Assembly (NCBI RefSeq): GCF_019656655.1
Contig: NZ_BPMV01000001.1
Location: 2,976,001-3,040,000 of the forward strand
Length of the DNA stretch: 64,000 nucleotides
Direction of reading: 5' to 3'
Origin: Tsukamurella sp. TY48
Lineage (GTDB): Bacteria > Actinomycetota > Actinomycetes > Mycobacteriales > Mycobacteriaceae
The position numbers and the translations under genes were made by a program. Below are positions 1-64,000 of the stretch, in pieces; the first letter of the stretch is position 1; each line of letters opens with the position of its first letter. The notes beneath the pieces were generated by a model. That model saw only the letters and a program-made list of their open reading frames with translations, was not told where the DNA came from and did not search any database.

Positions 1-1017
1 ACCTACGTGTGGACGCCCGCCCAGCTGGTCGAGGTGCTCGGCGAGGACGACGGTGATTGGGCGGCAGACACATTCGCGGTCACCGAGCGTGGCACCTTCG
101 AGCAGCCGGGCGAGCGCAGCGACGGGGAGAGTGGCGGCACCTCCACGCTGCAACTGCGGGGCGAGCCTGATCCTGCGCGGCTCGCCGATGTCCGGCGAAA
201 GCTGTTCGCGGCACGGCTGACCCGCCCGCAGCCCGCCCGCGACGACAAGATCGTCACGGTGTGGAACGGCCTGGCGATCACCGCGCTGGCCGAGGCCGGC
301 CGGGTCGATGCGGCGGCCGCTTGCGCCCGCTACCTCCTCGAGAAGCACTGGGACGGAACGGTCCTGCGTCGCAGCTCGCTCGGCGGCGAGGTCGGGGAGG
401 CGCTGGGCATGCTGGAGGACTACGCAGCCCTGGTCACCGGTCTGCTGGCTCTGCGGCAGCGCACCGGCGACGAGGCCTGGGCGGATGCCGCTACGGCGAT
501 CCTGGACGCCGCCGTCGACCGCTTCGCCGACCCCGAGGCCGCGGGTGGCTGGTACGACGCACCGTCGGACGGCGAAGCCCTGCTGACCCGCCCGCGCGAT
601 CCCGCGGACGGGGCGACACCGTCGGGCGCGAGCCTGATGGCCGAGGCGCTCACCTACGCCGAGGCGCTGCTGGGGGAGCGGTACGCGAGCCTCGCCGCCG
701 CCACCCGCGCCCGGTCGGGCGAGCTGATCCGTCGCGTGCCGCGCGGAGCCGGGCATCACCTGGCCGTGGCGGAGCAGGCCGCGGCGGGCCTGCAGATCGC
801 CGTGGCCGACGGTGCCGGCGCCGCGGCGCTCGCCGCCGAGGCCCGGAGGCTGGCTCCCGGAGGCGCGGTAGTCGTTGCCGGACCTAAAGATTCGCATCCG
901 CTGCTGGAGGGGCGAGGCCCGGTCGACGGCCGCGCCGCCGCCTACGTGTGCCGGGGGACGGTCTGCTCCCTGCCGGTCACCGACGGTGAGACCCTCGCCA
1001 CAGAGCTGTCGGCTTAG
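1..1017 (+). CDS. DUF255/YyaL-like thioredoxin-domain protein, 5' end missing
   Basis: This is the C-terminal portion, about 338 residues, of a large cytoplasmic YyaL/SPATA20 (DUF255) family protein. The frame is open to the left edge, so the N-terminal thioredoxin-like domain lies outside the window. What remains starts at a YVWTPAQL segment, followed by LGEDDGDW, which in this family comes after the thioredoxin part. It then runs through the helical, six-hairpin-glycosidase-like region (VTVWNGLAITALAEA near residue 85, AGGWYDAPSDGEALLTRP near residue 180). The C-terminus contains CRGTVCSLP, the usual family ending. The molecular function of the family is not settled, and I infer no pathway from the neighbours. 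The TAG stop lies only 26 bases before the aro leader peptide. Confidence 0.85.
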   Translation, partial: TYVWTPAQLVEVLGEDDGDWAADTFAVTERGTFEQPGERSDGESGGTSTLQLRGEPDPARLADVRRKLFAARLTRPQPARDDKIVTVWNGLAITALAEAGRVDAAAACARYLLEKHWDGTVLRRSSLGGEVGEALGMLEDYAALVTGLLALRQRTGDEAWADAATAILDAAVDRFADPEAAGGWYDAPSDGEALLTRPRDPADGATPSGASLMAEALTYAEALLGERYASLAAATRARSGELIRRVPRGAGHHLAVAEQAAAGLQIAVADGAGAAALAAEARRLAPGGAVVVAGPKDSHPLLEGRGPVDGRAAAYVCRGTVCSLPVTDGETLATELSA

Positions 1018-1024
1018 GGTGTGC

Positions 1025-1030
1025 TATCTT
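1025..1030 (+). promoter_or_regulatory. Putative -10 box of the aro leader transcript
   Basis: TATCTT ends seven bases before GTG 1038, which is in frame with the leader peptide. This fits the leaderless spacing seen elsewhere in the window. No good -35 box was seen. Confidence 0.4.
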
Positions 1031-1043
1031 CCTTGATGTGGGT

Positions 1044-1118
1044 ATGAACGCGCACATGTATTGGCGCTTTACCGAGGCTCCGGGTGGAGCCGGCGGTGAA
1101 GCGCGCATGCGCGGATAA
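1044..1118 (+). CDS. Leader peptide with consecutive aromatic codons ahead of DAHP synthase
   Basis: A 24-codon reading frame starts at ATG 1044; an in-frame GTG at 1038 would add two codons and suits a leaderless start. Codons 5-9 read Met-Tyr-Trp-Arg-Phe (1056-1070), so all three aromatic amino acids that end the shikimate pathway sit almost side by side. It stops at TAA 1116-1118, followed by an intrinsic terminator and then the DAHP synthase gene. Leader peptides rich in the pathway's end-product codons are the hallmark of ribosome-mediated attenuation, and leader peptides ahead of DAHP synthase genes are known in actinobacteria. The peptide itself probably has no other role. There is no clear Shine-Dalgarno sequence, which again points to a leaderless start. 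Confidence 0.75.
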   Translation: MNAHMYWRFTEAPGGAGGEARMRG

Positions 1119-1144
1119 CTTCAGCCGCACACACACCCGGAGCC
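1064..1144 (+). promoter_or_regulatory. Attenuator: mutually exclusive RNA pairings of the aro leader
   Basis: GCGCTTTACC (1064-1073), which contains the last control codons, can pair with GGTGAAGCGC (1095-1104) over ten positions with one G-U pair. GGCTCC (1076-1081) can pair with GGAGCC (1086-1091) as an inner hairpin. Alternatively GGCTCCGGG (1076-1084) is perfectly complementary to CCCGGAGCC (1136-1144), next to the terminator. A ribosome stalled on the Tyr/Trp/Phe codons would disturb the first set and favour the second. That switch is my inference; I could not identify a pairing that directly breaks the terminator stem. Confidence 0.6.
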
Positions 1145-1146
1145 GA

Positions 1147-1171
1147 GGCAGCGAGCGATCGCTGCCTTTTT
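1147..1171 (+). terminator. Intrinsic terminator of the aro attenuator
   Basis: GGCAGCGA (1147-1154) and TCGCTGCC (1159-1166) form a perfect 8-bp stem with a GCGA loop, followed directly by five T. It lies between the leader peptide and the DAHP synthase gene, where an attenuator terminator belongs. It is the cleanest Rho-independent terminator seen in the window. Confidence 0.85.
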
Positions 1172-1223
1172 CGTAGGCACCGGGGGAATTCGTCTGGTGC
1201 CGCAGTACACCAGGAAGGTTGAC

Positions 1224-2285
1224 ATGACCATCGAGCTCGAGAGTCCGGCGTCCACATCGAATCGCCGGGTCACCGCGTTCCACGCGATTCCCTCGCCCGC
1301 AGCGTTGCAGGGCGAACTGCCGCTGGCCCCGCGCCTCGCCGCGCAGGTGGAGGCCGACCGTGCCGCGATCGCCGACGTGATCGCCGGCCGCGACCGCCGC
1401 CTGCTGGTGGTGGTGGGGCCGTGCTCCGTTCACGATCCCGAGGCCGCCCTCGACTACGCGCGCCGGCTCAAGCCGATCGCCGACGAACTCGCCGGCGAAC
1501 TGCTGATCGTGATGCGCGTGTACTTCGAGAAGCCGCGCACCACCGTGGGCTGGAAGGGCCTGATCAACGACCCCGGGATGGACGAGTCCTACGACGTTCC
1601 GCGCGGCCTGCGCACCGCCCGGCAGCTGCTCCTGGACATCCTGGAGATCGGCCTGCCGGTGGGCTGTGAGTTCCTCGAACCCACCAGCCCGCAGTACATC
1701 GCCGACACCGTGGCTTGGGGTGCGATCGGTGCCCGCACCACCGAATCGCAGGTGCACCGCCAGCTGGCCTCGGGCCTGTCGATGCCGATCGGTTTCAAGA
1801 ACGCCACCGACGGCAACGTCCAGGTCGCGATCGACGGCGTGGGTGCCGCCGCGGCCCGCCACGTCTTCTTCGGCACCGACGACGACGGCACCGCCGCCAT
1901 CGTGGAGACCGCGGGGAACGACAACTGCCACATCATCCTTCGTGGCGGGCGCATGGGCCCCAACTTCGACACCGATTCGGTGAGCACGGCCGTCGCGGCG
2001 CTGCAGAAGGCGGGCATCGCACCGTCGCTCATGGTGGACGCCTCGCACGCCAACTCCGGCAAGGACCACGTCCGTCAGGCCGAGGTGGCGCGCGAGATCG
2101 CCGCCCGGATCGCGGCGGGGGAGACGGGGATCTCCGGCATCATGCTGGAGTCCTTCCTCGTCGCCGGTGCGCAGCAGCCCGGTCCAGGGCCGCTGGTCTA
2201 CGGGCAATCGGTGACCGACAAGTGCATGGACTTCGCCACGAGCGATTCGGTCCTGCACGATCTCGCGGCGGCGGTGGCGCAGTAG
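1224..2285 (+). CDS. aroG: 3-deoxy-7-phosphoheptulonate (DAHP) synthase, class I
   Basis: It condenses phosphoenolpyruvate and erythrose 4-phosphate, the first step of the shikimate pathway to Phe, Tyr and Trp, in the cytoplasm. The 353-residue protein has the class I (E. coli AroFGH-type) signatures: GPCSVHDP (about residue 63), RVYFEKPRTTVGWKGLINDP (about 95-114), AIGARTTESQVHR (about 171-183), GFKNATDG (about 191) and VDASHANSGKD (about 271-281). Mycobacterium tuberculosis instead carries the class II enzyme, so the class here argues against Mycobacterium. ATG 1224 is preceded by AGGAAGG at 1212-1218; longer in-frame starts have no ribosome site. The leader peptide and terminator immediately upstream predict control by the supply of charged aromatic tRNAs, in addition to any feedback inhibition. 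Confidence 0.95.
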   Translation: MTIELESPASTSNRRVTAFHAIPSPAALQGELPLAPRLAAQVEADRAAIADVIAGRDRRLLVVVGPCSVHDPEAALDYARRLKPIADELAGELLIVMRVYFEKPRTTVGWKGLINDPGMDESYDVPRGLRTARQLLLDILEIGLPVGCEFLEPTSPQYIADTVAWGAIGARTTESQVHRQLASGLSMPIGFKNATDGNVQVAIDGVGAAAARHVFFGTDDDGTAAIVETAGNDNCHIILRGGRMGPNFDTDSVSTAVAALQKAGIAPSLMVDASHANSGKDHVRQAEVAREIAARIAAGETGISGIMLESFLVAGAQQPGPGPLVYGQSVTDKCMDFATSDSVLHDLAAAVAQ

Positions 2286-2294
2286 ATTCTGCGC

Positions 2295-2837
2295 ATGGCG
2301 ATCACACCGGACACCAAGGACTGGACCTGGGTCATGGAGCGGGCGTGCCCCGAGTGCGGGTACGACCCCGACTCGGTGCGCCGCACCGACGTCGGTGATC
2401 GCATCGCGCGGTCGGCGGCGGGCTGGGAGGCCGTGCTCGCCCGGCCCGGCGTCGCGGTCCGGCCAGACGAGCGCACCTGGTCGCCGTTGGAGTACGGCTG
2501 CCACATCCGGGATGTGCACCGCATCATGCGATCCCGGCTCGCGCTGATGCTGTCCTACGACGAGGCCGTGGCAGACGGTGCGCGGTTCGCGAACTGGGAC
2601 CAGGACGCCACCGCGGACGAGGACGACTACACCGCGCAGGACCCGGCGGTGGTGGCCCGTGAACTCGCGGCCGCCGCCGCCGATTTCGCCGACGCCTACC
2701 GGGCCGTCGGCGAGGATCAGTGGGAACGACGGGGGCTGCGCAGCAACGGTTCCGCCTTCACCGTGGACTCGTTCGCGCGCTACGCACTGCACGATCTGGA
2801 GCATCATCGGGTGGACGTGGGGCTGGCACGCGGCTGA
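2295..2837 (+). CDS. DinB/YfiT-like four-helix protein
   Basis: A 180-residue cytoplasmic protein of the DinB-like superfamily, related to mycothiol-dependent maleylpyruvate isomerase folds. Visible are an N-terminal CPECGYD motif (about residues 15-21) found in one actinobacterial subgroup, a PDERTWSPLEYGCHIRDVHRIM helix carrying a conserved His, and the closing helix ALHDLEHHRVDVG with two adjacent His. The His positions resemble the metal triad of DinB-like enzymes. A thiol-dependent transferase or metal-binding role is possible, but no substrate can be named. It starts ten bases after the DAHP synthase stop and may share its transcript. Its last 80 bases overlap the 3' end of the opposite-strand DMT transporter gene. 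Confidence 0.75.
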   Translation: MAITPDTKDWTWVMERACPECGYDPDSVRRTDVGDRIARSAAGWEAVLARPGVAVRPDERTWSPLEYGCHIRDVHRIMRSRLALMLSYDEAVADGARFANWDQDATADEDDYTAQDPAVVARELAAAAADFADAYRAVGEDQWERRGLRSNGSAFTVDSFARYALHDLEHHRVDVGLARG

Positions 2838-3684
2838 GCACGATCCCGGCGATCACCACCAACCCGCCCACCGGCTGATTCCAGGTCAACCGCTCACCGA
2901 GCACGGCCACGCCCAACAGCACGCCCACCACCGGCGTCAGATAGGTCACCGAGGATCCGGCGGCGGCGCCCCAGGCGGCCACGATGTTCGTGTTCCACAG
3001 GTACGCCAGCCCGGTCCCGAAGACCCCGAGGGCCACCATCGCGGCCACCACCCGCGGCGAGGCGACGGCCTGATGACGATCCCCCAGCAGGATCCAGCCG
3101 TCGATCAGCACCGCCCCGATCGCCACCTGGTACAGCGCGACCGACGGCGCCGGAAGGCCGAGCGGGGTCACGAACCTGCGCAGGTACACGAACGCGACCC
3201 CGTAGCTCGCCGTGGCCGCCAGGCAGGCCAGTTGTCCCGCGATCGATCCCGCCGCCCCGAGCTGCCACGGCGCCAGCACCACCAACACCCCGGCGAAGCC
3301 GATCGCCATTCCCCGCAGCTGATTCCGGCTCGGACGCTCCGATCGCAGCGCGACCAGCGTGACCGCCACCGTCATCAGCGGCGTCGTCGAATTGATGATG
3401 CTCGCCACCGCCGAATCGATCCGCTGCTCCGCCCACGCGAACAGTGTGAAGGGCAGCACGCACAGCAACACCGCGACCACGGCGATGTGCGCCACCGCCC
3501 GCCGCTCCCGGATCAGCGGAGCCCGCAGCACCGCCGCGGTCACCGCCAGGGTGAGCGCCCCGATCGTCAACCGGGCCGCCGTCACCTGCGCCGGGGACAG
3601 GCCAGCGAGCCCCTCCTTGATGAACAGGAAACTGGACCCCCAGGCCAGGGCCAGGGCGGTGAACTGCAGCGGAATCGAGCGCAT
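2758..3684 (-). CDS. EamA/DMT-superfamily exporter (RhaT/YdcZ-like)
   Basis: A 308-residue inner-membrane protein made of two EamA repeats, about ten predicted hydrophobic segments, beginning with FTALALAWGSSFLFIKEGLAGLSP, a typical EamA opening. The second repeat runs from about residue 150 (QLACLAATASYGVAFVYLRR) and ends at GGLVVIAGIVLSR. Members export amino acids, purines or other small metabolites; the substrate is not predictable here. I chose ATG 3684 because the protein then begins right before the first membrane helix. A longer frame upstream would be proline/arginine-rich and would approach the SDR gene. The charged tail after the last helix lies in the 80-base antisense overlap with the DinB-like gene. 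Confidence 0.85.
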   Translation of the reverse strand: MRSIPLQFTALALAWGSSFLFIKEGLAGLSPAQVTAARLTIGALTLAVTAAVLRAPLIRERRAVAHIAVVAVLLCVLPFTLFAWAEQRIDSAVASIINSTTPLMTVAVTLVALRSERPSRNQLRGMAIGFAGVLVVLAPWQLGAAGSIAGQLACLAATASYGVAFVYLRRFVTPLGLPAPSVALYQVAIGAVLIDGWILLGDRHQAVASPRVVAAMVALGVFGTGLAYLWNTNIVAAWGAAAGSSVTYLTPVVGVLLGVAVLGERLTWNQPVGGLVVIAGIVLSRVPAPRPPDDAPDRAVRSARTSPR

Positions 3685-3810
3685 GGTCCCAGTCCACCGC
3701 GGCACCGGCCCGCGTGCTGGCGGGAATCGGTCGCGGGGCTTCGGCCCGGCGGCAGCGCGCATCGGCGCGATACGGTGACACCGCACCGCCCGCCGAGCCG
3801 AGGAGTACCC

Positions 3811-4566
3811 GTGAGTGAAGTCGCCGTCGTCACCGGAGCGAGCAGCGGAATCGGGGCCGCCACCGCGCGGCACCTGGTGCGGGCGGGATTCGACGTGGTG
3901 ATCGGCGCCCGCCGCGTCGAGCGCCTGGAGGACCTCAAGCGGCAGCTCGAGGCCGAGTTCCCCGAGCGGATCGTCACCGCGCTGCCGCTCGATGTGACCG
4001 ATGTCGACTCGGTGCAGGCCTTCACCGACGCCATCCCCGCCGTCGACGTCCTGGTCAACAACGCGGGCGGCGCCATCGGCACCGAGACCATCGACGCCGC
4101 GAAGGAGGAGGACTGGCTGCGCATGTACGACATCAACGTGCTGTCGATCCTGCGTGTCACCCAGCGGCTGCTGCCCACGCTGCGGCAGTCACCGTCGGCC
4201 AGCGTGGTGACCATCGGCTCCATCGCCGCCCACGAGGCTTACGCCACCGGCGCCGGCTACAACGCCGCGAAGTTCGGCGCCCGCGCCGTGACCCGCGCCC
4301 TGCGCCTCGAACTCAAGGGGGAGCCGATCCGCGTGATCGAGATCGACCCGGGCCTGGTGGAGACCGAGTTCTCCGTCGTCCGGCTGCGCGGCGATGTGGA
4401 CGGTGCCGCCAAGGTCTACGAGGGCGTGGACAACCTGCACGCCGACGACATCGCCGACGCCGTCACCTGGGCCGTGACTCGTCCGCCGCACGTGAACATC
4501 GACAACATCACGATCCTGGCCCGCGATCAGGTGAGCGCGCGCGAGGTGCACCGGCGCACCGTCTGA
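3811..4566 (+). CDS. SDR-family NAD(P)-dependent oxidoreductase (YdfG-like)
   Basis: A 251-residue classical short-chain dehydrogenase/reductase. It has the nucleotide-binding TGASSGIG motif (residues 8-15), the NNAGG motif (about 90), catalytic Ser in GSIAAHEAYATGAG, and the YNAAK Tyr-Lys pair. The remainder, IDPGLVETEFSVVR, resembles YdfG-type enzymes that act on serine/3-hydroxy acids or dicarbonyls. The substrate is not assignable from sequence. GTG 3811 follows AGGAG at 3801-3805. It is transcribed away from the DMT exporter and shares no clear operon with the following ABC genes, which start 64 bases later. Confidence 0.9.
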   Translation: MSEVAVVTGASSGIGAATARHLVRAGFDVVIGARRVERLEDLKRQLEAEFPERIVTALPLDVTDVDSVQAFTDAIPAVDVLVNNAGGAIGTETIDAAKEEDWLRMYDINVLSILRVTQRLLPTLRQSPSASVVTIGSIAAHEAYATGAGYNAAKFGARAVTRALRLELKGEPIRVIEIDPGLVETEFSVVRLRGDVDGAAKVYEGVDNLHADDIADAVTWAVTRPPHVNIDNITILARDQVSAREVHRRTV

Positions 4567-4630
4567 CGAAAAACCCACTCCGATCGAAACCCTGTACCAG
4601 CATGGTGAGATCTGGAAAGGTCACGTCACC

Positions 4631-5530
4631 GTGCCGCCCGACGAGGGCCGGCCGGACGAGAGGACGTTCATGGCTGGAGAGCCCCCGCTCCTGCGGGTGA
4701 AGAACGCCGTGATCGAACCCCTCCCGGAGGCGGTCCGCTCGTGGCTCGTGCGCATCACCGCGCTCATCGCCTTCCTGGCGGTGTGGTGGCTGATCAGCGG
4801 GCTGCACCTGATCGACGAGAAGTTCCTGCCCACCCCGGCCTCCGTGTGGCAGGCCGCGGTGCGGGCCAGCACCTGGCACCAGGTGGCGCCCGGTGTCCCG
4901 CGCGAGGTGCTCGGCGAGCAGAACTACTTCCTCTGGGAGCACCTGGTGGCCAGCCTCCAGCGGATCTTCGCCGGAGTGGGCGCCGCGATCATCCTGGGAC
5001 CGCTGCTGGGCTTCGCCATGGGAACCTCGAAGACCATCAACACGATCATCGAGCCCTACCTGAACTTCCTGCGCGCGCTGCCGCCGCTCGGCTACATCGG
5101 CCTGCTCATCGTGTGGTTCGGCATCGGCGACACCAGCAAGATCTGGCTGCTCTTCCTCGCCGCCTTCCCGGCCATCGCCATCTCCACCGTGAACGGCGTG
5201 CAGGGCGTGAGCCAGGACCAGATCAACGCCGCCCGCGCCCTCGGCGCGAACCGGCTGCAGACCATCCGCGGCGTGATCGTCCCGGCCACCCTGCCCGAGG
5301 TCATCAACGGCATCCGCATCGCCGTGGGCTTCGCCTGGACCACCGTGGTCGCGGCCGAACTCAACAACGGCATCCCCGGCATCGGCGGCCTCGCCTACCT
5401 CGCCGGGCAGCAGCTCAACACCCCGCTCACCATCGCCTGCATCATCGTGATCGGTGTGACCGCGCTGCTGCTGGATTCGCTGATCAAGTGGATCGGCCTG
5501 CTGGCCGTTCCGTGGAAGGGGAAGGCATGA
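4631..5530 (+). CDS. ABC transporter permease, sulfonate/taurine/nitrate type
   Basis: A 299-residue inner-membrane permease of the SsuC/TauC family. The N-terminal cytoplasmic stretch is followed by RITALIAFLAVWWLISGL (helix 1). A periplasmic segment comes next, then the binding-protein-dependent transport domain from about residue 100, including the EAA-type loop AARALGANRLQTIRGVIVPATLPEVINGIRIAVG. GTG 4631 has GGAAAGG ten bases upstream; ATG 4670 with GAGAGGA is an equally reasonable start and gives a 286-residue protein. Its TGA overlaps the ATG of the binding-protein gene, so permease, binding protein and ATPase form a translationally coupled importer operon. Confidence 0.93.
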   Translation: MPPDEGRPDERTFMAGEPPLLRVKNAVIEPLPEAVRSWLVRITALIAFLAVWWLISGLHLIDEKFLPTPASVWQAAVRASTWHQVAPGVPREVLGEQNYFLWEHLVASLQRIFAGVGAAIILGPLLGFAMGTSKTINTIIEPYLNFLRALPPLGYIGLLIVWFGIGDTSKIWLLFLAAFPAIAISTVNGVQGVSQDQINAARALGANRLQTIRGVIVPATLPEVINGIRIAVGFAWTTVVAAELNNGIPGIGGLAYLAGQQLNTPLTIACIIVIGVTALLLDSLIKWIGLLAVPWKGKA

Positions 5531-6567
5531 ACCGCCTGACCGCCCTCAAGGCGGCTGCCCTCGTCGGCGTGGGGCTCACGCTGTCCGGCTGCATCGTCGA
5601 GTCCGGCCGCGCCGAGCAGTCCCGCTCGATCGGTGGCGCCACCCCGTGCCCCGTGGCGGTGGACCCGTCGGTGACCGGCACCGTCCGGATCGGCTGGCAG
5701 GAGATCCCCAACGGCGATCTCATCGTCAAGGACACCGGCCTGCTGAACACCTGCCTGCCCAACGTGAAGACGGTGTGGAGCAAGTTCTCCTCGGGCGGCG
5801 ACGTGATCCAGGCCTTCGGCGCCAACTCGCTCGACATCGGGTTGCTCGGCAGCGCGCCCGCCGCGAAGGCCCTGAGCGCCCCGCTCAACATCGACATGAA
5901 GGTGATCTGGATCCAGGACCGGATCGGCGCCGCCGAATCGCTCGTGGCCAAGGATCCCGCGCTGAAGACCGTGGCCGACCTCAAGGGCAAGCGGATCGCC
6001 GTGCCCTTCGCCTCGACCGCGCACTACAGCCTGCTGACCGCGCTGGACAAGGCCGGCGTCACGGACGCCCAGGTGATCAACCTGGCCCCCGACGCCATCC
6101 GCGGCGCCTGGAACGGCGGCCAGATCGACGCCACGTACATCTGGGAGCCCACGCTCAGCCAGCTCAAGGGCAGTCCGCTCACCGACAGCGCGAAGGTCGC
6201 CGAGCAGGGCGCTCCCACCTTCGACCTGGAGGGCGCACGCGCCGACTTCGTGCAGAACAACGCGGCCTTCCTCAAGGTGTGGAGCGCCGCGCAGGGGTGG
6301 GCCGCGAACCTGCTCAACACCGATCCGAACAAGGCCGCCGAGCACATCGCCGGCCAGCTCGGCGTACCGCTGGAGCAGGTGCTCACCCAGGTCAAGGGGT
6401 ACGCCTACTTCGATAAGGCGACGCAGGCCGGACCCGACTACCTGGGCGGACAGCTGGGCGCCGATATCCGCAGAACCGCGGAATTCCTGCTGCAGCAGGG
6501 ACAGGTGCAGGGCGTCGGCTCGGCGCAGCACTACACCGACGGCGTGTACGGAGAGGCAGCGAAGTGA
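5527..6567 (+). CDS. ABC transporter substrate-binding lipoprotein, taurine/sulfonate type
   Basis: A 346-residue lipoprotein. The signal peptide ends in LSGC (Cys 20), so the mature protein is anchored on the outer face of the membrane. It belongs to the TauA/SsuA-like NMT1 group of periplasmic-binding folds, with GTVRIGWQEIPNGDL near the mature N-terminus and LDIGLLGSAPAAKALSAPLN around residue 105. SLVAKDPALKTVADLKGKRIAVP (about 138-160) is the usual strand-loop of such proteins. The ligand is probably a sulfonate such as taurine or an alkanesulfonate, but that rests on family resemblance. ATG 5527 overlaps the permease stop by four bases, and the stop overlaps the ATPase GTG. Confidence 0.92.
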   Translation: MNRLTALKAAALVGVGLTLSGCIVESGRAEQSRSIGGATPCPVAVDPSVTGTVRIGWQEIPNGDLIVKDTGLLNTCLPNVKTVWSKFSSGGDVIQAFGANSLDIGLLGSAPAAKALSAPLNIDMKVIWIQDRIGAAESLVAKDPALKTVADLKGKRIAVPFASTAHYSLLTALDKAGVTDAQVINLAPDAIRGAWNGGQIDATYIWEPTLSQLKGSPLTDSAKVAEQGAPTFDLEGARADFVQNNAAFLKVWSAAQGWAANLLNTDPNKAAEHIAGQLGVPLEQVLTQVKGYAYFDKATQAGPDYLGGQLGADIRRTAEFLLQQGQVQGVGSAQHYTDGVYGEAAK

Positions 6568-7349
6568 GCGAGACCGAACGCGTCGAACTGACCGGCGTCG
6601 GCAAGACCTATGACACCGCCAGCGGCCAGACCGTGGCCCTGCAACCGACCGACCTGACCATCGAGCCGGGCGAATTCGTCTCCATCGTCGGACCGTCGGG
6701 CTGCGGCAAGACCACCCTGCTGCGGCTCATCGCCGGATTCGAGGACCCCACCGAGGGCGTCGTCGAGGTGGGCGGGTCGAAGGTGACCGCACCGTCGGCC
6801 GACCGTGGCGTGGTCTTCCAGGCCCCCACCCTGTACCCCTGGCTGACGGTGCGCGGCAACGTCGAGTTCGGGCCCAAGGTGAGCGGAGTGGGCAAGACCG
6901 AGCGCCGTGAACAGGCACAGCGGCTGTTGGACCTGGTGGGGCTCGGCGACTTCGGCGACAAGCGGCCCTACGAGCTGTCCGGCGGTATGCAGCAGCGCGC
7001 ACAGATCGCGCGGGTGCTGGTCAACGATCCGGCGATCGTGCTCATGGACGAGCCCTACGGCGCGCTCGACGCCCTGACGCGTGAGCGGCTCCAGGTGGAC
7101 CTGCTGAAGATCTGGCGCAACGCCGGCAAGACCATCGTCTTCATCACCCACTCGGTCGAGGAGGCGGTGTTCCTGAGCACCCGCGTGCTGGTGATGAGCG
7201 CGCGTCCCGGGCGCGTGGTGATCGACCGGAAGGTGGAACTGCCGGGCGACGGGCCCGATGTGGTCCGCGACCCCGCGGTGACCGGTACGCCCGAATTCCA
7301 GGCGCTGCGCACGGAGCTGGCGGCGGCGATCTACGCCGCGCACGACTGA
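6564..7349 (+). CDS. ABC transporter ATP-binding protein, sulfonate/taurine type
   Basis: A 261-residue ATPase of the SsuB/TauB family that powers the importer encoded just upstream. Visible are Walker A GPSGCGKTT (about residues 40-48), the Q-loop with VVFQAPTLYPWLTV, the ABC signature LSGGMQQR, Walker B IVLMDEPYGALD and the switch His in FITHSVEEA. GTG 6564 overlaps the binding-protein stop by four bases, so translation is coupled. A weak hairpin at 7358-7373 may end the operon. Confidence 0.95.
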   Translation: MSETERVELTGVGKTYDTASGQTVALQPTDLTIEPGEFVSIVGPSGCGKTTLLRLIAGFEDPTEGVVEVGGSKVTAPSADRGVVFQAPTLYPWLTVRGNVEFGPKVSGVGKTERREQAQRLLDLVGLGDFGDKRPYELSGGMQQRAQIARVLVNDPAIVLMDEPYGALDALTRERLQVDLLKIWRNAGKTIVFITHSVEEAVFLSTRVLVMSARPGRVVIDRKVELPGDGPDVVRDPAVTGTPEFQALRTELAAAIYAAHD

Positions 7350-7357
7350 ACCACCCG

Positions 7358-7373
7358 GGAACCCACAGGTTCC
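7358..7373 (+). terminator. Small hairpin after the sulfonate ABC operon
   Basis: GGAACC and GGTTCC form a 6-bp stem with a CACA loop, nine bases after the ATPase stop. There is no T tract, and it sits just before the -10 box of the next gene, so termination is uncertain. Confidence 0.3.
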
Positions 7374-7378
7374 AGCGG

Positions 7379-7384
7379 TAGGGT
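7379..7384 (+). promoter_or_regulatory. Leaderless -10 box of the prenyltransferase gene
   Basis: TAGGGT lies seven bases before GTG 7392, the spacing expected if transcription begins at the start codon. Confidence 0.6.
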
Positions 7385-7391
7385 TGCTCCC

Positions 7392-8237
7392 GTGGTGAGT
7401 GCCCCCAGACTGCCCGCGTCGCTGCGCTCCGTGTCGCTCCCGACCGGGCCTGCACGCAAGCTCGTGGCCCCCGCATACGCGCTGTACGAGCGGCGCCTGA
7501 TCAGCGATCTCACGTCCGCCTACCGCGACGGTGCGCAGCGCCCGCGGCACGTGGCCGTGCTCTGCGACGGCAACCGGCGGTGGGCGCGGGCGGCCGGATT
7601 CGACGATGTGAGCCACGGCTACCGCATGGGCGCGAAGAAGATCGCCGAGATGCTGGGCTGGTGCGACGAGGCCGGCGTCGAGTTGGCCACCATCTACCTG
7701 CTCTCGACCGAGAACCTGCAGCGCGACCCCGAGGAGCTCGCGGCCCTGCTGGAGATCATCACCGATGTCGTGGAGGAGATCTCCGGGCCCGACAAGAACT
7801 GGTCGGTGAAGATCGTGGGCGCCATGGAGCTGCTGCCGCCCGATGCGGCGCGCCGGCTCACCGAGGCGGCGCAGGGCACCGTGGGGCGCACCGGCACGCA
7901 CGTCAACGTGGCCGTGGGCTACGGCGGGCGCAAGGAGATCGTGGATGCGGTGCACTCGCTGCTCGACGAGAAGCTCGCGGCCGGCGCCACGGCGGAGGAG
8001 CTGGCGGACGCCGTCACCGTCGAGGGCATCGATCAGCACCTGTACACCTCCGGCCAGCCCGATCCCGATCTGGTGATCCGCACGTCGGGGGAGCAGCGAC
8101 TGTCCGGATTCCTGTTGTGGCAGAGCGCGTACAGCGAGATCTGGTTCACCGAGGCCTACTGGCCCGAGTTCCGGCGGGTGGACTTCCTGCGCGCGCTGCG
8201 CGATTACGCGGCGCGGCACCGTCGATTCGGTGCCTGA
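7392..8237 (+). CDS. uppS: cis-prenyltransferase (isoprenyl transferase, Rv1086-like)
   Basis: A 281-residue cytoplasmic/peripheral enzyme that condenses isopentenyl diphosphate onto an allylic diphosphate in cis configuration. It has the substrate-binding CDGNRRWAR motif (about residues 57-65), MGAKKIAEMLGWC, ELATIYLLSTENLQR and the C-terminal signature PDLVIRTSGEQRLSGFLLWQ, followed by SEIWFTEAYWPEF. Position and sequence match the mycobacterial short-chain Z,E-farnesyl diphosphate synthase Rv1086 rather than the decaprenyl synthase. The product is therefore probably a C15 precursor of the decaprenyl phosphate carrier for cell-wall assembly. GTG 7392 and GTG 7395 are both possible starts. 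No ribosome site is evident, which agrees with the leaderless -10 box. Confidence 0.92.
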   Translation: MVSAPRLPASLRSVSLPTGPARKLVAPAYALYERRLISDLTSAYRDGAQRPRHVAVLCDGNRRWARAAGFDDVSHGYRMGAKKIAEMLGWCDEAGVELATIYLLSTENLQRDPEELAALLEIITDVVEEISGPDKNWSVKIVGAMELLPPDAARRLTEAAQGTVGRTGTHVNVAVGYGGRKEIVDAVHSLLDEKLAAGATAEELADAVTVEGIDQHLYTSGQPDPDLVIRTSGEQRLSGFLLWQSAYSEIWFTEAYWPEFRRVDFLRALRDYAARHRRFGA

Positions 8238-8312
8238 CCTGGCTCTGAACCCGCCCATGTGAGTGGATTCGAGAAATTTCTATCAATCGTCATGGTGATG
8301 CGCGCCACGCGC

Positions 8313-8340
8313 TGTTACGATTCATGTATCAGTCGTAACA
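8313..8340 (+). promoter_or_regulatory. Inverted repeat upstream of the DUF2236 gene, likely TetR-type operator
   Basis: TGTTACGA (8313-8320) and TCGTAACA (8333-8340) are perfect 8-bp arms separated by 12 bases that include CATG. It lies just before the AGGAGG ribosome site of the oxygenase gene, where a bound repressor would block transcription. The TetR gene at 9372-9983 is the obvious candidate. Confidence 0.6.
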
Positions 8341-8353
8341 CCGAGGAGGCGGC

Positions 8354-9361
8354 ATGACCCAGCTGGCGGAACCCGAGAGCCGGACCGAGACCGTTCGTGC
8401 GCCGGAGCGCTACGGGCCGCGATCGCAGTTCATCGACCCGCTGGGGATGAGCGGCACCGTCGCCGGCCAGTGGGCGTTCCTGCCGATCAACGGCGCGGCG
8501 TTCGTGATGCAGCTGATGCATCCCGTGATCGGCGACATCGTGGGGGAGTTCAGCGTCGCGTACACCGACCCGGTGGGTCGCGCGATCCGGTCGATGGATT
8601 CGGTGCAGCGCTGGTACTTCGGCGAGGACGCCGCCGTCGAGGAGGGTTACCGGCTCCGGGCGCAGCATCAGCCGCTGCAGATGCGCAACGCCGAGGGGAA
8701 GCACATCAGCGCGCTCAATCCGGAGGCCTACGGCTGGGTGATCGCCACCGGAACGGTCACGGGCATCGATTCCCTGCCGCGCAGCCTCGGCCGCCCACTC
8801 ACCGATGCCGATGTCCTGGAGATCTTCGACGACTCCCGCAAGATCGCCGCGATCGTCCAGGTGCCGGACGGTGCCGTCCCCTGGGAGCCGGACGCCTTCG
8901 ACCGCTACTACGAGGACATGCTCACGAAGCTGGTCGCGCACCCCGGCGCGCTGCAGTTCCTCGACGACTTCGCCCACGGCAACCCGCCGCTGCCGCCGGA
9001 GGCGGGCCCGTTCCTCCGTGCGATCGAGCCGGTGCTCAAGCCGATCGGCGTCTCGGTCAACCGCGCGGTCTACCTGCTCACCGTCGGGGTACTGCGGCCC
9101 GAGGTCCGTGAGATCCTCGGCGTGGGGTGGACACGCCGCGAGGAGTATCTCTACCGAGCGGTGACCGCGGCGATCCGCCAGGCGTACAAGGTGATTCCCG
9201 AGCGGGTGGGCTACACGCCGCTGGCGTACTACGCCCGCGGGAAGGCGCGTGCCCTGCGTGCCATGAAGCAGCGGGACCTGCCGGACTTCACCGCGTTCCA
9301 GCGCGAGCGCACCCCGGAGCAGCGCGCGAAGTCGCCCTCCGCCGGTTGCCCCTTCGGCTGA
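8354..9361 (+). CDS. Oxygenase MpaB family protein (DUF2236)
   Basis: A 335-residue DUF2236 protein, the family that includes fungal MpaB and latex-clearing-type haem oxygenases. Conserved features seen are FLPINGAAFVMQLMHPVIG near residue 38, a DPVGRAIRSMDSVQRWYFGE block, the EGKHISALNPEAYGWVIATGT motif (about residues 115-135), and YYARGKARALRAM near the end. The family uses conserved His and Arg/Lys residues to bind haem or catalyse oxidation; the true substrate is unknown. ATG 8354 follows GAGGAGG. An inverted repeat immediately upstream and a convergent TetR gene downstream suggest repressor control. Confidence 0.88.
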   Translation: MTQLAEPESRTETVRAPERYGPRSQFIDPLGMSGTVAGQWAFLPINGAAFVMQLMHPVIGDIVGEFSVAYTDPVGRAIRSMDSVQRWYFGEDAAVEEGYRLRAQHQPLQMRNAEGKHISALNPEAYGWVIATGTVTGIDSLPRSLGRPLTDADVLEIFDDSRKIAAIVQVPDGAVPWEPDAFDRYYEDMLTKLVAHPGALQFLDDFAHGNPPLPPEAGPFLRAIEPVLKPIGVSVNRAVYLLTVGVLRPEVREILGVGWTRREEYLYRAVTAAIRQAYKVIPERVGYTPLAYYARGKARALRAMKQRDLPDFTAFQRERTPEQRAKSPSAGCPFG

Positions 9362-9371
9362 CGCTCGGGGC

Positions 9372-9983
9372 TCACCGCGCCAGGGGGACGAGGGCCGTGC
9401 GCGCGTAGGCGCGTGCGGCCTCCTCGTCGCCCAGGTCGAACGGTGCGGGCTCGATCGCGAAGCAGGCGGTGGTGATCCGCACCAGTGCGTCGGCGCGGAT
9501 CTCGGTGCCGCCCTCGGGAACCGCGCCGGACTCCTGCTCCTGCACCATGATCGCGGTCACGAAGCGGATGCCGTGGCCCACCAGATCGAGCCGCTCGTCG
9601 GCGAACAGCGCCGCCCGCTCCTCGGGGGAGGAATCGGGGAACAGGGTGCGCCCGAACCGGCAGCACAGCACGAACACCTCCTCGATCCGTTGCGCCACAT
9701 CGGGAGTGGTGGCCACCACCTCGGCGGTCTGGACGAACAGGCGGCCCAACGACCAGGCGAGCGCCGCGGCCAGGATGTCGTCCTTGGAACCGAACCGGCG
9801 GAACAGGGTCATCCGGCTCATCCCCGATTCGGCGGCGATCGCATCCACCGTCACCTTGCGCGTACCGGCCGTGCCGAGCGCCCGGAGTGCGGCGCGGTAG
9901 ACCTCGGCGTCGGCATCGCTGACATCGGAGTGCGTACCGGCGCGGAGCAGCAGTTCGGGCAGGGATGCGCCGGGACGGGTCAT
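9372..9983 (-). CDS. TetR-family transcriptional regulator
   Basis: A 203-residue one-component regulator. The N-terminal helix-turn-helix reads VTVDAIAAESGMSRMTLFRRFGSKDDILAAALA (about residues 44-76), and the rest is the ligand-binding helical domain. It faces the DUF2236 gene tail to tail with 10 bases between stops, so the pair are neighbours but not divergent. Its likely site is the inverted repeat at 8313-8340. ATG 9983 was chosen because the protein then has a normal TetR length. TACGAT lies eight bases upstream on the same strand, so a leaderless start is possible. Confidence 0.88.
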   Translation of the reverse strand: MTRPGASLPELLLRAGTHSDVSDADAEVYRAALRALGTAGTRKVTVDAIAAESGMSRMTLFRRFGSKDDILAAALAWSLGRLFVQTAEVVATTPDVAQRIEEVFVLCCRFGRTLFPDSSPEERAALFADERLDLVGHGIRFVTAIMVQEQESGAVPEGGTEIRADALVRITTACFAIEPAPFDLGDEEAARAYARTALVPLAR

Positions 9984-10006
9984 GACAGCTGATCGTAGGC
10001 GGGGGA

Positions 10007-10930
10007 TCAGAGCTTGCGCAGGCGCACGCGATTGATCGAGTGGTCGGAGTCCTTGCGCAGCACCAGGGTGGCCCGCGGCCGGGTCGGCAGGATGTTCTGC
10101 ACCAGGTTCGGCCGGTTGATGCCCGCCCAGATGCCCTCGGCGCGGTCGCGCGCCTCGGCATCGGACAGGTCGGCGTAGTGGTGGAAGTGCGACTGCGGAT
10201 CCGCGAACGACGTGGTGCGCATCGACAGGAAGCGATCGACGTACCACCGCTCGATGTCCTCGATCCGCGCGTCCACGTACACCGAGAAGTCGAACAGGTC
10301 CGAGACCATCAGCCGCGGCCCGGTCTGCAGCACGTTGAGCCCCTCGACGATCAGGATGTCGGGGCGCCGCACGTGGATGAACTCGTTCGGCACGATGTCG
10401 TAGAGCTGATGCGAATACACCGGCGCCGTGACGTCCTCTGCGCCCGACTTCACCGCGGTCACGAACCGCAGCAGTGCACGGCGATCGTAGGACTCGGGAA
10501 ATCCCTTGCGGTGCATGATGCCGCGGCGTTCCAGTTCGGCGGTGGGGTAGAGGAAGCCGTCCGTGGTCACCAGATCAACCCGCGGGTGCGAATCCCACCG
10601 CGCCAGCAGTGCCTGCAGCACACGGGCCGTGGTCGACTTGCCCACCGCCACCGAGCCCGCGACACCGATCACGAAGGGCACCTGGCCCTCGTGCCGCTGC
10701 TCCCCGAGGAAGGTGGCCGTGGCCGCGTACAGCCGCTGTCGCGCCGCCACCTGCAGATGGATCAGACGGGAGACGGGGAGGTAGACCTCGGCCACCTCCG
10801 CGAGGTCGATCTGCTCACCCAGGCCCCGCAGGTGCGACAGGTCCTCTTCGGTCAGCGACAGCGGCGTCGACTGCCGGAGTTCGCGCCACTGCGCGCGGTC
10901 CAACTCGATGTAGGGGCTGGCTTCGCTCAC
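10007..10930 (-). CDS. coaA: Pantothenate kinase, type I
   Basis: It phosphorylates pantothenate, the first committed step of coenzyme A synthesis, in the cytoplasm. The 307-residue protein matches the prokaryotic type I enzyme in full: P-loop [12 protein letters not shown] (about residues 89-100), [33 protein letters not shown], the [15 protein letters not shown] strand and the C-terminal [21 protein letters not shown]. The start is GTG 10930; ATG is not available nearby. It stands alone between the TetR gene and an opposite-strand gene. In M. tuberculosis coaA (Rv1092c) is likewise next to glyA1, with one extra gene intervening here. Confidence 0.97.
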
Positions 10931-11005
10931 GAGACGACTCCGTGGCGCGCCGGGGCTGACATGTTCTCAGTCTGGCACGCGCGCTCGGCCCCGTCCGCAC
11001 GGCAG

Positions 11006-11011
11006 TATCCT
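11006..11011 (+). promoter_or_regulatory. Leaderless -10 box of the DUF885-like gene
   Basis: TATCCT ends six bases before ATG 11018. Confidence 0.55.
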
Positions 11012-11017
11012 GCGGGC

Positions 11018-12247
11018 ATGCGCGAGCTCACCGTCACCGACCGCTACCTGCGCCTCGGCCTCCGTTTCGACCGGATCGAGGAGGGCTTCGTGGACGCCTA
11101 CTTCGGCGATCCGAAGCACCGCCGGGCGGTGGCGCAGGAGGCGCCGCCCACCCCCGCCGAACTCGCCGCCGCGGCCCGCGATCTGCTGCGCGACATCGAG
11201 GCCGATACCGCGCTGGGCGAGCAGCGCCGTGAATTCCTGCGCGGTCACGTGGCCGCGCTGGCCTGCTCGGCCCGCAAGTTCGACGGTGCGCCGATCGGCT
11301 TCGTCGAGGAGGTACGGGCCTACTTCGACGTGGACATCGCCCCGCACGACACCGCCGACTACGAGGCCGCCCACGCCCGCCTCGACGAACTGCTGCCCGG
11401 CCCGGGGTCGCTGTCCGAGCGGATGGCCGAGCAGCGTGCCCGGTTCCTCGTCCCGAAGGACCGGGTGCCCGAGGTGGTCGACGCGCTCGCGGGTGCCCTG
11501 CGCGATGTGGTGCGCGCGCGGTACCCGCTGCCCGAGGCGGAGACCGTGTCCTTCGAGATCGAACACGACAAGCCCTGGTCCGGATTCAACTACTACCTGG
11601 GCGATTACGCCTCGCGGGTGGCCGTGAACGGCGATCTGCCGCAGTACCTGTCGTCCTTGCCGCACCTCATCGCGCACGAGGCCTACCCCGGCCACCACAC
11701 CGAGCACTGCCGCAAGGAAGACCTGCTCGTGCACGGCCAGAACCAGCCCGAGCAGACGATCTTCCTCGTCAACACCCCGCAGTGCCTCATGGCCGAGGGC
11801 CTGGCCGACCACGCGCTCGGCGCCGCGATCGGCCCGGGCTGGGGCCGCTGGGCGCAGGAGATCTACGCCGACCTCGGGCTCGCCTTCGACGGTGAGCTGG
11901 CCGAGGCGATCTCCGTGGCCTCCGCCGGGCTGCTGCACGTGCGACAGGACGCCGCCCTGCTGCTGCACGACCGCGGCGGCACCGACGACGAGGTGATCGC
12001 CTACCTGCGGCGCTGGGGCCTGGCCACGGAGACCTCGGCGCGGCAGTCGCTGCGCTTCCTCAGCTCCCCGCTGTGGCGCGCCTACATCAGCACCTACGTC
12101 GAGGGCTACGCGCTGCTCGGCTCCTGGCTCGACCTCGCCGAACCGGGTCCGGCCCGGCTGGACCGCTTCGGGCGCCTGCTCGACGAGCCGCTCACCCCGT
12201 CGGCCCTGCGTCGCGAGCTCGCCGCCGTAGCACCGGCCGCCGGGTGA
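11018..12247 (+). CDS. DUF885-like putative metallopeptidase
   Basis: A 409-residue protein that I do not recognise as a named enzyme. Its central HEAYPGHHTEH segment (about residues 222-232) carries the His-Glu...His spacing seen in DUF885-type zinc peptidases. It is followed about 40 residues later by LMAEGLADHALG, whose Glu could complete a gluzincin-type site. No signal peptide or membrane segment is seen, so it should be cytoplasmic. It lies between coaA and glyA on its own leaderless promoter. Enzyme class is inferred from motifs; substrate unknown. Confidence 0.7.
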   Translation: MRELTVTDRYLRLGLRFDRIEEGFVDAYFGDPKHRRAVAQEAPPTPAELAAAARDLLRDIEADTALGEQRREFLRGHVAALACSARKFDGAPIGFVEEVRAYFDVDIAPHDTADYEAAHARLDELLPGPGSLSERMAEQRARFLVPKDRVPEVVDALAGALRDVVRARYPLPEAETVSFEIEHDKPWSGFNYYLGDYASRVAVNGDLPQYLSSLPHLIAHEAYPGHHTEHCRKEDLLVHGQNQPEQTIFLVNTPQCLMAEGLADHALGAAIGPGWGRWAQEIYADLGLAFDGELAEAISVASAGLLHVRQDAALLLHDRGGTDDEVIAYLRRWGLATETSARQSLRFLSSPLWRAYISTYVEGYALLGSWLDLAEPGPARLDRFGRLLDEPLTPSALRRELAAVAPAAG

Positions 12248-12265
12248 CGGGCGTCATGGGCCGCT

Positions 12266-12271
12266 TAGGAT
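12266..12271 (+). promoter_or_regulatory. Leaderless -10 box of glyA
   Basis: TAGGAT ends six bases before ATG 12278. Confidence 0.6.
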
Positions 12272-12277
12272 GAGCTC

Positions 12278-13576
12278 ATGAGCGATTCCAGCGTGAACTC
12301 CGCGTCCCTCGCCGAACTCGACCCCGAGGTCGCCGCCGCCATGAACGGCGAGCTCGCGCGCCAGCGGGACACGCTGGAAATGATCGCCTCGGAGAATTTC
12401 GTGCCGCGCGCCGTGCTCCAGGCCCAGGGCTCCGTGCTCACCAACAAGTACGCCGAGGGCTACCCCGGCCGCCGCTACTACGGCGGTTGCGAGTACGTCG
12501 ATGTGGTGGAGGACCTCGCCCGCAACCGCGCCAAGGAGCTGTTCGGCGCCGAGTTCGCCAACGTCCAGCCGCACTCCGGCGCGCAGGCCAACGCGGCCGT
12601 GCTGCAGGCCCTCATGGAGCCGGGCGAAACCCTCATGGGCCTCGACCTCGCGCACGGCGGCCACCTCACGCACGGCATGCGCCTGAACTTCTCCGGCAAG
12701 CTCTACGAGAACGTCTTCTACGGCGTCTCCAAGGAGGACCACCGGGTCGACATGGACGAGGTGCGCAAGATCGCCCTCGACTCCAGGCCCAAGGTGATCG
12801 TGGCCGGTTGGTCCGCGTACCCGCGCCAGCTCGACTTCGCCGCCTTCCGGTCCATCGCCGACGAGGTGGGCGCCCACCTGTGGGTGGACATGGCGCACTT
12901 CGCCGGCCTCGTCGCCGCGGGCCTGCACCCCAGCCCCGTCCCGCACGCCGACGTCGTCAGCTCCACCGTGCACAAGACCCTCGGCGGCCCCCGCTCCGGC
13001 ATCATCCTGGCGAAGCAGGAGTGGGCCAAGAAGCTCAACTCCGCCGTCTTCCCCGGTCAGCAGGGCGGCCCGCTCATGCACGTGATCGCCGCCAAGGCCG
13101 TCGCCCTCAAGGTGGCCGCCACCGAGGAGTTCCGCGAGAAGCAGCAGCGCACGCTCGACGGTGCCAAGATCCTCGCGGACCGCCTCAACGGCAAGGACGT
13201 GGCCGACGCCGGCATCACCGTGCTCACCGGCGGCACCGATGTGCACCTGGTGCTCGTGGACCTCCGCAACAGCGACCTCGACGGCCAGCAGGCCGAGGAT
13301 CTGCTGCACGAGGTGGGCATCACCGTGAACCGCAACGCCGTGCCCTTCGACCCGCGCCCGCCGATGGTCACCTCCGGCCTGCGGATCGGCACCGCCGCGC
13401 TGGCGAGCCGCGGCTTCGGTGCCGCGGAGTTCACCGAGGTGGCCGACATCATCGGTACGGCACTCGCCCTGGGCAAGTCGGCCGATCTGTCCGCGCTGCG
13501 CGCCCGCGTCTCGGCGCTCGCGCTCGAGGTGCCGCTGTACGAGGGCCTGGAGGACTGGGGCCTGCTCTCGCGCTGA
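12278..13576 (+). CDS. glyA: Serine hydroxymethyltransferase
   Basis: A PLP enzyme that interconverts serine and glycine while charging tetrahydrofolate with a one-carbon unit. The 432-residue sequence is complete: [30 protein letters not shown] near the N-terminus, the GGHLTHG loop, [15 protein letters not shown], and the PLP-lysine motif [13 protein letters not shown] (Lys about residue 232). ATG 12278 has no ribosome site but a TAGGAT -10 box six bases upstream, so the message is probably leaderless. The gene is followed by desA2, as in mycobacteria (glyA1-desA2). Confidence 0.98.
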
Positions 13577-13638
13577 ACCCGGGTTTCGGGTACCCGTAGG
13601 GCCCTACCTGGGATTTGAAGGCCGGGTAGCGGCTGCTC

Positions 13639-13644
13639 TACAGT
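13639..13644 (+). promoter_or_regulatory. Leaderless -10 box of desA2
   Basis: TACAGT ends six bases before GTG 13651. Confidence 0.6.
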
Positions 13645-13650
13645 GTCCGG

Positions 13651-14481
13651 GTGACTTCCACCACCTCCGAGGACGACCTGACTCTCGCCATCGACAAGGC
13701 GCTGCCGGACATCCGTGCCGCCTACGTCGAGGCGGGTGACGCATGGCAGCCCCACGATTACGTTCCGTGGGACGACGGTCGCAACTACGCCTTCCTCGGC
13801 GGCGAGGACTTCGCTCCGGCGGACGTGAAGGTGCACCCGGTCGTGGCTCACGGCCTGGTCCTGGGTCTGCTGACGAAGGATCACCTGCCGTCGTTCCACC
13901 GGCTGCTGGCGCAGCACCACCTCATCGATTCCGACTGGGGCAAGTTCGTCGGCCACTGGACCGCCGAGGAGAACCGCCACGCCATCGCGCTGCGCGATCA
14001 CGTGGTGGTCAGCCGCACGTTCGACGTCGAGCAGCTGGAGGCCTGGCGCCTGGAGGCCGTGACCCGCGGCTACCGGCAGTACGAGGGCACCCGTGACGAA
14101 CTCCACGTGGCCGAGCAGATCGCCATGGTGATGACGCACGAGGCGCTGTCCGCCGACTACTTCGACCGGCTCGCCGATTTCGCCGAGAAGGCCGAGGGCA
14201 CGCCGGCCGGGCTCGTGACCACGCTGCGCAAGATCGCCGCCGACGATCGGGTGCAGCTGCAGTACTGGGTCGAGCTGTTCACCGTGGCCCTGGACGTCAA
14301 CGAGGGCCACGCCAAGGACGCCCTGCTGGGCCAGGCGCGCGTCGTCTCGGCCATCGGCGCCGAGACCGCCGAGGGCCTGGACGAGTCGCGCCGCATCGTG
14401 GTGGACGCCGAGATCGCGACCGCCGAGCGCGACCGTGAGCTGATCAACGTGCTGCTCGCGCGCTGGGGTCTGGCCCTGTAG
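13651..14481 (+). CDS. desA2: Acyl-ACP desaturase DesA2-like protein
   Basis: A 276-residue ferritin-like protein of the plant-type acyl-ACP desaturase family, syntenic with mycobacterial desA2 (Rv1094). The first di-iron motif is present as TAEENRHAIALRD (about residues 108-120), and the next ligand helix is MTHEALSADYF. The second EExxH-type motif, normally DEARH, aligns with DDRVQ in KIAADDRVQLQYW, so Glu is Asp and His is Gln. M. tuberculosis DesA2 is also known to have an atypical metal site. The protein may therefore not be a conventional desaturase even though mycobacterial homologues matter for mycolate synthesis. The start is GTG 13651 by the leaderless -10 box. Confidence 0.9.
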   Translation: MTSTTSEDDLTLAIDKALPDIRAAYVEAGDAWQPHDYVPWDDGRNYAFLGGEDFAPADVKVHPVVAHGLVLGLLTKDHLPSFHRLLAQHHLIDSDWGKFVGHWTAEENRHAIALRDHVVVSRTFDVEQLEAWRLEAVTRGYRQYEGTRDELHVAEQIAMVMTHEALSADYFDRLADFAEKAEGTPAGLVTTLRKIAADDRVQLQYWVELFTVALDVNEGHAKDALLGQARVVSAIGAETAEGLDESRRIVVDAEIATAERDRELINVLLARWGLAL

Positions 14482-14504
14482 TACCGCCGTAACGAACTGT
14501 TCAC

Positions 14505-14542
14505 GAACGCGCCGCGCAGCCTCCGAGCCGCGTGGCGCGTTC
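14505..14542 (+). terminator. Hairpin after desA2
   Basis: GAACGCGCC (14505-14513) and GGCGCGTTC (14534-14542) form a 9-bp stem with a loop that can itself pair. There is no T run, so it may terminate weakly or simply protect the 3' end. Confidence 0.5.
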
Positions 14543-14591
14543 GGCGTTAGTTTGGCGGTGACGGATTGCGGGGAAGCATTTCGTCCCGGGA

Positions 14592-14691
14592 GGTTCCAAC
14601 CGTGACTGGTTCACCAGTTCTCACGAGAGGGCCGGCCCCGGTCCTCGTCCTCGCGGCGTAGCAGACCTACGCAGCGACGATGTTTGGAACC
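14592..14691 (+). ncRNA. Candidate structured RNA in the phoH2 leader (three-hairpin junction)
   Basis: GGTTCCAA (14592-14599) pairs perfectly with TTGGAACC (14684-14691), closing about 84 bases that fold into three further stems. The first is CGTGA/TCACG (14601-14605 and 14621-14625), capped by CTGG-TTCA-CCAG. The second is AGGGCCG/CGGTCCT (14628-14634 and 14639-14645). The third is GCGTAG/CTACGC (14656-14661 and 14667-14672) with a CAGAC loop. No coding frame fits the stretch. It ends 54 bases before the phoH2 GTG, so it is either a 5' leader regulatory RNA or an independent small RNA. I could not match it to a known riboswitch class by eye. Confidence 0.55.
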
Positions 14692-14745
14692 GGCCGGCCG
14701 CAGCTACACGCTTGCGTGGGCGCCGCGCAGGCTAGGAGCGTCACC

Positions 14746-16044
14746 GTGACCACCACTCGGACCTACGTTCTCGACACCTCCGTCCTGCTGTCCGATCCCT
14801 GGGCCATCACCCGATTCGCTGAGCACGATGTAGTGCTCCCGCTCGTGGTGATCAGCGAACTCGAGGGCAAGCGCCACCACGCCGAGCTCGGCTGGTTCGC
14901 CCGCGAATCGCTGCGCATGCTCGACGATATGAGGCTCGAGCACGGCCGCCTCGACCAGCCGATCCCCACCCCGGGCGGCGGCACCGTGCAGGTGGAGCTC
15001 AATCACATCGACCCGTCCGTGTTGCCGGTGGGTTTCCGCACCGGGACCAACGACGCCCGCATCCTGGCCTGCGCCCTGAACCTGCGCGCCGAGGGCAAGA
15101 ACGTGACGCTGGTGTCGAAGGACATCCCGCTGCGCGTCAAGGCCGGCGCCGTGGGCCTGACCGCCGATGAGTACCGCGCTCAGGACGTGGTGACCTCCGG
15201 GTGGACCGGTATGGAGGAACTCGAGGTGGCGTCGCAGGACATCGACGCCCTGTTCGCGAACGGTGTGATCGATCACGACGCCGCGCGGGAACTGCCCTGC
15301 AACACCGGAGTCCGGCTGCTGGGCGGCACCTCCAGCGCGCTCGGCCGGGTGACCGCGGACAAGCAGCTGCAGCTGGTGCGCGGCGATCGCGAGGCCTTCG
15401 GCCTGCACGGCCGCAGCGCCGAACAGCGTGTGGCCCTGGATCTGTTGCTCGACGAGTCCGTGGGCATCGTCTCCCTCGGCGGTAAGGCGGGCACCGGTAA
15501 GTCGGCGCTCGCCCTGTGCGCGGGCCTGGAAGCGGTGCTGGAGAAGCGGACTCAGCGCAAGGTGGTGGTCTTCCGGCCGCTGTACGCCGTGGGCGGCCAG
15601 GACCTGGGCTATCTCCCGGGCACCGAGAACGAGAAGATGGGGCCGTGGGCGCAGGCCGTCTTCGACACCCTCGATGGGCTCGCCTCGCCCGAGGTGATGG
15701 ACGAGGTGATGTCGCGCGGGATGCTGGAAGTACTGCCGCTCACGCACATTCGCGGCCGGTCGCTGCACGACTCCTTCGTGATCGTCGACGAGGCGCAGTC
15801 GCTGGAGCGCAACGTGCTGCTCACGGTGCTCTCGCGGCTGGGCGCGGGCTCGCGGGTGGTGCTGACCCACGATGTGGCGCAGCGCGACAACCTGCGCGTC
15901 GGCCGGCACGACGGCGTGGCCGCGGTGATCGAGAAGCTCAAGGGGCACCCGCTGTTCGCGCACGTCACGCTCACCCGCTCCGAGCGTTCGCCGATCGCGG
16001 CGCTGGTCACCGAGATGCTGGAGGAGTTCGCCCCCGGCGCCTGA
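14746..16044 (+). CDS. phoH2: PhoH2-type PIN-domain/PhoH ATPase
   Basis: A 432-residue fusion of an N-terminal PIN (VapC-like) ribonuclease domain with a C-terminal PhoH helicase-like ATPase, the PhoH2 architecture that in mycobacteria cleaves and unwinds RNA. The PIN part begins [16 protein letters not shown], where the first Asp is a metal ligand, and contains VISELE and the TNDARIL segment. The ATPase has Walker [14 protein letters not shown] (about residues 246-258), Walker [13 protein letters not shown] and the sensor stretch [23 protein letters not shown] 14746 is preceded by AGGAG at 14734-14738; an in-frame ATG at 14680 would run through the RNA structure and has no ribosome site. The mycobacterial gene is preceded by a small antitoxin frame; none is evident here, and a structured RNA occupies that space. 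Confidence 0.95.
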
Positions 16045-16047
16045 CCG

Positions 16048-16097
16048 TTGCCGTACCTAGAACCACAAGGTATACCTGTACCTAGTGGTTCTAGGTA
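16048..16097 (+). promoter_or_regulatory. Promoter and PadR operator of the PadR/membrane-protein operon
   Basis: TACCTAGAACCAC (16054-16066) and GTGGTTCTAGGTA (16085-16097) are perfect 13-bp inverted repeats. Between them lies a second palindrome, AGGTATACCT (16068-16077). TTGCCG (16048-16053) and TATACC (16071-16076), 17 bases apart, make a plausible sigma-70 promoter inside the repeats. A regulator bound here would occlude RNA polymerase; autorepression by the PadR protein just downstream is the simplest reading. Confidence 0.8.
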
Positions 16098-16107
16098 TGG
16101 AGGTCGC

Positions 16108-16455
16108 GTGCACATCGATAAGGATCTGGTCGCCGCATCGGCGACCCCGCTGGTGCTGAGCATCCTCAGCCGTGGCGACAGCTACGGGTACGCGATCCTC
16201 ACCCGCGTCCGCGAGCTGTCCGGCGGTCGACTGGAATGGTCCGACGGCATGCTCTACCCGCTGCTGCACCGGCTCGAACGGCTCGGCCACGTGGAATCCC
16301 GCTGGGAGATCGCCGACACCGGCCGCAAACGCAAGCACTACGCCATCACGCCCGCCGGGAGCGAGGCGCTCGCGGACCGTCGGGACCAGTGGCGGGTGGT
16401 CAGCGCGGCCCTGGACGGCATCTGGTCCGACGGTGCGCTCCCGGGGCCGGCATGA
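16108..16455 (+). CDS. PadR-family transcriptional regulator
   Basis: A 115-residue winged-helix regulator. The PadR core is obvious: TPLVLSILSRGDSYGYAILTRVRELSGGRLEWSDGMLYPLLHRLERLG, then a basic wing GRKRKHYAITPAG. GTG 16108 follows GGAGG at 16099-16103. Upstream in-frame codons would place the operator inside the protein, so the shorter start is preferred. The stop overlaps the ATG of the membrane-protein gene, a common arrangement for PadR regulators and the transporter-like protein they control. Confidence 0.93.
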   Translation: MHIDKDLVAASATPLVLSILSRGDSYGYAILTRVRELSGGRLEWSDGMLYPLLHRLERLGHVESRWEIADTGRKRKHYAITPAGSEALADRRDQWRVVSAALDGIWSDGALPGPA

Positions 16456-17780
16456 CGGGCCCGGTGGACGCCCAGATCCGGCAGTGGCGCGGCTACCTCG
16501 AGGGTCGGCGCCGTCTGCGCGCCGACGAGGTGGACGAGCTCGAATCACATCTGCGGGATCAGATCTCGGACCTCGAGGCGCGCGGGCTCGACGGTGAGGA
16601 GTCCTTCCTCGTGGCGGTCAAGCGGATGGGGGCCGCCGATGCCGTGGCGCATGAGTTCGCCCGCGAACACTCCGACCGGCTGTGGAAGCAACTCGTGCTG
16701 GGCAGCGCCGACAAGGATTCCGGCCGCCCCGCCGAACTACCGGTGGTCCTCGCGCTCGGCGCCGGAGCCGGACTGTCCTTGCTCGCGGTGCTGTGGCTGC
16801 TGGGCGATGCGGCGCCCAGGTTCGCGGCCTTCGCCGTCGCGCCGTTCCTGGTGGCCTACTTCGCGTTCAAGCGCGCGATGGACGTCCGGGCGGCCGCAGC
16901 GGTGATCGGCGCCTTCGCGGTGGTCGCGGCGCTGATCGCGGTGTACCCCTTCCGGTCGGGCGGGTCCACCGAGGTCCTCACCGTGCTGGCCACCCCGGTG
17001 GTGCTCTGGTTCGGGGTGGGGGTGGCCTACACGGGTGGCGCGTGGCGATCCGCGCCCCGGCGCATGGACTTCGTGCGGTTCACCGGCGAATTCGTCATCT
17101 ACTTCCTGCTGATCGCCCTGGGCGGCGGTGCGATCACCGCCCTCACGATCAACGCGCTGGGCGCCGTGGGCCTGAATGCCGAATCCGTGATCACCGAGTG
17201 GGTCCTGCCGGTGTGCATCGGCGGCGCCGTCCTGGTGGCGGCCTGGCTGGTGGAGGCGAAGCAGGAGGTGATCGAGAACATCGCCCCCGTGTTGACCCGG
17301 ATCTTCACCCCGATCACGCTCGTGATGCTGATCGTGGTGCTGGGCGCCTTCGCCTCGCGCCCCGGCCTGGTGGGCGCCGATCGCGATCTCCTGGTTCTGA
17401 TGACCGCGGTGCTGGTGCTGGTCGTCGGCCTACTGCTGTACGCCGTCTCGGCCCGCGATCCTCGGCGCCGCCCCGATGTCTTCGACCGGCTGCAGGTGGC
17501 GCTCGTGGTCGCCGCGATCGCCGTGGACCTGGTGGTGCTGGTCGCGATGATCACCCGCACCGCCGAATTCGGCTCGTCGCCGAACAAGGCCGCGGCACTG
17601 GGACTGAACCTGGTGCTGCTGGTGATCCTCGCCGGGGCCGCAGTCCTGGGCGCCGGGTTCGTGCGGGGCCGCAGGGAGTTCGCGGAGATCGAGCGCTGGC
17701 AGACCGGCACGCTCCCGGCCTACGCCGCGTGGGCGGCGATCGTCGCCCTGGTCTTCCCGCCCGTCTTCGGATTCGTCTAG
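16452..17780 (+). CDS. Permease-prefix-domain multi-spanning membrane protein
   Basis: A 442-residue membrane protein. The first 75 residues form a soluble helical prefix (VDELESHLRDQISDLEARGLDGEESFLVAVKRMG), the 'permease prefix' type found next to PadR regulators. About twelve hydrophobic segments follow, starting LPVVLALGAGAGLSLLAVLWLL. No transporter signature or ATPase motif is seen. ATG 16452 overlaps the PadR stop by four bases, so the two are co-translated and probably form a regulated envelope-stress or efflux unit. That role is an inference from context. Confidence 0.8.
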   Translation: MTGPVDAQIRQWRGYLEGRRRLRADEVDELESHLRDQISDLEARGLDGEESFLVAVKRMGAADAVAHEFAREHSDRLWKQLVLGSADKDSGRPAELPVVLALGAGAGLSLLAVLWLLGDAAPRFAAFAVAPFLVAYFAFKRAMDVRAAAAVIGAFAVVAALIAVYPFRSGGSTEVLTVLATPVVLWFGVGVAYTGGAWRSAPRRMDFVRFTGEFVIYFLLIALGGGAITALTINALGAVGLNAESVITEWVLPVCIGGAVLVAAWLVEAKQEVIENIAPVLTRIFTPITLVMLIVVLGAFASRPGLVGADRDLLVLMTAVLVLVVGLLLYAVSARDPRRRPDVFDRLQVALVVAAIAVDLVVLVAMITRTAEFGSSPNKAAALGLNLVLLVILAGAAVLGAGFVRGRREFAEIERWQTGTLPAYAAWAAIVALVFPPVFGFV

Positions 17781-17845
17781 CGCACCGTCGGGCGTGGTCG
17801 CCGCAGGTAGGGCAGCCTAAGCCGCGCCGTCGATATCTCGAGGAA

Positions 17846-17851
17846 TACCCT
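17846..17851 (+). promoter_or_regulatory. Leaderless -10 box of the class I fumarase gene
   Basis: TACCCT ends seven bases before GTG 17859. Confidence 0.55.
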
Positions 17852-17858
17852 CGGAAGG

Positions 17859-19553
17859 GTGACTTCGTCCAGCCCCGAATTCATCTATTCCGACCTGCTC
17901 CCCATCGGTCCTGATTCGACGCCGTACCGGCTCATCTCGACCGAGGGCGTCTCGACCTTCGAGGTCGACGGGCAGAAGTTCCTCAAGGTGGCACCCGAGG
18001 CACTGCAGCAGCTGACCGCGGAGGCGATGCACGACATCAGCCACTACCTGCGGCCCGCTCACCTGCAGCAGCTGCGCAAGATCATCGACGATCCCGAGGC
18101 CTCGGGCAACGACCGCTTCGTGGCACTCGACCTGCTCAAGAACGTCAACATCTCCGCCGGCGGCGTGCTGCCGATGTGCCAGGACACCGGCACCGCCATC
18201 GTGATGGGCAAGAAGTCCGAGGGCGTGCTCACCGGGGTCGAGGACGGCGAGTGGATCTCCCGCGGCGTCTACGACGCGTACACCAAGCTCAACCTGCGGT
18301 ACTCGCAGAACGCGCCGATCACCATGTACGAGGAGAAGAACACCGGCACCAACCTGCCGGCTCAGGTGGAGATCTACGCCACCGAGCAGGGCCCGAAGGG
18401 GCCGGAGTACAAGTTCCTGTTCATGGCCAAGGGCGGTGGCTCCGCCAACAAGTCCTTCCTGTTCCAGGAGACGAAGGCGATCCTCAACCCGGACCGCATC
18501 CTCACGTTCCTCGACGAGAAGATCCGCTCGCTGGGCACCGCGGCCTGCCCGCCATACCACCTGGCGATCGTGATCGGCGGCACGTCGGCCGAGTTCGCTT
18601 TGAAGACGGCGAAGTACGCCTCGGCGCACTACCTGGACGAGCTGCCCGAGACCGGTTCGATGGCGGCGCACGGCTTCCGGGACAAGGAACTGGAGGAGAA
18701 GGTCTTCGAGCTCACCCAGTCCTTCGGCATCGGCGCGCAGTTCGGCGGCAAGTACTTCTGCCACGATGTGCGCGTGGTGCGGCTGCCGCGGCACGGCGCC
18801 TCGCTGCCCGTGGCGATCGCGGTGTCCTGCTCGGCGGACCGTCAGGCCCTCGGCAAGATCACCGCCGACGGCGTCTTCCTGGAGCAGCTGGAGACCGATC
18901 CGGCGCAGTACATGCCGGACGCCGGTGTCGCGGAGGACATCGAGGGCGGCGCGGTCGTGGAGATCGACCTGAACCGGCCGATGCCCGAGATCCTCGCCGA
19001 GCTGTCGAAGTACCCGGTGAAGACCAGGCTCTCGCTGACCGGCCCGCTGGTCGTGGCGCGCGATATCGCGCACGCCAAGATCAAGGAGCGGCTCGACGCG
19101 GGCGAGGAGATGCCGCAGTACCTCAAGGACCACCCGGTGTACTACGCCGGCCCGGCGAAGACGCCCGAGGGCATGGCGTCCGGCTCCTTCGGCCCCACCA
19201 CCGCGGGCCGGATGGACAGCTACGTCGATCAGTTCCAGGCCGCCGGCGGCTCGATGGTGATGCTGGCCAAGGGGAACCGCTCGAAGCAGGTCACCCAGGC
19301 GTGCGATAGCCACGGCGGGTTCTACCTCGGCTCCATCGGCGGCCCCGCCGCCCGGCTGGCGCTCGACTGCATCAAGAGCCAGGAGATCATCGAGTACCCC
19401 GAGCTCGGCATGGAAGCGGTGTGGAAGATCGAGGTCGAGAACTTCCCGGCCTTCATCGTGGTCGACGACAAGGGCAACGACTTCTTCACCGATCCCTCGG
19501 GTGAGGTGTCGATCCCGCTCAGCGGCATCCGGGTCCGCTCGAAGGAACGGTAG
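17859..19553 (+). CDS. fumA: Fumarate hydratase, class I (iron-sulfur)
   Basis: A 564-residue oxygen-sensitive [4Fe-4S] fumarase that interconverts fumarate and malate in the TCA cycle. The N-terminal alpha domain has the cluster cysteine in [12 protein letters not shown] (about residue 107), with others in [18 protein letters not shown] and [20 protein letters not shown]. The beta domain near residue 370 onward contains [40 protein letters not shown] and KGNRSKQV. Length and domain order are those of the single-chain FumA/FumB type. A class II fumarase is encoded 2 kb away on the other strand, so the cell carries both. GTG 17859 is set by the leaderless -10 box. Confidence 0.96.
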
Positions 19554-19561
19554 TCCCAGGC

Positions 19562-20158
19562 TCAGGCCGGGCGGAGGATGGTGACGGCGAAGTCCGCGCC
19601 GTCGTGCCAGGGCTTGATGTCCCAGGTGGCCAGGCGCAGATCCGTGCGCAGGCCGGCGTCGGCGGCGTAGCGGTCCAGCTGCTGCGGGCTCAGTCCGCGG
19701 TCGGTGTGGAAGCCGATCACGGCGAAGCCCTCGGGCTTCAGGTGCTTCCGGAAGTTCCGCAGCACAGCGGTTTCCGTTCCCTCCGCCACGAAGACGAGCA
19801 CGTTGCCTGCGCACACGATGGCGTCGAAGGGCTCGGCCTCACCTTGCGCGGGCAGATCGAGCGCCGACAGATCCTCGACGATCCAGTGCGGGCCCGGGTG
19901 GTCGGCCTGCGCGGCCGCGATGAGCTTCGGGTCCACATCGACGCCGACCACGTCGTGGCCCACCGAGTGCAGGTAACCGCCGACCCTGCCGGGCCCGCAG
20001 CCGGCGTCCAGGATGCGTGAGCCGCGACCGACCATCGCGTCCACGAACCGGCCCTCGCCGGACAGGTCCGCGCCCTCGCGGGCCATCGAGCGGAACCGCT
20101 CGATGTACCACTCGCTGTGCCCGTCCTTCGTGTCGGTGAACCATCGCGGAGTGCTCAT
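19562..20158 (-). CDS. Class I SAM-dependent methyltransferase
   Basis: A 198-residue cytoplasmic methyltransferase. SAM motif I is ILDAGCGPGRVGGYL (about residues 49-63), followed by DVVGVDVDPKLIAAAQAD (motif II acidic residue) and DAIVCAGNVLVF (motif IV). The N-terminus, WFTDTKDGHSEWYIERFRSMA, is typical of a small actinobacterial family. The substrate cannot be named. The stop lies eight bases from the stop of the class I fumarase on the opposite strand. Confidence 0.87.
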   Translation of the reverse strand: MSTPRWFTDTKDGHSEWYIERFRSMAREGADLSGEGRFVDAMVGRGSRILDAGCGPGRVGGYLHSVGHDVVGVDVDPKLIAAAQADHPGPHWIVEDLSALDLPAQGEAEPFDAIVCAGNVLVFVAEGTETAVLRNFRKHLKPEGFAVIGFHTDRGLSPQQLDRYAADAGLRTDLRLATWDIKPWHDGADFAVTILRPA

Positions 20159-20165
20159 GGACTCG

Positions 20166-20171
20166 AACCTA
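20166..20171 (-). promoter_or_regulatory. Leaderless -10 box of the methyltransferase gene
   Basis: On the minus strand TAGGTT ends seven bases before ATG 20158. Confidence 0.55.
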
Positions 20172-20186
20172 CCCGTGGAGCCGAAA

Positions 20187-20225
20187 CGAGCGCCGGGCCG
20201 CGGATGCTCTCCGGCCCGGCGCTCG
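20187..20225 (-). terminator. Terminator of the HicA-like/eRF1-like fusion gene
   Basis: CGAGCGCCGGGCC and its exact complement GGCCCGGCGCTCG form a 13-bp stem with a 13-base loop, 12 bases beyond the stop of the minus-strand gene. TTT follows the stem on that strand. Confidence 0.7.
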
Positions 20226-20237
20226 ACGGTGCGGCGA

Positions 20238-20900
20238 CTACTCGCCGTGCAGGACCTCGATGGCCTTCTTCTCGATATCGGTGTCGGTGGCGGCACTGAG
20301 GTCGATGTAGCCGGAGCCGGCGAGGTGCTCGGCCACCTGGGGGTGGTGGCTGCGCAGCCGCTCGATGAACTCGGCGCCGATGTCCGACTTGCCGCCGCCG
20401 TGGCCGAGCACCACGAAGGACTGCTCATCCTCGGCGAGGGTCGCGGCGATCTTGTCGAAGTAGGTGACCAGCACCTGCTCGTCGTCGTTGCCGGTCTTGC
20501 GCTCCACGGCGCGCATCCGGCGGGCCCGCGGGTCGCTGTTGCGCAGGTCCTTCTCCTCCTTGGAGGTGCGAGCGGAGTCGAGGTCGTAGTCGATCAGCCG
20601 CGCCCGCTTGGTGTCGATTGCCACCACCAGCAGCGTTCCCGCATCGGAGGTCTCCTGGGTGGCACGCAGCAGCGGCCGGGCGCGCTCGATGTCGTCGATG
20701 GACACGACGTCGTTGTGAGGACGGTGGAACAACACGCGCTCGTTGTTGATGTGGACCACCAGACGATCGCCCTTCTCGTACTCCACGCTGTCCGCGACGT
20801 CGTCCCAGACGTGGACGAAGTCCTTCCACTTGAGCTGGCGCGGCGCCGGGTTGGAGAGGATCTTGGCGATGGTCTTACGAGTATGCGCGTTCACGGTCAC
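20238..20900 (-). CDS. Two-domain protein: HicA-like N-terminus and eRF1-like (baeRF) C-terminus
   Basis: A 220-residue protein not tied to a named gene. Residues 1-80 (HTRKTIAKILSNPAPRQLKWKDF, then GDRLVVHINNERVLFHRPHND) resemble the small double-stranded-RNA-binding-like HicA fold, although no antitoxin gene is adjacent. The second half begins LLVVAIDTKRARLIDYDLDSA and contains SFVVLGHGGGKSDIGAEFIERL, like the bacterial eRF1-related family of ribosome-associated proteins. The tail has several acidic helices. Both assignments rest on pattern resemblance. A translation- or RNA-related role is a guess. A strong terminator follows at 20187-20225. Confidence 0.6.
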   Translation of the reverse strand: MTVNAHTRKTIAKILSNPAPRQLKWKDFVHVWDDVADSVEYEKGDRLVVHINNERVLFHRPHNDVVSIDDIERARPLLRATQETSDAGTLLVVAIDTKRARLIDYDLDSARTSKEEKDLRNSDPRARRMRAVERKTGNDDEQVLVTYFDKIAATLAEDEQSFVVLGHGGGKSDIGAEFIERLRSHHPQVAEHLAGSGYIDLSAATDTDIEKKAIEVLHGE

Positions 20901-21018
20901 CCTTCGATCGATTGTTTGCGATCCAACCTAGCGGGTCGGGGCGGATCGGGCGACCTACGACCTATCGGCGTACTTCGGCGGCGCGGGTCGAGGCGCCGCG
21001 CACCGTCGGCACGCGCAC

Positions 21019-21024
21019 TAGGCT
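21019..21024 (+). promoter_or_regulatory. Leaderless -10 box of the NPCBM-like lipoprotein gene
   Basis: TAGGCT ends seven bases before GTG 21032. Confidence 0.55.
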
Positions 21025-21031
21025 GTTCGGC

Positions 21032-21601
21032 GTGAAAAGAGGAAGGCCGCTCATGCCGATCGCGTGCGCCCTGGCGCTCGCCGTCGCCGGGTGCGGTTCG
21101 CAGTCCTCGGCGAGCGACGGCGCGCACCGGACGGAGCACGGATCGAGCGCCGTGGCCGCTCCTGCGTCCGCAGAGCGCGCGACGCCCACCGGGACGCCGC
21201 TGTACGCGCGGCTCTCGTCCGCGAACGCCGGCGGCGACACGGGGCGCGCCCTCACCGCCGTCCTGGGCGGCGCCACCTACCCCGGTGCGACCGGCATATG
21301 GGTGGGCTGCGAGGGCACCGCGTCCGCCGCGATCTACCGCCTCGCAGGCGAATTCAGCACGCTCACCGGCACTCTCGGCCTGCAACCGCACACCCCGGAG
21401 GAGCTGCAGGTGCGGATCGAGATCCTGGTAGACGGCCAATCGCGATTCGCACAGACACTGGACCGTGACGATCAGCCCGCGGCATTGGCGATACCCCTCG
21501 CCGGAGCCGCCTCGCTGACCGTCTCGGCTCTGGCCACCGACGGCAGATGCACTCCGGCCGGCACCCCGTACGGGGCGATCGGGGCGGCATCGCTCACCTG
21601 A
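21032..21601 (+). CDS. Lipoprotein with NPCBM/NEW2-like C-terminal domain
   Basis: A 189-residue secreted lipoprotein. The signal peptide ends in VAGC, with the lipid Cys at about residue 21, followed by a Ser/Ala/Thr-rich linker. From about residue 75 the chain reads like the NPCBM/NEW2 carbohydrate-binding-like fold (WVGCEGTASAAIYRLAGEFSTLTGTLGLQP, then LTVSALATDGRC), with a Cys pair that could form a disulfide. It probably sits on the cell envelope and may bind glycans; that is an inference from fold. GTG 21032 is chosen from the leaderless -10 box and gives a compact signal peptide. It converges on fumC with six bases between stops. Confidence 0.75.
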   Translation: MKRGRPLMPIACALALAVAGCGSQSSASDGAHRTEHGSSAVAAPASAERATPTGTPLYARLSSANAGGDTGRALTAVLGGATYPGATGIWVGCEGTASAAIYRLAGEFSTLTGTLGLQPHTPEELQVRIEILVDGQSRFAQTLDRDDQPAALAIPLAGAASLTVSALATDGRCTPAGTPYGAIGAASLT

Positions 21602-21607
21602 CCGGCG

Positions 21608-23026
<1,419 letters not shown>

Positions 23027-23033
23027 ACCTAAG

Positions 23034-23039
23034 ACAGTA
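23034..23039 (-). promoter_or_regulatory. Leaderless -10 box of fumC
   Basis: On the minus strand TACTGT ends seven bases before ATG 23026. It coincides with the distal arm of the hairpin at 23036-23065. Confidence 0.55.
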
Positions 23040-23065
23040 ACCCCGGCGCCGCGGCCGGGGTTACT
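23036..23065 (-). terminator. Hairpin between glpX and fumC
   Basis: AGTAACCCCGG and CCGGGGTTACT form a perfect 11-bp stem with an 8-base loop. It lies 27 bases after the glpX stop and nine bases before the fumC start, so glpX transcription should largely end here and fumC be transcribed separately. Confidence 0.7.
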
Positions 23066-23092
23066 GGATGTGTGCTACTTCTCGCGGCGCGG

Positions 23093-24115
23093 TCAGCTCT
23101 CGCCGAACATGGGGGCGTAGGTCTTGAGCTTGCCCAGGCGGTGCGTGGCGTCCACGATCCGGACGGTGCCCGACTTGCTGCGCATCACGATCGACTGCGT
23201 GGTGGCGCCGTCGGCGCGGTACTTCACGCCGCGCAGCAGATCGCCGTCGGTCACGCCGGTCGCGGCGAAGTAGACGTGGTCGCCGCGCACCAGATCGGTG
23301 GTGGTGAGCACCTCGGTCGGGTCGATGCCCAGATCCGCCAGGCGCTGCTTCTCCTCATCGGAGCTGGGCGCCAGGGTGCCCTGGAACTCGCCGCCCATAC
23401 AGCGCAGCGCGGCCGCGGCGATGATGCCCTCGGGCGTGCCGCCGATGCCCACCAGGATGTCGGTCTTGGCCTCCGGGCGGGCCGCGGCGATCGCGCCGGC
23501 CACGTCACCGTCGGAGATGAGCCGCACGATGGCGCCGGTGGCCCGGATGTCGGCGATCAGCTGCTCGTGCCGGGGGCGGTCGAGCACTGTCAGTGTGACA
23601 TCGGAGACCTTGATGCCCTTGGCCTTGGCCACCTTCGCGATGTTGTCGGCGATCGGGGCCTGGATGTCGATCACGCCGGCGGCCTCGGGGCCCACGGCGA
23701 TCTTGTTCATGTAGAAGACGGCCGACGGGTCGTACATCGCGCCACGCTCGGCCACCGCGAGCACCGCGATCGACCCGGGCATGCCCTTGGCCATCAGGGT
23801 GGTGCCGTCCACCGGGTCCACGGCGACATCGGTCGACGGACCGAAGCCGTTGCCCACCTCTTCGCCGTTGTAGAGCATCGGGGCTTCGTCCTTCTCGCCC
23901 TCGCCGATCACCACGACGCCGCTCATCGACACCGTCGAGACCAACTGCCGCATCGCGTCCACGGCCGCGCCGTCGCCCGACTCCTTCTGGCCGCGACCCA
24001 CCCAGCGTCCCGCGGCCAGCGCGCCCGCCTCGGTCACTCGCACCAGCTCCATCGCGAGATTTCGATCCGGCGCGATGGGGGTCGAGGTGGTGCCGTCGGC
24101 GTGCGTATCGGACAT
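23093..24115 (-). CDS. glpX: Fructose-1,6-bisphosphatase, class II
   Basis: It hydrolyses fructose 1,6-bisphosphate to fructose 6-phosphate, the committed step of gluconeogenesis. The 340-residue sequence shows the GlpX signatures [14 protein letters not shown], the metal-binding [12 protein letters not shown] (about residues 98-109), [16 protein letters not shown] and [20 protein letters not shown] 24115 is preceded on its strand by GAAGGGA six to seven bases away; a longer frame upstream lacks support. It is the homologue of Rv1099c and sits next to fumC and the DUF4245 gene as in mycobacteria. Confidence 0.97.
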
Positions 24116-24223
24116 GCGGATCCCTTCGTCAGGTTGACGGTGACGCGCCCACGCGCCCCGGCTCGGGGCTGATTCTTCCATGCCCTGATCGATGCCGCCT
24201 CGACGGCCGATCCGGGCCTTCGG

Positions 24224-24229
24224 GATACT
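24224..24229 (+). promoter_or_regulatory. Leaderless -10 box of the DUF4245 gene
   Basis: GATACT ends seven bases before GTG 24237. Confidence 0.45.
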
Positions 24230-24236
24230 GGAGACC

Positions 24237-24854
24237 GTGGCACAGAAACCCCGTATCCTGCAGAGCCGTCGCGACCTGGTGCTCACCATGGTGCCCTTGA
24301 TCGCGCTGTGCCTGCTCGCCGTGTTCGCCTCGCAGAACTTCCTGTTCGGTTTCGGTGCCGATCCGAAGGACGAGACGGTCGCGGCGATCGACCCCAAGCC
24401 GGTCTACGAACTGTCGGCCGCGAACCTCGGATTCCCCGTGCGGATGCCGGCGGGCGAGGGCGTCGCCAATGGGGTACCGGAGAGCTGGAAGGCCACCGCC
24501 ACCCGCGATCAGCAGATCGCCGGCGGCACCGTTTTCACCGTGAATTACGTGACACCGGAGAAGAACTCGCTGCAGCTCTCGCAGTCCAACGCACCCGCCG
24601 ACGCGGTGGTGGAATCGGTGTACGGCAGCAAGACCAAGCCCAGCGGCAGCATGCCCGTCGGGGGACGCACCTGGCAGGTGTACGGCCCCAACGACAAGGG
24701 CCGCAACGCATGGTCGCTCGACCTCGACGGCACCGTCCTCGTGCTCTACGGCGGCGCCACCGTGCCGCGGTTCACCGATCTCGCGAGCCTGGTCCAGGAT
24801 CAGACGCCGCTGCCGCGCACCGCGGCACCGTCGCCCCTGCCCGGCCCGCGCTAG
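24237..24854 (+). CDS. DUF4245 membrane-anchored protein
   Basis: A 205-residue protein with one N-terminal membrane segment ([17 protein letters not shown], about residues 15-31) and an external domain, equivalent to Rv1100. The domain contains [22 protein letters not shown] and ends in a Pro-rich tail. It is a conserved envelope protein of unknown function in Mycobacteriales. GTG 24237 matches the leaderless -10 box; the in-frame ATG 24192 would overlap the region upstream of glpX. It converges with xseB, with no gap between the stops. Confidence 0.82.
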
Positions 24855-25067
24855 TCAGTCCGCCTCGCCGAGCGCCTTCTCGATGCGCTCGCGGGCGCCC
24901 GCGAGATGCTCCTCACAGCGCTTGGCCAGGGCCTCGCCGCGCTCCCACAGGTTCAGCGACTCGTCCAGGTCGAGTCCGCCCTGTTCGAGCATCCGCACCA
25001 CCTCGGACAGCTCATCGCGGGCCTGCTCGTAGCCCAGCTCGGCTACGGGCGTCACATCGTCGCTCAC
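24855..25067 (-). CDS. xseB: Exodeoxyribonuclease VII small subunit
   Basis: A 70-residue helical protein that pairs with XseA to degrade single-stranded DNA. The core [46 protein letters not shown] is the XseB signature. GTG 25067 overlaps the xseA stop by four bases, so the subunits are translated in step. Confidence 0.95.
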
Positions 25068-26368
25068 TCGTCGGTCTCCTCGGTGTTCGTCGCCAGTCTC
25101 TCCACGCCCATCACGGCCGCCTTCGCGGCACCGTCGGGCAGCCGGACCCGCAGCTGGGTGCCGGGCGCGATCTCGTCGATGCCACGCACCACCGGGTTCT
25201 CCCCGTCGGGCGTCACCTTCTGCACGATCGCGTAGCCGCGCGCCATCGTCGCCGCCGGGCCCAGCGCCGTGAGCCGGGCCGCCAGGTGCCGCACACCGTC
25301 GGCCTCGCGGTCCAGCAGCCGGCGCACGTCCCGGCGCCCGTCCCGGCGCAGCCGGTCCACGTCGTCGGCGCGGTCGTCGACCAGGCGGTGCGGGTGCGCG
25401 AACGCGGGCCGGGAGCGGATCGCCTCCAGGGCGCGTACCTCGCGACCGACCCAACCGCGCAGGGCGGCCGCGGCACGATCGCGCAGCTCGGCGACCCGGT
25501 CCCGCTCGGCCAGCACGTCCGGGACCACCCGCTTGGCGGCGTCGGTGGGGGTGGCGGCCCGCACATCGGCGGCGAAATCGCACAGCGGATTGTCGGGCTC
25601 GTGCCCGATCGCGGAGACGATCGGCGTGCGTGCGGCGTGCACGGCGCGGCACAGGGCCTCGTCGGAGAAGGGGAGCAGATCCTCCACGCTGCCGCCGCCG
25701 CGGGCCAGGATGATCACGTCCACCTCGGGATCGGCGTCCAGCGCGCGCAGCGCGGTCAACAGCTGGGGCACCGCAGTGGGCCCCTGCACGGTGGAGTACT
25801 CGGCGCGGATCCGCACATCGGGCCACCGGCCCTCGGCGATCGACCGCACATCCCGTTCGGCGGCACTGGCCCGCGCCGTCACCAGTCCGACGGTGCGCGG
25901 CAGGAAGGGAAGCGGCCGCTTGAGCCGCGGATCGAACAGGCCCTCCGCGTGCAACAGCTGCCGCAACCGCTCGATCCGGGCCAGCAGCTCACCCACGCCC
26001 ACGGCGCGGATCTCGGTGATCCGCAGCGACAGGCTGCCGCGCCCGGTCCAGTAGCTGAACTTGCCGCGCACGATCACCTGGGTGCCCTCGGTGAGCGGCA
26101 CCTCGGACCGATCGAGCACCGCCGGAAGACAGGTGACCTGCAGCGAGACGTTCGCCGACGGATCGCGCAGCACCAGGAACGCAGTGCCGCCACCGCGCCG
26201 GTTGAGCTGCGTGATCTGGCCCTCGACCCACACCTCGCCGAGCCGGTCGATCCACTGCGCGACCTTCATCGAGACCACACGCACGGGCCAGGGCTGCTCC
26301 GCGGTCGATGCGCCGCCGCTCGCCGCGCCGAGCTGTGCCGTGTTCGGTTGGGCCGGGGGAGTCGTCAC
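25064..26368 (-). CDS. xseA: Exodeoxyribonuclease VII large subunit
   Basis: The 434-residue catalytic subunit of exonuclease VII. The N-terminal OB-fold covers about residues 27-120 ([24 protein letters not shown]). The central nuclease region has [43 protein letters not shown] and [28 protein letters not shown] coiled-coil and the ARGYAIVQK segment complete it. GTG 26368 overlaps the stop of the upstream lipid-droplet-type gene by four bases, so three genes form one operon. Confidence 0.96.
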
Positions 26369-27003
26369 CGATTCAGGCGGTTCTCGAGCATCGTGAGGAA
26401 CGGGGCCCGCGCCTTGTGCTCACGCTCGAAGGCCAGCAGCGCCGCCAGATCGTCGCTCGACAGGCTCGCGAGCCGGCCGCGCAGCTGCGCGAGGGTGAGC
26501 TCGGGGTAGTCGAGCCGGCGCACCGCATCGGGCAGGTCCAGGTCGGCGGTGTCCGGACCGGGTGCGGCCGCCGACGGCGCGGGGGAGCTGTAGAGCGCGT
26601 ACCGTCCGGCGCCCGACGGTGCCGCCTCCGGCTGCTCCGGCTCCGGGGCGCTCGTCGCGGGCGCCTCCTCGGCCTTCTTCTCGGCCTTCTCCGCGCCGGG
26701 GCGCACCGTGCCGAAGGGCACGGCGGGCGCGGACGGGAGATCGACGTCGACGTCCTCGTCGTCGTCGAAGGTGGCCCATTCCGGCTGCTCCTCCTCCTTG
26801 GGAGGGAAGATCGTCTCCAGGGTGTGATCGCCGCGCACGGCGAGCTCGGCCAGGTCCTGCTGCATGCGGATGAACGCCTGCGCCGACATGCTGCCCAGCG
26901 TGATCGGCGCGCTCACGGCGCCCGATGCGATCTCCTGGCCCTTCTCGGCGGCCAGCGCCACGGCCCCGACCGCCACGCGGAGCACGAACGGTAAACGACT
27001 CAT
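26365..27003 (-). CDS. Lipid-droplet-associated-type protein (Rv1109c-like)
   Basis: A 212-residue protein. Residues 1-65 form an apolar amphipathic helix region ([52 protein letters not shown]). An acidic and then Pro/Ala-rich disordered middle follows, ending in a conserved C-terminal helix pair ([30 protein letters not shown]). This layout matches the actinobacterial family annotated as lipid-droplet-associated protein; lipid-body binding is inferred from the family. It is the first gene of the xseA-xseB operon. Confidence 0.7.
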
Positions 27004-27051
27004 GCCCTACAGGGTGCCTCATCGGGGGTCTCATCACACCGCCAGGTGCCG

Positions 27052-27057
27052 TAGCCT
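27052..27057 (+). promoter_or_regulatory. Leaderless -10 box of ispH
   Basis: TAGCCT ends six bases before ATG 27064. Confidence 0.6.
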
Positions 27058-27063
27058 GGAGAC

Positions 27064-28014
27064 ATGACTTCTGGCAAGCGCGTCCTGTTGGCCGAGCCGC
27101 GCGGCTACTGTGCCGGCGTCGATCGAGCGGTCGAGACGGTCGAGAAGGCCCTCGAGAAGCACGGCGCCCCGGTGTACGTGCGCAAGGAGATCGTGCACAA
27201 CCGGCACGTCGTGGAGACGCTGCAGGACAAGGGCGTGATCTTCGTCGACGAGACCGACGAGGTGCCCGAGGGCTCGCTCCTGGTGTTCTCGGCGCACGGC
27301 GTCTCGCCGGCGGTCCACGAGGGCGCCGCGCAGCGCAGCCTGCGCACCATCGACGCCACCTGCCCGCTGGTCACCAAGGTGCACCAGGAGGCCAAGCGGT
27401 TCGCGCGCGATGACTTCGACATCCTGCTCATCGGCCACGAGGGGCACGAAGAGGTCGAGGGCACCGCGGGTGAGGCGCCGCAGCACGTGCAGCTCGTGGA
27501 CGGTCCGGACGCGGTCGACAACGTCACCGTCCGCGACGAGGACAAGATCGTCTGGCTCTCGCAGACCACGCTCTCGGTGGACGAGACGATGGAGACGGTG
27601 CGCCGCCTCCGCGAAAAGTTCCCCAAGCTGCAGGATCCGCCCAGCGACGACATCTGCTACGCCACCCAGAACCGTCAGGTGGCGGTCAAGGCCATGGCTC
27701 CCGAGTGCGATCTGGTGATCGTGGTGGGCTCGCGGAACTCGTCGAACTCGGTGCGGCTGGTCGAGGTCGCGCTGCAGGCCGGCGCCCGCGCCGCACACCT
27801 GATCGACTTCGCCCGGGAGATCGATCCGGCGTGGTTGGACGGCGTGCAGACGGTGGGCATCACCTCGGGCGCCTCGGTGCCGGAGATCCTGGTCAAGGGC
27901 GTGGTCGAGTACCTCGCGGACGAGGGCTTCGGCCAGGTCGAGACGGTGACCACCGCCAACGAGACGCTGGTCTTCGCGCTGCCGCGCGAGCTGCGTCCGC
28001 GCGCCAAGGCCTGA
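27064..28014 (+). CDS. ispH: 4-hydroxy-3-methylbut-2-enyl diphosphate reductase
   Basis: The final enzyme of the MEP pathway, a [4Fe-4S] protein producing isopentenyl and dimethylallyl diphosphate. The three cluster cysteines are present in [13 protein letters not shown] (residue 17), IDATCPLV (about residue 101) and [11 protein letters not shown] (about 198). [14 protein letters not shown] and [12 protein letters not shown] complete the family pattern over 316 residues. It supplies substrate to the cis-prenyltransferase at 7392. The start is ATG 27064 by leaderless -10 box. Corresponds to lytB2 (Rv1110). Confidence 0.98.
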
Positions 28015-28041
28015 CCCGTATCCGCGATCGCGGACATGCAA

Positions 28042-28047
28042 TATAGT
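28042..28047 (+). promoter_or_regulatory. Leaderless -10 box of the mini DivIVA gene
   Basis: TATAGT, near consensus, ends seven bases before ATG 28055. Confidence 0.65.
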
Positions 28048-28054
28048 TGATCGT

Positions 28055-28216
28055 ATGAATCCTCTGACGCCGGACGAGGTCCGCGGGGTCGCCTTCAGCA
28101 AGCCGCCGATCGGAAAACGCGGCTACAACGAGGACCAGGTCGACGCTTTCCTCGATCGGGTCGAGGAGTCCCTCCGGGAGTTGCACGCGCGGCTCGCGCG
28201 CTACGAGGGCCGTTAG
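28055..28216 (+). CDS. Small DivIVA-domain protein
   Basis: A 53-residue protein consisting of little more than one DivIVA N-terminal domain: [13 protein letters not shown] is followed by [23 protein letters not shown] and a short charged helix. This matches the membrane-curvature-sensing head of Wag31/DivIVA, the polar-growth scaffold, but lacks the long coiled coil. It is easily missed because of its size. A TATAGT box seven bases upstream and codon usage like its neighbours support expression. It may bind polar membranes or modulate Wag31 assembly; this is inference. Its last codons form one arm of a terminator hairpin. Confidence 0.85.
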
Positions 28217-28228
28217 CGCCCCTCGTAG
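28201..28228. terminator. Hairpin between convergent mini divIVA and DUF6542 genes
   Basis: CTACGAGGG (28201-28209) and CCCTCGTAG (28220-28228) form a 9-bp stem with a 10-base loop, overlapping the end of the small gene and facing the DUF6542 stop. It can serve both strands. Confidence 0.55.
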
Positions 28229-28237
28229 GCTCGGTCG

Positions 28238-29710
28238 TCAGTCCTTGTAGCGGTGCCGGCGGATCTGCCGCGGCACCGAACCCGACGAGCCGTCGTCCTC
28301 GAAATCGGCCCGGTAATCCGTCTCCACCGGCTTCTCGTCCTGCACCGGCCGGTACCGCGGCGCGCGGTAGTGCTCGTACTTCCCCGGCAGCGACGGCGCA
28401 TCCTGACCGCGGCGACCCGGACGATCGGCGTCCCGCGACAGGCTCGGCAGATCGGGCTGGGCGGCGCGGCCACCGGACACCCGGGGCAGCGACGCGTAAT
28501 CGTCGCGCGGGAGCCGGGGGCGTTCGCGCTCGGCGCGCGGCTTCGACGGCGGTTCGACATCGCGGGCCCGATCGAGATCGCGGGCCTCACGGCGGTAGTC
28601 GCGCGATTCCGGCCGGGGGATGGCGCGCCGAGGCCCGGACTGCGGCTCGCGGGCGGCGACCGCATCGCGACCGGCGTCACGGAACCGGGGCGGACGGGGC
28701 GCATCCCGCTGCACGCGGCGCGGCGCTTCCCGCGGCTCCCGCACATCACGCTCGCGCAGCGGATCCCTGCGGGCGACCAGCGGACCGTCGGTGAGCGGCC
28801 GCGGCCGGGGCTGACGCCCGGAATCGGTGCGGCGGTCCTCGGCGTCGGGACGAGCGACCGGGGGACGCGGCGGCAGCACGGAGTCGGGCCGCACCACACG
28901 GTTGCGCTGGGTGGACGGTGCCGCGGGCTCCTCGCGTCGCGGCGTCGCGCGCGGCGGCACCGGATCGACGGCGTCCCGGGCGGGACGGCGCGCGGAGCGC
29001 GGCGCCGACGAGGCGGCCCGCGACTGGTGGCGCTCGGTGCGGCCGGCGGTGCCACCGGGGGCGGCCAGCGCGGCCGCGGGAGCCGTCGCGGCGGCAGGCG
29101 TGCGGAACCGGGCGAACGCGGCGCGCAGCCGCTCACCCAGCGGCAGTCCGGTCGATTCGGGTGTGCGGTCGTCGCCGCGCTTGGCCGCGGTGCCCGTGGC
29201 GCCCGCCGCCTTCGCGCCGGCTTTGGCCGTGGTCCGTCCGGTACTCGGCTGGCTGCTGCGCTGCGCGGTCCGGGCGGCGGCGGTGAGGCGCCGGTACAGC
29301 ACGAGCCGCGCCGCGCCGATGGCCACGACGACCACGGTGATCCAGAACATCCAGGGGAACAGCGAGACCAGCGGGAACATCACCTCGGTGAGGATCTTGC
29401 TGGTGCTGCGCGGTTCGGGCATCGCGAACCAGCGGTACGCGGGGATCGCAGTGGCGATCACCAGCGGCGGCTGGACCATCGCGGTGAACAGCGAGCGGTT
29501 GCGCACGGCGAGCACAGCGAGCACCGCGCCCACGGCGATCGACAGCACGCCGGCATTGCTTCCCGCGAACCGGTCGGACACGAGTGGTCCCACGGCGGTG
29601 AACGCGAGCAGGGTCAGGATCGCGCCCCACCAGGGCAGTCCGGGCACGGTTGCGAGCACGGACCGCTCGTCTACCGGTACCTGGGAGCGAGACGGGGGGA
29701 ACTTCGACAC
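28238..29710 (-). CDS. DUF6542 membrane protein with long arginine-rich tail
   Basis: A 490-residue protein. Residues 10-150 contain four hydrophobic segments (LPWWGAILTLLAFTAVGPLV, then GVLSIAVGAVLAVLAV, PPLVIATAIPAY, and WMFWITVVVVAIGAARLVLY) that define DUF6542. The remaining two thirds is a highly basic, Pro/Arg/Asp-rich disordered tail ending in RHRYKD. It is equivalent in position to Rv1111c, beside ispH. Its function is unknown; the tail could bind nucleic acid or partner proteins at the membrane. The start is GTG 29710, just before VSKFPPSRSQVPVDERSV; a longer frame is possible. Confidence 0.8.
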   Translation of the reverse strand: MSKFPPSRSQVPVDERSVLATVPGLPWWGAILTLLAFTAVGPLVSDRFAGSNAGVLSIAVGAVLAVLAVRNRSLFTAMVQPPLVIATAIPAYRWFAMPEPRSTSKILTEVMFPLVSLFPWMFWITVVVVAIGAARLVLYRRLTAAARTAQRSSQPSTGRTTAKAGAKAAGATGTAAKRGDDRTPESTGLPLGERLRAAFARFRTPAAATAPAAALAAPGGTAGRTERHQSRAASSAPRSARRPARDAVDPVPPRATPRREEPAAPSTQRNRVVRPDSVLPPRPPVARPDAEDRRTDSGRQPRPRPLTDGPLVARRDPLRERDVREPREAPRRVQRDAPRPPRFRDAGRDAVAAREPQSGPRRAIPRPESRDYRREARDLDRARDVEPPSKPRAERERPRLPRDDYASLPRVSGGRAAQPDLPSLSRDADRPGRRGQDAPSLPGKYEHYRAPRYRPVQDEKPVETDYRADFEDDGSSGSVPRQIRRHRYKD

Positions 29711-29726
29711 AAGAGAACCGTACCGG

Positions 29727-30815
29727 CTACAGCTGTGAGATCCGAGAATGTGCACCGTGGGGAACCGCGCGCGGCGCAGCGTCGAGCCCCGGATGGTCGT
29801 CGCGCGCACCGTCGGGCATCGAGGCCAGGTCGGCCAGCCGCCGCGCGGTGACGCCCACCCGCGCGTTGTACGAGCCGACGGTGGTGTTGAAGGCGTCGAC
29901 GGCCCTGGTCAGCGCGGATCCGAGCGACGAGAAGTGATTGTTGAGCACGTCGAGCCGTTCGCTGAGTTCGCGGCCCAGGGCGTGGATGCGTTCGGCGTCT
30001 TCACCGAGGGCGTGCTGCCGCCAGGCCAGGGCCACCGCGCGCAGCATTGCGATCAGGGTGGTGGGTGTGGCGAGCACCACATTGCGGTCCAGGGCGAATT
30101 CGAGCAGATCGGGGTCGGCCTGCAGTGCGGCGTCGAGGAAGGCCTCGGCAGGCACGAACATCACCACCAGCTCCGGTGAGCCGATGGCGTCCCAGTACCG
30201 CTTCCCCGACAACTGCACCACGTGCGAGCGGAACCGGCGGGCGTGATCGGCGAGCAGCGCGGGGTGCTCGGACGGCGGCGCCTCGAGCACCTGCAGGTAG
30301 GCGTCCAGCGGAACCTTCGCATCGACCACCAGGTCGCGGCCGCCCGCCAGGTGCACCACCAGGTCGGGACGCACCCGTTCCCCGCCCACGGCGCCGGCCA
30401 CCTGGGTGGAGAAATCGCAGTGCCGGCTCAGCCCGGCGAGCTCCACGACCCGTTCGAGCTGCAGCTCGCCCCAGCGCCCGCGCACCGTGGAGGACTTCAT
30501 CGCCGAGCGCAGGGTGGCGGTCTCGGCGCGCAGCGCCTCGCTGGTGCGGGCCACGGTGCCGATCTGCTCTCGCAGGCCGGCGAAGGCGGCGACGCGGCTG
30601 CGCTCGGCCACGGCGAACTCGTGGCCGAGCGCGTCGAGCGTCTGCCGGAGCGGGGCGAGCAGCACGCCCACCGGGCCCGCGAGCGCCTCGGGCGAGGCCG
30701 ACGGGCCGCCCGCCCCCGGTGCGGTACGGGCCGGCAGGTAGCGGGCGAGGATCACTCCGGCGGCCAGGCCGACCAGCAGCGCGAGGATCGCGACGAGCAG
30801 GCAGGTGAGGTCCAT
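29727..30815 (-). CDS. rmuC: DNA recombination protein RmuC
   Basis: A 362-residue protein of the RmuC family, thought to limit inversion between repeats through a nuclease-like domain. The N-terminal membrane anchor is DLTCLLVAILALLVGLAAGVILA. A coiled-coil region follows, then the conserved core with VRGRWGELQLERVVELAGL, RPDLVVHLAGGRDLVVDAKVPLDAYL and a late SPELVVMFVPAEAFLDAAL. The start ATG 30815 is well placed for the anchor. It is separated from the DUF6542 gene by 16 bases on the same strand and may be co-transcribed with it. Confidence 0.93.
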   Translation of the reverse strand: MDLTCLLVAILALLVGLAAGVILARYLPARTAPGAGGPSASPEALAGPVGVLLAPLRQTLDALGHEFAVAERSRVAAFAGLREQIGTVARTSEALRAETATLRSAMKSSTVRGRWGELQLERVVELAGLSRHCDFSTQVAGAVGGERVRPDLVVHLAGGRDLVVDAKVPLDAYLQVLEAPPSEHPALLADHARRFRSHVVQLSGKRYWDAIGSPELVVMFVPAEAFLDAALQADPDLLEFALDRNVVLATPTTLIAMLRAVALAWRQHALGEDAERIHALGRELSERLDVLNNHFSSLGSALTRAVDAFNTTVGSYNARVGVTARRLADLASMPDGARDDHPGLDAAPRAVPHGAHSRISQL

Positions 30816-30851
30816 GGCGCCAGCATGGCCGACCCGACTGACAAGTTCGGG

Positions 30852-32093
30852 TCAGTCCGCCTTGGCGGCGGGGCCGGCGGGGTCGAGGTCCGCGTCCGCG
30901 GCGGGCTCGGACAGTCGCAGCTTGGCGAGCATCCGGTCCTTGAAGCCCGGCTTCGCCGGCGCCTCGGGCTCCGGTGGCGGTGTCTCGCCGGTCTTGTCGT
31001 CCACCAGCTCGCCGAGGTAGCGGAACAGCACGGCGAGTGCGGCGGCCACCGGCACGGCGAGGAAGGCGCCGATGATGCCGAACTGGGTGCCGCCGAAGGC
31101 GATCGCCAGCAGCACCACCACGGGGTGCAGGTTCATCGACCGCGACTGCAGCATCGGGGAGAGCACGTTGCCCTCCAACTGCTGCACCGCGATCACCACG
31201 AGCAGCACCAGCAGCGCGGTGGTGAAGCCGTTGGTCACCAGCGCCACCACCACGGCCAGGGCGCCGGCCACGAAGGCACCGACGATCGGGATGAACCCGC
31301 CGAGGAAGGTGATCACCGCGAGGGCGTAGGCCAGCGGCACGTCGAGGATCACCAGGCCGAGGCCGATGAACACGGCGTCGATGAGGCTCACCAGTGCCTG
31401 CGTGCGGATGAACCCGCCGAGAGTGGTCCAGATGCGGCTGAGCAGCTCCACGAGGTGATCGCCGACCGGGGTGCCCGAGTGGCGGCGCATCCACGGCAGG
31501 AACTTGTCGCCGTCCTTGAGGAAGAAGAAGGTGAGCATCGCCACCATCACCACGGCCACCACCACGGAGCCCGCGGCGCTCACACCGGTGAAGACGCCCG
31601 AGGCGATCGACTCGGCGCTCGACTGCAGCTTCTGCGTGATGGAGGTGACGAACTTGCTGATCTGCTCGTCCTGCAGGTTCAGCGGCGGGCCCTGGACCCA
31701 CTCCTGGATCTTGCGCACGCCGGCCACGGCGCTGTCGGCGATCTGCTGCGACTGGCTGGTGATCGACGGTGCGATCGCGCCGATGACCCCGCCCAGCAGG
31801 GCGAGCGCCAGCAGGAGCACCGTGGCGGTGGCCACCGCCGGTGGAAAGCCGCGGTCGCGCAGCCAGCGCACCGGCGGCCACAGCACGGTGCACAGCAGCA
31901 CGGCCAGCATCACCGGGAGCAGGATCGACCAGAATTCGCCGATCACCCACACCACCACGTACAGCATCGCGGCCACCGCGACGATGCGGATGCTCCACGA
32001 CGCCAGCCAGCGGCCCGCATCGCCGTACACCTCGCTGCGGGTCGGTTTGGCCGCCGATGGGGTGGGGGAGTCGCCCTCGCTGTTTTCGCTCAC
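30852..32093 (-). CDS. AI-2E family transporter (PerM-like)
   Basis: A 413-residue multi-spanning membrane protein of the AI-2E/PerM family. About eight hydrophobic segments are present, including WSILLPVMLAVLLCTVLWPPVRWL near the N-terminus and the signature block VSLIDAVFIGLGLVILDVPLAYALAVITFLGGFIPIVGAFVAGALA. LEGNVLSPMLQSRSMNLHPVVVLLAIAFGG follows. Members export small signals or act as Na+/H+ antiporters; the role here is open. GTG 32093 overlaps the ogt stop by four bases, which ties this transporter to the alkylation-repair operon. Confidence 0.9.
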   Translation of the reverse strand: MSENSEGDSPTPSAAKPTRSEVYGDAGRWLASWSIRIVAVAAMLYVVVWVIGEFWSILLPVMLAVLLCTVLWPPVRWLRDRGFPPAVATATVLLLALALLGGVIGAIAPSITSQSQQIADSAVAGVRKIQEWVQGPPLNLQDEQISKFVTSITQKLQSSAESIASGVFTGVSAAGSVVVAVVMVAMLTFFFLKDGDKFLPWMRRHSGTPVGDHLVELLSRIWTTLGGFIRTQALVSLIDAVFIGLGLVILDVPLAYALAVITFLGGFIPIVGAFVAGALAVVVALVTNGFTTALLVLLVVIAVQQLEGNVLSPMLQSRSMNLHPVVVLLAIAFGGTQFGIIGAFLAVPVAAALAVLFRYLGELVDDKTGETPPPEPEAPAKPGFKDRMLAKLRLSEPAADADLDPAGPAAKAD

Positions 32094-32599
32094 GCTGCGA
32101 TCGTAAGTGCCTCGTGGCCGAGCAGCCATTCCTTGACGGTGAGTCCCCACCGGAATCCGCCGAGCGTGCCGTCGGTGCGCAGCACGCGGTGGCACGGGAC
32201 GAACAGTGCGGCGGCGTTCCGGGCGCAGGCCATTCCGGCTGCTCGCACCGCTGCCGGGCGGCCGGACAGTTCGGCGTACTCGGTGTAGGTCACCGGCTCG
32301 CCGGGCTTCACGGTGCGCAGCACCTGCCACGCGTGATCGATGAATTCGCCCGACCGCTGCCGGACGGGGACGGCGTCGATCGCCGTCACATCGCCGGCGT
32401 GGAAGGCGCGCACGGCGGCGGTCACCGCGCCCAGCTCGCTCCGTGGTTCGACGGTGCGCGGGCGCAGCGAGGTGTGGATCAGCGGCACGAGGTCCGCGGT
32501 GTCGGCGGTCCATCCCGAGGCGAGCACGGCCCCGTCGGCGTCGACGACGGCGGTGAACGGCCCGACGGGGGTGTCGAGGGTGGTGCTGTAGGTGGTCAT
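32090..32599 (-). CDS. ogt: Methylated-DNA--[protein]-cysteine S-methyltransferase
   Basis: A 169-residue suicide repair protein that removes methyl groups from O6-methylguanine onto its active-site Cys, in the motif LFVPCHRVLRTDGTLGGFRWGL (Cys about residue 137). The DNA-binding helix, YTEYAELSGRPAAVRAAGMACARN, is complete. ATG 32599 overlaps the alkA/ada stop by four bases. Together they form an adaptive-response operon against methylating agents. Confidence 0.96.
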   Translation of the reverse strand: MTTYSTTLDTPVGPFTAVVDADGAVLASGWTADTADLVPLIHTSLRPRTVEPRSELGAVTAAVRAFHAGDVTAIDAVPVRQRSGEFIDHAWQVLRTVKPGEPVTYTEYAELSGRPAAVRAAGMACARNAAALFVPCHRVLRTDGTLGGFRWGLTVKEWLLGHEALTIAA

Positions 32600-34062
32600 G
32601 GTGCCTTCCGGTCCGAGGTGGTCAGTGCGTGGTTCCACAGGTGCAGCGAGACGTAGCTGCCCCACGGGCTCCAGTGGTTCGCGGTGATGTCGAGGTCGAG
32701 CCCGGTGGCGCCCTTGGCGACCACCAGGTCGGAGGCGAGCAGGGTGTCGGGATCGGCCAGCAGGCGCATGGCCACGTAGTCGGCGGTCCACGGGCCGACG
32801 CCCTTGAGGCGGAGCAGGGCCTCGCGGGCGTCGGACCGGGTCATGCCGGGATGCAGCACGAGTCGGCCCTCGGCGAGCTCCGCGGCGGCGGAGCGGATCG
32901 CCGTGACCCGCGCCGCCGGACCGGTGAGCACCTCGCCGCCGCGGTCCGCGACCACGGCGGCGGCCGGGAAGGCGTGGGTCACGCGGGCCTCGGGATCGTC
33001 GACCTCCGCGCCGAGGGCCCGCACCAGCCGGGCCTGGTGCGTCGCGGCGGCGGCGATCGAGATCTGCTGCCCGATCATGGTGCGCAGCAGCAGTTCCGCG
33101 GGGTCGACGCACCCGAACAGGCGGATTCCGGGGGTGGCCCGGACGAGCGGGGCGAGGTGTGGATCCGCCGCGAGGGCGTCGTCGACGGCGATCGGATCGG
33201 CGTCGAGATCGAGGAGGTGCCGCAGCCGCGTGACCGCGACCGACAGGTCGCTCATCGCGGCCAGCGAGAGCGTCGCGCGGATGAATCCTTCTGTAACGGT
33301 GGACAGGTCGACGGTGGCGATCCCGTCACCGCCCGGCAGGCTGAGCACCCGGGTGAAGCGGTCACCGTCGAGGTGCTCGAGTCCGGTCACCGCGTGCGCG
33401 CCGAGGAACCACCGCACCCATCCGGTGGCGTACGGGCCGCGCAGCGCCAGTCGCAGGCTCAGGGTTCCGGTGGCCGACGGTGCGCCGCGGCCGGAGGAGC
33501 GCAGTTCCGACGGGGTGCGGGCGAAGACCTCGCGGATGGTGTCGTTGAACTGTCGGATCGAGGAGAACCCGGCGGCGAAGGCGATGTCGGAGAAGGGCAT
33601 CGACGAGCTCTGGATGAGGATGCGAGCGGTGGTGGCGCGGTGCGCCCGGGCCAGTGCGAGCGGGCCGGCGCCGAGTTCGGCGGTGAGCACCCGGGTGAGC
33701 TGGCGGGGGCTGTAGCCGAGCCGTTCGGCGAGGCCGGGGACGCCCGCGCGGTCGACGGTGCCGTCGGAGATCAGGCGCATGGCGCGGGCCGCGAGATCGG
33801 ATTCGAGGTTCCAGCGCGGCGAGCCGGGAACGGCGTCGGGCAGGCACCGCCGGCAGGCGCGGTAGCCCTCCGACTGCGCGGCGGCGGCGGTCAGGTGGAA
33901 GCTGACGTTCTCCCGTTTCGGCGTGGTCGCCGGACAGGACGGCCGGCAGTAGATGCCGGTGGTGGCGACGGCCGTGTAGAACTGGCCGTCGAACCGGGCG
34001 TCCCGGCCGGCGATCGCCCGGTAGCACCGGTCGAAGTCGAGGTGGATCGAGCTGGTGGTCAC
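32596..34062 (-). CDS. alkA: Ada-AlkA fusion: DNA-3-methyladenine glycosylase II with Ada regulatory domain
   Basis: A 488-residue fusion. The N-terminal Ada-like Zn domain (FDRCYRAIAGRDARFDGQFYTAVATTGIYCRPSCPATTPK) carries the four Cys that bind zinc and accept methyl from DNA phosphotriesters. An AraC-type HTH region (LAERLGYSPRQLTRVL, then FSDIAFAAGFSSIRQFNDTIREVF) binds DNA. The C-terminal AlkA glycosylase contains the helix-hairpin-helix LLRLKGVGPWTADYVAMRLL and catalytic Asp in LLASDLVV. The protein likely senses methyl damage, activates its own operon, and excises N3-methyl purines. GTG 34062 is the start. Confidence 0.95.
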   Translation of the reverse strand: MTTSSIHLDFDRCYRAIAGRDARFDGQFYTAVATTGIYCRPSCPATTPKRENVSFHLTAAAAQSEGYRACRRCLPDAVPGSPRWNLESDLAARAMRLISDGTVDRAGVPGLAERLGYSPRQLTRVLTAELGAGPLALARAHRATTARILIQSSSMPFSDIAFAAGFSSIRQFNDTIREVFARTPSELRSSGRGAPSATGTLSLRLALRGPYATGWVRWFLGAHAVTGLEHLDGDRFTRVLSLPGGDGIATVDLSTVTEGFIRATLSLAAMSDLSVAVTRLRHLLDLDADPIAVDDALAADPHLAPLVRATPGIRLFGCVDPAELLLRTMIGQQISIAAAATHQARLVRALGAEVDDPEARVTHAFPAAAVVADRGGEVLTGPAARVTAIRSAAAELAEGRLVLHPGMTRSDAREALLRLKGVGPWTADYVAMRLLADPDTLLASDLVVAKGATGLDLDITANHWSPWGSYVSLHLWNHALTTSDRKAP

Positions 34063-34130
34063 GGCTTCGACTCTGGCACCCCACCGGACCGTGCGCTAGC
34101 GGGTTTCGGACACCACCGTGATGTGCCTGC

Positions 34131-34331
34131 TCAGCAGCAGCGCGCGGTCACCGTCGCACCGTCGTGCCGGGCCTTCCAGTACTCCCGTTCGGTCATCACG
34201 GGTTCCCCGGGATGCGTCGCCCGACGGTGCGCGAGGTACCGCTGGTAGTGGTTGTCGCCCATCACGGACGCCACGTACCAGCGGACGGCCTTCAGTGCCC
34301 GGAGGATCGGGCCACTCCCTGTGCGTCCCAC
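34131..34331 (-). CDS. YbdD/YjiX family small protein
   Basis: A 66-residue protein of the YbdD (DUF466) family, which accompanies CstA/BtsT pyruvate or peptide transporters. The signature MGDNHYQRYLAHRRATHPGEPVMTEREYWKARHD and the C-terminal ARCC are clear. I chose GTG 34331, which has GGGAGG about ten bases upstream and gives the E. coli length. It overlaps the cstA 3' end by 40 bases in another frame of the same strand, so translation is probably coupled. Confidence 0.85.
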   Translation of the reverse strand: MGRTGSGPILRALKAVRWYVASVMGDNHYQRYLAHRRATHPGEPVMTEREYWKARHDGATVTARCC

Positions 34332-36562
34332 TGCGCTTGCACCTCCCGTTCGGCGGGTGTCGGTATCAGTCCACTGGGTGCGAACAGGTGGCTCGGCACC
34401 GGTTCCTCCTCGGTGAGCGGGCGACCGTTGCCGGTCACGGTGCGGTAGATGGTCCACACCCCCATGATCACCACGACCAGCACCATCACGGCGAAGACGA
34501 TCGACAGCGTGCCCTGGATGAAGGTGTTGCGGACCACGGCGTCGATGGCCTCCGGTGTCTTCGCGGAACCGAAGGAGGTCTTTCCGGCCTCGGCAGCGGC
34601 CTTGAAGTTGCTGTGCTGCTTCCAGTAGCCCACCGCGGGGTCGGAGCTGAAGATCTTCTGCCAGGATGCGGTCATGGTCACGATGAGGTCCCAGACCAGC
34701 GGTATCGCGGGTATCCAGACCCACTTGTAGTAGCCCTTCTTGACCACCACCACGACCACCACGGTGAGCGCCATCGCGGCCAGGAGCTGGTTGGCGATGC
34801 CGAACAGCGGGAAGAGCGTGTTGATGCCGCCCAGCGGGTCGGTCACGCCCATCAGCAGGATGCTGCCCCAGCCGGCCACCACGAGCAGCGATGCGGCCCA
34901 GGCGCCGACGCGCCAGCTGGGGTCCTTGAGGCGCTTGAACGGGCCGCCCAGGTTGCTCAGCGCGTCGGAGACCAGGAACCGTGCCACGCGGGTGCCCGCG
35001 TCCACGGTGGTCAGGATGAACAGCGCCTCGAACATGATCGCGAAGTGGTACCAGAAGGACTTCATCCCGGAGCCGCCGAACACCTGGTGCAGCACCTCCG
35101 ACATGCCGAAGGCCAGCGTGGGCGCGCCACCGGTGCGGGAGACGATCGATTCCTCGCCGATGTCCTTGGCCGCCTGCGACAGTTGCTCTCCGCTGATCGG
35201 ATCTCCGCTCAGTCCCAGGGAATTGACGTAGGTGGCGGCCGTCTCCGCGGTGCCGCCGGTCTTGGCGATCGGCGCGTTCATCGCGAAGTAGAAGTGCTGG
35301 TTGATGATCGACGCGGTGATCAGCGCCATGATCGCGACGAAGGATTCGGTGAGCATGCCGCCGTAGCCGATCAACCGCATCTGGCCCTCCTTCTCCAGCA
35401 GCTTCGGCGTGGTGCCGGAGCTGACCAGGGAGTGGAAGCCGGACAGGGCGCCGCAGGCGATGGTGATGAACAGGAAGGGGAACAGCGATCCGGCGAACAC
35501 CGGACCGTCACCGCGGGTGGCGAAGTCGGACACCGCCGGGGCCTCCATGAGGGGGCGCGCGATGAGGATGCCCACGGCGAGCAGCACGATGGTGCCCACC
35601 TTCATGAAGGTGGAGAGGTAGTCGCGCGGGGCCAGCAGCAGCCATACGGGCAGCACGGAGGCGGCGAAGCCGTAGATGATGATCGCCCAGCTGAGCTGCA
35701 CCGGGGTCAGCGTGAACAGCTCCTTGCCCCAGCTGCTCTCGCCCACGTAGCGGCCGCCGATCACGGCGGCGAGCAGCAGGACGCAGCCGATCAGCGAGAC
35801 CTCGGACACCCGCCCCGGGCGGAGGTAGCGCAGGTACACGCCCATGAACAGGGCGATCGGAATGGTGGCGGCGATGGAGAAGACGCCCCACGGGCTGTGG
35901 CCGAGGGCCTGCACCACGACCAGCGCGAGCACGGCGATGAGGATGGTCATGATCGCCGCGATGCCGATGATCGCGGCGGCGCCGCCCACCGGACCGAGCT
36001 CGTCGCGGATCATCTGGCCCAGCGAGCGGCCGCGCCGCCGGGTGGCGACCCACAGCACCAGGTAGTCCTGCACGCAGCCGGCGACCAGCGCGCCCACGAT
36101 GATCCAGATCGTGCCGGGCAGGTAACCCATCTGTGCGGCGAGCACCGGGCCCACGAGTGGTCCGGCGCCGGCGATGGCGGCGAAGTGGTGCCCGAACAGC
36201 ACCCGCCGGTCGGTGGGCAGGTAGTCGGTGCCGTTCTCGAGGACCTCGGCGGGCGTCGCGTGATCATCACGCGGGCGCACCACTTTCAGCTCGATGAGGC
36301 GCGCGTAGAAGCGGTACCCCACCACGTACGTGCATACCGCGGCGAGCACGAACCACACCGCGTTCACCGATTCGCCGCGGGCCAGCGCGATCATCGCCCA
36401 GGCGACGGCGCCCAGCAGCGCGATGGCGCCGAAGATCAGCTTGTGCTTGGTGGTGATCGGGCTGCGATCGATGATCGCGACCGGCGGCTGCGCCGGATCC
36501 GTGCGGACGTACGTGATGTCGCCGTCGGTCTCCGTGGTCGACGGAGCGGTCGGAGCTGACAC
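34292..36562 (-). CDS. cstA: Carbon starvation CstA-family transporter
   Basis: A 756-residue inner-membrane protein of the CstA/BtsT family, which import pyruvate or peptides when carbon is short. More than fifteen hydrophobic segments are seen. Family landmarks are RRVLFGHHFAAIAGAGPLVGPVLAAQMGYLPGTIWIIVGALVAGCVQDYL near residue 100, SGFHSLVSSGTTPKLLEKE mid-protein and FILTTVDAGTRVARFLV. GTG 36562 follows a strong AGGAGG on the minus strand; ATG 36604 would add 14 residues but has no ribosome site. It pairs with the YbdD-type gene downstream and faces away from the sugar ABC operon. Confidence 0.95.
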   Translation of the reverse strand: MSAPTAPSTTETDGDITYVRTDPAQPPVAIIDRSPITTKHKLIFGAIALLGAVAWAMIALARGESVNAVWFVLAAVCTYVVGYRFYARLIELKVVRPRDDHATPAEVLENGTDYLPTDRRVLFGHHFAAIAGAGPLVGPVLAAQMGYLPGTIWIIVGALVAGCVQDYLVLWVATRRRGRSLGQMIRDELGPVGGAAAIIGIAAIMTILIAVLALVVVQALGHSPWGVFSIAATIPIALFMGVYLRYLRPGRVSEVSLIGCVLLLAAVIGGRYVGESSWGKELFTLTPVQLSWAIIIYGFAASVLPVWLLLAPRDYLSTFMKVGTIVLLAVGILIARPLMEAPAVSDFATRGDGPVFAGSLFPFLFITIACGALSGFHSLVSSGTTPKLLEKEGQMRLIGYGGMLTESFVAIMALITASIINQHFYFAMNAPIAKTGGTAETAATYVNSLGLSGDPISGEQLSQAAKDIGEESIVSRTGGAPTLAFGMSEVLHQVFGGSGMKSFWYHFAIMFEALFILTTVDAGTRVARFLVSDALSNLGGPFKRLKDPSWRVGAWAASLLVVAGWGSILLMGVTDPLGGINTLFPLFGIANQLLAAMALTVVVVVVVKKGYYKWVWIPAIPLVWDLIVTMTASWQKIFSSDPAVGYWKQHSNFKAAAEAGKTSFGSAKTPEAIDAVVRNTFIQGTLSIVFAVMVLVVVIMGVWTIYRTVTGNGRPLTEEEPVPSHLFAPSGLIPTPAEREVQAQWDAQGVARSSGH

Positions 36563-36802
36563 GAGGCCTCCTGGTGGGGACGAGTGGTGATGCGCAGTGG
36601 TCATCGTTTCATCCGGCCGCCCCGGGTGTCGGGGAATCGGCTTCCTCGGCTCGGGAGCGACGGTGCGCGGCGCGCGGGTCCGTGGCCGGGTGCGGCTTGC
36701 GCGGGAGACGTCCGGGAGGGTGACGTCCGGGCGCGCCGAACATCTGATGTGTCCGATGCAAAGCGCGGACAATTCCGCTGTTTTGCGGATTTGTTGGGGG
36801 TG
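36563..36802. other. Intergenic region between cstA and the sugar ABC operon
   Basis: About 240 bases with no supported gene between divergent operons. The direct repeat GACGTCCGGG occurs twice around 36709-36731, and GCGGA-CAAT-TCCGC (36765-36778) is a short inverted repeat, followed by another TGCGGA at 36784-36789. Regulators of either operon could bind here, but none is identified. Confidence 0.5.
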
Positions 36803-36831
36803 TTGACACGCAAACATCCGATCTCTAATGT
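36803..36831 (+). promoter_or_regulatory. Sigma-70 promoter of the sugar ABC operon
   Basis: TTGACA (36803-36808, perfect consensus) and TAATGT (36826-36831) are 17 bases apart, the optimal spacing. It is the strongest classical promoter seen in the window. The short inverted repeat GCGGA/TCCGC lies about 25 bases upstream. Confidence 0.75.
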
Positions 36832-36854
36832 GATCCAGCACACAGAGGAGTTGC

Positions 36855-36920
36855 ATGTCCAACCTGAATGAACGCGTGTCCGCCGCCCTGTCGGTGGCGA
36901 TCGGGGTGGTGGTCCGGTGA
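36855..36920 (+). CDS. Small ORF translationally coupled to the sugar ABC ATPase
   Basis: ATG 36855 follows AGAGGAG with five bases between and opens a 21-residue frame (MSNLNERVSAALSV at its start) that ends at TGA 36918-36920. That stop overlaps the GTG of the ATPase gene by three bases, so ribosomes leaving the small frame could restart on the ATPase. The peptide has no similarity I recognise. It may serve only as a coupling leader, or be a small membrane peptide, as the second half is apolar. Confidence 0.5.
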   Translation: MSNLNERVSAALSVAIGVVVR

Positions 36921-38479
36921 GCGACGACCACGCTCCGGAGCAGGCTGCGGATCAGGCGGCGAGCCCGGCCGGCGGCACGGTCCCGCTGATCCGGATGTCC
37001 GGCGTCACCAAGCGATTCCCCGGCGTCGTCGCGCTCGACGACGTCAGCCTCGAGGTCGCCCCGGGCGAGCGCATCGCCCTCGTCGGGGAGAACGGCGCAG
37101 GCAAGTCCACGCTCATGAAGCTGCTCAGCGGCGTCGAGACCCCGGACGAGGGGACCATCGAGATCGACGGCAACCCCGTGCAGCTGACCTCGCCCGCGCA
37201 CGCACGGTCCCTCGGCGTCAGCATCATCCACCAGGAACTCGGCCTGGTGCCCGATCTCACCGTGGCGCAGAACATCACGCTGGGACGCGAGCGCACCCGG
37301 TTCGGCATCCTCGACAGCCGCGGCACCGTGCGGGAGACCGCGGCCCTGCTGGATCGATTGGGCATGGTGATCGATCCGGATGCCCGGGTCCGCGACCTCA
37401 CGGTGGGCAAGCAGCAGATGGTCGAGATCGCGCGGGCGCTCTCCGAGGACGCCCGTCTGCTCATCCTCGACGAGCCCACGGCCGCGCTCAACGAAGCCGA
37501 GGTGCAGACCCTCTTCGAGCTCATCGACCGGTTCATCACCGACACCACCGGCGTCATCTACATCTCGCACCGGATGGACGAGCTTCCGCGGATCTCCGAC
37601 CGCATCGTCGTGCTGCGCGACGGCACCTACGTCGGGCAGCGCCCCACGGCCACCACCCCGATGCGCGAGATCATCGAGATGATGGTGGGCCGCGAGGTCA
37701 GTGACGAGCGGCGACCCACGGTGCCGGAGAAGCAGGGTGAGGTGGCGCTCAAGGTCGACGGGCTGTGCAGCAAGCACCCGCTCGACGACATCTCCTTCGA
37801 ACTGCACCGCGGCGAGATCCTGGGCTTCGCCGGTCTCATGGGCGCTGGTCGCACCGAACTCGCCCGCGCCATCGTCGGTGCCGATCCGATCACCGCGGGA
37901 ACCATCGAGGTGGCGGGCACCGAGCGTCGTATCGATTCGCCGGCGGTGGCCGCCCGCCTCGGAATCGGCTATCTCTCCGAGGACCGCAAACGCTTCGGCG
38001 CCATCGTCGACCAGACGGTCCGCGACAACATCGCCCTGTCCTCGCTGGCGGCGCACTCGAAGTTCGGCGTGATCCGTGACGGCGAACTCGACACGCTCGC
38101 AACGGAGATGGTCGAGCGGCTCCGGGTGAAGACCCCGTCCATCAAGCAGGCGGTGCGCAACCTCTCCGGTGGTAACCAGCAGAAGGTGATCATCGGGAAG
38201 TGGCTCGCCCGCGACTGCGACATCCTCATCGTCGATGAGCCCACCCGCGGCATCGATGTGGGTGCCAAGGATGAGATCTACCGGCTCCTCGAACAATTGG
38301 CCGCCGCCGGGAAGGCGATCATGGTGATCTCCAGCGATCTTCCCGAGGTGCTCCGGCTGTCCCACCGCATCGCGGTGATGAGCGACGGCAGGCTCGCCAC
38401 CATTCTCGACAGCACCGACGCAACCCAGGAGACGATCATGGAGAACGCCACCCGATTCCACGAGACGGCGGTGAAGTGA
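36917..38479 (+). CDS. Sugar ABC transporter ATP-binding protein (RbsA-type, two domains)
   Basis: A 520-residue tandem ATPase of the RbsA/XylG/MglA type. Domain 1 has Walker A GENGAGKST, signature region LTVGKQQMVEIARAL and Walker B LLILDEPTAAL. Domain 2 has a degenerate Walker A, GLMGAGRTELAR, with NLSGGNQQKVIIGKWLARDCDILIVDEPTRGIDVGAKDEIY. It energises import of a pentose-like or related sugar. GTG 36917 overlaps the small upstream ORF and has no ribosome site of its own, suggesting translational coupling. It is followed by permease and binding-protein genes. Confidence 0.95.
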   Translation: MSDDHAPEQAADQAASPAGGTVPLIRMSGVTKRFPGVVALDDVSLEVAPGERIALVGENGAGKSTLMKLLSGVETPDEGTIEIDGNPVQLTSPAHARSLGVSIIHQELGLVPDLTVAQNITLGRERTRFGILDSRGTVRETAALLDRLGMVIDPDARVRDLTVGKQQMVEIARALSEDARLLILDEPTAALNEAEVQTLFELIDRFITDTTGVIYISHRMDELPRISDRIVVLRDGTYVGQRPTATTPMREIIEMMVGREVSDERRPTVPEKQGEVALKVDGLCSKHPLDDISFELHRGEILGFAGLMGAGRTELARAIVGADPITAGTIEVAGTERRIDSPAVAARLGIGYLSEDRKRFGAIVDQTVRDNIALSSLAAHSKFGVIRDGELDTLATEMVERLRVKTPSIKQAVRNLSGGNQQKVIIGKWLARDCDILIVDEPTRGIDVGAKDEIYRLLEQLAAAGKAIMVISSDLPEVLRLSHRIAVMSDGRLATILDSTDATQETIMENATRFHETAVK

Positions 38480-39489
38480 TGGCCACGCCCACCGCCACCC
38501 GCACGCCCGAGGAGTCCGGCGCCGCCGGCGGGTTCAATCCGATGCACTGGATCCGCGGCCAGATGCAGCAGTTCCTGGCCTTCGTGAGCCTGATCGTGAT
38601 CGTGGTCTTCTTCTCGTTCGCGAGCCCGAACTTCCTGACCGCCAGCAACCTCACGGGCATCCTCGTCGCCTCGGTCACCATCGGCCTGCTGGCGCTGGGA
38701 ACCACAGCGGTGATCATCACCGGCGGCATCGATCTGTCGATCGGTACGGCCATGATCCTGTCCGGGGTCATGACGGGCGTCTTCCTCGTGCACTGGAACC
38801 TGCCGCTGTGGGTCGGCGTGATCGGCGGCGTGCTGTTCGGCGCGTTCATCGGGCTGGTCAACGGCCTGGTGATCTCCTACCTCGGTATCCCGCCGTTCAT
38901 CGCGACCCTGGCCATGATGCTGGTGACCATCGGTGCGGCCCTGGTGATCTCGGGTACCGAACCGATCCGGTTCACCTCGGTCCCCGGGTTCAGCGACATC
39001 GCCAACGCCTCGCTGGTCTCGGGCGCGCGGGTGCCGTTCAGCGTGGTGCTGTTGGCGCTGATGGCGGTGATCGCCGGCTTCGTGCTGGCGAAGACGAAGA
39101 TGGGCCGCTACGCCTACGCGATCGGCAGCAACGAGGAGGCCACCCGGCTGTCGGGTGTGGACGTGCGGTCGTGGAAGGTGGCGATCTACACCTTCTCCGG
39201 CGTCTTCGTGGGGCTCGCCGGCGTCCTCGCCGCGGCCCGCCTCAACTCGGCGCAGCCCACCGGAGGCCAGGGCCTCGAACTGGAGGCGATCGCCGCCGTC
39301 GTGATCGGTGGCACCTCGCTCGCCGGCGGCCGGGGCACCATCACCGGCACCGTGATCGGCATCTTGATCATGAGCGTGCTCACCAACGGCCTGCGGATCA
39401 TGTCGATCCCGCAGGAGTGGCAGTCCATCGCCGTGGGTGCCGTGATCCTCGTGGCCGTCTACATCGACATCGTGCGTAAGCGCACCTGA
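38479..39489 (+). CDS. Sugar ABC transporter permease (RbsC-type)
   Basis: A 336-residue inner-membrane permease with about nine hydrophobic segments. It shows RbsC-family landmarks: SPNFLTASNLTGILVASVTIGLLALG, VIITGGIDLSIGTAMILSGV, IGLVNGLVISYLGIPPFIATLAMM and EAIAAVVIGGTSLAGGRGTITGTVIG. ATG 38479 overlaps the ATPase TGA by one base. The protein forms the membrane channel for the importer encoded by the flanking genes. Confidence 0.95.
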   Translation: MATPTATRTPEESGAAGGFNPMHWIRGQMQQFLAFVSLIVIVVFFSFASPNFLTASNLTGILVASVTIGLLALGTTAVIITGGIDLSIGTAMILSGVMTGVFLVHWNLPLWVGVIGGVLFGAFIGLVNGLVISYLGIPPFIATLAMMLVTIGAALVISGTEPIRFTSVPGFSDIANASLVSGARVPFSVVLLALMAVIAGFVLAKTKMGRYAYAIGSNEEATRLSGVDVRSWKVAIYTFSGVFVGLAGVLAAARLNSAQPTGGQGLELEAIAAVVIGGTSLAGGRGTITGTVIGILIMSVLTNGLRIMSIPQEWQSIAVGAVILVAVYIDIVRKRT

Positions 39490-39531
39490 CCGTCCGTTCG
39501 CATCGTTCACCCCACATCAAGGAGAAATCGC

Positions 39532-40515
39532 GTGTTCACACTGTCTTCCACGCCGCTCCGGCGGCTCGCCCGCGCGGCCACCGTCACCGTCGCCGCGGTG
39601 GCCACGGCCACCGCCCTCACCGCATGTTCCAGCGGTGGTTCCACCAGTAGCAGCGGCGAGATCGCGATCATCTCGAAGGGCTACCAGCATCAGTTCTGGA
39701 AGGCCGTCAACAAGGGCGCCGATGAGTCCGCGAAGGAGCTCGGTAGGACCATCACCTTCGAGGGGCCGGACAGCGAGACCCAGGTCGAGAAGCAGGTGCA
39801 GCTGCTGCAGACCGCACTCGATCGCAATCCCGCGGCGATCGCGATCGCCGCGCTCGATTCCTCCGCCGTGGCGCCGATCCTGCAGCAGGCCAAGGACAAG
39901 GGCATTCCGGTGATCGCCTTCGATTCCGGTGTGGACAGCGATATCCCGGTCACCACCGCGTCGACGAACAACTTCGCCGCGGCCGGTGAGGCGGCCAAGC
40001 GCATGGTCGACCTGATCGGTGGCAAGGGAGAGATCGGCGTGGTGGCGCACGATCAGACCTCGAAGACCGGTGTGGATCGTCGCGACGGCTTCACCGACTG
40101 GATCAAGAAGAACGCGCCCGGCGTGAAGATCGTGGACGTGCAGTACGGCGGCGATCCCGCGAAGGCCGCCGACCTCACCTCGACGATGCTGGAGGCCTAC
40201 CCGAATCTGGCCGGCCTGTACGGCACCAACGAGGGTGCGGCCACCGGTGTGGTGAACGCGGTGCAGCGCAGTGGCAAGCAGAACATCAAGGTGATCGGTT
40301 TCGATTCGGGCGCCGCGCAGATCGACGCGATCAAGTCGGGCCTGATGGCGGGTGCCATCACCCAGAATCCGGTGGGCATCGGCCGCGAGACGGTGGCCGC
40401 CGCGGTGAAGGCGATCAACGGTGAGTCGCTGCCGAAGAACATCGACACCGGCTACTACTGGTACGACAAGACCAACATCGACGACCCGAAGATCTCGGGC
40501 AGCCTCTACCGGTGA
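39532..40515 (+). CDS. Sugar ABC transporter substrate-binding lipoprotein (RbsB-type)
   Basis: A 327-residue lipoprotein. The signal peptide ends in LTAC (Cys about residue 31), followed by a Ser/Gly linker and a type I periplasmic-binding fold: EIAIISKGYQHQFWKAVNKGADESAKELG, then IPVIAFDSGVDSDIP, and GTNEGAATGVVNAVQ. The ligand is probably a ribose-like or other monosaccharide; the binding-site residues do not settle it. GTG 39532 follows AAGGAGAA. No sugar kinase or isomerase lies in the operon, so catabolic partners are elsewhere. Confidence 0.93.
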   Translation: MFTLSSTPLRRLARAATVTVAAVATATALTACSSGGSTSSSGEIAIISKGYQHQFWKAVNKGADESAKELGRTITFEGPDSETQVEKQVQLLQTALDRNPAAIAIAALDSSAVAPILQQAKDKGIPVIAFDSGVDSDIPVTTASTNNFAAAGEAAKRMVDLIGGKGEIGVVAHDQTSKTGVDRRDGFTDWIKKNAPGVKIVDVQYGGDPAKAADLTSTMLEAYPNLAGLYGTNEGAATGVVNAVQRSGKQNIKVIGFDSGAAQIDAIKSGLMAGAITQNPVGIGRETVAAAVKAINGESLPKNIDTGYYWYDKTNIDDPKISGSLYR

Positions 40516-40528
40516 GGGTGGCGGCCCT

Positions 40529-40563
40529 CCGGCGGCGCGGATGCGGGTTGTCCGCGCCGCCGG
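40529..40563 (+). terminator. Long hairpin after the sugar ABC operon
   Basis: CCGGCGGCGCGGA and TCCGCGCCGCCGG form a perfect 13-bp GC stem with a 9-base loop, 14 bases after the binding-protein stop. There is no T run, as is common in high-GC actinobacteria. Confidence 0.7.
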
Positions 40564-40584
40564 GGGAGTGCCGAGGTCGGCACG

Positions 40585-40590
40585 TAGAAT
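40585..40590 (+). promoter_or_regulatory. -10 box of ychF
   Basis: TAGAAT ends eight bases before GTG 40599. Confidence 0.6.
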
Positions 40591-40598
40591 GAGGTCCT

Positions 40599-41672
40599 GT
40601 GAGCCTTACCCTCGGAATCGTCGGACTGCCCAACGTCGGCAAGTCCACCCTGTTCAACGCCCTCACCAACAGTGAGGTGGAGGCGGCGAACTACCCGTTC
40701 GCCACCATCGAGCCGAACGTGGGCGTGGTGAACCTGCCGGACCCGCGGCTGACCCGCCTGGCCGAGATCTTCTCCTCGGAGCGGATCCTCCCGGCAACGG
40801 TGTCGTTCGTCGACATCGCCGGCATCGTCAAGGGCGCGTCCGAGGGCGAGGGCATGGGCAACCAGTTCCTCTCCAACATCCGCGAGGCGGACGCGATCTG
40901 CCAGGTGGTGCGCGTCTTCTCCGATGAGGACGTGGTGCACGTGGCGGGCAAGGTCGATCCGCTCGCCGATATCGACACCGTGGCCACCGAGCTGATCCTG
41001 GCCGATCTGCAGACCATCGAGAAGGCCCTGCCGCGGCTGGAGAAGGACGCGCGCAAGAACAAGGAGCTGGTCGAGACGCTGGAGGCCACCAAGGCCGCGC
41101 AGCTCGTGCTGGAGGACGGCAAGACGCTGTTCGCCGCAGGCTTCGACACCACGCCGATCCGCGAGCTGCACCTGATGACCGCGAAGCCCTTCCTGTACGT
41201 CTTCAACGCCGACGAGGGCGTGCTCACCGATGCCGCCAAGCGCGCCGAGCTGGCCGCCGCGGTCGCGCCCGCCGACTCGGTCTTCCTCGACGCGAAGATC
41301 GAGTCCGAGCTGCTGGAGCTGGACCCCGAGGATCAGGCCGAGATGCTGGAGTCCATCGGCCAGGACGAGCCGGGCCTCGATTCGCTCGCCCGCGCCGGCT
41401 TCCACACCCTGGGCCTGCAGACCTACCTCACCGCCGGCCCCAAGGAGTCGCGCGCCTGGACGATCCGCAAGGGCGACACCGCCCCCAAGGCCGCCGGCGT
41501 GATCCACACCGATTTCGAAAAGGGCTTCATCAAGGCCGAGATCGTCTCCTTCGCCGACCTCGACGCCAACGGCACCATGGCCGCCGCGAAGGCCGCCGGC
41601 AAGGTCCGGATGGAGGGCAAGGACTACGTCATGTCCGACGGTGACGTGGTGGAGTTCCGCTTCAACGTCTAA
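40599..41672 (+). CDS. ychF: Redox-regulated ATPase YchF
   Basis: A 357-residue Obg-family P-loop protein that prefers ATP over GTP and associates with ribosomes. G1 is GLPNVGKSTLFNALT (about residues 8-22), the switch region is NYPFATIEPNVGVV and G3 is DIAGIVKGASEGEGMGNQFL. The NADE motif replaces NKxD (YVFNADEGVL), the basis for ATP preference. The C-terminal TGS-like domain ends VMSDGDVVEFRFNV. It is next to ispH-DUF6542 in mycobacteria but is separated from them here by about 11 kb. Confidence 0.97.
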   Translation: MSLTLGIVGLPNVGKSTLFNALTNSEVEAANYPFATIEPNVGVVNLPDPRLTRLAEIFSSERILPATVSFVDIAGIVKGASEGEGMGNQFLSNIREADAICQVVRVFSDEDVVHVAGKVDPLADIDTVATELILADLQTIEKALPRLEKDARKNKELVETLEATKAAQLVLEDGKTLFAAGFDTTPIRELHLMTAKPFLYVFNADEGVLTDAAKRAELAAAVAPADSVFLDAKIESELLELDPEDQAEMLESIGQDEPGLDSLARAGFHTLGLQTYLTAGPKESRAWTIRKGDTAPKAAGVIHTDFEKGFIKAEIVSFADLDANGTMAAAKAAGKVRMEGKDYVMSDGDVVEFRFNV

Positions 41673-41684
41673 CGCGCGCACGCC

Positions 41685-42293
41685 TCATCGGTCACGCGTC
41701 GTCGGACCCGGATCGAGCAGGGCGTCGAGTGCGGCCTTGGGGCGCGACAAGCCGATCTCGCGGACCCAATTGCGCACGGTGAGGTATACGCCGGCGTCGG
41801 AATCCGCCTCGACGCCGACCGCGTCGATGCCCTGGCTCTCGCACAGGGCGACCGCGCGGCGGAGGTGGAAATCCTGCGTCACCAGGATCGCCTCGTCGAT
41901 GTCGAAGACGGTCTTGGCGCGGGCGCAGGTGTTGTAGGTCGTGACGCCGAACCGGTCGTCGGTGATGGCATCGGCACCGACGCCGCGCTCGACCAGATAC
42001 TTCCGCATCGCGGCCACCTCGTCGCCCTTGGTCGACACCGCGTGACCCGACACCAGAACGCGCTGGGCCCGGCGTTCGCGCAGGATCGTCAGCGCGGTGT
42101 CCAGCCGCTCCCGCAGATACACCGAGGGCTCGCCGTCGCGCACGCGGTCGCCCAACACCACCACCCACTGTCGGGACGCGTTCTGATCGATGCGCGAGCG
42201 GCTCTCCCACTGCACCCAGGCGCTCGAGATCCCGATGACGATGACGACCGCGATCACGATGTACCGAATCAAGCGGCGCAGGGTTGCAAACAC
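41685..42293 (-). CDS. YdcF/SanA-family envelope protein (DUF218)
   Basis: A 202-residue protein with one N-terminal membrane helix (IRYIVIAVVIVIGISSAWV) and an external DUF218 domain. The domain contains WVVVLGDRVRDGEPSVYLRERLDTAL, RVLVSGHAVSTKGDEVAAM and VTQDFHLRRAVALCESQGI. This is the SanA-type layout linked to envelope barrier function. GTG 42293 has TACCCT seven bases upstream on its strand, so a leaderless start is likely. It converges on ychF with 12 bases between stops. Confidence 0.87.
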   Translation of the reverse strand: MFATLRRLIRYIVIAVVIVIGISSAWVQWESRSRIDQNASRQWVVVLGDRVRDGEPSVYLRERLDTALTILRERRAQRVLVSGHAVSTKGDEVAAMRKYLVERGVGADAITDDRFGVTTYNTCARAKTVFDIDEAILVTQDFHLRRAVALCESQGIDAVGVEADSDAGVYLTVRNWVREIGLSRPKAALDALLDPGPTTRDR

Positions 42294-42300
42294 CGGACCG

Positions 42301-42306
42301 AGGGTA
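42301..42306 (-). promoter_or_regulatory. Leaderless -10 box of the YdcF/SanA-like gene
   Basis: On the minus strand TACCCT ends seven bases before GTG 42293. Confidence 0.5.
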
Positions 42307-42347
42307 CTGATCGTCCGGCCGAAGCCGGTGTGGCGACGGCGGTGCCC

Positions 42348-42812
42348 TCAGCGTGGGGTGAGGATGAAGACCCGTGCGCCGCCCTCGAAAGCCCGCCGGA
42401 GGTCCTCAGGATCGGGGGAGCCGTCGGCGCCGAAGCCGATGCCGTTGAACGAGGCGAAGTTCGTGTTGTCGGCGGCGATCACGCCGTACAGCTCGACCAC
42501 GCCGGCCTCGTCGGAGACGACCCGCACGTCGGCGGTCCGACGGTGCCCGGCGAGCTGGATGTCGATCGGTTCACCGGTGCGCAGGTTCTTCCCCCACGCG
42601 AACGGCGACCCGACCAGCAGGTCCCCGTCGTGCTTGGTATAGGCGACGGGCACCTCGAAGACCTTGCCCGACTTCCTCCCCACCACGTACAGCGTGAGCA
42701 GTCGGCCGCCGAGGAATTTCGATGACCCGGGCGCGCGCAGCAGTGTGCGCATCACTGCGTTCATCACTCCTTGCAGCGGCATCGTCTTGGCGGTACCTGC
42801 GCTCCGGCTCAC
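42348..42812 (-). CDS. Deazaflavin(F420)-dependent nitroreductase family protein (DUF385, Ddn-like)
   Basis: A 154-residue split-barrel protein of the DUF385 group that includes mycobacterial Ddn. Features are GRLLTLYVVGRKSGKVFEVPVAY (the usual GRKSGK cofactor-phosphate segment), LLVGSPFAWGKNLRTGEPIDIQLAG and an extended C-terminus. The cofactor is probably F420 or another flavin; the substrate is unknown. GTG 42812 has TACCGT six bases upstream on its strand. Confidence 0.8.
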   Translation of the reverse strand: MSRSAGTAKTMPLQGVMNAVMRTLLRAPGSSKFLGGRLLTLYVVGRKSGKVFEVPVAYTKHDGDLLVGSPFAWGKNLRTGEPIDIQLAGHRRTADVRVVSDEAGVVELYGVIAADNTNFASFNGIGFGADGSPDPEDLRRAFEGGARVFILTPR

Positions 42813-42818
42813 GGTTCA

Positions 42819-42824
42819 ACGGTA
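42819..42824 (-). promoter_or_regulatory. Leaderless -10 box of the Ddn-like gene
   Basis: On the minus strand TACCGT ends six bases before GTG 42812. Confidence 0.5.
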
Positions 42825-42962
42825 GGCCCGCTCACCCCGCTGCGGCTAGGTAGTGATCGAGGAATCCGCGGTTGCGCCGATGTCGAAAAACCTGTCAGGG
42901 GTTCGTCGTATAGATGACGGCACCGGACGGCGGTCGTCGGAAATCGACTATGAGGAATCCCC

Positions 42963-44444
42963 ATGAGCACGCACACTGAACCGATGGACCACCCACCCAC
43001 CGGCGTGACGACGCCCTCCGACGAGCGGACCGAGCAGGCCGGGCGCACGCCGCTGGTGATCAAACTGCTGGTCGCGGCTACTTTCGTGGTGATCCTCAAC
43101 GAGACGATCATGATCAACGCGATCCCGCGACTCATGACGGACTTCCACATCGAGGCGCGCGCCGCGCAATGGCTGTCGACCGTCTTCATGCTCACCATGG
43201 CCGCGGTGATCCCGGTGACGGGCTGGTTCCTGCAGCGCGTCAGCACCCGCACGGCGTACGCGGTCGCGATGGCCACGTTCAGCGCCGGTACCGCGCTCGC
43301 GGCGATCGCCCCGAACTTCGAGGTGCTGCTCGCCGCCCGCGTGGTGCAGGCGGGCGGCACCGCGATCATGATGCCGCTGCTGATGACCACGTTGATGACC
43401 GTGGTCCCGGAGAGCGACCGCGGCCGCGTGATGGGGCAGGTCACGCTGGCCATGTCGTGTGCGCCGGCGCTGGGTCCGGCGGTGTCCGGGGTGATTCTGC
43501 ACTTCGGCTCGTGGCGGCTGATCTTCGCCTTCGTCCTGCCCATCGCTGTGCTCGTCGGCATCGCCGGGATGCGGCAGTTGGAGAACGTCGGCGAGACCGA
43601 GAGCACGCCGGTCAGCTGGCTCAGCGTCGCGCTCGCTGCGGGCGGATTCGGCAGCCTCGTCTACGGTCTCAGCGAGATCGGCACGGGCAGCTGGACCGGC
43701 CCCGTCCTCACCGTGGCCGCAGGCGTTCTCCTGATCGCCGCCTTCGCCGCCTACCAGGTGCGCCTGCAGCAGCGCGAGATGCCGCTCCTCGATCTGCGCA
43801 CCCTGCGGCACCGCACCTATGCGGTCTCGCTCCTGCTGATGTCGGCCGCGTTCATGGCCTTCCTCGGATCGATGATCCTGTTGCCGCTCTACCTCCAGGA
43901 CCTGCGCGGACTCTCCGAACTGCAGACCGGGTTGCTGGTGATGCCGGGCGGCCTCGCGATGGGATTGCTCGGGCCCAAGGTCGGCAAGATCTACGACCGC
44001 GTCGGCGCGCGGCCGCTGGTGATCCCGGGCTCGATCGGCATGGTGATCGCGCTCGGCGCGCTGAGCCGCATCGGCGCAACCACGCCGTACCCGGTCATCG
44101 TCGCGATCCACGTCGCGCTGATGGTGTGCCTCGCCGCCGTCTTCACCCCCGTCTTCACCGTGGGCCTCGGCGATCTGCCGGAGCACCTGTACTCGCACGG
44201 CTCGTCGCTGCTCGGCACCTTGCAGCAGGTGGCCGGCGCGATCGGGACGGCCGCGCTGATCGTGGTCATGTCGAACCGCACAACGCAGCTCGTCGAGGCG
44301 GGGGCGTCGCAGCCGTCGGCCTTCGTCGGCGGCTTGGAGTGGGCCTTCGTCGCGGCGGCGCTGATGGGCGTCGTGGTGGTCGTGGCGGCGCTCCTGCTCC
44401 CGGCCGCGAAGCCGGCGACGGAGGAGTCCCGGACCGTCAGTTGA
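42963..44444 (+). CDS. MFS multidrug transporter, DHA2 (EmrB/QacA) family
   Basis: A 493-residue drug:H+ antiporter with a 30-residue soluble N-terminus and about 14 hydrophobic segments. The DHA2 landmarks are VILNETIMINAIPRLMTDFHIEARAAQWLSTVFML (motif D1-like) and SDRGRVMGQVTLAMSCAPALGPAVSGVI (motif C). ATG 42963 follows GAGGAA. It overlaps the arr gene on the opposite strand by eight bases at the 3' ends. Its presence next to Arr marks a small drug-resistance cluster, although its substrate is unknown. Confidence 0.93.
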   Translation: MSTHTEPMDHPPTGVTTPSDERTEQAGRTPLVIKLLVAATFVVILNETIMINAIPRLMTDFHIEARAAQWLSTVFMLTMAAVIPVTGWFLQRVSTRTAYAVAMATFSAGTALAAIAPNFEVLLAARVVQAGGTAIMMPLLMTTLMTVVPESDRGRVMGQVTLAMSCAPALGPAVSGVILHFGSWRLIFAFVLPIAVLVGIAGMRQLENVGETESTPVSWLSVALAAGGFGSLVYGLSEIGTGSWTGPVLTVAAGVLLIAAFAAYQVRLQQREMPLLDLRTLRHRTYAVSLLLMSAAFMAFLGSMILLPLYLQDLRGLSELQTGLLVMPGGLAMGLLGPKVGKIYDRVGARPLVIPGSIGMVIALGALSRIGATTPYPVIVAIHVALMVCLAAVFTPVFTVGLGDLPEHLYSHGSSLLGTLQQVAGAIGTAALIVVMSNRTTQLVEAGASQPSAFVGGLEWAFVAAALMGVVVVVAALLLPAAKPATEESRTVS

Positions 44445-44847
44445 TGATCTCGGCGCGGTCGTCGGAACGGATCGCGGCCAGCCGATCGCGCCACTGCTGC
44501 AGCGCTTCCGGCGAGAGGCGGGTCCAGTCGTCGATCCGCTCGACGATCCGCAGGGGAGCGCTGCTGCGGTAGGAGCGGGTGGGGTTGCCGGGGAACTTCT
44601 TATCGGTGACGTTCGGGTCGTTCTCGAACTCCCCGGTCGGCTCCACCCGGTACACCTGCGGCTCACCGTCGCCGGCTGCGAGTTCTGCGGCGAGCCCGGC
44701 GCCGTCGCGCAGGGCCGTGAAGTAGATGTGGTTCATGACGATCTCGGGCCGGTAGTTCGACCGGAACCCCGCGGTGAGGAGGTCTCCGACCTGGAGATCG
44801 GCCTTCGTGCCGTGGAAGAAGGGGCCTTCGTCCAACGCGTCGCTCAT
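44437..44847 (-). CDS. arr: Rifamycin ADP-ribosyltransferase
   Basis: A 136-residue enzyme that inactivates rifampicin by transferring ADP-ribose from NAD+ to the ansa-chain hydroxyl. The sequence matches the Arr family closely: GPFFHGTKADLQVGDLLTAGFRSNY at the N-terminus, NHIYFTALRDGAG, YRVEPTGEFENDPNVTDKKFPGNPTRSYRS and a final RLSPEALQQWRDRL. The catalytic His, Tyr and Asp positions known from M. smegmatis Arr are present (HGT, HIY, NDPN). ATG 44847 has TAGCCT six bases upstream. It should confer some intrinsic rifampicin tolerance if expressed. Confidence 0.95.
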   Translation of the reverse strand: MSDALDEGPFFHGTKADLQVGDLLTAGFRSNYRPEIVMNHIYFTALRDGAGLAAELAAGDGEPQVYRVEPTGEFENDPNVTDKKFPGNPTRSYRSSAPLRIVERIDDWTRLSPEALQQWRDRLAAIRSDDRAEIIN

Positions 44848-44853
44848 CGACCC

Positions 44854-44859
44854 AGGCTA
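44854..44859 (-). promoter_or_regulatory. Leaderless -10 box of arr
   Basis: On the minus strand TAGCCT ends six bases before ATG 44847. Confidence 0.6.
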
Positions 44860-45007
44860 CCTCCGCGGACGGCTCACGGGGCCCGAGGAGCGGGTGCGCC
44901 GCCCTCCCGCGGCCGCGATTCCTTCCTCCCTCCGGCTCGTGGCCGCGGATCGGATCATCGGCGGGGAGAACGGCGGAATTAGGTCGTGAACTGACCGGTG
45001 CGCTGAC

Positions 45008-45013
45008 TAGGGT
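45008..45013 (+). promoter_or_regulatory. Leaderless -10 box of the first VOC gene
   Basis: TAGGGT ends seven bases before ATG 45021. Confidence 0.6.
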
Positions 45014-45020
45014 TGGCACC

Positions 45021-45455
45021 ATGGCTGAAGTCAGGCAGATCCAGGTGACGTTCGATTGCGCGGACCCGAAGAAGGTCGCGCTGTTCTGGTGCGAGGTGCT
45101 GGGATACGTTGTGCCGCCGCCACCTCCGGGCTTCGACTCCTGGGACGCCTTCGATGCCAGCCTGCCGCCGGACTGGCAGGGCAGCAGGTTCGCGTGCATC
45201 GACCCGAACGGCGTCGGTCCGCGGCTGTTCTTCCAGCGCGTACCCGAGGGCAAGGTGGTGAAGAACCGCGTGCACCTCGACGTCCGGGTGGGCACGGGCC
45301 TCGTCGGCGCCGAACGGCTCGCCGCACTCGAGGCCGAGTGCGCGCGTCTCATCCCGCTCGGCGCCACCCGGTACGAGCTGCTCGAAGCCGACGGGGTGAA
45401 CGAATCCTGTCTGGTGATGCAGGACGTCGAGGGCAATGAGTTCTGCCTCGACTGA
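45021..45455 (+). CDS. VOC-family protein (glyoxalase-like)
   Basis: A 144-residue vicinal-oxygen-chelate protein of the Glyoxalase_6 group. It contains QIQVTFDCADPKKVALFWCEVLGY, a WQGSRFACIDPNGVGPRLFFQRVPEGKVVKNRVHLDV core with the conserved His, and the closing VMQDVEGNEFCLD. The likely fold is two beta-alpha-beta-beta-beta units binding a metal or a hydrophobic ligand. The reaction is unknown. It begins a run of three short genes (two VOC, one YdeI-like) in one direction. Confidence 0.85.
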   Translation: MAEVRQIQVTFDCADPKKVALFWCEVLGYVVPPPPPGFDSWDAFDASLPPDWQGSRFACIDPNGVGPRLFFQRVPEGKVVKNRVHLDVRVGTGLVGAERLAALEAECARLIPLGATRYELLEADGVNESCLVMQDVEGNEFCLD

Positions 45456-45487
45456 CACACGCTGAAGAACGAGCGAGAGGAGTAGCC

Positions 45488-45835
45488 GTGGATCTGTTCG
45501 CGAGGATCGCCGTCAGCAGGCTTCCCGAGGCGATCGCCTGGGGTGATGCGCTGTTCGGTCCGGTGGAGGCGTTCGCGCCGAACGATACCGAGCACGTCTG
45601 GACCCTCGCCGAGCACTGTCACGTCTACGTCGAGCTCCTGCCGCAGCACGCCGGACACTCCTCGGTGACCCTGTTCGTCGACGACCTCGACGCCTTCCTC
45701 GCCGCGGCCGCGGAACGCGGTCTGCACCCGGATACGCAGGAGGACTACGACAACGGTGTGCGGAAGACGATCTTCCTCGACCCCGACGGCAACGAGATCG
45801 GTGTGGGCGGCGCGCCCGCGGAACAAGGAGCATGA
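45488..45835 (+). CDS. Small VOC-family protein
   Basis: A 115-residue VOC protein: LFARIAVSRLPEAIAWGDALFG at the start, HCHVYVELLPQHAGHSSVTLFVDDLDAFLAAAAERG in the middle and TIFLDPDGNEIGVG at the end. It is a single-unit version that could dimerise. GTG 45488 follows AGGAG. It lies 32 bases after the preceding VOC gene and just before the YdeI-like gene, suggesting one transcript. Function unknown. Confidence 0.82.
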   Translation: MDLFARIAVSRLPEAIAWGDALFGPVEAFAPNDTEHVWTLAEHCHVYVELLPQHAGHSSVTLFVDDLDAFLAAAAERGLHPDTQEDYDNGVRKTIFLDPDGNEIGVGGAPAEQGA

Positions 45836-45839
45836 CCTC

Positions 45840-46277
45840 ATGACACTGCGCGTCCACAGCACCCTGGAACCCACCGGTCCTGCCACCGCCATCATGCTCA
45901 CCGACGAGCAGGTCGCCGCACTCGACGGCGGCAAGCGGCCGGCGTTCCGCGTCACCATCGGCGATCGCACGGCGCGCCTGCGCGTCGCACCGATGGGTGG
46001 CTGCAACATGATCGGGCTGTCGAAGGCCGCGCGGAAGGAACTCGGCGTGGAGATCGGCGACACCGTGGACGCCACCATCGAGCTCGACGATGCCGAGCGC
46101 ACCGTCGACCTGCCCGACGATCTCGCGGCCGCGCTCGACGCCGACCCCGCGGTGCGGGCCGCCTTCGACGCGCTCAACTACACGCGCCGCAAGGAGTACG
46201 CCCGCGGCGTCACCGAGGCCAAGCGTGCGGAGACCCGGGAACGCCGGATCGCCGCGGTGGTGGACGCGCTCCGTTAG
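45840..46277 (+). CDS. YdeI/OmpD-associated family protein with DUF1905 domain
   Basis: A 145-residue protein. The first 90 residues form the DUF1905 small barrel (STLEPTGPATAIMLTDEQVAAL, then APMGGCNMIGLSKAARKELGVEIGDTVDATIELDDAERTVDLP). The last 50 are the YdeI-type helical tail (AFDALNYTRRKEYARGVTEAKRAETRERRI). This arrangement is common in bacteria; its biochemical role is not known. ATG 45840 lies just after the preceding stop. Its stop overlaps the TetR gene on the opposite strand by four bases. Confidence 0.85.
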   Translation: MTLRVHSTLEPTGPATAIMLTDEQVAALDGGKRPAFRVTIGDRTARLRVAPMGGCNMIGLSKAARKELGVEIGDTVDATIELDDAERTVDLPDDLAAALDADPAVRAAFDALNYTRRKEYARGVTEAKRAETRERRIAAVVDALR

Positions 46278-46837
46278 GCGGTGGCCGCCGCAGACATGAG
46301 GGTCCCGATCACGGTGCGCGACAGGGCTTCTCGGTCGCCCTCGTTCCACGCCCGCAGTAGCACTGCGATGATCGCGTAGGCCAGTGCCGCGGGATCCGTG
46401 GTGGCGGCCAGGTGCCCGTCGTCCCGCGCCGCGGTGAGGTACTGCGTGACGCCGTCGGTGAGTCCGGCGAACCCGGCCGACTCCGCACCGAGGATCTCCG
46501 CCGCCTTGCCCTGGAGGTCCGGTCGCGCGGCAAGCAGGCGGGCGAAGGCCGTTGCCGCGGGTTGGGGGAGGGAGGCGAGTGCGTCGCCGAGATCGGGTGG
46601 GCGGAGCGATTCGATCTCGCCCGCGGCGGCGGTCAGGAGGAAGCTGCGGTCGACCGCATAGGCCACGAGGAAGCCCTCGAAGTCTCCGAAGTGGGCGTGC
46701 AGCAGCCCGGTGGCAACGCCGGCCTCCGCGGTGACCGCACGGCCCCGCAGGCCGCCCGCCCCCTCGCGCAGGATCACGGTCTCGGCCGCGGCGAACAGCC
46801 GCTGCCGGACTCCGTCGATCGCGACTCCCCGGGGCAT
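46274..46837 (-). CDS. TetR-family transcriptional regulator
   Basis: A 187-residue TetR protein with an HTH of LRGRAVTAEAGVATGLLHAHFGDFEGFLVAYA (about residues 30-61) and a helical ligand domain. It is divergent from the flavin monooxygenase gene, with 92 bases between starts that hold two 16-bp operator-like sites. It most likely represses the monooxygenase and itself and releases DNA when the monooxygenase's substrate or a related drug binds. Confidence 0.9.
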   Translation of the reverse strand: MPRGVAIDGVRQRLFAAAETVILREGAGGLRGRAVTAEAGVATGLLHAHFGDFEGFLVAYAVDRSFLLTAAAGEIESLRPPDLGDALASLPQPAATAFARLLAARPDLQGKAAEILGAESAGFAGLTDGVTQYLTAARDDGHLAATTDPAALAYAIIAVLLRAWNEGDREALSRTVIGTLMSAAATA

Positions 46838-46876
46838 GCCGACGATTCTACGAGGTGGGGGCCACTGGCGCAGAGA

Positions 46877-46914
46877 ATGGTCACTCGTTCATACTGGAAT
46901 GAACACTCGTTCAT
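46877..46914 (+). promoter_or_regulatory. Two tandem TetR-type operators
   Basis: ATGAACACTCGTTCAT (46899-46914) is a perfect palindrome with 6-bp arms around ACTC. ATGGTCACTCGTTCAT (46877-46892) is a second copy with two mismatches in the left arm. The copies start 22 bases apart, two helical turns, so two dimers could bind the same face. They lie between the divergent TetR and monooxygenase genes. Confidence 0.85.
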
Positions 46915-46929
46915 ATCAGGGAGGCCGAC

Positions 46930-48081
46930 ATGCCACAGCGGGTACTCATCGCCGGCGCGGGAATCGCCGGACTGGCGGCGGCGCTGCGCCTGCACCGCGA
47001 CGGCCACGAGATCGTCGTCGTCGAGCGCGCGCGGGCCCGGCGCACTGGCGGCTACCTGATCAACCTCCTCGGGACGGGATTCGACGCCGCCGAACGCCTC
47101 GGGCTCGACGGTGCGCTCCGCGCGCACGATCAGGGGATGTTCACCTCGAATCTCGTCCGCGCCGACGGCAGCACCAGGCTCACCATGCCCGCGGCAATGG
47201 CGGAGTCCTTGGGCGACCGCGCGCTCACCGTGTTCCGCGGAGACCTGGAATCCGTTCTGTACGAGGCGGTCCAGGGCTGCGCGGACATCCGCTTCGACAC
47301 CACGGTGACGGCGATCGAGGACGTCCCTTCGGCGCCGCTGCGCGTCACGCTCAGCGACGGCACCGTCGAAGACGCGGACCTCGTGATCGGTGCCGACGGC
47401 CTGCACTCGGGCGTGCGCGAGCTGGCCTTCGGCCCGTCCGAATCCTTCGTCCGCGAGCTGAACCACGTGGTCGCGGCGTTCACCCTCGACGCGCCACCCG
47501 AAGGCCTATCGCCGCAGACCGCGGACACCTTCATCGACGTCGGGCGCACCGCCGCGGTGTTCCGTCCGCGCACGCAGAGCGCCTCGGCGTTCGTCACCTA
47601 CCGCACGGACTCGGTCGCCGCCGATCTCGCAGCCGGGCCCGTCGCCGCGATCGAGAGGCGCTTCGCCGACCTCGGCGGGGGACTGCGGGCAGCGATCGCA
47701 GGGGCGGGTGACGAGGCGTACTTCGATTCCGTGAGTCAGGTGGTGATGCCGTCGTGGAGTTCCGGCCGGGTGGTGCTGCTCGGCGACGCGGCCTGGTGCG
47801 TGTCACTTTTCGCCGGCCACGGCGCGGGCCTCGCGCTCGACGGTGCCGATCGCCTGGGGCGGGCGCTGGCCGCCCACGACGACACCGCGGCGGCCCTGCG
47901 CAGCTGGGAAGCGAGCCTGCGCGACGAGGTGGAGCGGAAGCAGAAGCAGGCGCGTGTCGGCATGGCCCGGTTCGCACCGCCGAGCCGATTGCACCTCGTG
48001 GTGCAGGACCTGATGATTCGCGCCCTCACCGCGCCGGTCCTCGGCCCGTTCCTGCAGTCCCGGCTCCCGCGGCCGAAGTGA
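46930..48081 (+). CDS. FAD-dependent monooxygenase (aromatic hydroxylase-like)
   Basis: A 383-residue class A flavoprotein monooxygenase. The FAD dinucleotide fold is VLIAGAGIAGLAAALRLHRDGHEIVVVERA (residues 5-34). The DG motif region is DLVIGADGLHSGVRELAF and the second FAD motif is GRVVLLGDAAWCVSLFAGHGAGLALDGADRLGRAL, where GDAA stands for the GD motif. Relatives hydroxylate aromatics or antibiotics such as tetracycline or rifamycin; I cannot choose the substrate. ATG 46930 follows GGGAGG. Control by the divergent TetR is indicated by the paired operators. Confidence 0.9.
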   Translation: MPQRVLIAGAGIAGLAAALRLHRDGHEIVVVERARARRTGGYLINLLGTGFDAAERLGLDGALRAHDQGMFTSNLVRADGSTRLTMPAAMAESLGDRALTVFRGDLESVLYEAVQGCADIRFDTTVTAIEDVPSAPLRVTLSDGTVEDADLVIGADGLHSGVRELAFGPSESFVRELNHVVAAFTLDAPPEGLSPQTADTFIDVGRTAAVFRPRTQSASAFVTYRTDSVAADLAAGPVAAIERRFADLGGGLRAAIAGAGDEAYFDSVSQVVMPSWSSGRVVLLGDAAWCVSLFAGHGAGLALDGADRLGRALAAHDDTAAALRSWEASLRDEVERKQKQARVGMARFAPPSRLHLVVQDLMIRALTAPVLGPFLQSRLPRPK

Positions 48082-48096
48082 TGCACGGAATCCCGC

Positions 48097-48102
48097 TAGC
48101 GT
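48097..48102 (+). promoter_or_regulatory. Leaderless -10 box of the GNAT fusion gene
   Basis: TAGCGT ends seven bases before ATG 48110. Confidence 0.6.
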
Positions 48103-48109
48103 GGAGGCT

Positions 48110-49036
48110 ATGAAACTGGACGGTGCCACGGTGCGTGCCGCCTCGACCGAGGACCTGCCCTTCCTCGTCGAGAACGATCAGATCGCCCGCCGCTCGGTGC
48201 TGGTGGAGGCGATCGCCGCTGGTCGTGTGATCGTGGCGGTGTACGACGACCGGCCGATCGGGTGGCTGCGGTGGAGCGTTTTTCGTGATGTGTACCCCTT
48301 CATCGACGTGGTCGAGGTGCTCGGACCGTTCCGGAGACGGGGCATCGGCCGCCTCCTGATGGAGGCGTGGACCGCGGAGGCCGCCCGCGCGAGATGTGCC
48401 GGCGTGATGGCATGTGCAGACCCGGAATCGACCGGGTACCGGTTCCTCTGGGCGCTCGGGTGGCAGGACTGCGGCGCTCTGGTTCTTCCGACTCCCGCTG
48501 TGACGATCCTCCGCAGGTCCCTCACCGGCCCGACCGAGCCGTGGGACGAATCGGTGGCGCCACCCGTGGTGCGCACCGAGTTCCGGTCACGGTGGGGTGA
48601 GCTCCCCGGGGGCGGGGAGTGGGCGGACGACGTGCTGGCGATGCTCGTCGGCGAGCGGATGTACTCCGTGGAGTTCGTCGTCAACGACTACGTGCAGATG
48701 CGCTTCGACGGCCCGCGCTCCGATCCCGGGCCGGCGGTCCTCAACTGCGAGGTGTGGCCGGCGATCGAATACCGCGGACGAACCTGGCGGGAACCGGATC
48801 TCGGGTACGCGGATGCGGTGCGAGGCCTCACCCCGGGCACCGTCACGGGCACCTCCGTACGACCGCGCGAGGGCCTGCGCATCGAACTCGACACCGGCGC
48901 CGTGCTGATCAACCCCGCGGCCGACGAGGTCTATGTCGAGATCGCCCAGCTCACCGGTGCAGAGGGTGGCAACAGTGCGTGGTGGTTGCCCGGAGATCTC
49001 GGATTCGAGCACCTCGCTCAGGCGGACGACGCCTGA
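48110..49036 (+). CDS. GNAT N-acetyltransferase fused to an uncharacterised C-terminal domain
   Basis: A 308-residue two-part protein. Residues 1-140 are a GNAT domain with VRAASTEDLPFLVENDQIARR, IVAVYDDRPIGWLRW and the acetyl-CoA motif VEVLGPFRRRGIGRLLMEAWTAEA. Residues 155-308 are a separate domain with FVVNDYVQMRFDGP, AVLNCEVWPAIEYRGRTWREPDLGYADAVRGLTPG and a Trp-rich end (NSAWWLPGDLGFEHL) that I do not recognise. It resembles immunity or DUF-type beta proteins but no family can be claimed. ATG 48110 fits the leaderless box; an upstream GTG is less likely. Confidence 0.78.
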   Translation: MKLDGATVRAASTEDLPFLVENDQIARRSVLVEAIAAGRVIVAVYDDRPIGWLRWSVFRDVYPFIDVVEVLGPFRRRGIGRLLMEAWTAEAARARCAGVMACADPESTGYRFLWALGWQDCGALVLPTPAVTILRRSLTGPTEPWDESVAPPVVRTEFRSRWGELPGGGEWADDVLAMLVGERMYSVEFVVNDYVQMRFDGPRSDPGPAVLNCEVWPAIEYRGRTWREPDLGYADAVRGLTPGTVTGTSVRPREGLRIELDTGAVLINPAADEVYVEIAQLTGAEGGNSAWWLPGDLGFEHLAQADDA

Positions 49037-49040
49037 CGCG

Positions 49041-49382
49041 TCAGCACTTCACGACGTTGCCGAAGCCCCGGTCGGAGACCTTCGTGCCGTAGTAGCCGTC
49101 GCACTTGATGATGTTGTCGCGACCGGTCACCACGATGTTCTTGATCGGGTAGCTGGTGGTGATCACGTTGCCGTCGCCGGACACCATCAGCAGGTCGCAA
49201 TGCGCGACCACCGTGAGGGTGTTGCGGCTGCCGCTCACGGACACACCGTCGCTCATGCAGTGCACGGTCTGGGTGATGCCGCTGCCGAAGACGTCTCCGG
49301 GGCCGGCGGCGGCGATGCCAGCGGGCGCGAGTGCGGCGCCGAGAGCGGTGGCTGCGGCGATGGTGAGAATGCGGTTCTTCAT
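49041..49382 (-). CDS. Secreted DUF3060 protein
   Basis: A 113-residue exported protein. A signal peptide of about 26 residues (ILTIAAATALGAALAPAGIAAA) is followed by a DUF3060-type repetitive beta region: VHCMSDGVSVSGSRNTLTVVAHCDLLMVSGDGNVI, then IVVTGRDNIIKCDG and a final GNVVKC. Four Cys could make two disulfides. Function unknown; actinobacterial members are small envelope or secreted proteins. It converges on the GNAT fusion gene with four bases between stops. Confidence 0.82.
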   Translation of the reverse strand: MKNRILTIAAATALGAALAPAGIAAAGPGDVFGSGITQTVHCMSDGVSVSGSRNTLTVVAHCDLLMVSGDGNVITTSYPIKNIVVTGRDNIIKCDGYYGTKVSDRGFGNVVKC

Positions 49383-49443
49383 GATCTGTCTCCCCCGAGT
49401 CGAAAGTATGCAGTCCGAAATGTACCGTCTCGCGGTCGGCGGC

Positions 49444-49449
49444 TAGCGT
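49444..49449 (+). promoter_or_regulatory. Leaderless -10 box of bcp
   Basis: TAGCGT ends six bases before ATG 49456. Confidence 0.6.
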
Positions 49450-49455
49450 GGAGCT

Positions 49456-49914
49456 ATGAAACCCGGAGACAAGGCCCCCGATTTCGAGCTTCCCGATCAG
49501 CTCGGCCATCCGCGCAAGCTCAGCGACCTGCTGGCCGACGGCCCGGTGGCGCTGTTCTTCTACCCGGCGGCGTTCACGCCCGGCTGCACCAAGGAGGCCT
49601 GCCACTTCCGTGACCTGGCCACCGAGTTCGCCGAGGCCGGTGTGCAGCGCGTCGGTATCAGCCGCGACGCGGTCGAGAAGCAGCAGGACTGGGCGGCCAA
49701 GCACGAGCTCGGCTACCCGCTTCTTTCCGATGTCGACGGTGCGGTGGCCTCGGCCTACGGCGTCCGCCGCGACGGCCTGCTCAAGCTGGCCGGTATGCCC
49801 ACCAAGCGCACCACCTTCGCCATCCGCGCCGACGGCACCATCGCCGACGTGATCGCCTCCGAGGTGAACATGCAGGCCCACGCGGATCGCGCGCTGTCCG
49901 CACTGCGCAGCTGA
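49456..49914 (+). CDS. bcp: Peroxiredoxin, Bcp/PrxQ type
   Basis: A 152-residue thiol peroxidase that reduces hydrogen peroxide and organic peroxides. The peroxidatic Cys is in FFYPAAFTPGCTKEACHFRD, with the second Cys five residues later as in PrxQ enzymes. YGVRRDGLLKLAGMPTKRTTFAI and the C-terminal AHADRALSALR complete the family. ATG 49456 fits the leaderless -10 box. The mepB-like gene follows after two bases and is probably co-transcribed. Confidence 0.95.
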   Translation: MKPGDKAPDFELPDQLGHPRKLSDLLADGPVALFFYPAAFTPGCTKEACHFRDLATEFAEAGVQRVGISRDAVEKQQDWAAKHELGYPLLSDVDGAVASAYGVRRDGLLKLAGMPTKRTTFAIRADGTIADVIASEVNMQAHADRALSALRS

Positions 49915-49916
49915 CG

Positions 49917-50423
49917 GTGCGCCCTGAGCTCGCCGCCTTCCTGACCGCTCTCGGGGAGGCGGGGCTCGCACCGTCGCGCCCGGTCCCCGAGCCCGAGGGC
50001 GAGGAGTACGGCGCGCACACCGTCGAGGCCGGCGGTATTACCGTCGCCTTCCGGATCGGGAAGACCACCCCGACCAAGGTCGGGCAGTTCGTCACCGCAT
50101 GGCGACGATCCGCGGCGGGCCCGATCCGGCCCCTCGACGCCGCCGATGGCGTGGCCTTCCTTGTGATCGCCAGCCACCAGGACGACCGCGGCGGATACTT
50201 CGCCTTTCCGCGCGACGTGCTGGTCAGCCGGGGTGTCTTCGCCGACGGTGGGCGCGGCGGCAAGCGTGGGTTCCGCATCTACCCGCCCTGGGTCGAGCCC
50301 CCGGCGGGGCAGGCGACTCGCACGCGGTCCTGGCAGGTCGAGCATTTCCTCGAGGCCTCCGCCGACGGTGCGCTCGACCCCGCTCGGATCGCCTCGGTGT
50401 TCGCGGTCTCTGCTCACGGCTGA
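49917..50423 (+). CDS. MepB-family protein
   Basis: A 168-residue cytoplasmic protein of the MepB family, first named from the staphylococcal mepRAB locus. Landmarks are AFRIGKTTPTKVGQFVTAWRRSAAGPIRPLD, VIASHQDDRGGYFAFPRDVLVSRGVF, and GKRGFRIYPPWVEPPAGQATRTRSWQVEHFLE. The fold looks like a nucleic-acid-binding or nuclease-related domain, but its function is unknown. GTG 49917 starts two bases after bcp. Confidence 0.82.
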   Translation: MRPELAAFLTALGEAGLAPSRPVPEPEGEEYGAHTVEAGGITVAFRIGKTTPTKVGQFVTAWRRSAAGPIRPLDAADGVAFLVIASHQDDRGGYFAFPRDVLVSRGVFADGGRGGKRGFRIYPPWVEPPAGQATRTRSWQVEHFLEASADGALDPARIASVFAVSAHG

Positions 50424-50492
50424 TCGGCACTGGCACAGTCGCGCCGCGGTGTGGACACTGGAATGACAGAGCAATCGAACCAGGGAGTCCAC

Positions 50493-50846
50493 ATGGCAGG
50501 GAACGAGAATCCGTTCGGATTCGGATCGGGCGAGTTCGACGACATCGCTCGGGAGGCCCGCGACATGCTGGGCCGGATCGTCGGCGGCGCGACCGGCGGG
50601 CGCGACGTCTTCTCGGGCTTGTTCGACGAGGCCGGGCGCCGCACGCGCCGCGAACCGGAGACGGCGGGGGAGGCGGGAGACGGCGTGTGGGCCATCATCG
50701 CCACCGCTGACGACGGTGCGGCCCGCGTCGAGCAGGTCTTCAAGACCGAGATCGAGGCGCTGCGCGCACATCAGCACAACACCGATGCCACGCGGAAGGT
50801 GCGCTTCCTGCCCTACGGCATCGCGGTCACCGCGCTCGAGGACTGA
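50493..50846 (+). CDS. Hypothetical acidic protein
   Basis: A 117-residue protein I do not recognise. It starts NENPFGFGSGEFDDIAREARDMLGRIVGG, has a Gly/Arg-rich linker, and ends in a compact segment (GVWAIIATADDGAARVEQVFKTEIEALRAHQHNTDATRKVRFLPYGIAVTALED). That segment resembles small actinobacterial domains that follow kinases or are free-standing. ATG 50493 follows GGGAG; ATG 50463 would add ten residues. Cytoplasmic, no membrane segment. Confidence 0.65.
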   Translation: MAGNENPFGFGSGEFDDIAREARDMLGRIVGGATGGRDVFSGLFDEAGRRTRREPETAGEAGDGVWAIIATADDGAARVEQVFKTEIEALRAHQHNTDATRKVRFLPYGIAVTALED

Positions 50847-50848
50847 TC

Positions 50849-51631
50849 TCAGAAGCGGTGGTAGCCGCCGTCGATCACCAGGTGGTCGCCGTTGTGATAG
50901 CTGCTGGCTCGCGACAGGAGATAGACCGCGATACCGGCGAAGTCCTCCGGTTTCCCGAAGCGCCGCAGGGGAATCCGCGACGATACCGCTGAGGCCAGCC
51001 GATCGTCGCCGAGCGACGGGGCGGTCATCTCCGTCTCGATCCAGCCGGGAACGATCGCGTTCGCCGTCACCCCGTACCGGGCGTACTCCACGGAGAGGGC
51101 GTGGATCACTGAATCCACGGCGCCCTTGGTGGCGGCGTAGTCCTCGCCGCGCGCCATGCCCGAGATCGACGCGAGGCTGCTGGTGGCCACGAGTCGGCCG
51201 AACGCATCACCCTGCTGCGCCCGCTCGCGCATGTGTGCCGCGGCGGTCTGCAAGCAGAAGATCGTGCCCTTGATGTTGGTGCCGAAGACCTCGTCGAACT
51301 GCTCCTCGGCGATGTCGTGGAAGCTGCGCGGTGCGGCGGCGCGGGCGGCGTTCGCGAACATCGCGTCGACTCGGCCGAATCGCGTGACGACACCGTCGAA
51401 GGCCTTGATGACCTGCGCTTTATCGGAGACATCGCAGGCGAGCACCTCGACGCGATCGCCGTGGTGGGCGAGCCGCTGCGCGGCGGCCGCGTTCTTCGCG
51501 GACGAGCGTCCCCAGATCGAGACGGCGGCGCCTGCGTCCAGGAGCCCCTCGGCCATGCCGAGTCCGATGCCTCCGTTGCCGCCGGTGATCACCGCGGTGC
51601 GGCCGGTGAGGTCGAACAGGTCGCGGGTCAT
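50849..51631 (-). CDS. SDR-family oxidoreductase (gluconate/3-oxoacyl reductase type)
   Basis: A 260-residue classical SDR. It has TGGNGGIGLGMAEGL as the cofactor motif, CDVSDKAQV, FANAARAAAP at the NNAG position, catalytic Ser in LVATSSLASISG and YAATKGAVD for Tyr-Lys. The C-terminal PSLGDDRLASAVSSRIPLRRFGKPEDFAGIAVYLLS with DGGYHRF is typical of alcohol or sugar-acid dehydrogenases. The NAAR variation at NNAG is notable. The start ATG 51631 has GGAGG upstream. The preceding gene (DUF2461) ends 13 bases before it on the same strand. Confidence 0.88.
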   Translation of the reverse strand: MTRDLFDLTGRTAVITGGNGGIGLGMAEGLLDAGAAVSIWGRSSAKNAAAAQRLAHHGDRVEVLACDVSDKAQVIKAFDGVVTRFGRVDAMFANAARAAAPRSFHDIAEEQFDEVFGTNIKGTIFCLQTAAAHMRERAQQGDAFGRLVATSSLASISGMARGEDYAATKGAVDSVIHALSVEYARYGVTANAIVPGWIETEMTAPSLGDDRLASAVSSRIPLRRFGKPEDFAGIAVYLLSRASSYHNGDHLVIDGGYHRF

Positions 51632-51644
51632 CGTGCCTCCAGGG

Positions 51645-52277
51645 TCAGCGGTCGCCGTGCTCGACGAGCCAATCGAGCAGCGGTGCGGTCTCGCGCCAGT
51701 GCTTGCGGATCTGGGCGACGAGCTTCGGTGATCCGATGATGTCGCCGAATCCGTAGTCGCGCATCGCGGACAGCGACTTGTGCCGCAACAGCTCGATCCG
51801 CGGGTGATCGACGTCCCAGCCCCGCGGCGCGGTCTTGACGGTGTCGCCGCCGATCTCCCAGCCCTTGCGGCGGAGCGTGGCGATGATCTGTTCCAGTTCG
51901 GGGCCGTATCGGTCATGGTCGATGGCCTTGCGGAAAGCGGCGAGCCGGGTGGGGCTCGCGTCGTAGAAGCCGGCGCCCACGCGGACCCCGGGCGCACCGA
52001 TCTGCACGTAGTAGCCCGTCGCGGGACCGACGCCGACGAACGCGCCCTGATGCGTCTTGTAGGGCGTCTTGTCCTTGGAGAATCGCACATCGCGGTAGGG
52101 GCGGAAGATCTTGGCGGTACCGAACTCGTCGGCCAGCTCGTCGGTCAGCGCCGCCATCGGCTCGGCGACCGCCGACCGGTAGATCTCCTTGTGCGCCTCC
52201 CAGAACACCTTGGAGTTATCGGCCTCGAGGTCGTCGTAGAAGTCCAGCGCCGCCTCGGGGAATCCGGTGAAGCTCAT
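51645..52277 (-). CDS. DUF2461 family protein (TIGR02453)
   Basis: A 210-residue protein of the DUF2461 family, common in bacteria and fungi. Landmarks are FTGFPEAALDFYDDLEADNSKVFWEAHKEIY at the start, RPYRDVRFSKDKTPYKTHQGAFVG in the middle and WDVDHPRIELLRHKSLSAMRDYGFGD later. Function unknown. ATG 52277 has TAGTGT six bases upstream on its strand, so it is probably leaderless and drives the SDR gene behind it. Confidence 0.88.
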   Translation of the reverse strand: MSFTGFPEAALDFYDDLEADNSKVFWEAHKEIYRSAVAEPMAALTDELADEFGTAKIFRPYRDVRFSKDKTPYKTHQGAFVGVGPATGYYVQIGAPGVRVGAGFYDASPTRLAAFRKAIDHDRYGPELEQIIATLRRKGWEIGGDTVKTAPRGWDVDHPRIELLRHKSLSAMRDYGFGDIIGSPKLVAQIRKHWRETAPLLDWLVEHGDR

Positions 52278-52283
52278 GCCGCG

Positions 52284-52289
52284 ACACTA
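52284..52289 (-). promoter_or_regulatory. Leaderless -10 box of the DUF2461 gene
   Basis: On the minus strand TAGTGT ends six bases before ATG 52277. Confidence 0.55.
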
Positions 52290-52365
52290 CCGCCAGGCGG
52301 GCGACGCAGACGGCGCGCGGTCGAGAGAATTGCGCATCGCGATCTACATATGAAGAATAAGAAAG

Positions 52366-53016
52366 ATGAGTGGTGGGGAAGTGTCTTCCGGCGGGCCTCG
52401 GCCGATGGTGGTGCGGCTCGGCTTCCGTCCCGCCGGCATCGCGCTCGTGCTCCTCTTCGGCCTCACCGGGGTCCTCATGCTGTCGACCGCCGCGCTCGTG
52501 ATGTCGGAAGGCGTGGATTCTGTCAGCGCCGTGGTGCTGTTCGTCTTCGCCGCGATCGCCGGAATCGCGATGTCCGGTCTCACCGTCTTGATTCTGGTGG
52601 GCATGTACTCCGGGCGCGAGGTGGCCGTTCTCTCCAGTGAGGGCGTCAGCTTCAGTCGGGTCGAGGACCCGGCCCTCCGGCGGTGGCGGTGGTCCGAGGT
52701 CACGTCGGTGGGTCACACGATCGAGGCGGCCGGCGCGTATCAACAGGCCGTCGTCTACACCTTCGGTCTGCCGCCCGGGCGACGCTCCCGTGCGATGATG
52801 TATTCGGTTGCGTCGGCAACGGTCTCGGATCGCTTCTGGTTCCGCGACTACCAGATTGCGGCGATCCGGATCACGCCCTTCCACAGCCCGTCGCCGCGGG
52901 CCGTGGGACGCTACATCTACTCGGTCGCGCCGGACAAGGGGCTCGAACTGATCCCTCCGCGACACCGCCCGAAGAACTACCCGTGGCGGGATATCAGTGG
53001 CGACGCCGGCGCCTGA
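52366..53016 (+). CDS. Two-helix membrane protein of unknown function
   Basis: A 216-residue protein with two adjacent membrane helices (AGIALVLLFGLTGVLMLSTAALVM and AVVLFVFAAIAGIAMSGLTVLILVG, about residues 23-78). A cytoplasmic beta-rich domain follows (REVAVLSSEGVSFSRVEDPALRRWRWSEVTSVGH...), like the PH-like or STM3941-like membrane-attached domains. Function unknown. ATG 52366 is preceded by an unusually AT-rich stretch with AAGAAAG; ATG 52405 is an alternative. The TGA overlaps the start of the next gene. Confidence 0.7.
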   Translation: MSGGEVSSGGPRPMVVRLGFRPAGIALVLLFGLTGVLMLSTAALVMSEGVDSVSAVVLFVFAAIAGIAMSGLTVLILVGMYSGREVAVLSSEGVSFSRVEDPALRRWRWSEVTSVGHTIEAAGAYQQAVVYTFGLPPGRRSRAMMYSVASATVSDRFWFRDYQIAAIRITPFHSPSPRAVGRYIYSVAPDKGLELIPPRHRPKNYPWRDISGDAGA

Positions 53017-53474
53017 TGCCGGACAATCGGCCCGTGATCGAGCTGCGTGAGACATCCGGCCCCGACGAGTACCCGCGGCTCGTCCGGATCTGGCGCAGCT
53101 CCGTCGACGCCACGCACCACTTCCTCGCCTCCGCGGACCGCGACGAGATCGAAGGCAACCTCGCGGACTCGTACTTCCCGCAGGTGCGGCTCACCGTCGC
53201 CGACCTCGACGGCCGCCCGGTCGGTTTCGCCGGCACGGCGGACCGCGAACTGGTGATGCTGTTCGTGGACGCCGATGCGCGCGGTCGGGGAATCGGCGGC
53301 GCCCTGCTCGACCACGTGGTCGCCGAGCAGGGGGTGCGCACCGTTGACGTCAACGAGCAGAACGAGCAGGCGGTCGGCTTCTACGCCCGCAAGGGTTTCA
53401 CGGTCGCCGGGCGCAGCGCGACCGACGGCGAGGGCCGCCCGTATCCGCTCCTGCACCTGGCCCTCGCGGGCTAG
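53016..53474 (+). CDS. GNAT N-acetyltransferase
   Basis: A 152-residue acetyltransferase of the YjaB/AttT type. It shows LVRIWRSSVDATHHFLASADRDEIEGNL, the acetyl-CoA site VMLFVDADARGRGIGGALLDHVVAEQG, and NEQNEQAVGFYARKGFTVAGRSATDGEGRPYPLLHLAL. ATG 53016 overlaps the stop of the membrane protein by one base; GTG 53034 is another possible start. Its stop overlaps the marR gene on the other strand by four bases. The acceptor substrate is unknown. Confidence 0.9.
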   Translation: MPDNRPVIELRETSGPDEYPRLVRIWRSSVDATHHFLASADRDEIEGNLADSYFPQVRLTVADLDGRPVGFAGTADRELVMLFVDADARGRGIGGALLDHVVAEQGVRTVDVNEQNEQAVGFYARKGFTVAGRSATDGEGRPYPLLHLALAG

Positions 53475-53905
53475 CCGTCCCGCGACGTCCGGGCGACGAT
53501 GGCGGCCGCCCGTCGGAGGGTGGCCGCATCGTCGGGGGAGAGTGGCGCGAGGAGTCGCCCCTCCGCATCGCGCACAGCCTTGCCGACCTGGTCCAAGGTG
53601 GCCAATCCGGCCTTCGTCGGGACCACGCGCCGGGCCCGCCGGTCGGTCGGCGACGGTTCGCGGGTCACCAGTCCCGCCGCGACCAGATCGTCGACCACGT
53701 AGGGCATCACCGACTTGTCGATCATCAGATAGTCGGCGAGTGCCAACTGTGTGGGCAGGTCGTACGTCGCCGCCGCGTACAGCGTCTGGTAGCCGCGCAT
53801 TCCCCGCGGCAGGCGGTCCAGGATCGGCGCCACCTCGTCGGCGTAGGCCTTGGTGAGCACCCCGATCGACCAGCCGAAGTCGCAGGTCTCGTCATGTTCC
53901 TCCAC
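53471..53905 (-). CDS. MarR-family transcriptional regulator
   Basis: A 144-residue winged-helix regulator: PTQLALADYLMIDKSVMPYVVDDLVAAGLVTREPSPTDRRARRVVPTKAG contains the HTH and wing (about residues 52-101). I chose GTG 53905 because TACGCT lies six bases upstream on its strand; the longer GTG 53929 would extend into the operator. It is divergent from the DJ-1 family gene, with a 31-bp palindrome between them, and probably represses both. Confidence 0.9.
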   Translation of the reverse strand: MEEHDETCDFGWSIGVLTKAYADEVAPILDRLPRGMRGYQTLYAAATYDLPTQLALADYLMIDKSVMPYVVDDLVAAGLVTREPSPTDRRARRVVPTKAGLATLDQVGKAVRDAEGRLLAPLSPDDAATLRRAAAIVARTSRDG

Positions 53906-53911
53906 CCGCCC

Positions 53912-53917
53912 AGCGTA
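53912..53917 (-). promoter_or_regulatory. Leaderless -10 box of marR
   Basis: On the minus strand TACGCT ends six bases before GTG 53905. Confidence 0.55.
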
Positions 53918-53926
53918 GCAACGCTC

Positions 53927-53957
53927 CACATATCAGTTGTAGAACAACTGATATGTG
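53927..53957 (+). promoter_or_regulatory. MarR operator between marR and the DJ-1 family gene
   Basis: CACATATCAGTTGT (53927-53940) and ACAACTGATATGTG (53944-53957) are perfect 14-bp inverted repeats with a 3-base centre, 31 bp in all. The site overlaps TTGTAG (53937-53942) and abuts TACGGT (53959-53964), which with 16-base spacing form a plausible promoter for the DJ-1 gene. It is also close upstream of the marR -10 box. Confidence 0.88.
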
Positions 53958-53996
53958 TTACGGTTGAGTTGTTGGACAAACCATAAGGAGTGGAAC

Positions 53997-54689
53997 ATGA
54001 GCAACATCCTGGTCGTCACCACCAGCGTCCCGTCGTACCGCGTGAGCGGCCGCCGTACCGGCCTCTGGCTGGGCGAACTGACCCACTTCGTCGACGCGGT
54101 CGAGGCCGCGGGGCACACCACCACCATCGCCAGCATCGACGGCGGCTTCGTTCCCATCGACCCCGAATCCCTCAGTCACGAGGTGTTGGCCCAGGGCGGC
54201 ACGCGCGCCCGCTACGACGACCCCGAGTTCATGGCACGGATCGCGAACACGGTCTCGCTCAAGGACGTCGACGCGGCCGACTTCGACGCGATCTACCTCA
54301 CCGGTGGGCACGGCGTGATGTTCGACTTCCCCACGGACGAGCGACTCGCCGCGCTGCTGCGCGAGTTCGATGCCGCGGGCAAGATCGTCTCCGCGGTCTG
54401 TCACGGCACGGCCGGCCTGCTCGGCGCCACGAAGGCCGACGGTGCCCCGCTCATCGCGGGCCGGCGCATCTCGGGCTTCTCCTGGAACGAGGAGGTGCTC
54501 GCGGGGCTCGACCCCATCGTCCCGTTCAACCTCGAGGAGCGGATCGCGGAGCGCGGCGCCACCTACGTGGAGGCCGACGAGGCCTGGGCTCCGTTCTCGG
54601 TGACCGACGGCACCATCGTGACCGGGCAGAACCCCGCGAGCGCGCACCCGGTCGCCGAGGGCGTCCTCGCCCTGCTCGCGAACCGCTAG
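53997..54689 (+). CDS. DJ-1/PfpI family protein (glyoxalase III/Hsp31-like)
   Basis: A 230-residue DJ-1 superfamily protein. The nucleophile elbow is IVSAVCHGTAGLLGA (Cys about residue 139), the upstream acidic/loop motif is DAIYLTGGHGVMFDFP and the N-terminus is ILVVTTSVPSYRVSGRRTGLWLGELTHFVDAVEAAGH. This resembles Hsp31-type glyoxalase III/chaperone proteins that detoxify methylglyoxal. ATG 53997 follows AAGGAG. Control by the divergent MarR through the 31-bp palindrome suggests induction by an electrophile or oxidant. Confidence 0.9.
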   Translation: MSNILVVTTSVPSYRVSGRRTGLWLGELTHFVDAVEAAGHTTTIASIDGGFVPIDPESLSHEVLAQGGTRARYDDPEFMARIANTVSLKDVDAADFDAIYLTGGHGVMFDFPTDERLAALLREFDAAGKIVSAVCHGTAGLLGATKADGAPLIAGRRISGFSWNEEVLAGLDPIVPFNLEERIAERGATYVEADEAWAPFSVTDGTIVTGQNPASAHPVAEGVLALLANR

Positions 54690-54697
54690 CGCGGCCC

Positions 54698-54724
54698 TGT
54701 CGATTCCTCCGCGCGTCGATCGTC
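54698..54724 (+). promoter_or_regulatory. Putative ECF42-type promoter of the YCII-sigma operon
   Basis: TGTCGA (54698-54703) and CGTC (54721-54724) are separated by 17 bases. From memory, TGTCGA at -35 and CGTC or CGAC at -10 is the target motif described for ECF42 sigma factors. The operon encodes such a factor, so this is probably its own autoregulated promoter. Confidence 0.7.
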
Positions 54725-54726
54725 AT

Positions 54727-54753
54727 CACTGTGCCCCACCCTGGGGCACAGTG
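54727..54753 (+). promoter_or_regulatory. Inverted repeat at the 5' end of the YCII-sigma transcript
   Basis: CACTGTGCCCCA and TGGGGCACAGTG are perfect 12-bp arms around CCC, starting three bases after the putative -10. As RNA it would be a very stable hairpin at the extreme 5' end, eight bases before the AGGAGG ribosome site. As DNA it could be an operator. I cannot tell which. Confidence 0.75.
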
Positions 54754-54769
54754 GACACCAGGAGGAATC

Positions 54770-55156
54770 ATGCATTACGCGCTGCTGCTCAACAACGCCG
54801 AACCGGCCGACGGTGACGTTCCCACCGAGGTCCTGCTGCAGATGCAGCGGGCCATGGCCGATTACACCGCCGCTCTCGAATCGGCCGGGGTCTTCGTGGG
54901 CGCCGAGATCATGGAGCCGGTGGCCCGCACGGTCACCGTGACCCGCCGCGACGGGGACCTGCGGATCGAGAACGGCCCGTTCGCCGATACCCGAGAGGTG
55001 CTCGCGGGGGTCTTCATCATCGATGTGCCCGACCAGGACGCCGCGATCGCCTGGGCGCAGCAGCACCCCGCCACCCAGTACGCGGTGATCGAGGTGCGCC
55101 GGGTTGCCGCCGCGTGTGACAGCGGCGTCTGGGACGCCGCGGCCTGCACGGACTGA
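54770..55156 (+). CDS. YCII/DGPF-family protein, ECF42 partner
   Basis: A 128-residue protein of the YCII-related (DGPF) family that almost always accompanies ECF42 sigma factors. It opens HYALLLNNAEPADGDVPTEVLLQMQRAMADYTAALESAGVFVGAEIMEP and carries the hallmark motif as ENGPFADTREVLAG, with Asn in place of Asp. The role of DGPF proteins in signalling is unknown. ATG 54770 follows AGGAGG. Its TGA overlaps the sigma-factor ATG by one base. Confidence 0.92.
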   Translation: MHYALLLNNAEPADGDVPTEVLLQMQRAMADYTAALESAGVFVGAEIMEPVARTVTVTRRDGDLRIENGPFADTREVLAGVFIIDVPDQDAAIAWAQQHPATQYAVIEVRRVAAACDSGVWDAAACTD

Positions 55157-56364
55157 TGGACGCCGACCCGCAGGTGCGGGCGGAGCACGCCGCCCGCACC
55201 TCGTACGGTCGGCTGCTGTCGCTGCTCGCGGCCCGCACCCACGACCTCGCCGCCGCGGAGGACGCGCTCGCCGACGCCTTCGAGCGCGCCCTCACGCGGT
55301 GGCCGGCCGACGGTGTGCCCGACGATCCCGATGCGTGGCTGCTCACCGTGGCGCGCAACCGTCAGCGGGATCGATGGAAGTCGGCAGCGGTGCAGGCCAC
55401 GGTCCCGCTCGACGACGTCCACGACGGTCCGGCGCTGCAGGATCAGCCCGATCGCCGGTTCGAGCTGCTCCTGGTGTGCGCGCATCCCGGGGTGGCCGAC
55501 GCCGCGGTACCGCTCATGCTGAACACGGTGCTGGGGTTCACCGCCGAACAGGTCGGTCGCGCCTTCCTCATCCCCACCGCCACCATGGCCGCCCGGCTCA
55601 CCCGCGCCAAGAAGCGGATCCAGCGCGACCGCATCCCCTTCGAGGTCCCCGGCGAGAACGAGATCGACACCCGGATCGAGGCCGTGCTCGAAGCCGTGTA
55701 CGGCGCCTACAGCATCGAATGGCCCTCACCGCCGCGCGAACGTCATGCGCTGCTCCTCGGCCTCGCCGAGACGATCACCGACGCCGCTCCCACGATCGCG
55801 GAGGCCCACGGCCTGGCGGCCACGCTCTACCTGAGCAGTGCGCGACTGCCCGCACGCCTGTCTGAGCACGGCGACTTCGTCCCACTCCCACAGCAGGATC
55901 CACGCCGCTGGGACCGCGATCTCATCGGCATCGGGCACCGGCATCTCCGTGCGGCGCACGCGCTGGGCATCGTCGGCCGCTTCCAACTGGAGGCCGCGAT
56001 CGGCGCCGTGCACTGCGCCCGGCCGGCGGGCGGAACACCCGATTGGCGCACCCTGCACGGGCTCTACCGATCGCTGCAGGCGCTCGCCCCCACGCGGGGC
56101 GGCGGCGTCGCGCTCGCCGCCGTCACCGCCGAACTGGACGGCGCCGCCGCGGGCCTGGCCGCTCTCGACGCCCTGCCCGACACCGAGCGTCTCCACACCG
56201 CGTGGGCCCTGCGCGCCCATCTCTTGAGCCTCGGCGACCCCGAAGCGAAATCCGCGTACGACAAGGCGATCTCGTTGACCACCGATCCGGCTGAGCGTGC
56301 GTACCTCGAATCCCGACGCGCGAGCCTCCCGGGAGGCTTCCCGCGGTCCGACGGGAGTCGATAG
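55156..56364 (+). CDS. ECF42-type RNA polymerase sigma factor with long C-terminal extension
   Basis: A 402-residue ECF sigma factor. Region 2 is HDLAAAEDALADAFERALTRWPADGVPDDPDAWLLTVARNRQRDRWKS. Region 4 lies around AVPLMLNTVLGFTAEQVGRAFLIPTATMAARLTRAKKRI (about residues 120-158). The remaining 240 residues are the helical DUF6596/TPR-like extension that marks group ECF42 and is thought to control activity in place of an anti-sigma factor. The equivalent of the usual YLIFNEGY motif is changed (VYGAYSIEW). It is coupled to the upstream YCII gene. Confidence 0.92.
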   Translation: MDADPQVRAEHAARTSYGRLLSLLAARTHDLAAAEDALADAFERALTRWPADGVPDDPDAWLLTVARNRQRDRWKSAAVQATVPLDDVHDGPALQDQPDRRFELLLVCAHPGVADAAVPLMLNTVLGFTAEQVGRAFLIPTATMAARLTRAKKRIQRDRIPFEVPGENEIDTRIEAVLEAVYGAYSIEWPSPPRERHALLLGLAETITDAAPTIAEAHGLAATLYLSSARLPARLSEHGDFVPLPQQDPRRWDRDLIGIGHRHLRAAHALGIVGRFQLEAAIGAVHCARPAGGTPDWRTLHGLYRSLQALAPTRGGGVALAAVTAELDGAAAGLAALDALPDTERLHTAWALRAHLLSLGDPEAKSAYDKAISLTTDPAERAYLESRRASLPGGFPRSDGSR

Positions 56365-56367
56365 GGT
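56362..56367 (+). promoter_or_regulatory. Leaderless -10 box of the DUF1707 gene
   Basis: TAGGGT ends six bases before ATG 56374. It overlaps the last codons of the sigma-factor gene. Confidence 0.6.
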
Positions 56368-56373
56368 CGGGCC

Positions 56374-56940
56374 ATGGCCGACAGCGATGGGATAAGGGTG
56401 GGCGACCCCGAGCGGCAACGCGCCGTTGAACTGCTGGGCGAGTCGATGGCCACCGGCTATCTCACGGTGGACGAGTTCGACCAGCGCACGCACGCCGCGT
56501 ACCGAGCGGCGACCCGCGGAGAACTCCGCGAACTGGTCGCGGACCTCCCTGTCGGCGATCGCCTGTTCCCTCCGGCGCTGCCGGATCCCACCGTGGACCG
56601 CCCGCCGGAGGTGCTCGAAATCGACTGGGACACCGTGGTGCGCGGGGGAGTGTGGACGGTGCCCGCCCGCCTGCGGATCACCGGCTCGACCGGCACCGCC
56701 AAGCTCGATTTCCGCACCGCGGACTTCCCCTACGGCGGCGTGGAGATCGACGTCCAGGTCACCTGGAGCACCCTGAAACTGCGCCTGGGTCCCGCGATGC
56801 GGGTCGAACGGTCCGGCCTCGCGACATCGGGATGGAGCTCGGTGAAGGACAAGGCGGGTGAACCGGCGGCGCCCGGCGGCCCGACGATCGTGCTGCGCGG
56901 CTCCGCGACATCGGGAAGCTCGGTGGTACTGCGCCGCTGA
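56374..56940 (+). CDS. DUF1707 SHOCT-like domain protein
   Basis: A 188-residue cytoplasmic protein. The DUF1707 domain occupies residues 6-55 (IRVGDPERQRAVELLGESMATGYLTVDEFDQRTHAAYRAATRGELRELVADLP), which in actinobacteria is often at the N-terminus of membrane or regulator proteins. A beta-rich remainder follows (TAKLDFRTADFPYGGVEIDVQVTWSTLKLRLGPAMRVERSGLATSGWSS), like the C-terminal adhesin-like DUF2154 region. No membrane segment is seen. Function unknown. Confidence 0.85.
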   Translation: MADSDGIRVGDPERQRAVELLGESMATGYLTVDEFDQRTHAAYRAATRGELRELVADLPVGDRLFPPALPDPTVDRPPEVLEIDWDTVVRGGVWTVPARLRITGSTGTAKLDFRTADFPYGGVEIDVQVTWSTLKLRLGPAMRVERSGLATSGWSSVKDKAGEPAAPGGPTIVLRGSATSGSSVVLRR

Positions 56941-56953
56941 TCCGCGATCGGAA

Positions 56954-56959
56954 CTAGGG
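56954..56959 (+). promoter_or_regulatory. -10 box of the maleylpyruvate isomerase-like gene
   Basis: TAGGGT lies 32 bases before ATG 56992, which has its own AAGGAG ribosome site, so this message would carry a short leader. Confidence 0.45.
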
Positions 56960-56991
56960 TGGGGGTCGCGCACCTCGATCAAGGAGCTTCC

Positions 56992-57618
56992 ATGTCGGAC
57001 GTCTGGCCCATGGTTCACGCCGAACGGCGGGCACTCATCGAATTCCTCGGTGGTGTCGAGGAATCCCGCTGGGACACCCCGTCGCTGTGCCCCGGGTGGA
57101 CGGTGCGCGATGTGACGGCGCACCAGATCTCCACCGCCAAGACCACCCGGCTCGGCTTCCTGCGGGGCATGCTCGCCGCCCGGTTCGATTTCGACCGCGA
57201 CAACCAGAACGGCGTCGATCGCGAGCGCGGTTCCGCGGCCGACATGCTGGCCGCCTTCCGCGCCGTCGTCGATGCGACGGCCACGCCGCCGGCGCCGCTC
57301 GACACCCGGCTCGTGGAGTCGATCGTGCACGGCGAGGACATCCGCCGTCCGCTCGGTGCGGTGGGCGAGTACCCGCTGTGGGCCGTCGTCCGCGCGCTCG
57401 AACTGCAGGCCCGCACCAGCACGTCCATGGGCGGGGCCAAACAGCACGTGGCCGGCCTGCGGATCAACGCCGACGACGCCGATGTCACGCTCGGTGACGG
57501 ACCCGAGGTGACGGGGCCCGCCCTGGCTCTGCTGCTCGCCGTGAGCGGGCGCACCGTCGCCCTCGGTGACCTGGCGGGACCGGGCCTGGCGGAACTGACG
57601 AGCCGGCTCGGGGCCTGA
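56992..57618 (+). CDS. Maleylpyruvate isomerase family mycothiol-dependent enzyme-like protein
   Basis: A 208-residue DinB-like protein of the TIGR03083 group. SRWDTPSLCPGWTVRDVTAHQISTAK (about residues 22-47) has the conserved Pro-Gly-Trp and His. TRLVESIVHGEDIRRPLG carries the second ligand His. Family members use mycothiol and a divalent metal; the substrate here is unknown. ATG 56992 follows AAGGAG. It converges with the quinone-reductase gene, with one base between the stops. Confidence 0.87.
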   Translation: MSDVWPMVHAERRALIEFLGGVEESRWDTPSLCPGWTVRDVTAHQISTAKTTRLGFLRGMLAARFDFDRDNQNGVDRERGSAADMLAAFRAVVDATATPPAPLDTRLVESIVHGEDIRRPLGAVGEYPLWAVVRALELQARTSTSMGGAKQHVAGLRINADDADVTLGDGPEVTGPALALLLAVSGRTVALGDLAGPGLAELTSRLGA

Positions 57619-57619
57619 C

Positions 57620-58258
57620 TCAGGCGGCGTCCTCGCTCCGGCCGGCACGCCGGGCGATCGCCGCGGCGGCCGTGCGGGCGGCCTCCTCGCGGGCCTCGTG
57701 CTTCTCGTGGTGCCGGGACTCGCCGTCGTAGAGCAGCACCAGTTCGGAATCCTTGGCGCCCATGTAGCCGGCGAGACCGTCTACCAATTGCGCCTGCATA
57801 CCGTCCAGGTATCCGTGCTCGCGATAGGTGGCCGCGTCGGTGGCGCCGATCCCGAAGAAGTACAGCCGTTTCGGTGCGGCGAGCTCCACCTCGGGCCCTC
57901 GATCGTTGTACGCCCAGCCACGCGTGAACACCCGGTCGATCCAGCCCTTGAGGGCGCCCGGCAGGGTCCACCAGTAGACCGGGAAGACGATCGCGAGCGC
58001 GTCGTACTGCTCCAGCCGGAGCTGCTGCGCGCGCACCTCCTCCGGGAGCGGGGAATCGCCGTCGCGGTACGCGGCGAGATCGTCGATCCGGAACGTGGCG
58101 TCGAATCCGTCGGCGACGATGTCGTACTGATCCACCACGGCGAAGCCGCCGTCGCGGAATCCGTCCGCGACGGCGCGCGCGGTGGCGGCGGTCGCGGACT
58201 GCGGGTCGGGGTGGGCGGTCACGATGAGACCGCGGAACTGATCGTGTGTATCGGTCAT
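57620..58258 (-). CDS. NAD(P)H-dependent quinone oxidoreductase (flavodoxin-like)
   Basis: A 212-residue flavodoxin-fold FMN/FAD protein of the NQO1/KefF/MdaB family. It has GLIVTAHPDPQSATAATARAVADGFRDGGF, FPVYWWTLPGALKGWIDRVFTRGWAYN (the substrate-pocket signature) and LYFFGIGATDAATYREHGYLDGM. It should reduce quinones or related electrophiles by two electrons. ATG 58258 lies seven bases from a CATGCT -10 box whose promoter spans a palindrome, and the divergent MerR gene next door is its probable activator. Confidence 0.9.
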   Translation of the reverse strand: MTDTHDQFRGLIVTAHPDPQSATAATARAVADGFRDGGFAVVDQYDIVADGFDATFRIDDLAAYRDGDSPLPEEVRAQQLRLEQYDALAIVFPVYWWTLPGALKGWIDRVFTRGWAYNDRGPEVELAAPKRLYFFGIGATDAATYREHGYLDGMQAQLVDGLAGYMGAKDSELVLLYDGESRHHEKHEAREEAARTAAAAIARRAGRSEDAA

Positions 58259-58265
58259 ACTGGAG

Positions 58266-58297
58266 AGCATGAACGCTGACACCAGTGTCATAGTCAA
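58266..58297 (-). promoter_or_regulatory. MerR-type promoter and operator of the quinone-reductase gene
   Basis: On the minus strand TTGACT (58292-58297) and CATGCT (58266-58271) are 20 bases apart, longer than normal as in promoters activated by MerR proteins through DNA twisting. The dyad TGACAC-CA-GTGTCA (58277-58290) fills the spacer. The -10 box is seven bases from ATG 58258, so the transcript would be leaderless. Confidence 0.75.
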
Positions 58298-58664
58298 GCC
58301 CGAGCTCCAGATGCGGGATCTGTGCGCCCGCACCGGTGCCACGCCGCGCATGATCAGGCACTACGAGGCCACCGGCATCCTCGCCCCCGATCGCGGGGCG
58401 AACGGATACCGCGTCTTCACGGAGGACGATGTCCGCACCGTGAGCGATGCGCGCTGCCTGATCGAGGCGGGCCTCTCGGCCGCGGAGACGGCCGATCTCG
58501 TGGGCATCGTCTGCGGGGAGGCGCCGGCCACCCCGGAGGAGGTCGAGTCCGCGCTCGCCCGGATCAAGGACCGGCGGACGGTGCTCGATGCCCGCATCCG
58601 CGAGCTGAACGCCGCCCGGCGCAAGCTCGACGAGCTGCGCGACTACGTGGTGGACAACCGCTAG
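58269..58664 (+). CDS. MerR-family transcriptional regulator
   Basis: A 131-residue MerR protein: MRDLCARTGATPRMIRHYEATGILAPDRGANGYRVFTEDDVRTVSDARCLIEAGLSAAETADLV is the HTH and wing, followed by the dimerisation helix. No Cys cluster for metal is evident at the C-terminus. ATG 58269 would be leaderless from CATACT, while ATG 58311 gives the canonical MerR start and leaves the dyad outside the coding region. I cannot decide between them. It is divergent from the quinone reductase gene and most likely activates it in response to quinones or electrophiles. Confidence 0.88.
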   Translation: MNADTSVIVKPELQMRDLCARTGATPRMIRHYEATGILAPDRGANGYRVFTEDDVRTVSDARCLIEAGLSAAETADLVGIVCGEAPATPEEVESALARIKDRRTVLDARIRELNAARRKLDELRDYVVDNR

Positions 58665-58721
58665 GCCTGCTCGCCGGTGGTCACCGGCTCGATCGGGCCC
58701 GCCCCACTGCACCCGAGGGAA

Positions 58722-60245
58722 TCAGCCGGAGAACAGCTGCAGCGCCGCCTTGCCCGCGTAGAACAGCCCGTACGCCAGTGGCACCGTGACCAGCGTCCAG
58801 GTCGCGATGATCGCAGGCCGGTACCGGCCCGCCGACGAGGTCTCGGTCACGAGCTCGTTCGCTGCGCCCCGGACATCGGAATCGACGGCGTCGGTGACCG
58901 CGCCGGCCTCGTGCCACTTACCGTCGACCGGACGGATCAGCAGATTCGCGACGAAGCCGATCGCCAGTACCGCCGTCATGATCAGCAGCGCCGGCCGGTA
59001 GTCGGCGGCGCGGAGATCGCCCGGCGTGCCCTGGGCGTCCAGGACGCCGTTGACGATGAGCGGCCCCAGGACGCCGGCCGTCGACCACGCGGTGAGGAGG
59101 CGGCCGTGGATGGCGCCCACCTGGAAGGTGCCGAACAGGTCACGCAGGTAGGCGGGTGCCGTCGCGAAGCCGCCGCCGTAGAACGAGATGATCACCGCGC
59201 AGAACAACACGAACAGCGCGGTCGACGACGAGCCGATCGTCGACAGTCCCAGGTACAGCAGGATTCCCACGCCGAGGTACACCATGTAGGTGCGTTTGCG
59301 ACCCAGGTAGTCCGAGGTGGTCGACCAGCCGAACCGCCCCGCCATGTTCGCCACCGAGAGCAGTCCCACGAAGCCCGCCGCCACCGTGGCCGTCACGGTC
59401 GAGATCCCGTTCCCGCCGCGGAAGAAATCCTGGATCATGTCGGCCGCCTGCTCCAGGATGCCGATGCCCGCGGTCACGTTGCACAGCAACACCACCCACA
59501 GCAGCCAGAACTGCGGCGTCTTGATCGCGTTCGCCGCGGAGACCTGCCCGGAGGTCACCATCGCGGTCGACGGTGCCGTGGCCGGGTCGAATCCCGCCGG
59601 ATGCCAGCCCGGCGCGGGAACGCGCACCGTGAACACCCCCAGCATCATCACCACGAAGTAGGCGATGCCCAACGTGATGAACAGCTTCACCACCGCCGAC
59701 CCCCCGGCCTCGGTGCCGCCGTACAGGGACAGCAACTGCTTCGACAGCGGTGCGGCCACCATCGCACCACCGCCGAAGCCCATGATCGCCATGCCCGTGG
59801 CGAGGCCGGGGCGGTCCGGGAACCACTTGATCAGCGTGGACACGGGGGAGATGTACCCGAGACCCAGGCCGATGCCGCCGACCACGCCGTAGCCGAAGTA
59901 CACCAGCCACAGCTGCTTGGTGGCGATCCCCGCCGCGGCGATGAGGAATCCCGCCGACCAGCAACACGCGGAGGTGAACATCGTGCGGCGCGGGCCCACC
60001 CGGTCGACCCAGGTGCCGAACAGCGCGGCCGACACCCCGAGCATCACGATCGCCACCGAGAAGATCACGCCGATCGCCGTGAGGCTGGAGTCGAAGTGTT
60101 TGACCAGTGCGTCCTTGTACACGCTGGTGGCGTACGCCTGTCCGATGCACAGGTGGATGGCGAGCGCGGCGGGTGGGATGAGCCAGCGGCTGTAGCCGGG
60201 CGGTGCCACCGAGTGCGCGCGGTCGAGGAACGAGAGTGCGGGCAT
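58722..60245 (-). CDS. OFA-family MFS transporter (oxalate/formate antiporter-like)
   Basis: A 507-residue MFS protein with 12 predicted membrane segments. OFA landmarks are AIHLCIGQAYATSVYKDAL near the start, YFGYGVVGGIGLGLGYISPVSTLIKWFPDRPGLATGMAIMGFGGGAMV, and NMAGRFGWSTTSDYLGRKRTYM. A long loop lies between helices 6 and 7. Substrates of this family include oxalate, formate and other monocarboxylates; none is certain here. ATG 60245 follows GGAGGACC. No oxalyl-CoA or formyl-CoA transferase genes are adjacent. Confidence 0.92.
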   Translation of the reverse strand: MPALSFLDRAHSVAPPGYSRWLIPPAALAIHLCIGQAYATSVYKDALVKHFDSSLTAIGVIFSVAIVMLGVSAALFGTWVDRVGPRRTMFTSACCWSAGFLIAAAGIATKQLWLVYFGYGVVGGIGLGLGYISPVSTLIKWFPDRPGLATGMAIMGFGGGAMVAAPLSKQLLSLYGGTEAGGSAVVKLFITLGIAYFVVMMLGVFTVRVPAPGWHPAGFDPATAPSTAMVTSGQVSAANAIKTPQFWLLWVVLLCNVTAGIGILEQAADMIQDFFRGGNGISTVTATVAAGFVGLLSVANMAGRFGWSTTSDYLGRKRTYMVYLGVGILLYLGLSTIGSSSTALFVLFCAVIISFYGGGFATAPAYLRDLFGTFQVGAIHGRLLTAWSTAGVLGPLIVNGVLDAQGTPGDLRAADYRPALLIMTAVLAIGFVANLLIRPVDGKWHEAGAVTDAVDSDVRGAANELVTETSSAGRYRPAIIATWTLVTVPLAYGLFYAGKAALQLFSG

Positions 60246-60503
60246 GTGGTCCTCCGTCGGAAGCGAGCCTCCCAGTCATACCGTGCGGCGGGCGGATCAG
60301 GGGCCGGGTCACGCGATCTTCGTGTGCCCCGGCCGCCGGCGGCAGGGATGTGCGGGCGCTGATCACCTCGCGACGGATCGTGAACTCCGCCCGCCTCGGT
60401 GACCCCGAGGTGGCGCTCGGCGAGGCCTGACCCACACTGTTCACCTCGGTGGTGCGCACGCGGGGACCGAACCCCGGAACGTGCCGGGCGAACGGAGAAG
60501 GCC
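60246..60503. other. Intergenic region between the OFA transporter and DUF5995 genes
   Basis: About 258 bases between divergent genes without a convincing gene. A short plus-strand frame ends near 60430 (tail LITSRRIVNSARLGDPEVALGEA), but it has no start with a ribosome site and no family I recognise. TCGGTGACCCCGAGG and TTCACCTCGGTGG contain small inverted repeats of no clear meaning. Confidence 0.4.
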
Positions 60504-61478
60504 ATGATCGGTCGGCAGCGGGCACGGTCGGCCGTGCACGGTTCGGTACTCGCGCTGGTGGTCGCGGCGAGCATCACGATCGGCGTCGGACCGGTGCACG
60601 CGGCCCCGTCGCACTACTGCGGCACCAGTGCCCTGAGCCCAGCGGAGAACGCCCGCATCGCGGCGCGGTCGGATCTGCGCGGGATGCCCACCGCCCCCAC
60701 CTTCGCCACGCTGGACGATCTCACCGCCCGGCAACGTGAGATCGCGAACATCCTCGCCGCGCATCGTGACTGGCGCGGCCTGTTCGGTGTCGGCATGGAC
60801 GGGGTGATCGAGGACGCGGTGGTCCCCGTCCAGCGGCACGAGGCCGGTCTCGATGATCCGCGGTACGCGAAGGCGTTGTCGATCGACCTGGTGAGCCGGT
60901 ACCTGCGTGCGGTGCACGCGCAGTGGACGGGTGCGCCCGTCCCGTCGTGGTGGGCCAACTACTTCCGGCTCGCCGGCCGCTGTGAACTCCCGCCGGCCCG
61001 GGTGGCCATGGCGGGCTACAACGCGCACATCACCGTCGACCTCGCGTACACGGTGGCGGCCACCCGGAGCACGGCCCGCAACGCCCTCGACTTCTATCGC
61101 ATCGTCGATTCGATCGCCAAGAACGGCAACGTGATCCCGGAGCGCAGCAAGCGGATCTACAACGCCGATCTGTGGGGGCTGTGGACCTTCTACTTCTTCG
61201 GCCAGGGTCTCGACCGGCTGGTCGGGGCGGGAGTCGCGTCGAACCTGATGTTGCGCGCCGCCGATGACGGCTACAACACCATCACCTTCGCCAACGGTAT
61301 GGCGCTGCAGGACCTCGCCGTTCGTCCCGCCGCGGAGGGCGCGGTCCAGGCACTGTGGCAGACCGGTGAGATCGCCTTCGACGTCCTCTCCGGACTCGGC
61401 GGCCTCGGCGCGCCGGTACCGTCGCCCGGAACCGCCGCTCCCGTCGGTCAGGAACGCGCCCGCCGCACGGCCCGGTAG
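60504..61478 (+). CDS. Secreted DUF5995 protein
   Basis: A 324-residue exported protein with a signal peptide of about 34 residues ending at VHAAPSHYC. The mature part is helical and carries DUF5995 landmarks: FATLDDLTARQREIANIL, LFGVGMDGVIEDAVVPVQRHE, LSIDLVSRYLRAV, CELPPARVAMAGYNAHITVDLAY and IYNADLWGLWTFYFFGQGLDRL. Function unknown; members occur in mycolic-acid actinobacteria. ATG 60504 follows CGGAGAAGG. Its 3' end overlaps the DUF4349 gene on the opposite strand by 31 bases. Confidence 0.85.
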   Translation: MIGRQRARSAVHGSVLALVVAASITIGVGPVHAAPSHYCGTSALSPAENARIAARSDLRGMPTAPTFATLDDLTARQREIANILAAHRDWRGLFGVGMDGVIEDAVVPVQRHEAGLDDPRYAKALSIDLVSRYLRAVHAQWTGAPVPSWWANYFRLAGRCELPPARVAMAGYNAHITVDLAYTVAATRSTARNALDFYRIVDSIAKNGNVIPERSKRIYNADLWGLWTFYFFGQGLDRLVGAGVASNLMLRAADDGYNTITFANGMALQDLAVRPAAEGAVQALWQTGEIAFDVLSGLGGLGAPVPSPGTAAPVGQERARRTAR

Positions 61479-62461
61479 CCCGCGTAGAGCACCAGGATCA
61501 GCGCGAGCCAGGGCACCAGCGCGCCGCCGGCGGTCACCAGCCACCCGCCCGCCGCGGTCAGCGCGTTCCAGCCGTCCTGGAGTCCGCCGACGAACCCGCC
61601 GCGGTGCTCCGGCTTCTCGGCGTCGATCGACACCGTGAGCGTCGAGAGCGAGACCTGCTCGCCGAGCGCGTTCCGTCGCGACTGCAGGCTCTCCAGCTCC
61701 CGCTGCCGGGTGGTCAGCGCCCCCTCGGCCTGGATCACCTTGTCGGACGTGTCGGCCTGGGCGAGGATCGCGGTCAGCCGGTCCACGGACAGTTGGGTGG
61801 CGCGGATCCGGGCATCGAGGTCGACCACCGTCGAGGTCACGTCCTCGTGCTTGAGCTGCACCGAATCCACCTCGCCCAGAGTGGACATCGTGGCCACCGT
61901 GTCGTTGACCCGGTCGCTGGGCAGGCGCACCGTGAGAAGCGCGGACTTGTCGTCGCCGGTGCCGGACTCGCTGCGGTCATCGATCCGGCCGCCCGCCTTC
62001 TCGACCGCCGCCACCAGCTCCTTCGCGGCGCGCGCGGGATCGGCGGCCGTCAGGTTCACCGAGCCGGTGGTGACCACCTGCCGGTTCGTGGCCCCCGGAT
62101 CGGGTGCATCGGTCGGCAAGGGAGGCTGGGCCGCGGTACCGGGGACCGGCGCGGCGCCCTTCGGGGCCGCGGGCTCGCCGCCGATCACCGGGGCGGATCC
62201 CTGCACCGTCGTCCCCGGGCTCAGGAAGCTCTGCTCCGGAGCGGCGTTCGAGGAGTCTCCTACCGTGAACAGGCCCGCGAGAACGCCTCCCGCCACGCCG
62301 ACCACGGCGATGGTGGCCGCTGCGGACAGGGCCAGGGTCCGCGTGCGCCGGGCGTTGCGGCGGGCGGCGATGTCGTCGCGCACCTCGCCCATGACCGTGC
62401 GGCGCATCGCCGCGATCCGGTCGTCGGTGAGGACGTCGTCGGGGGTGATCGGCTCGGTCAT
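61448..62461 (-). CDS. DUF4349 membrane protein, probable anti-sigma partner
   Basis: A 337-residue protein with a cytoplasmic N-terminus, DDRIAAMRRTVMGEVRDDIAARRNARR, resembling a short sigma-binding region. A membrane helix (TLALSAAATIAVVGVAGGVLAGLF) and a Pro/Ala-rich linker follow, then the DUF4349 domain with a coiled coil (VVTTGSVNLTAADPARAAKELVAAVEKAGGRIDDRSESG, then DLDARIRATQLSVDRLTAIL). A second C-terminal helix (LVPWLALILVLYAGYRAV) closes it. ATG 62461 overlaps the sigma-factor stop by four bases. The coupling suggests regulation of that sigma factor; the N-terminus lacks the zinc-type anti-sigma HxxxCxxC motif, so this is inference. Confidence 0.85.
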   Translation of the reverse strand: MTEPITPDDVLTDDRIAAMRRTVMGEVRDDIAARRNARRTRTLALSAAATIAVVGVAGGVLAGLFTVGDSSNAAPEQSFLSPGTTVQGSAPVIGGEPAAPKGAAPVPGTAAQPPLPTDAPDPGATNRQVVTTGSVNLTAADPARAAKELVAAVEKAGGRIDDRSESGTGDDKSALLTVRLPSDRVNDTVATMSTLGEVDSVQLKHEDVTSTVVDLDARIRATQLSVDRLTAILAQADTSDKVIQAEGALTTRQRELESLQSRRNALGEQVSLSTLTVSIDAEKPEHRGGFVGGLQDGWNALTAAGGWLVTAGGALVPWLALILVLYAGYRAVRRARS

Positions 62462-63039
62462 GACTGCTCCCTCAGGGTGCTCAGGTCGGCGCGCAGGCGG
62501 CCGCGCAGCCGGGAAACGCGATTGCGGACCGCGGCATGGGTCACGCCCAGCTCGCGGGCCGCACTGTCGTAGGTCTGTTCGCCCTCCACGCAGAGGTGGT
62601 AGAGGCGTTGGTCGATGGGGGAGAGCGCCGCGACGGCGCTCGCGATGCGTTCGCGGACCTCTCGCGCCAGAACCTCGTCCTCGGGGGACGCGGTCGCTGC
62701 GGCGGCGGGCTCCTCACCCTCGATGGGCGCGGATCGCAGCCGGGTGGCGGTCAGCTTCCTGCTCGCATTGAGCGCGGTGTACCGGGCGGTGGCCAGCAGC
62801 CAGGGCAGGACGGACGCGTCCACCAGGTGGACCTCGTCGATCCGCCGCCACAGCGTGAGGAAGGTGTCCTGTGCTGTCTCCTGCGCGGCCTCGGCATCCC
62901 GCAGCACGCCGTAGGCCTGCCAGTACACCGGCCGCACGTGTCTGTCGTAGATCGCCGCGAAGGCGTCGGCCTGTCCCGCTGCGGCGCGGGTGAGCAGGCC
63001 TCTGTCGTCTGTCTGCTCGTTGCTCATCGTGGACGTCAC
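62458..63039 (-). CDS. ECF RNA polymerase sigma factor
   Basis: A 193-residue sigma-70 family factor. Region 2 is AGQADAFAAIYDRHVRPVYWQAYGVLRDAEAAQETAQDTFLTLWRRID and region 4 is ALSPIDQRLYHLCVEGEQTYDSAARELGVTHAAVRNRVSRLRGRLR. The start may be GTG 63039 or ATG 63027. It is followed by the DUF4349 membrane protein in a four-base overlap. It would direct a stress regulon; its target promoters cannot be read here. Confidence 0.9.
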   Translation of the reverse strand: MTSTMSNEQTDDRGLLTRAAAGQADAFAAIYDRHVRPVYWQAYGVLRDAEAAQETAQDTFLTLWRRIDEVHLVDASVLPWLLATARYTALNASRKLTATRLRSAPIEGEEPAAAATASPEDEVLAREVRERIASAVAALSPIDQRLYHLCVEGEQTYDSAARELGVTHAAVRNRVSRLRGRLRADLSTLREQS

Positions 63040-63095
63040 ACCCGGTCTATGTCGAGGGCGGGTCCCATCGTCTCACTCCGAGTCGAAGGCGCAGG

Positions 63096-63734
63096 TCAGA
63101 AGGATAGGCGCACCGTCGGGCCGGCGACGGTGACCGTGACCGCGGTCAGATCGTCGACCTGCACGTCGGGCGCGAAATCGGCCGAGCGCGGTCCCACGCC
63201 CACCACCCGCATCCCGGCGGCTTTGGCGGCCGCGATCCCGGCCTCGGAATCCTCGAAGACCACGCAGTCCGCGGGCGCGACGCCGAGCAGCGCGGCGCCC
63301 TTGAGGAAGCCCTCCGGGTCCGGCTTGCTCGCCCGCACGTCCTCGGCGGTCACGCGGACCGCGGGCATGGGCAGTCCGGCGGCGCCCATCCGGGCGGTGG
63401 CGAGCGCGGTGTCGGCGGAGGTCACCAGGGCGTGCGGCGCCGCGGCGATCGCGGCCAGGAACTCCGGGGCGCCGGCGATCGGCACGATGCCCTCGGTATC
63501 GGCCGTCTCCTGGGCGAGCAGCGCGCGGTTCTCCGCGAGGTTCACCTCCACCGGCCGGTCGGGTAGGAGCGCAGCCATCGTCGCGTGCCCCTGCCGGCCG
63601 TGCGCCACGGCGAGCACCTCCTGCGGATCGAGCCCGTGATCGAGCGCCCAGCGGCTCCAGCAGCGCTCCACGACGGCGTGCGAATCGACCAGGGTGCCGT
63701 CCATGTCCAGTAGCAGCGCGCGGGCGGTGAGCAA
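63096..63734 (-). CDS. HAD-family hydrolase, beta-phosphoglucomutase/sugar-phosphatase type
   Basis: A 212-residue HAD protein. Motif I is LLLDMDGTLVDSHAVVE (catalytic Asp pair), motif II is in ALVTSADTALA, the Lys is in VRASKPDPEGFLKGAALLG, and motif IV is CVVFEDSEAGIAAAKAAGM. The cap (RWALDHGLDPQEVLAVAHGRQGHATMAALLP) is the type seen in small sugar phosphatases. TTG 63734 is the start: AGGAGG lies five bases upstream and no ATG or GTG is available. The substrate is unknown. Confidence 0.9.
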   Translation of the reverse strand: MLTARALLLDMDGTLVDSHAVVERCWSRWALDHGLDPQEVLAVAHGRQGHATMAALLPDRPVEVNLAENRALLAQETADTEGIVPIAGAPEFLAAIAAAPHALVTSADTALATARMGAAGLPMPAVRVTAEDVRASKPDPEGFLKGAALLGVAPADCVVFEDSEAGIAAAKAAGMRVVGVGPRSADFAPDVQVDDLTAVTVTVAGPTVRLSF

Positions 63735-63853
63735 TCTGTCCTCCTGAGTAGTGGTCTACGCCACTCTACGGGGCTGTGGCGACGCCCGAGCGGGATTCCC
63801 GACATCCACGGCGGGCGCGAAATATGGCGTGGCGCACAGTGTTCCCGATCACA

Positions 63854-63872
63854 ATTAAGGGCATGGCTTAAT
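63854..63872. promoter_or_regulatory. AT-rich inverted repeat upstream of the last gene
   Basis: ATTAAG and CTTAAT are 6-bp arms around seven bases (GGCATGG), in a locally AT-rich patch. It lies about 40 bases before the last gene and could be an operator. Confidence 0.4.
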
Positions 63873-63910
63873 GATTGGCCCCGCGCGGTGCGGATCGGTC
63901 TACTGGTGGC

Positions 63911-64000
63911 ATGAGCGAATTCCGTCACCACCACAACCTCGCGGTCGATCCCATGACCGCGTCCGTCTACGCCCGTCTCGCGGACCTGCACGACGAGGCC
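63911..64000 (+). CDS. Start of an unidentified protein, cut by the window edge
   Basis: ATG 63911 opens a frame that runs to the right edge without a stop (30 codons: MSEFRHHHNLAVDP at its start). The TCTACT sequence six bases upstream could be a leaderless -10 box. Too little is present to name a family. It is the only frame in this stretch with a plausible promoter and neighbour-like codon use. Confidence 0.45.
   Translation, partial: MSEFRHHHNLAVDPMTASVYARLADLHDEA

Follow-up and report, generated by a model that had tools for sequence, protein, structure and literature searches.

A conserved structured RNA leader of phoH2 in Mycobacteriales that appears to occupy the place described for phoAT

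The closest described system to the locus analysed here is the phoAT-phoH2 operon of mycobacteria, which has been presented as a 'type II toxin-antitoxin' operon (Andrews and Arcus 2015, as cited in the available parts of PMC7390352, PMC4826407 and PMC12038028). According to the same available parts, PhoAT is a protein that interacts with PhoH2 (PMC7390352; PMC4826407), phoAT, which adjoins phoH2, relieves the growth inhibition caused by PhoH2 (PMC4826407), and an M. smegmatis strain with a phoH2 deletion grew like the wild type (PMC7390352). For M. tuberculosis, the accessible tables of an RNA-seq study list a phoH2 5' UTR of 210 nt with UTR/CDS read ratios of 4.7 (exponential phase) and 11.9 (stationary phase) (PMC3207917), a pattern that would fit a leader transcribed more frequently than the gene behind it. 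MTS0858 was considered as the same RNA and rejected, as the accessible part of that study locates it between Rv1092c and Rv1093 (PMC3207917). A promoter SNP 5' of phoH2 in H37Ra (PMC2440308) was later contradicted, as far as the available text of PMC5393005 goes, and is not used as evidence.

In this study, we followed up the prediction of an unassigned structured RNA directly upstream of phoH2 in a stretch of 64,000 nucleotides from Tsukamurella sp. TY48, which is called the window throughout. The original prediction was right on this point: a cmscan of 14558-14745 against Rfam 15 gave no family at its gathering score, and at E values up to 10 only mir-339 was found inside the leader (19.3 bits, gathering score 60), which amounts to nothing beyond chance; a match to HBV_epsilon (15.3 bits, gathering score 45) lies 5' of the leader. 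A search of an open-licence library gave, among the papers listed, no report of a conserved phoH2 leader RNA.

The leader in the window

The gene order in the window is SHMT (serine hydroxymethyltransferase, 12278), a desA2-like fatty-acid desaturase gene (13651-14481), the leader and phoH2 (14746-16044, plus strand), whose product carries PIN_4 and PhoH domains by Pfam and matches the NCBIfam equivalog NF053827, 'RNA 5'-3' helicase PhoH2'. The phoH2 Shine-Dalgarno (SD) sequence AGGAG is placed at 14734-14738 on the plus strand, before the in-frame start, and AGGAG is found 5' of the in-frame phoH2 start in 78 of 80 named loci. As the phoH2 frame is open back to an ATG at 14680 within the leader (14680-14748), gene callers may place the phoH2 start too early here. 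DNA similar to positions 14560-14770 is present in all 16 genomes of the genus. A match to the Rfam family ASdes (RF01781, 45.2 bits) at 13969-14036 on the minus strand, antisense to the desA2-like gene, may mirror similarity between desaturase coding sequences rather than an RNA.

The region originally picked out, 14592-14691 (100 nt), has a minimum free energy of -51.3 kcal/mol, whereas its shuffles average -33.7 (z = -4.98; none of 200 as good), and its minus strand also folds well (z = -3.96). The perfect 8-bp closing stem that had been described, GGTTCCAA at 14592-14599 with TTGGAACC at 14684-14691, is present and encloses three hairpins. The region is indeed structured; its limits, however, capture only the middle of a leader of about 188 nt (14558-14745) lying 5' of phoH2 (14746), to which a hairpin on either side, P0 and P5, also belongs. 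The whole consists of the 5' hairpin P0, a P1 domain holding P2 to P4, and the last hairpin P5, with loop-loop pairing between P3 and P5.

All parts lie on the plus strand. A predicted -10 box, TAGTTT (14548-14553), precedes P0 with the TANNNT spacing seen in relatives, and P0 itself (14561-14584), predicted to be 5'-terminal, reads ACGGATTGC-GGGGAA-GCATTTCGT with one T.T mismatch in the window. The P1 5' strand, CGG-GA-GGTTCCAA (14587-14599), contains the sequence GGAGG (14589-14593) that serves as SD of a short upstream frame, and pairs with the P1 3' strand, TTGGAACC-GG-CCG (14684-14696), both in the computed fold and in an alignment of relatives, A1, introduced below. In the computed fold P2 (14601-14625) starts at the start codon of the upstream frame and is followed by P3 (14627-14646), whose loop GGCCCC (14634-14639) is the partner of the P5 loop, and by P4 (14647-14681), a hairpin variable in length and sequence that is short or absent in some Williamsia and in most of the Mycobacterium leaders inspected. 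A linker that is single-stranded in A1 (14697-14709; of the type CCAGCGA in many relatives) leads to P5 (14710-14732), GCTTGCGT-GGGCGCC-GCGCAGGC, with its loop at 14718-14724 complementary to that of P3.

The lowest-energy fold of the whole leader (14558-14748, -97.9 kcal/mol) differs from the conserved fold, which comes to -84.8 kcal/mol with the loop-loop pairing not counted, or 13 kcal/mol above the lowest. In the lowest-energy fold both strands of P1 have other partners, the 5' strand pairing with the phoH2 SD and the 3' strand with the 5' strand of P3. No terminator-like site and, at a score of 30, no tandem repeat was found at 14400-14900 of the window.

Conservation of the fold and linkage to phoH2

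Leaders were taken from the 80 named phoH2 loci, from loci found in genome searches and from 100 stretches fetched by the place of phoH2; seven leaders without a P1 anchor and two loci without a parsed start were left out before counting. Four alignments were used. A1 holds 47 leaders from outside Mycobacterium, not fitted to any model and with structure assigned by the author, drawn from 57 non-redundant leaders without the mycobacterial ATG pattern; the ten omitted were long or divergent (L102, L103, L161, L164, L177, L189, L190, L191 and L200) or degenerate (L282). A2 consists of 93 leaders, including Mycobacterium and other families, that matched the covariance model R1 among 100 author-picked loci, and is biased towards the structure because it was fitted to it. 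A3 comprises 46 non-redundant leaders of 84 distinct Mycobacterium leaders, unfitted and covering three helices, and A4 is a fitted Mycobacterium alignment of 48 sources in 49 rows, one row being a reverse-strand fragment of L245. Controls in which the structure was slid along the alignment correct for relatedness; the shuffles ignore kinship.

Compensatory changes among relatives, the lack of which had been named as grounds for giving up the prediction, proved to be abundant. In A1, 92.1% of cells are paired compared with 38.3-41.9% in the slid controls, double changes occur in 27 of 47 pairs, and none of 500 shuffles was as high on any measure. By helix, P0 has double changes in eight of nine pairs (93.9% of cells paired in the 47 leaders), P2 in six of eight (78.2%), P3 in three of seven (99.1%) and P5 in all eight (93.1%); in P1, with 92.5% of cells paired, double changes are seen in none of eight pairs in A1 and in five of eight in the fitted A2. 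Conserved bases lie in the P0 loop and on the 5' side of the P1 internal loop in A1. The fitted alignments gave 91.6% paired against 32.0-48.4% slid, with double changes in 34 of 40 pairs, for A2, and 89.6% against 28.8-45.1%, with double changes in 18 of 39 pairs, for A4. In the unfitted Mycobacterium alignment A3, 90.5% of cells are paired against 24.3-44.9% slid; double changes are found in only five of 20 pairs, a level reached by 22 of 500 shuffles, and the number of pair types was reached by 81 of 500. The structure within Mycobacterium is thus supported by these alignments, less strongly than outside that genus. Cells with G-U outnumber those with A-C by 232 to 27 in A1 and by 468 to 48 in A2, which places the selected structure on the plus strand, sense to phoH2. 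For the Williamsia, Gordonia, Rhodococcus and Mycobacterium groups, consensus folds computed by group recover P0, P3, P5 and a closing stem resembling P1; the 11 leaders of the Tsukamurella group are nearly identical and hardly covary, and their consensus folds differently round P1 and P3.

Loop-loop pairing is seen across genera, the P3 loop (of the type GGCACCC) being complementary to the P5 loop (GGGUGCC type) and the two changing together, as in GGCACC/GGTGCC, GGCGCC/GGCGCC, GGTGCC/GGTACC, GGTCCC/GGGACC and GGCATC/GATGCC. Among the 82 of 93 leaders whose loops have 6-8 nt, the longest run of pairs averages 5.21; in 2000 shuffles, which ignore kinship, the mean is 4.26 and the maximum 4.68, and when only the 29 distinct loop pairs are used, none of 2000 shuffles reaches the observed complementarity. 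A run of six or more pairs is present in 51 of the 82 leaders, compared with 26 on average in the shuffles. At least 16 of the 31 leaders without such a run, that of the window among them, have GGCCCC/GGGNGCC, which gives six pairs round one extra base, and seven others pair GGCCCC with GGTGCC and keep one mismatch.

Of the 76 distinct leaders that lack the mycobacterial ATG pattern, 75 have a TANNNT box ending 4-9 nt 5' of P0, where 4% would be expected from letter-shuffled upstream DNA, so that P0 is predicted to be the 5'-terminal hairpin with transcription starting at its base; the corresponding distances in Mycobacterium come from leaders selected on the box TAGCGT and are not counted as evidence. 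With compensatory changes, a sense-strand bias and a place between the predicted promoter and the start codon, we regard the existence of a conserved structured RNA as near certain.

An order-wide DNA similarity search gave mostly short, chance-level matches beyond the genus, and was replaced by fetching regions by the place of phoH2 and by covariance models. Model R1 has matches in 85 of 298 genomes of the order, one apiece. When match places were compared, 77 of these have phoH2 directly 3' on the same strand with a gap of -3 to 258 nt, and tblastn placed phoH2 directly 3' of seven of the other eight, the last lying at a contig end; 84 of 85 matches are therefore directly 5' of this one RNase gene. 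At the level of the class, model R2 found the element in 33 of 246 genomes, 14 of which lie beyond the order, and all 30 of the 33 matches that were assigned to loci have phoH2 directly downstream. Conversely, 97 of 100 phoH2-upstream regions chosen by their phoH2 match carry the element; 34 of the 100 had trained the model, and 63 of the 66 others match, some being close kin of training rows.

With the fast filters used, 213 of the 298 genomes of the order and 213 of the 246 of the class are without a model match, and phoH2 is present in 287 of the 298; in these genomes the element is either lost or too diverged for the models and filters. In L095, L108 and L235, phoH2 has a very short leader in which the element is seemingly missing between the promoter-like box and the SD, and model searches did not find it in L207, L282 and L283. 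Its absence from some lineages implies that it is dispensable there. L282 and L283 have a degenerate leader with extra sequence to which R2 gave no match, and in L161 P2 is gone and P3 shortened with P0, P1 and P5 kept. L077, titled Kitasatospora arboriphila NRRL B-24581, has the same leader as the Williamsia muralis leaders L078 and L084 and is probably a mislabelled or contaminated record.

The upstream frame and the mycobacterial phoAT region

The original prediction saw no antitoxin-type frame at the locus. This holds for a long frame; a short one, GTG...TAG (VTGSPVLTRGPAPVLVLAA, 19 residues), is however present at 14602-14661 on the plus strand behind GGAGG, and ends 84 nt before the phoH2 start. 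An SD with a start codon is found in 107 of 108 distinct leaders outside Mycobacterium, 30% being expected, and L161 is the sole leader without the start codon. The start lies 6-12 nt behind GGAGG (106 leaders) or GAAGG (two leaders) of P1 and is GTG in 91 leaders, TTG in nine and ATG in seven. Conservation of the peptide or of the frame was not found outside Mycobacterium: P3 is read in differing frames (frames 0/1/2 in 56/14/9 of 82 leaders, with three unassigned, and in 12/11/2 of 25 leaders), and the frames are 15 to 52 residues long, some being ended by the end of the stretch and many having 17-18 residues. Retention of the start codon in the face of a drifting peptide and frame suggests that it is the act of translation that matters. 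Measured against a leader-peptide attenuator, the leader has the upstream frame with a ribosome-binding site and lacks a conserved sensing peptide and an intrinsic terminator.

In most Mycobacterium leaders GGCGG replaces GGAGG, and an ATG lies 8 nt behind the TAGCGT box on which these leaders were selected. We take the frame that begins at this ATG to be phoAT by its place and its overlap with phoH2. Measured from this ATG to the phoH2 start, the distance has phase 2 in 45, phase 1 in 29 and phase 0 in 11 of 85 distinct leaders (two of them without the element), the frame stops short of the phoH2 start in 14 of the 85, and P3 is read in all three frames (58/13/11, two unassigned, n = 84). An open frame that is conserved and runs up to or into the start of phoH2, as expected of a PhoAT gene, is thus not what these leaders have. 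Of 35 single-base codon variants seen within codons 1-13 in 48 of the 53 distinct 5' ends, 12 are synonymous, compared with 23 of the 117 that are possible; the case for coding constraint on this frame was set aside as weak at best. L245 and L253, which we take to be probably of the M. abscessus group, carry both the ATG and the form CGGGAGG...GGTACCGACCG and so bridge the two groups of leaders. The contrast first drawn with mycobacteria, that an antitoxin frame stands in this position there, did not survive: the homologous RNA occupies the place described for that frame, and the mycobacterial 'antitoxin gene' region appears to be this structured RNA.

Control of phoH2 and relation to known systems

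The explanation that we favour, and consider somewhat more probable than its negation, is that the RNA is a cis-acting 5' leader that links translation of the upstream frame, folding and perhaps PhoH2 itself to the output of phoH2; the mechanism that follows is one that we infer. Where the upstream frame is translated, from GGAGG in most genera or from a 5'-terminal AUG in Mycobacterium, the ribosome would open P1 to P3 and break the kissing fold. Where it is not translated, the leader would come to rest in a form that reduces the output of phoH2. In the genera Tsukamurella, Gordonia, Williamsia and Rhodococcus the P1 5' strand could bring this about by pairing with the phoH2 SD in competition with P1; elsewhere termination, RNA decay or cleavage are candidate output steps. 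The likeliest signal would be PhoH2 activity, that is autogenous control, rather than a metabolite, as suggested by the linkage, in the genomes searched, to one gene and by the RNase and helicase activities ascribed to PhoH2 in the available text of PMC7390352. ACWWS, the word given in the literature as a PhoH2 target, is barely enriched in the leaders, with 65 occurrences against 50 expected from letter shuffling.

In 82 leaders of Mycobacteriaceae outside Mycobacterium, the probability that the phoH2 SD is unpaired is 0.29 compared with 0.46 in dinucleotide shuffles, pairing of the SD with the P1 5' strand has a probability of 0.53, and the openness of the SD rises from 0.29 to 0.49, the level of the shuffles, when the region of the upstream frame is held open (81 leaders). 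This pattern suggests, as far as folding predictions go, a switch worked by the upstream frame in that group. Mycobacterium itself shows no such predicted masking of the SD (0.33, with shuffles at 0.36), and in other families and orders the difference is in the wrong direction (0.44 against 0.34). A universal SD-masking switch was therefore discarded, as it fails outside the Mycobacteriaceae other than Mycobacterium, and the output step cannot be called general. As P1 and SD masking draw on one and the same strand, the conserved domain would depend on folding first, while transcription is under way, or on something that holds it in place.

Among the three roles that had been offered at the outset, riboswitch, autoregulatory target and RNA antitoxin-like partner, the linkage to phoH2 in 84 of 85 matches makes a cis-acting or autoregulatory leader the best fit. 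A metabolite or ion riboswitch, with an aptamer made up of P1, P3 and P5 that the loop-loop pairing closes, and with a ligand that governs access to the start of phoH2, would account for the multibranch fold with its kissing loop, the conserved bases of the P0 loop and P1 internal loop and the alternative pairing that involves the phoH2 SD. A riboswitch class commonly regulates a number of genes in one pathway, however, and the element occurs once per genome with one gene only in the 85 order-level matches (84 checked, one at a contig end) and has no Rfam riboswitch match even at E up to 10, so that we hold this reading to be unlikely. Also quite unlikely is a role like that of the RNA in type III toxin-antitoxin pairs, in which the leader, set free by processing, would keep the RNase of PhoH2 in check by binding to it. 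The linkage of the leader to a gene for a PIN-domain RNase would suit such a role, as would, in the accessible parts of the papers concerned, the M. tuberculosis leader reads at 4.7 to 11.9 fold above the CDS (PMC3207917) and the relief of PhoH2 growth inhibition by phoAT (PMC4826407); against it, the available text of PMC7390352 has PhoAT as a PhoH2-interacting protein and the M. smegmatis phoH2 deletion growing like the wild type, so that a strong toxin is not evident. Moreover, the leader has none of the tandem repeats that type III antitoxins have.

It is very unlikely that the region simply encodes the small antitoxin PhoAT, with the fold a by-product of GC-rich coding DNA. In agreement with such a gene, the ATG frame is in the phase able to overlap the phoH2 start in 45 of the 85 distinct Mycobacterium leaders, the proportion of synonymous codon variants is raised, and an interaction of PhoAT with PhoH2 has been reported (in the available parts of PMC7390352 and PMC4826407). 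However, the other 40 leaders are in the two other phases, in 14 of the 85 the frame closes upstream of the phoH2 start, each of the three frames occurs over P3, covariation of base pairs extends to the Mycobacterium leaders, if more weakly in the unfitted A3, and the Tsukamurella, Gordonia, Williamsia and Rhodococcus leaders examined are without the mycobacterial ATG frame. Least of all would we expect P3 (GGGCCGGC..CCGGCCC) and P5 to be palindromic sites of a DNA-binding regulator. P3 is a near-perfect DNA palindrome; yet helices besides P3 covary, P0 and P5 above all, the excess of G-U (232) over A-C (27) cells indicates selection on RNA pairs where DNA sites would give a strand-symmetric count, and the -10 box precedes P0, which puts the supposed sites downstream of the predicted start.

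A bolder version of the cis-acting leader that we favour is possible but in our judgement doubtful: that the kissing-loop RNA family is the true partner of PhoH2 and the PhoAT 'antitoxin' a misreading of this RNA. The reported relief of PhoH2 toxicity would then come from the leader RNA, acting in cis to lower phoH2 translation or binding PhoH2 as an RNA antitoxin, and the leader would be switched by being translated, in whichever frame, rather than by the peptide made. The present work describes a covariation-supported RNA family that Rfam 15 lacks, tied to a single gene, spanning an order of Actinomycetia and reaching at least one more. The gene, phoH2, encodes an RNase-helicase of poorly known function; the family would account for the prominence of the phoH2 5' UTR in the published M. 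tuberculosis RNA-seq, gives a concrete hypothesis for the control of PhoH2 and makes the PhoAT antitoxin claim directly testable.

The rne 5' UTR of Escherichia coli is an autoregulatory leader of RNase E and is thought to report the enzyme's own activity. The phoH2 leader resembles it in being the structured leader of one RNase gene, and differs in its upstream frame and kissing loop; it matches no Rfam family, rne5 included. Likewise, the RNAs of type III toxin-antitoxin pairs are structured and adjoin an RNase gene, whereas the phoH2 leader is without tandem repeats and its RNase is a PIN-PhoH protein. The uORF-containing leaders of M. tuberculosis, as far as the available text on the Mbox (PMC12810186) and the B12 riboswitches (PMC11260477) describes them, share with the phoH2 leader a structured RNA with a short upstream frame; they sense Mg2+ or B12, and in contrast the phoH2 leader matches no known aptamer family. 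The phoAT-phoH2 operon, as it is described in the accessible parts of the papers cited above, lies in the same place, with phoAT before and overlapping phoH2, and the mycobacterial leaders match the RNA models; unlike in that description, it is the RNA pairing that is conserved here, and not the reading frame.
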